Source: a bacterium (GTDB lineage: Bacteria > UBP15 > UBA6099 > DSWB01). Taken from it: a stretch of 7,679 nucleotides of DNA. Every line of letters begins with the position of its first letter. The first letter of the stretch is position 1. Positions 1 to 7,679 of the stretch are shown here, in pieces. The stretch spans positions 1-7,679 of the forward strand of contig JAGUYV010000409.1 of assembly GCA_020061125.1 (NCBI GenBank). Reading direction: 5' to 3'. Below the pieces are notes generated by a model, which made no database searches, had not been told where the DNA came from, and worked only from the letters and a program-made list of their open reading frames with translations. Both the position numbers and the translations under genes were made by a program.

Positions 1-1
1 C

Positions 2-607
2 GCGCCGGATCGTGCGCGCGCAATCAAAATTGCGCTCCTTGTGGCAGTGGCCGCGCTCCTGGGCCTGGCCGCGCATTTCTTTCTTGGCGTGGGCGCGTCC
101 GTACACCGGGTGTCAGGCGCTTACAATCGCGCCGGTTCGGGGTTTTCCCTGGAACTGCCGCCCAAAGGCTGGTATGCGCCCGCGCGCCCGGAAGGGGGCG
201 TGGATGAACTGGCCGTGTTCTACCTCGGGCGCAGCCCGCGCGCGCCTGTGGTGCTGACCATACACCGCAGCAAATCGCCCACACCCATGCCCGCACAGAT
301 TGTCGAGTACCATGCTGTATTCATGAAGGATTATTTTGTGAAGCGTGCGGAGAAGCTGCTGGTTGGCGGCGACCTGGGTCTGGAGGGCGCGGAAACGGCC
401 GCGCTCGACGGCATGGGCGTGCGCAGCGGACTGCTCCTGTCCGGGAAGGCCGTTCCCGCGAACGGCGATCCCTATCCCGTGCGCATCGTGTTCGTGTACG
501 CGGAGCACGACGAATATGCGATGGTGTTCCGCTTGCAGGGCGGGGAGCCGGGAAAGCACGAAAAGGAAATCCTCAAGATCGCCCGATCGTTCCGAATCGT
601 AAAGTGA
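2..607 (+). CDS. Membrane-anchored PsbP/DcrB-like protein, 5'-truncated
   Basis: The reading frame is open from base 2 and stops with TGA at 605-607, giving 201 visible residues; the start lies left of the window. A GTG at 41 could be called as a start, but it falls inside a hydrophobic helix (visible residues about 10-32, rich in Ala, Leu and Phe, preceded by Arg and Lys), so the frame surely begins upstream. This helix looks like a membrane anchor or uncleaved signal, with the rest facing outside the cytoplasm. After it comes a segment typical of PsbP/DcrB-like (DUF1795-type) domains: GFSLELPPKGW near the start of the domain, alternating strands, and a closing helix EKEILKIARSFRIVK. No catalytic motif is visible and no reaction can be assigned. 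The gene converges on the glycosidase gene with only 18 bases between stop codons and no recognisable terminator there. Domain assignment is by pattern only and moderately uncertain. Confidence 0.7.
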   Translation, partial: APDRARAIKIALLVAVAALLGLAAHFFLGVGASVHRVSGAYNRAGSGFSLELPPKGWYAPARPEGGVDELAVFYLGRSPRAPVVLTIHRSKSPTPMPAQIVEYHAVFMKDYFVKRAEKLLVGGDLGLEGAETAALDGMGVRSGLLLSGKAVPANGDPYPVRIVFVYAEHDEYAMVFRLQGGEPGKHEKEILKIARSFRIVK

Positions 608-625
608 ATAGCAGCGGGCCGGCGG

Positions 626-3109
626 TCATGGGTGCGAGAATTCCAGCGCCCATGTGATGGTGTTGCTGAAAAGCGACTGACGGCGCACCCGCAGAATGCG
701 ACCGCGCTGTTCCGCCTGCACGGTTGCGCCCCCGGCCGTGGCCTTTTCCAGCTTGAACCCGTCCGGGACATGCACCGTGAGCGCATAGGGGAAAATGCTG
801 TCGCATTTCTGCCGGATTTCGAGTGTGAGGGACAAGGGGTCCCACGAGATGGATTCTATGTCCGTGCCGCCCTGTGTGACATGCCTGTTTGTGGACAGGA
901 ACTGCGGGTGCGGCTTGAGCCTGTGGATGGCGATGACATCGGTCTCGATGGGGGCCAGGCGCGCCTGGATGTGGCCGCTGCCCGGGAACTGGCCGTAGAA
1001 CCGGTCCGACCAGAAGCCCCAGGCGATGTACTGCGCTGCGGGGTCGAGTTCCAGGTCCGCGCCGCTCACAACCACGACCGTGTCCGTGGCCTCGACGAGG
1101 CCCTCCGGGTTGCGGTTCCGCCCCCAGTTGAACACGCCCGCGGCGTGCCACTGCTCGCCGCCCGCGTCCACGGACAGGTCCCACACCTGCGGATATTGCA
1201 TCTCGAACAGGTCCACGGGCCGCGCCCCGGCTTTGGAATAAACGGGCAGGAACCGCCGGAGCAGATCGAGCTGTTCGGGGTTGAGGTTTAGGAACTGGTC
1301 GCCGATTTTGGTGATGGCGCCGCTCAAGGCCACGGCGGTGCCGTACATGCGGGCCTGCGCCAGGGTGGCCTGCTTGCCCGCCCAGCGCGCGGGTTCCTCG
1401 GGGCTGCCCAGGTAGAACATGTCCGGGTGGCTGATCCAGAGGCGGTGGTTGAGATAGTAGCGGCGCGCGAGGTTGCGCAGCATGGGCTTGACGCCCTGTG
1501 CCAGATAGCCCTCGTCGTCGCCCCAGTCCGGCGTGATGTCCAGGCCAAGGCGCATGCCGTCGGCGATGCCCGCGCCCGTGTAGGTTGGCACGGCCACGAG
1601 GATTATGAAGGCATCGTCTCCCGCGGCTTCGCGGATGATGCGCAGCCCGCGGCGGAACGCCTCCACGGCCGTGGCGTCTGGATCGTGATAGCGTTCGGCC
1701 AGCAGCAGATAATAAATGAAATCTATTTTGATGACTTTGTAGCCCCAGTCGTGGCTGATGCGGCGGAACAGATCGCGGAGCCACTGCGCGGCCTCGGGAT
1801 GCGTGGGATCGAGCAGCAGCCAGTCTTTGGGTGAAAGCTCCTGGCCCTGCTTGCTTTTGGGCGCGAACCAGTCCGGATGCTCCCTGGCCAGAGCGGAATC
1901 CACGCTCACGCAGAAGGGCTGAATCCAGATGCCGGGCGTGTAGCCCAGGCCGCGGATTTCCGAGGCCACCCCGTCCATGCCCCTGGGGAACCGGGCCGGG
2001 TCCGCTTCCCAGTCGCCGTGCGCGATCATCCATCCGTCGTCAATCTGGAAGGTGCGCATGCCGAAGTCGCGCAGGGACACGGTGGCGCTCTTGGCGTTGG
2101 CGATCATGTTTCTGTGGGTGAGGCCGTGGTGCAGACTTGTGGCCCACGCGTTCCAGCCCGTGGGGATGGGCTTGGCTTTGAAGCCCGAGGGGTTGCGCGC
2201 GCCCGCGGCTTCTCCGAACGCTTCCAGTGCGCGGAACGGGGATTTCATGTCCGGCATCACGAACAGGATTTCCGACTGCCAGGACTTGCCCGCGGCCACG
2301 GGCTTTTCGGGCCGGTACGAAGACACGGCCCGCAGGGTGGAGAACCCGCGCCAGGAATCCGCGGCCACGCTGTCGCTTTCCTGGTAGCTTGCGCGCACCT
2401 GCAGAAACGCGGATTCCATGGTGACGAACCCGAGCACGGCGGAGCGGCCGGAATCGGGATCGTGGAACGCGGCGTTCCAGTTGCTGTTCACAGGCTCGGC
2501 GCCGTTCACGAGGCGCACCCAGAAGTCCATGTAAAGTTTGTGTCCGTTTTCGAGGATGCGCGCGCGCGCCGGGTCCGCGCCCAGAAACATGCCGCCGCCG
2601 CGCTGCGCCTCGGCGCGCAGAGGCTCCATGTCCTCCACGCGCAGGCTCTTCGCGCCCCGGTTCTCAACGGCGCACTGCACGGTGAAGTAAGGCAGATCGT
2701 CGTAGAACCGGAACCGGTACTCGAAGCGCGCGTTCAGAGCCGCGTCCCAGATTCCGATGTTGAGTGCGCGGCCCCGGCCCCAGGGGTCGAGGAACGCGAA
2801 CACCTCGTGCTTGCGCGGGCGCGCGCCTCCAGCCGAGGGCACGGACACGGCGTCCGAAGTGCCCTGCGGGGTCACGCGCCAGGTGGCGAACGCTTTGCGC
2901 AGAAACGGCCGCCCGTCCGGCCATTGCACATCCCACACGCCCTGTTCGAGGTTGTAGGCGAATTCATAATGCGCGCTTTTGATGCGCACCGCGGCCGCGG
3001 ACTCGGTAACTGTCAGGGGCTGGGGCGCGGACGCGGCGCGGCGCGCGGGCCACGCGCATGGGAATAGGCACACGATCAGCAGAAAAACCAGACGGGTTGA
3101 TTTCTTCAT
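626..3109 (-). CDS. Secreted GH36-type alpha-galactosidase-like glycoside hydrolase
   Basis: An 827-residue protein in the size range of clan GH-D (GH27/GH36/raffinose synthase) enzymes, which cleave alpha-galactosidic bonds with retention. Residues 1-28 form a signal peptide (MKK, then a Leu/Val/Phe core); the cleavage site is unclear because Pro follows ASA. A beta-rich N-terminal domain (about 30-305) leads into a (beta/alpha)8 barrel: TGWNAWAT at 317-324, FQIDDGW at 354-360, GIWIQPF at 393-399, nucleophile motif KIDF at 461-464 (Asp463) and GMRLGLDITPDW at 518-529, where Asp524 is the likely acid/base; NHRLWISHPD at 554-563 is also typical. The C-terminal beta region includes HPQFLSTNRHVTQG (734-747). 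Where many relatives have a Gly-Cys-Gly/Asn-Ala-Pro type motif, this one reads VAVP (505-508), hinting at altered subsites. Family and mechanism are well supported; alpha-galactosidase versus another alpha-glycosidase is inference. No clear SD precedes the ATG, but the signal peptide fixes the start. It is the last gene of the minus-strand block, 121 bases after the PHP gene. Confidence 0.88.
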   Translation of the reverse strand: MKKSTRLVFLLIVCLFPCAWPARRAASAPQPLTVTESAAAVRIKSAHYEFAYNLEQGVWDVQWPDGRPFLRKAFATWRVTPQGTSDAVSVPSAGGARPRKHEVFAFLDPWGRGRALNIGIWDAALNARFEYRFRFYDDLPYFTVQCAVENRGAKSLRVEDMEPLRAEAQRGGGMFLGADPARARILENGHKLYMDFWVRLVNGAEPVNSNWNAAFHDPDSGRSAVLGFVTMESAFLQVRASYQESDSVAADSWRGFSTLRAVSSYRPEKPVAAGKSWQSEILFVMPDMKSPFRALEAFGEAAGARNPSGFKAKPIPTGWNAWATSLHHGLTHRNMIANAKSATVSLRDFGMRTFQIDDGWMIAHGDWEADPARFPRGMDGVASEIRGLGYTPGIWIQPFCVSVDSALAREHPDWFAPKSKQGQELSPKDWLLLDPTHPEAAQWLRDLFRRISHDWGYKVIKIDFIYYLLLAERYHDPDATAVEAFRRGLRIIREAAGDDAFIILVAVPTYTGAGIADGMRLGLDITPDWGDDEGYLAQGVKPMLRNLARRYYLNHRLWISHPDMFYLGSPEEPARWAGKQATLAQARMYGTAVALSGAITKIGDQFLNLNPEQLDLLRRFLPVYSKAGARPVDLFEMQYPQVWDLSVDAGGEQWHAAGVFNWGRNRNPEGLVEATDTVVVVSGADLELDPAAQYIAWGFWSDRFYGQFPGSGHIQARLAPIETDVIAIHRLKPHPQFLSTNRHVTQGGTDIESISWDPLSLTLEIRQKCDSIFPYALTVHVPDGFKLEKATAGGATVQAEQRGRILRVRRQSLFSNTITWALEFSHP

Positions 3110-3159
3110 AGAATGAAGCCGCGAGACGGGTCTGCGATTGCGCGGGGCGGAAAGACGCT

Positions 3160-3201
3160 CCCGCGCGGGCCGGCGGCATTTATTAATATCCCGCGCGCGG
3201 G
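3160..3201. repeat. Paired GC palindromes flanking an AT-rich pocket
   Basis: In the gap between the PHP gene stop (3231) and the glycosidase start (3109) lie two perfect palindromes, CCCGCGCGGG at 3160-3169 and CCCGCGCGCGGG at 3190-3201. Between them is the only strongly AT-rich stretch of the gap (ATTTATTAATAT, 3178-3189). The two copies can pair with each other or fold separately. On the minus strand the AT pocket contains TATTAA, a weak -10 match without a good -35, so it could hold a promoter for the glycosidase gene. It could instead be a poor transcription attenuator, since no U-run follows the stem on the minus strand. The sequence is certain; the role is not. Confidence 0.45.
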
Positions 3202-3230
3202 TTTATGTTTTGCTTGTTTCATGCGTGGGA

Positions 3231-4841
3231 TTACCAGAAGAACCACACCGGATTCGTGTATGCCTCGAACATTTCTCCGTTGCGTTCGCTGAACACCTCG
3301 ATGCGTATGTATCCGTTTTTAAGCGTTTGCGGCAGGAGCACGGATTCCTCGATGTTCATGGGGTCCGGCGCGTAAGCGCCCGAAAAAGTGGTGAGCAGGG
3401 CCTCGCTCCCTGTCTCTAAATCACCTATTAGCACCCGAATTTCTTTGACGGGGCCGAACTCGGCCGTGGATCGCGCATATACGGCCGCGGCGAACGGTCC
3501 GCCCGAGATATCTCCCCCCGTGAATTCGGATTCGCCCCGGGTGTTGATGATTTCGAGCAGGGCGGCGGGGCCGCTGGTGGCGAACGCGCGGCCCGCTTTC
3601 AAGGCCGAAAGCAGGGACTCCGCAGTGAGCGGTCCGTTGACATGCACGGCCGTTCGGATATTGCCGAACGGCAACTGCTCGGGCCAGCGGCCGTGCTCGT
3701 AGTTGAAGTCGCCGTGCGCGTCGCTGCCGCCGATGAGCGGTTTGCGATGTCCGGCCAGGAGCGCGCGTTTCCAGTGGTCCAAACCGTCCGGCCACGGGCT
3801 GCGCGTGTGGTTCCAAACCTGCAGTCCGGACAGGGACGGGGCGATCATATCCTCGAATTCCCATTGCCCGCGGTTGAGCGCGTAGGTGGATACCGGGTCC
3901 GAATCCGTGCGCGGGTGCGCGGCGAACGCGGCTTCCGACGGCGGCATGGCGTCCGTTATGGCCGCGCACGGGTGGTCCGGGGTGTTGCCCCCGCCCTCGA
4001 ATCCGTCGCCGTTGCCGGTGTAAAGGCTCGCGTTATTGAATGTGAGCATGTGCACATTCTGACCGCCTGCGTTGCCGCATGACAACTCTTCGCCCCGGAC
4101 CAGAAGCAGGTTCGGGTGAGCGGCCGCGGCCGCGGCGATTTCCTGCTTGTACCGCTCCCAGCGCGGCAGGGCGGGATCGTTCGCAAGCGTATCGCCTTCG
4201 GCGTCGTCCAGGTCAAAGGAATGATCCGTGAACGCCAGCCAGTCCAGGCCGAACAGGTCCGCCATGCGCGCGGAGAAATCCGCGGGCGCGCCGAATTCAG
4301 CCTGATTGTCCGAGAACAGGGTGTGGAAATGCGGGTCTCCGTATTGCCAATTGTCAAACCGTGGCAGGGGCGGCGCATTCACGAACACCCGCAGGGGCAT
4401 GCGTTGCGTGTCGCGCCGGTTGTTGTTGATCACGGTGACGGGCTTGTCCCGCACCAGGAGGCGGAACTCGACGGTGATTGCGATTTCTCCGGAGAAGCCG
4501 TCCGGCACGGGGGCGTCGCGCACCTCGCGCCACCAGGGGCGTTTGAGCTTGAGATCGTAGGGGATTTCGATGCGGCCCAGTTCCGAACCCTGCGTGTCCG
4601 CGGCCGTGATGAGAACGCTCTGTAATAGAACCGGGAACAGATTGGAGTGCCGCACGACCAGGAGCACGGGCACGGGTCCGGGCCGCTCCGTGCGCGTCAC
4701 CGTGTCCGCGAGCACATCGGGCTGTTTCTTCGCGTTCATGGCGCTTTGCAGGTGCAGTTCGTCGTAAGCGCGCGCGCGCAGAACGCAAATGCAGATCAGA
4801 ATCAGAGAAATTGAAAAGGCGCGTTTCAGTGCGACAGGCAT
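3231..4841 (-). CDS. Secreted PHP-domain metal-dependent hydrolase
   Basis: A 536-residue exported protein. ATG at 4841 is preferred over the in-frame ATG at 4853 because a GGAG lies 6 bases upstream of it; the longer form adds only MESF. A signal peptide (basic, hydrophobic, then ARA|Y near residue 25) precedes a beta-rich, Ig-like N-terminal region (about 30-160). The PHP (polymerase and histidinol phosphatase) domain, about 165-430, carries all expected metal ligands: GDPHFHT (His171, His173), FTDHS (Asp206, His207), VRGEELS (Glu251/252), QNVHM (His264), AAHP (His309) and GGSDAHGDFN (Asp374, His376). A segment ending ALKAGRAFATSGP and a C-terminal beta domain match the layout of CehA/McbA-like and DUF3604-type proteins. 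PHP enzymes use two or three metal ions to hydrolyse phosphoesters, and some relatives act on other esters; the substrate here is unknown. It lies between a second PHP-like gene and the GH36 gene and has its own likely promoter upstream. Confidence 0.87.
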   Translation of the reverse strand: MPVALKRAFSISLILICICVLRARAYDELHLQSAMNAKKQPDVLADTVTRTERPGPVPVLLVVRHSNLFPVLLQSVLITAADTQGSELGRIEIPYDLKLKRPWWREVRDAPVPDGFSGEIAITVEFRLLVRDKPVTVINNNRRDTQRMPLRVFVNAPPLPRFDNWQYGDPHFHTLFSDNQAEFGAPADFSARMADLFGLDWLAFTDHSFDLDDAEGDTLANDPALPRWERYKQEIAAAAAAHPNLLLVRGEELSCGNAGGQNVHMLTFNNASLYTGNGDGFEGGGNTPDHPCAAITDAMPPSEAAFAAHPRTDSDPVSTYALNRGQWEFEDMIAPSLSGLQVWNHTRSPWPDGLDHWKRALLAGHRKPLIGGSDAHGDFNYEHGRWPEQLPFGNIRTAVHVNGPLTAESLLSALKAGRAFATSGPAALLEIINTRGESEFTGGDISGGPFAAAVYARSTAEFGPVKEIRVLIGDLETGSEALLTTFSGAYAPDPMNIEESVLLPQTLKNGYIRIEVFSERNGEMFEAYTNPVWFFW

Positions 4842-4847
4842 GAAAGA

Positions 4848-4851
4848 CTCC
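4848..4851 (-). promoter_or_regulatory. Ribosome binding site deciding the PHP gene start
   Basis: On the minus strand GGAG (4851-4848) sits 6 bases before ATG at 4841. It overlaps the alternative ATG at 4853, which itself has no SD-like sequence upstream. This is why the shorter start was chosen. Confidence 0.6.
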
Positions 4852-4879
4852 ATTGGCGGGCGTTGCCGTTGTTGCGGGA

Positions 4880-4908
4880 ATTATAACAGAGGCCCTCGCG
4901 CCTTAAAA
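4880..4908 (-). promoter_or_regulatory. Sigma-70-type extended -10 promoter upstream of the PHP gene
   Basis: Reading the minus strand, TGTTATAAT (4888-4880) is a perfect extended -10 element (TGnTATAAT). A poor -35 (TTTTAA at 4908-4903, three of six matches) is spaced 17 bases away, as expected when an extended -10 does the work. Transcription would start near 4873, leaving a leader of about 30 bases before the ATG at 4841. The element lies in the 84-base gap after the stop of the first PHP-like gene, so it would let the second PHP gene, and perhaps the glycosidase, be expressed independently. TATAAT is conspicuous in this GC-rich surrounding. Confidence 0.6.
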
Positions 4909-4925
4909 ACCGCGCCGGGGGCGGA

Positions 4926-6002
4926 TCATTTCATCTCCGGCGCAAGGCAGTAGGGAGAGGACATGACATAATGCGGAATCTCGAACACGAAACACGCATC
5001 GGCTGCGGCATCCGGCTCAATCGTGAAGGAGAAGTCGTAGAGCGTGTACCCTTTGACCTTTTTCTCGCGGCGCGTGAATGACGGGGCCTTCACCGGGGCG
5101 TACGGCTCTCCGTTTTTATACAGCACAAGCTCGGGCTTGTATCCATTGTAGAACTTGGCGGCTGCCGTGCCCGTGATTGCGAGTCCGCCCGCGGGAGCGG
5201 TGCGTGTCTGGATGTCCGGGCGTTCGTTCAACTCGATCATGCGCGCATTGAATGCGGCCACGAGGCGGCCGCGTCGGAACGCTTCGAGCAGGGACGCGCG
5301 CGAGAACTCGTCCGGGTATGCGTATGTGGTGAATTCGCCCAGCACGGTCTGGGACATGAGGTGCATGTCAATGCCGGACACCACGAAGGGCCGCGCGCCA
5401 GAGCGCAGGGAGTTCAGATAGGCGTTGTGCGCCACGGCGAAGGTCTTGCCCTCTTCGTATCCTGGGCCGAAGTCGTTGAAAAACTCGATGCCGTGGAAGA
5501 TTTCGGGATTGGCGCTCCATGCCGGGCACGACCACGGGTGGTTCCAGATTACAACCGCGCCCTCGCGCTCCATTTCCGTCATGAGTCCCGGCATGTCTCC
5601 GGTCCATGGCGAGGCGTCCATGACCGCGGGCGTTCTGGTGTCGCTCAAGGCGTTCACATGGCACAGGATCTTCGCGTCTTCTTTGACCTCGCGCGCTACA
5701 TTGAGTTCCCGCGCGGCCAGCACCAGGAAGCCGTCCGCGTTCAGCGGGTCAACAATATAACGGTATTCTTCAAAAGAGAGATAGTTCGCATGCGGGCTGA
5801 ACATGATGCCCTTGTAGTTTTCTTTCTTGAGCCATTGCACGATGTTGGCCGCGGTCTCGGTTCCGTCGTCGCCTTCAAGTTTCTGATGCACATGCACCCA
5901 CATGGGCACGGTCTTGAACGCTTCGCCCGCGTACGCGCGTCCGCAAACCAGCGCCAGCAGCGCCGCCGCAATCATCCATTTCCCGCCCGTGAGTTTTGCC
6001 AT
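4926..6002 (-). CDS. Secreted divergent PHP-like (CehA/McbA-type) protein
   Basis: A 358-residue protein with a clear signal peptide: Lys-rich start, hydrophobic core MIAAALLALVCG, and cleavage after AYA at residue 25. The remainder follows the order of PHP/CehA-McbA-type proteins: HVH (His37, His39), a GDDG loop, SPH at 69-71, AAREL (Glu99), CHVN (His115), WNHP (His155), SGIDMH (Asp212, His214), then the segment SLLEAFRRGRLVAAF and a C-terminal beta-sandwich (about 270-358). The usual TDH motif after the second strand has become SPH, so an Asp is replaced by Pro while the His stays. The metal site is therefore altered, and activity may be changed or lost. It is first in the minus-strand block, preceded by a strong SD, and lies 84 bases before the second PHP gene, to which it is a distant paralogue. 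Its substrate is unknown. The PHP assignment rests on motif order rather than overall similarity. Confidence 0.8.
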   Translation of the reverse strand: MAKLTGGKWMIAAALLALVCGRAYAGEAFKTVPMWVHVHQKLEGDDGTETAANIVQWLKKENYKGIMFSPHANYLSFEEYRYIVDPLNADGFLVLAARELNVAREVKEDAKILCHVNALSDTRTPAVMDASPWTGDMPGLMTEMEREGAVVIWNHPWSCPAWSANPEIFHGIEFFNDFGPGYEEGKTFAVAHNAYLNSLRSGARPFVVSGIDMHLMSQTVLGEFTTYAYPDEFSRASLLEAFRRGRLVAAFNARMIELNERPDIQTRTAPAGGLAITGTAAAKFYNGYKPELVLYKNGEPYAPVKAPSFTRREKKVKGYTLYDFSFTIEPDAAADACFVFEIPHYVMSSPYCLAPEMK

Positions 6003-6005
6003 GAT

Positions 6006-6015
6006 TCACCTTCCC
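6006..6015 (-). promoter_or_regulatory. Strong ribosome binding site of the divergent PHP gene
   Basis: The minus strand reads GGGAAGGTGA followed by ATC and the ATG at 6002. AAGG ends 6 bases before the start codon and GGTGA also matches the 16S rRNA tail. The match fixes the start and shows that this organism uses SD sequences. Confidence 0.7.
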
Positions 6016-6183
6016 TGTTTCCCAATAATGAACGCCACAGCCAAAATGCTACAGTCCGTATTCTAAACGCCATGCCAAAAAAATGGAACGGGCGTGAGGC
6101 GTGCCGAGAATCTTATTGCCGCCTGACCGCTATTTTGCAAAGGGCCTGTTTTTTATCCGCAACTGCGCTATGCTTTCATAAGA

Positions 6184-6382
6184 GCGCGGCTTTGTCCGCG
6201 CAACAGTTCATGCGGATCGTTGAAACCCATATCTTCGGTGCAGGAACGCCGCTTTAAGCGGCGCACGCGAGCAAGAAACCGTTCTCGAAACTCCCGCTGC
6301 CAGATATCCATACTGTCCGCAACTCCGCGCTTTTTGCGCGCGGAGCGACCCCCGCCGTCAGGGCCGCGCTTTCATGCGCGCC
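6184..6382. repeat. Cluster of four GC hairpins with CTTT loops
   Basis: Four inverted repeats share a pattern of a GC-only stem closing on a loop at CTTT. H1 is GCGCGG-CTTTGT-CCGCGC (6184-6201). H2 is CGCCGCTT-T-AAGCGGCG (6247-6263). H3 is CTCCGCGC, TTTTTGC, GCGCGGAG (6323-6345). H4 is GGC(c)GCGC, TTTCAT, GCGCGCC (6362-6382). Loop centres are about 62, 79 and 39 bases apart, so spacing is irregular, unlike a CRISPR array. The T-run is in the loop rather than after the stem, so these are not standard intrinsic terminators. They could be repetitive-extragenic-palindrome-like elements or structures in the helicase mRNA leader. The inverted repeats are read directly from the sequence; the function is unknown. 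Confidence 0.6.
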
Positions 6383-6406
6383 GTGAGCGCGGGCGATTTC
6401 AATTAA

Positions 6407-6433
6407 AGGAAGAGGCGGCGCGCATGCCGCCTC
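6407..6433 (+). promoter_or_regulatory. Ribosome binding site and start-codon hairpin of the helicase gene
   Basis: AGGAAGAGG (6407-6415) is a good SD, with GAGG ending 8 bases before ATG at 6424. The same bases take part in a perfect 8-bp stem: GAGGCGGC (6412-6419) pairs with GCCGCCTC (6426-6433) around a 6-base loop, GCGCAT, that contains the A and U of the AUG. If it forms in the mRNA, it would hide part of the SD and the first start codon. The second in-frame ATG (6448) lies just outside the stem. Confidence 0.55.
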
Positions 6434-7679
6434 GCGTGAAATGTATCATGTCAAGTTTTGAAGAACTCAACCTGGACGCCGGGCTGCTGCGCGCGGTCCA
6501 AGCCGAGGGCTACACCGCGCCGACGCCGATCCAGACGCAGGCCATACCCCTGGTTCTGGAGGGCCGTGATCTTTTTGGTTGCGCCCAGACCGGCACCGGA
6601 AAAACTGCGGCGTTCGCCCTGCCCATTCTGCAGAGGCTGGCCCATGGCAAGCAGCCGCCCAAAGGCCGCCGGCCGGTGCGCGTGCTCGTGCTCACTCCCA
6701 CGCGCGAACTGGCCACGCAGATCGGCGACAGCTTCGCTGCCTACGGCCGCCACACCGGGCTGCGCCACGCCGTAATCTTCGGCGGCGTGAAACAGGGCGC
6801 GCAGGTGGACGCTCTGCGCCGCGGCGTGGACATTCTCGTGGCCACACCCGGACGGCTCATTGACCTTAACCAGCAGGGCTTCATCCGTTTCAACCATGTC
6901 GAGGTGTTTGTGCTCGACGAAGCGGATCGCATGCTCGATATGGGTTTCATCCATGATGTGCGCCGCATCGAGAAACTTCTGCCCAGAGAACGGCAGACCC
7001 TATTATTTTCCGCCACCATGCCCCCGGAAATCCGGGATCTGGCGGGCGCGATTCTGAACGACCCGCTCTCCGTGGCCGTGGACCCGCCCGCGTCCACCGT
7101 GGACCTGATTGAACAGCGCCTGTACTTCGTGGAAAAGCCGGACAAGCCCGCACTGCTCACGCACCTCATGCGCGACCCCGCCATGGATCGCGTTCTGGTT
7201 TTCACGCGCACCAAGTACGGCGCGGACAAAGTGTGCCGCCATCTGCGGCGCGCGGGCATCAAGGCGGACGCCATTCACGGAAACAAATCGCAGAACGCGC
7301 GCGAGGGCGCGCTGGCCGATTTCAAGCGCGGGCGCATCCGCGCGCTGGTGGCCACGGACATCGCTTCGCGCGGCATAGATGTGGATAGTGTGTCCCATGT
7401 GATCAATTACGACCTGCCGTACGAGCCGGAGAGTTATGTGCACCGCATCGGCCGCACGGGCCGCGCGGGTATGTGCGGGTCCGCCATGGCTTTCTGCGAC
7501 GAAACCGAACGCAAGCTCCTGCCCGCCATCGAGCGGCTCATGAAGAAATGGATCCCCGTGGCCGAGGAAGACCACCCGTACCGCTCGCCGCTCAAGCCGC
7601 CTCTTCCCACAGTTCTGGAGCCGGGCCGCCGCACGGGTTCCGGGGGCGCACCGCGGCAGGGCAATCCGCCCCGCCAGCA
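6424..7679 (+). CDS. rhlE: DEAD-box RNA helicase, RhlE type, 3'-truncated
   Basis: An ATP-dependent RNA helicase acting in the cytoplasm on structured RNA (ribosome assembly, mRNA turnover). The frame is open to the right edge: 418 codons from ATG 6424, or 410 from ATG 6448. Start 6424 has a good SD; start 6448 gives MSSFEELNL, which matches the usual RhlE N-terminus, so either could be right. Numbered from 6448, the motifs are: Q motif (GYTAPTPIQ, 21-29), Walker A AQTGTGKT (46-53), PTRELA (84-89), TPGR (133-136), DEAD (157-160), SAT (188-190), VLVFTRTK (249-256), [10 protein letters not shown] (302-311) and HRIGRTGR (332-339). All core motifs are intact. After about residue 380 a Pro/Arg/Gly-rich tail begins, as in RhlE proteins, and is cut by the window edge. 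The RhlE subgroup is inferred from the compact core and the tail. The gene is divergent from the PHP block and probably not functionally tied to it. Confidence 0.93.

Follow-up and report, generated by a model that had tools for sequence, protein, structure and literature searches.

A probable conserved leader RNA upstream of an RhlE-like helicase gene in a barely sampled bacterial phylum

The locus and its hairpins

The window, which is the whole stretch of DNA analysed here (7,679 nucleotides), is one entire contig (C77) of a 4.1 Mb assembly in 513 contigs that is 79% complete. The host genome (G000) has a GC content of 61%. It belongs to a phylum represented here by seven genomes, this one included, from one order, three families and four genera. 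The hairpin region sits between a divergent gene on the minus strand (4926–6002) and the following gene:

6448–7679, plus strand: gene for an RhlE-like DEAD-box RNA helicase with the Pfam domains DEAD and Helicase_C, truncated by the contig end

The start of the helicase gene was placed at the ATG at 6448 by comparison with homologues. Among the NCBIfam models, RhlE2 and RhlE rank first for the protein, with scores under the full-length cut-offs (508.9 of 925 and 490.7 of 743, respectively), and we call the predicted product RhlE-like. Its homologues in the six other genomes of the phylum show 66–78% identity. The frame is open from 6220, and a coding N-terminal extension of the helicase was considered; it was rejected, as the relative G001 has an in-frame stop codon just 5′ of its ATG. 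Three minus-strand genes of the window (626–3109, 3231–4853 and 4926–6002) encode a melibiase-like (GH36-type) protein and two probably secreted proteins. The latter two are without a Pfam match and appear by eye to resemble PHP-type phosphoesterases.

The sequence-only reading had described four GC-rich hairpins within 200 bases. All four were confirmed: GCGCGG(CTTTGT)CCGCGC at 6184–6201, CGCCGCT(TTA)AGCGGCG at 6247–6263, CTCCGCGC(TTTTTGC)GCGCGGAG at 6323–6345 and CGCGC(TTTCAT)GCGCG at 6365–6380. A fifth, stronger hairpin, GAGGCGGC(GCGCAT)GCCGCCTC, had been omitted and lies at 6412–6433. Measured against dinucleotide shuffles, positions 6184–6382 hold four hairpins of at least 5 bp where 1.5 are expected (P 0.03) and three of at least 6 bp where 0.49 are expected (P 0.007). 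When the fifth hairpin is included (6180–6440), there are three stems of at least 7 bp (P 0.0005). Within the window, 6151–6350 is the sole 200-nt bin that reaches three stems of at least 6 bp; among 3897 such bins from about 200 kb of this genome, 20 do so.

Loops of the CTTT type occur in 27 of the 2728 hairpins of at least 5 bp in about 200 kb of the genome (1%), and four of the 27 are the hairpins described here; the motif was picked after it had been seen, so this rarity exaggerates the surprise. Since such loops are rare in the genome, a general bias of the background does not account for the loop start common to the four hairpins.

Layout of the leader

From 5′ to 3′, the region consists of a −10-like box, hairpin P0, a core domain, hairpins P5 and P6, an AAGGA motif, hairpin P7 and the ATG. 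The individual features are as follows.

6169–6174, plus strand: TATGCT, a −10-like box that would belong to the promoter of the leader, recognised by eye and by its position in relatives
6184–6201, plus strand: hairpin P0 (the first hairpin above), just 3′ of the presumed transcription start; a hairpin of altered sequence occupies the same slot in G001 and in genus g3, and is doubtful in G005
6210–6321, plus strand: core domain P1–P4, matched once per genome in 7/7 genomes of the phylum
6211–6216 with 6316–6321, plus strand: long-range closing stem P1, with invariant GCGGA/UCCGC, enclosing P2, P3 and P4
6229–6233 with 6303–6307, plus strand: stem P2 (6229–6307), with two-sided changes in 5/7 aligned pairs
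6247–6263, plus strand: hairpin P3 (the second hairpin), with two-sided changes in 6/9 aligned pairs
6268–6271 with 6284–6287, plus strand: stem P4 (6268–6287), CGAG with CTCG; CGAG/CTCG in two genera and GGAG/CTCC in another
6323–6345, plus strand: hairpin P5 (the third hairpin), beginning 1 nt past the core; a hairpin 0–1 nt after UCCGCA in four genera
6350–6396, plus strand: hairpin region P6, from minimum-energy folds, outer limits approximate; its tip at 6365–6380 is the fourth hairpin
6405–6410, plus strand: Shine–Dalgarno-like AAAGGA; AAGGA stands immediately 5′ of P7 in four genera
6412–6433, plus strand: hairpin P7 (the fifth hairpin), between AAGGA and the start codon, present in four genera

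The four hairpins had been read as one repeated form. They are instead four different stems of a larger fold (P0, P3, P5 and the tip of P6), and the best conserved parts of that fold, namely the closing stem P1, P2, P4 and P7, were not on the original list.

The −10-like box reads TATGCT in G001, CATGCT in genus g3 and TATACT in G005. A consensus scan did not find a full sigma-70 promoter at the leader start, and we therefore infer the start site, which would lie near 6180. A scan of 6000–6480 for intrinsic terminators (a GC hairpin with a run of T after it) gave terminator-like sites on the minus strand only and none in the leader's sense strand. Within the core, P4 is followed by a conserved GAAA/GAUA...CC strand. 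The register of P4 differs slightly in the minimum-energy fold of the window. P5 varies in sequence and loop length among the four genera. P6 is a long hairpin in the minimum-energy folds of all four, and it cannot be aligned in sequence or length and has no pair counts.

The CTTT loop start differs among the homologous leaders, and the hairpin positions are retained. In relatives, the loops of P0 are TCAGGG or GCGA, those of P3 are ACGAA or GAAGGCAA, and those of P5 are ATAATAAG, GCGA or TTTTC. U-rich tips reappear in P6 of genus g3 and in P5 of G005, and not in G001. The CTTT loops are thus a trait of this one species. P5 and P6 of the window have CCGCGCTTT in common, and local duplication or a U-binding partner are possible reasons for the sharing of the loop.

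Two further observations concern the ends of the leader. The strands P0b (6191–6203) and P1b (6313–6323) have TGTCCGC and a nearby CAAC in common, and either is a potential partner of the P1a strand GCGGAT. Such a possible switch is seen in three genera and is weak when compared with shuffles. At the 3′ end, a mini-ORF of six codons (ATG TAT CAT GTC AAG TTT TGA; 6441–6461) overlaps the helicase start in a different frame. It has a counterpart in genus g3 (ATG TTT TAT GTC AAG TTT TAA) and is absent from G001 and G005.

Conservation and covariation in the phylum

The same leader plan lies upstream of the same helicase in all six other genomes of the phylum. The sequence-only reading had called for a covariance model of the four hairpins and a search of this genome and its relatives. 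Here, the full model of the larger fold gave a single hit per genome in all seven, in every case 5′ of the orthologous helicase gene, which is the conserved position expected of a structured cis-regulatory 5′ leader. When the model was built without the window, it recovered the window as its only match in the 4.1 Mb genome (E 1.1e-4, 35.9 bits). The corresponding model without G005 missed the G005 locus in a genome-wide search and matched it in a local search (E 0.002). The gene upstream of the leader is different in each of the four genera (in g3 it resembles the ATP synthase epsilon subunit, judged from its sequence); thus, the leader travels with the helicase gene. By genus, the core from P1 to P1′ measures 112, 114, 116–117 and 109 nt, and the P5–P6 stretch has a length of 84–119 nt.

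A plain MAFFT alignment misaligned the core, and RNAalifold run on it showed little covariation, with P2 and P4 out of register. We aligned the core by structure, with N padding to keep the registration. In this alignment of seven genomes from four genera, in which four rows are near-identical congeners and hand fitting favours structure, 89.5% of the cells are paired and 12 of the 26 pairs show two-sided changes, as compared with 3.1 in shuffles. The observed values were reached by 0 of 500 shuffles. Sliding the 3′ partners by 1–3 columns reduced core pairing to 30–54%. Of the two-sided pairs, five are in P2, six in P3 and one in P4. P1 is invariant save for its outermost pair; because its five inner pairs never vary and hence show no covariation, its pairing is taken from complementarity.

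Outside the core, the hairpins were placed by anchors (UCCGCA for P5 and AAGGA for P7) with one sequence per genus. On this basis, P5 has 4 two-sided pairs, with 24/24 cells paired, and P7 has 6. P0 has 5 two-sided pairs in three genera. A lack of compensatory changes in homologous regions had been named beforehand as the outcome that would speak against selection on structure. Across the four genera of the hand-fitted alignments, compensatory changes of the kind expected of a structured leader are found in the core, P0, P5 and P7. The cores of G001 and g3, taken alone, are no more stable than shuffles. The P7 slot by itself exceeds its shuffles in fold stability in every genus (z −2.9 to −3.9, P ≤0.015). 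The worry over hand fitting is limited because of this result for P7 and because the held-out model recovers the window.

Beyond the phylum, the full model gave zero matches in 379 other genomes under stricter filters. At 90 helicase loci of other phyla, the covariance model found nothing significant; the best hit was a partial match of 33 nt with an E value of 3.4. A search of 110 leaders for the pattern GCGGA...TCCGC gave scattered matches, and no sequence from other phyla was convincing as a homologue. The element looks restricted to this phylum as far as the searched genomes show. Rfam 15 has no match at the gathering threshold for the window or the homologous loci, and a relaxed threshold gave chance-level scores only. 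The sequence-only reading had proposed selection on structure in the leader of an RNA helicase gene and had recognised no known RNA family. It holds up on all these points: homologous leaders with two-sided pair changes occur in seven genomes, the same gene is downstream in each, and Rfam offers no family. From these comparisons, the hairpins very probably belong to a conserved structured 5′ leader.

Proposed function and its alternatives

The fold is kept while much of the sequence changes, which suggests that the leader controls the amount of helicase. The reading that we prefer is that of a conserved leader RNA of about 265 nt, confined to one small phylum, which forms part of the message for an RhlE-like helicase and regulates helicase expression in cis, most likely by negative feedback. 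Taken as a whole, this statement has in our view an even chance of being right. P0 would cap and protect the 5′ end of the message, and the compact P1–P4 core may serve as a sensing or binding domain. P5–P7 would form a stable stretch that closes with a GC hairpin inside the ribosome-binding region. When free helicase is abundant, the helicase, or a degradosome containing it, would bind and remodel the leader, and the remodelled message would be translated less or decay faster. When the helicase is busy on other structured RNA, for example in the cold, the leader would stay folded and stable, and more helicase would be made. The opposite sign is conceivable, where translation of the helicase depends on the opening of P7 by the helicase itself. 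Since the leader has no sense-strand terminator, control of translation or decay is likelier than attenuation or termination.

Feedback by the helicase is the leading idea because the gene product is an RNA helicase and because the leader of Caulobacter rhlE shows signs of feedback in the cited part of PMC5472812. By this analogy, action of the helicase on its own leader is plausible. According to the same part of that study, the 5′ UTR of Caulobacter crescentus rhlE is 186 nt long, has several predicted stem-loops and is required for full expression, and RhlE shows signs of lowering its own mRNA. Both systems have a long leader with stem-loops before an RhlE-type helicase; the Caulobacter gene is from another phylum, and that part of the study reports no conserved fold. 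In E. coli, the rne leader mediates feedback by RNase E through a conserved stem-loop, as cited in PMC3997798. It is likewise a folded leader and is read by the RNA-processing enzyme that its message encodes. However, the gene is unrelated and the enzyme different, and rne control depends on cutting by the bound RNase, an activity that a helicase lacks. The DEAD-box helicase CrhR of Synechocystis regulates the levels of its own transcript and protein, in part post-transcriptionally; the cited part of that work (PMC3485376) describes no conserved leader fold and leaves the mechanism unresolved.

Several other readings have to be weighed against helicase feedback. The fold itself may sense cold, as in cold-shock leaders, with the helicase not the effector. 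Some DEAD-box helicases are cold-induced via long leaders (Caulobacter rhlE, with csp genes as a parallel, in the cited part of PMC5472812), and the GC hairpin P7 is located at the ribosome-binding region. We nevertheless consider a temperature-responsive leader unlikely: it has no sequence in common with a known Rfam cold-shock leader family, and stems so rich in GC would stay paired across a modest temperature range. It is similarly improbable that the core binds another effector, such as a small molecule, a ribosomal protein or an RNA-binding protein, and that P5–P7 are the expression platform, even though the core length is held (109–117 nt) while P5–P6 vary freely, and unpaired letters such as the strand after P4 are conserved. 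Riboswitches and ribosomal protein sites are usually found at metabolic or ribosomal genes. Here, a helicase gene unlike these is the only gene concerned, with a single copy per genome, and Rfam has no match. Simple stabilisation or insulation of the message, through 5′ hairpin protection or barriers to RNases and without regulation, would fit the position of P0 at the presumed 5′ end and the strong stems, and Caulobacter rhlE is expressed more strongly with its leader, probably via stabilisation (cited part of PMC5472812). This seems quite unlikely, as it leaves the fixed core length, the invariant P1 and the conserved unpaired letters in four genera unexplained.

Generic extragenic palindromes, or chance GC hairpins of a genome with 61% GC, would have no connection to the helicase. 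In line with this, hairpins of at least 6 bp are common in the genome (about 0.5 per 200 nt, from shuffles and from the window's own bins), and the region folded as a whole has only a slight advantage in stability over shuffles (z −1.6). Against it, the leader is single-copy in the genome, and the pattern GCGCTTTN1-4GCGC is not enriched (102 occurrences vs 92 for the reversed pattern), on which grounds a REP-like dispersed palindrome was rejected. The best partial match of the leader elsewhere in the genome (G000:C7) lies past a folD-like gene; it is a hairpin resembling a terminator and is unrelated. The same slots are filled in relatives with compensatory changes, and the held-out model finds the window. 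This reading is thus largely refuted, and we regard it as very remote. Repeated insertion of a palindromic element, which the sequence-only reading had entertained, fails for the same lack of copies and of enrichment, and the hairpins in the same slots of relatives are unrelated in sequence.

More speculatively, the P1–P4 core could be a new sensor RNA that reads free helicase or RNA-folding stress and sets helicase output via a P5–P7 platform; it would act as a protein- or metabolite-binding aptamer or else imitate the natural RNA substrate of the helicase as a decoy. We hold this to be rather unlikely. Self-control of RNA helicases is known in a few bacterial species, and a conserved leader structure for such genes was not found in Rfam. 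A survey of new structured RNAs in 26 bacterial genomes names an RNA helicase only for hflX (PMC8632094). A covarying leader at an RhlE-like gene provides a defined RNA for the direct testing of helicase feedback, and a phylum that is uncultured and barely sampled gains a structured RNA family. Separately, two Flavobacteriales helicase loci (L074 and L101) have another conserved upstream stretch, GTCCAGGCGCCATC...GCGGATCATTG.ACGCCGGA, at most about 130 nt 5′ of the helicase match. It is unmatched by the leader model and is possibly an independent leader element.
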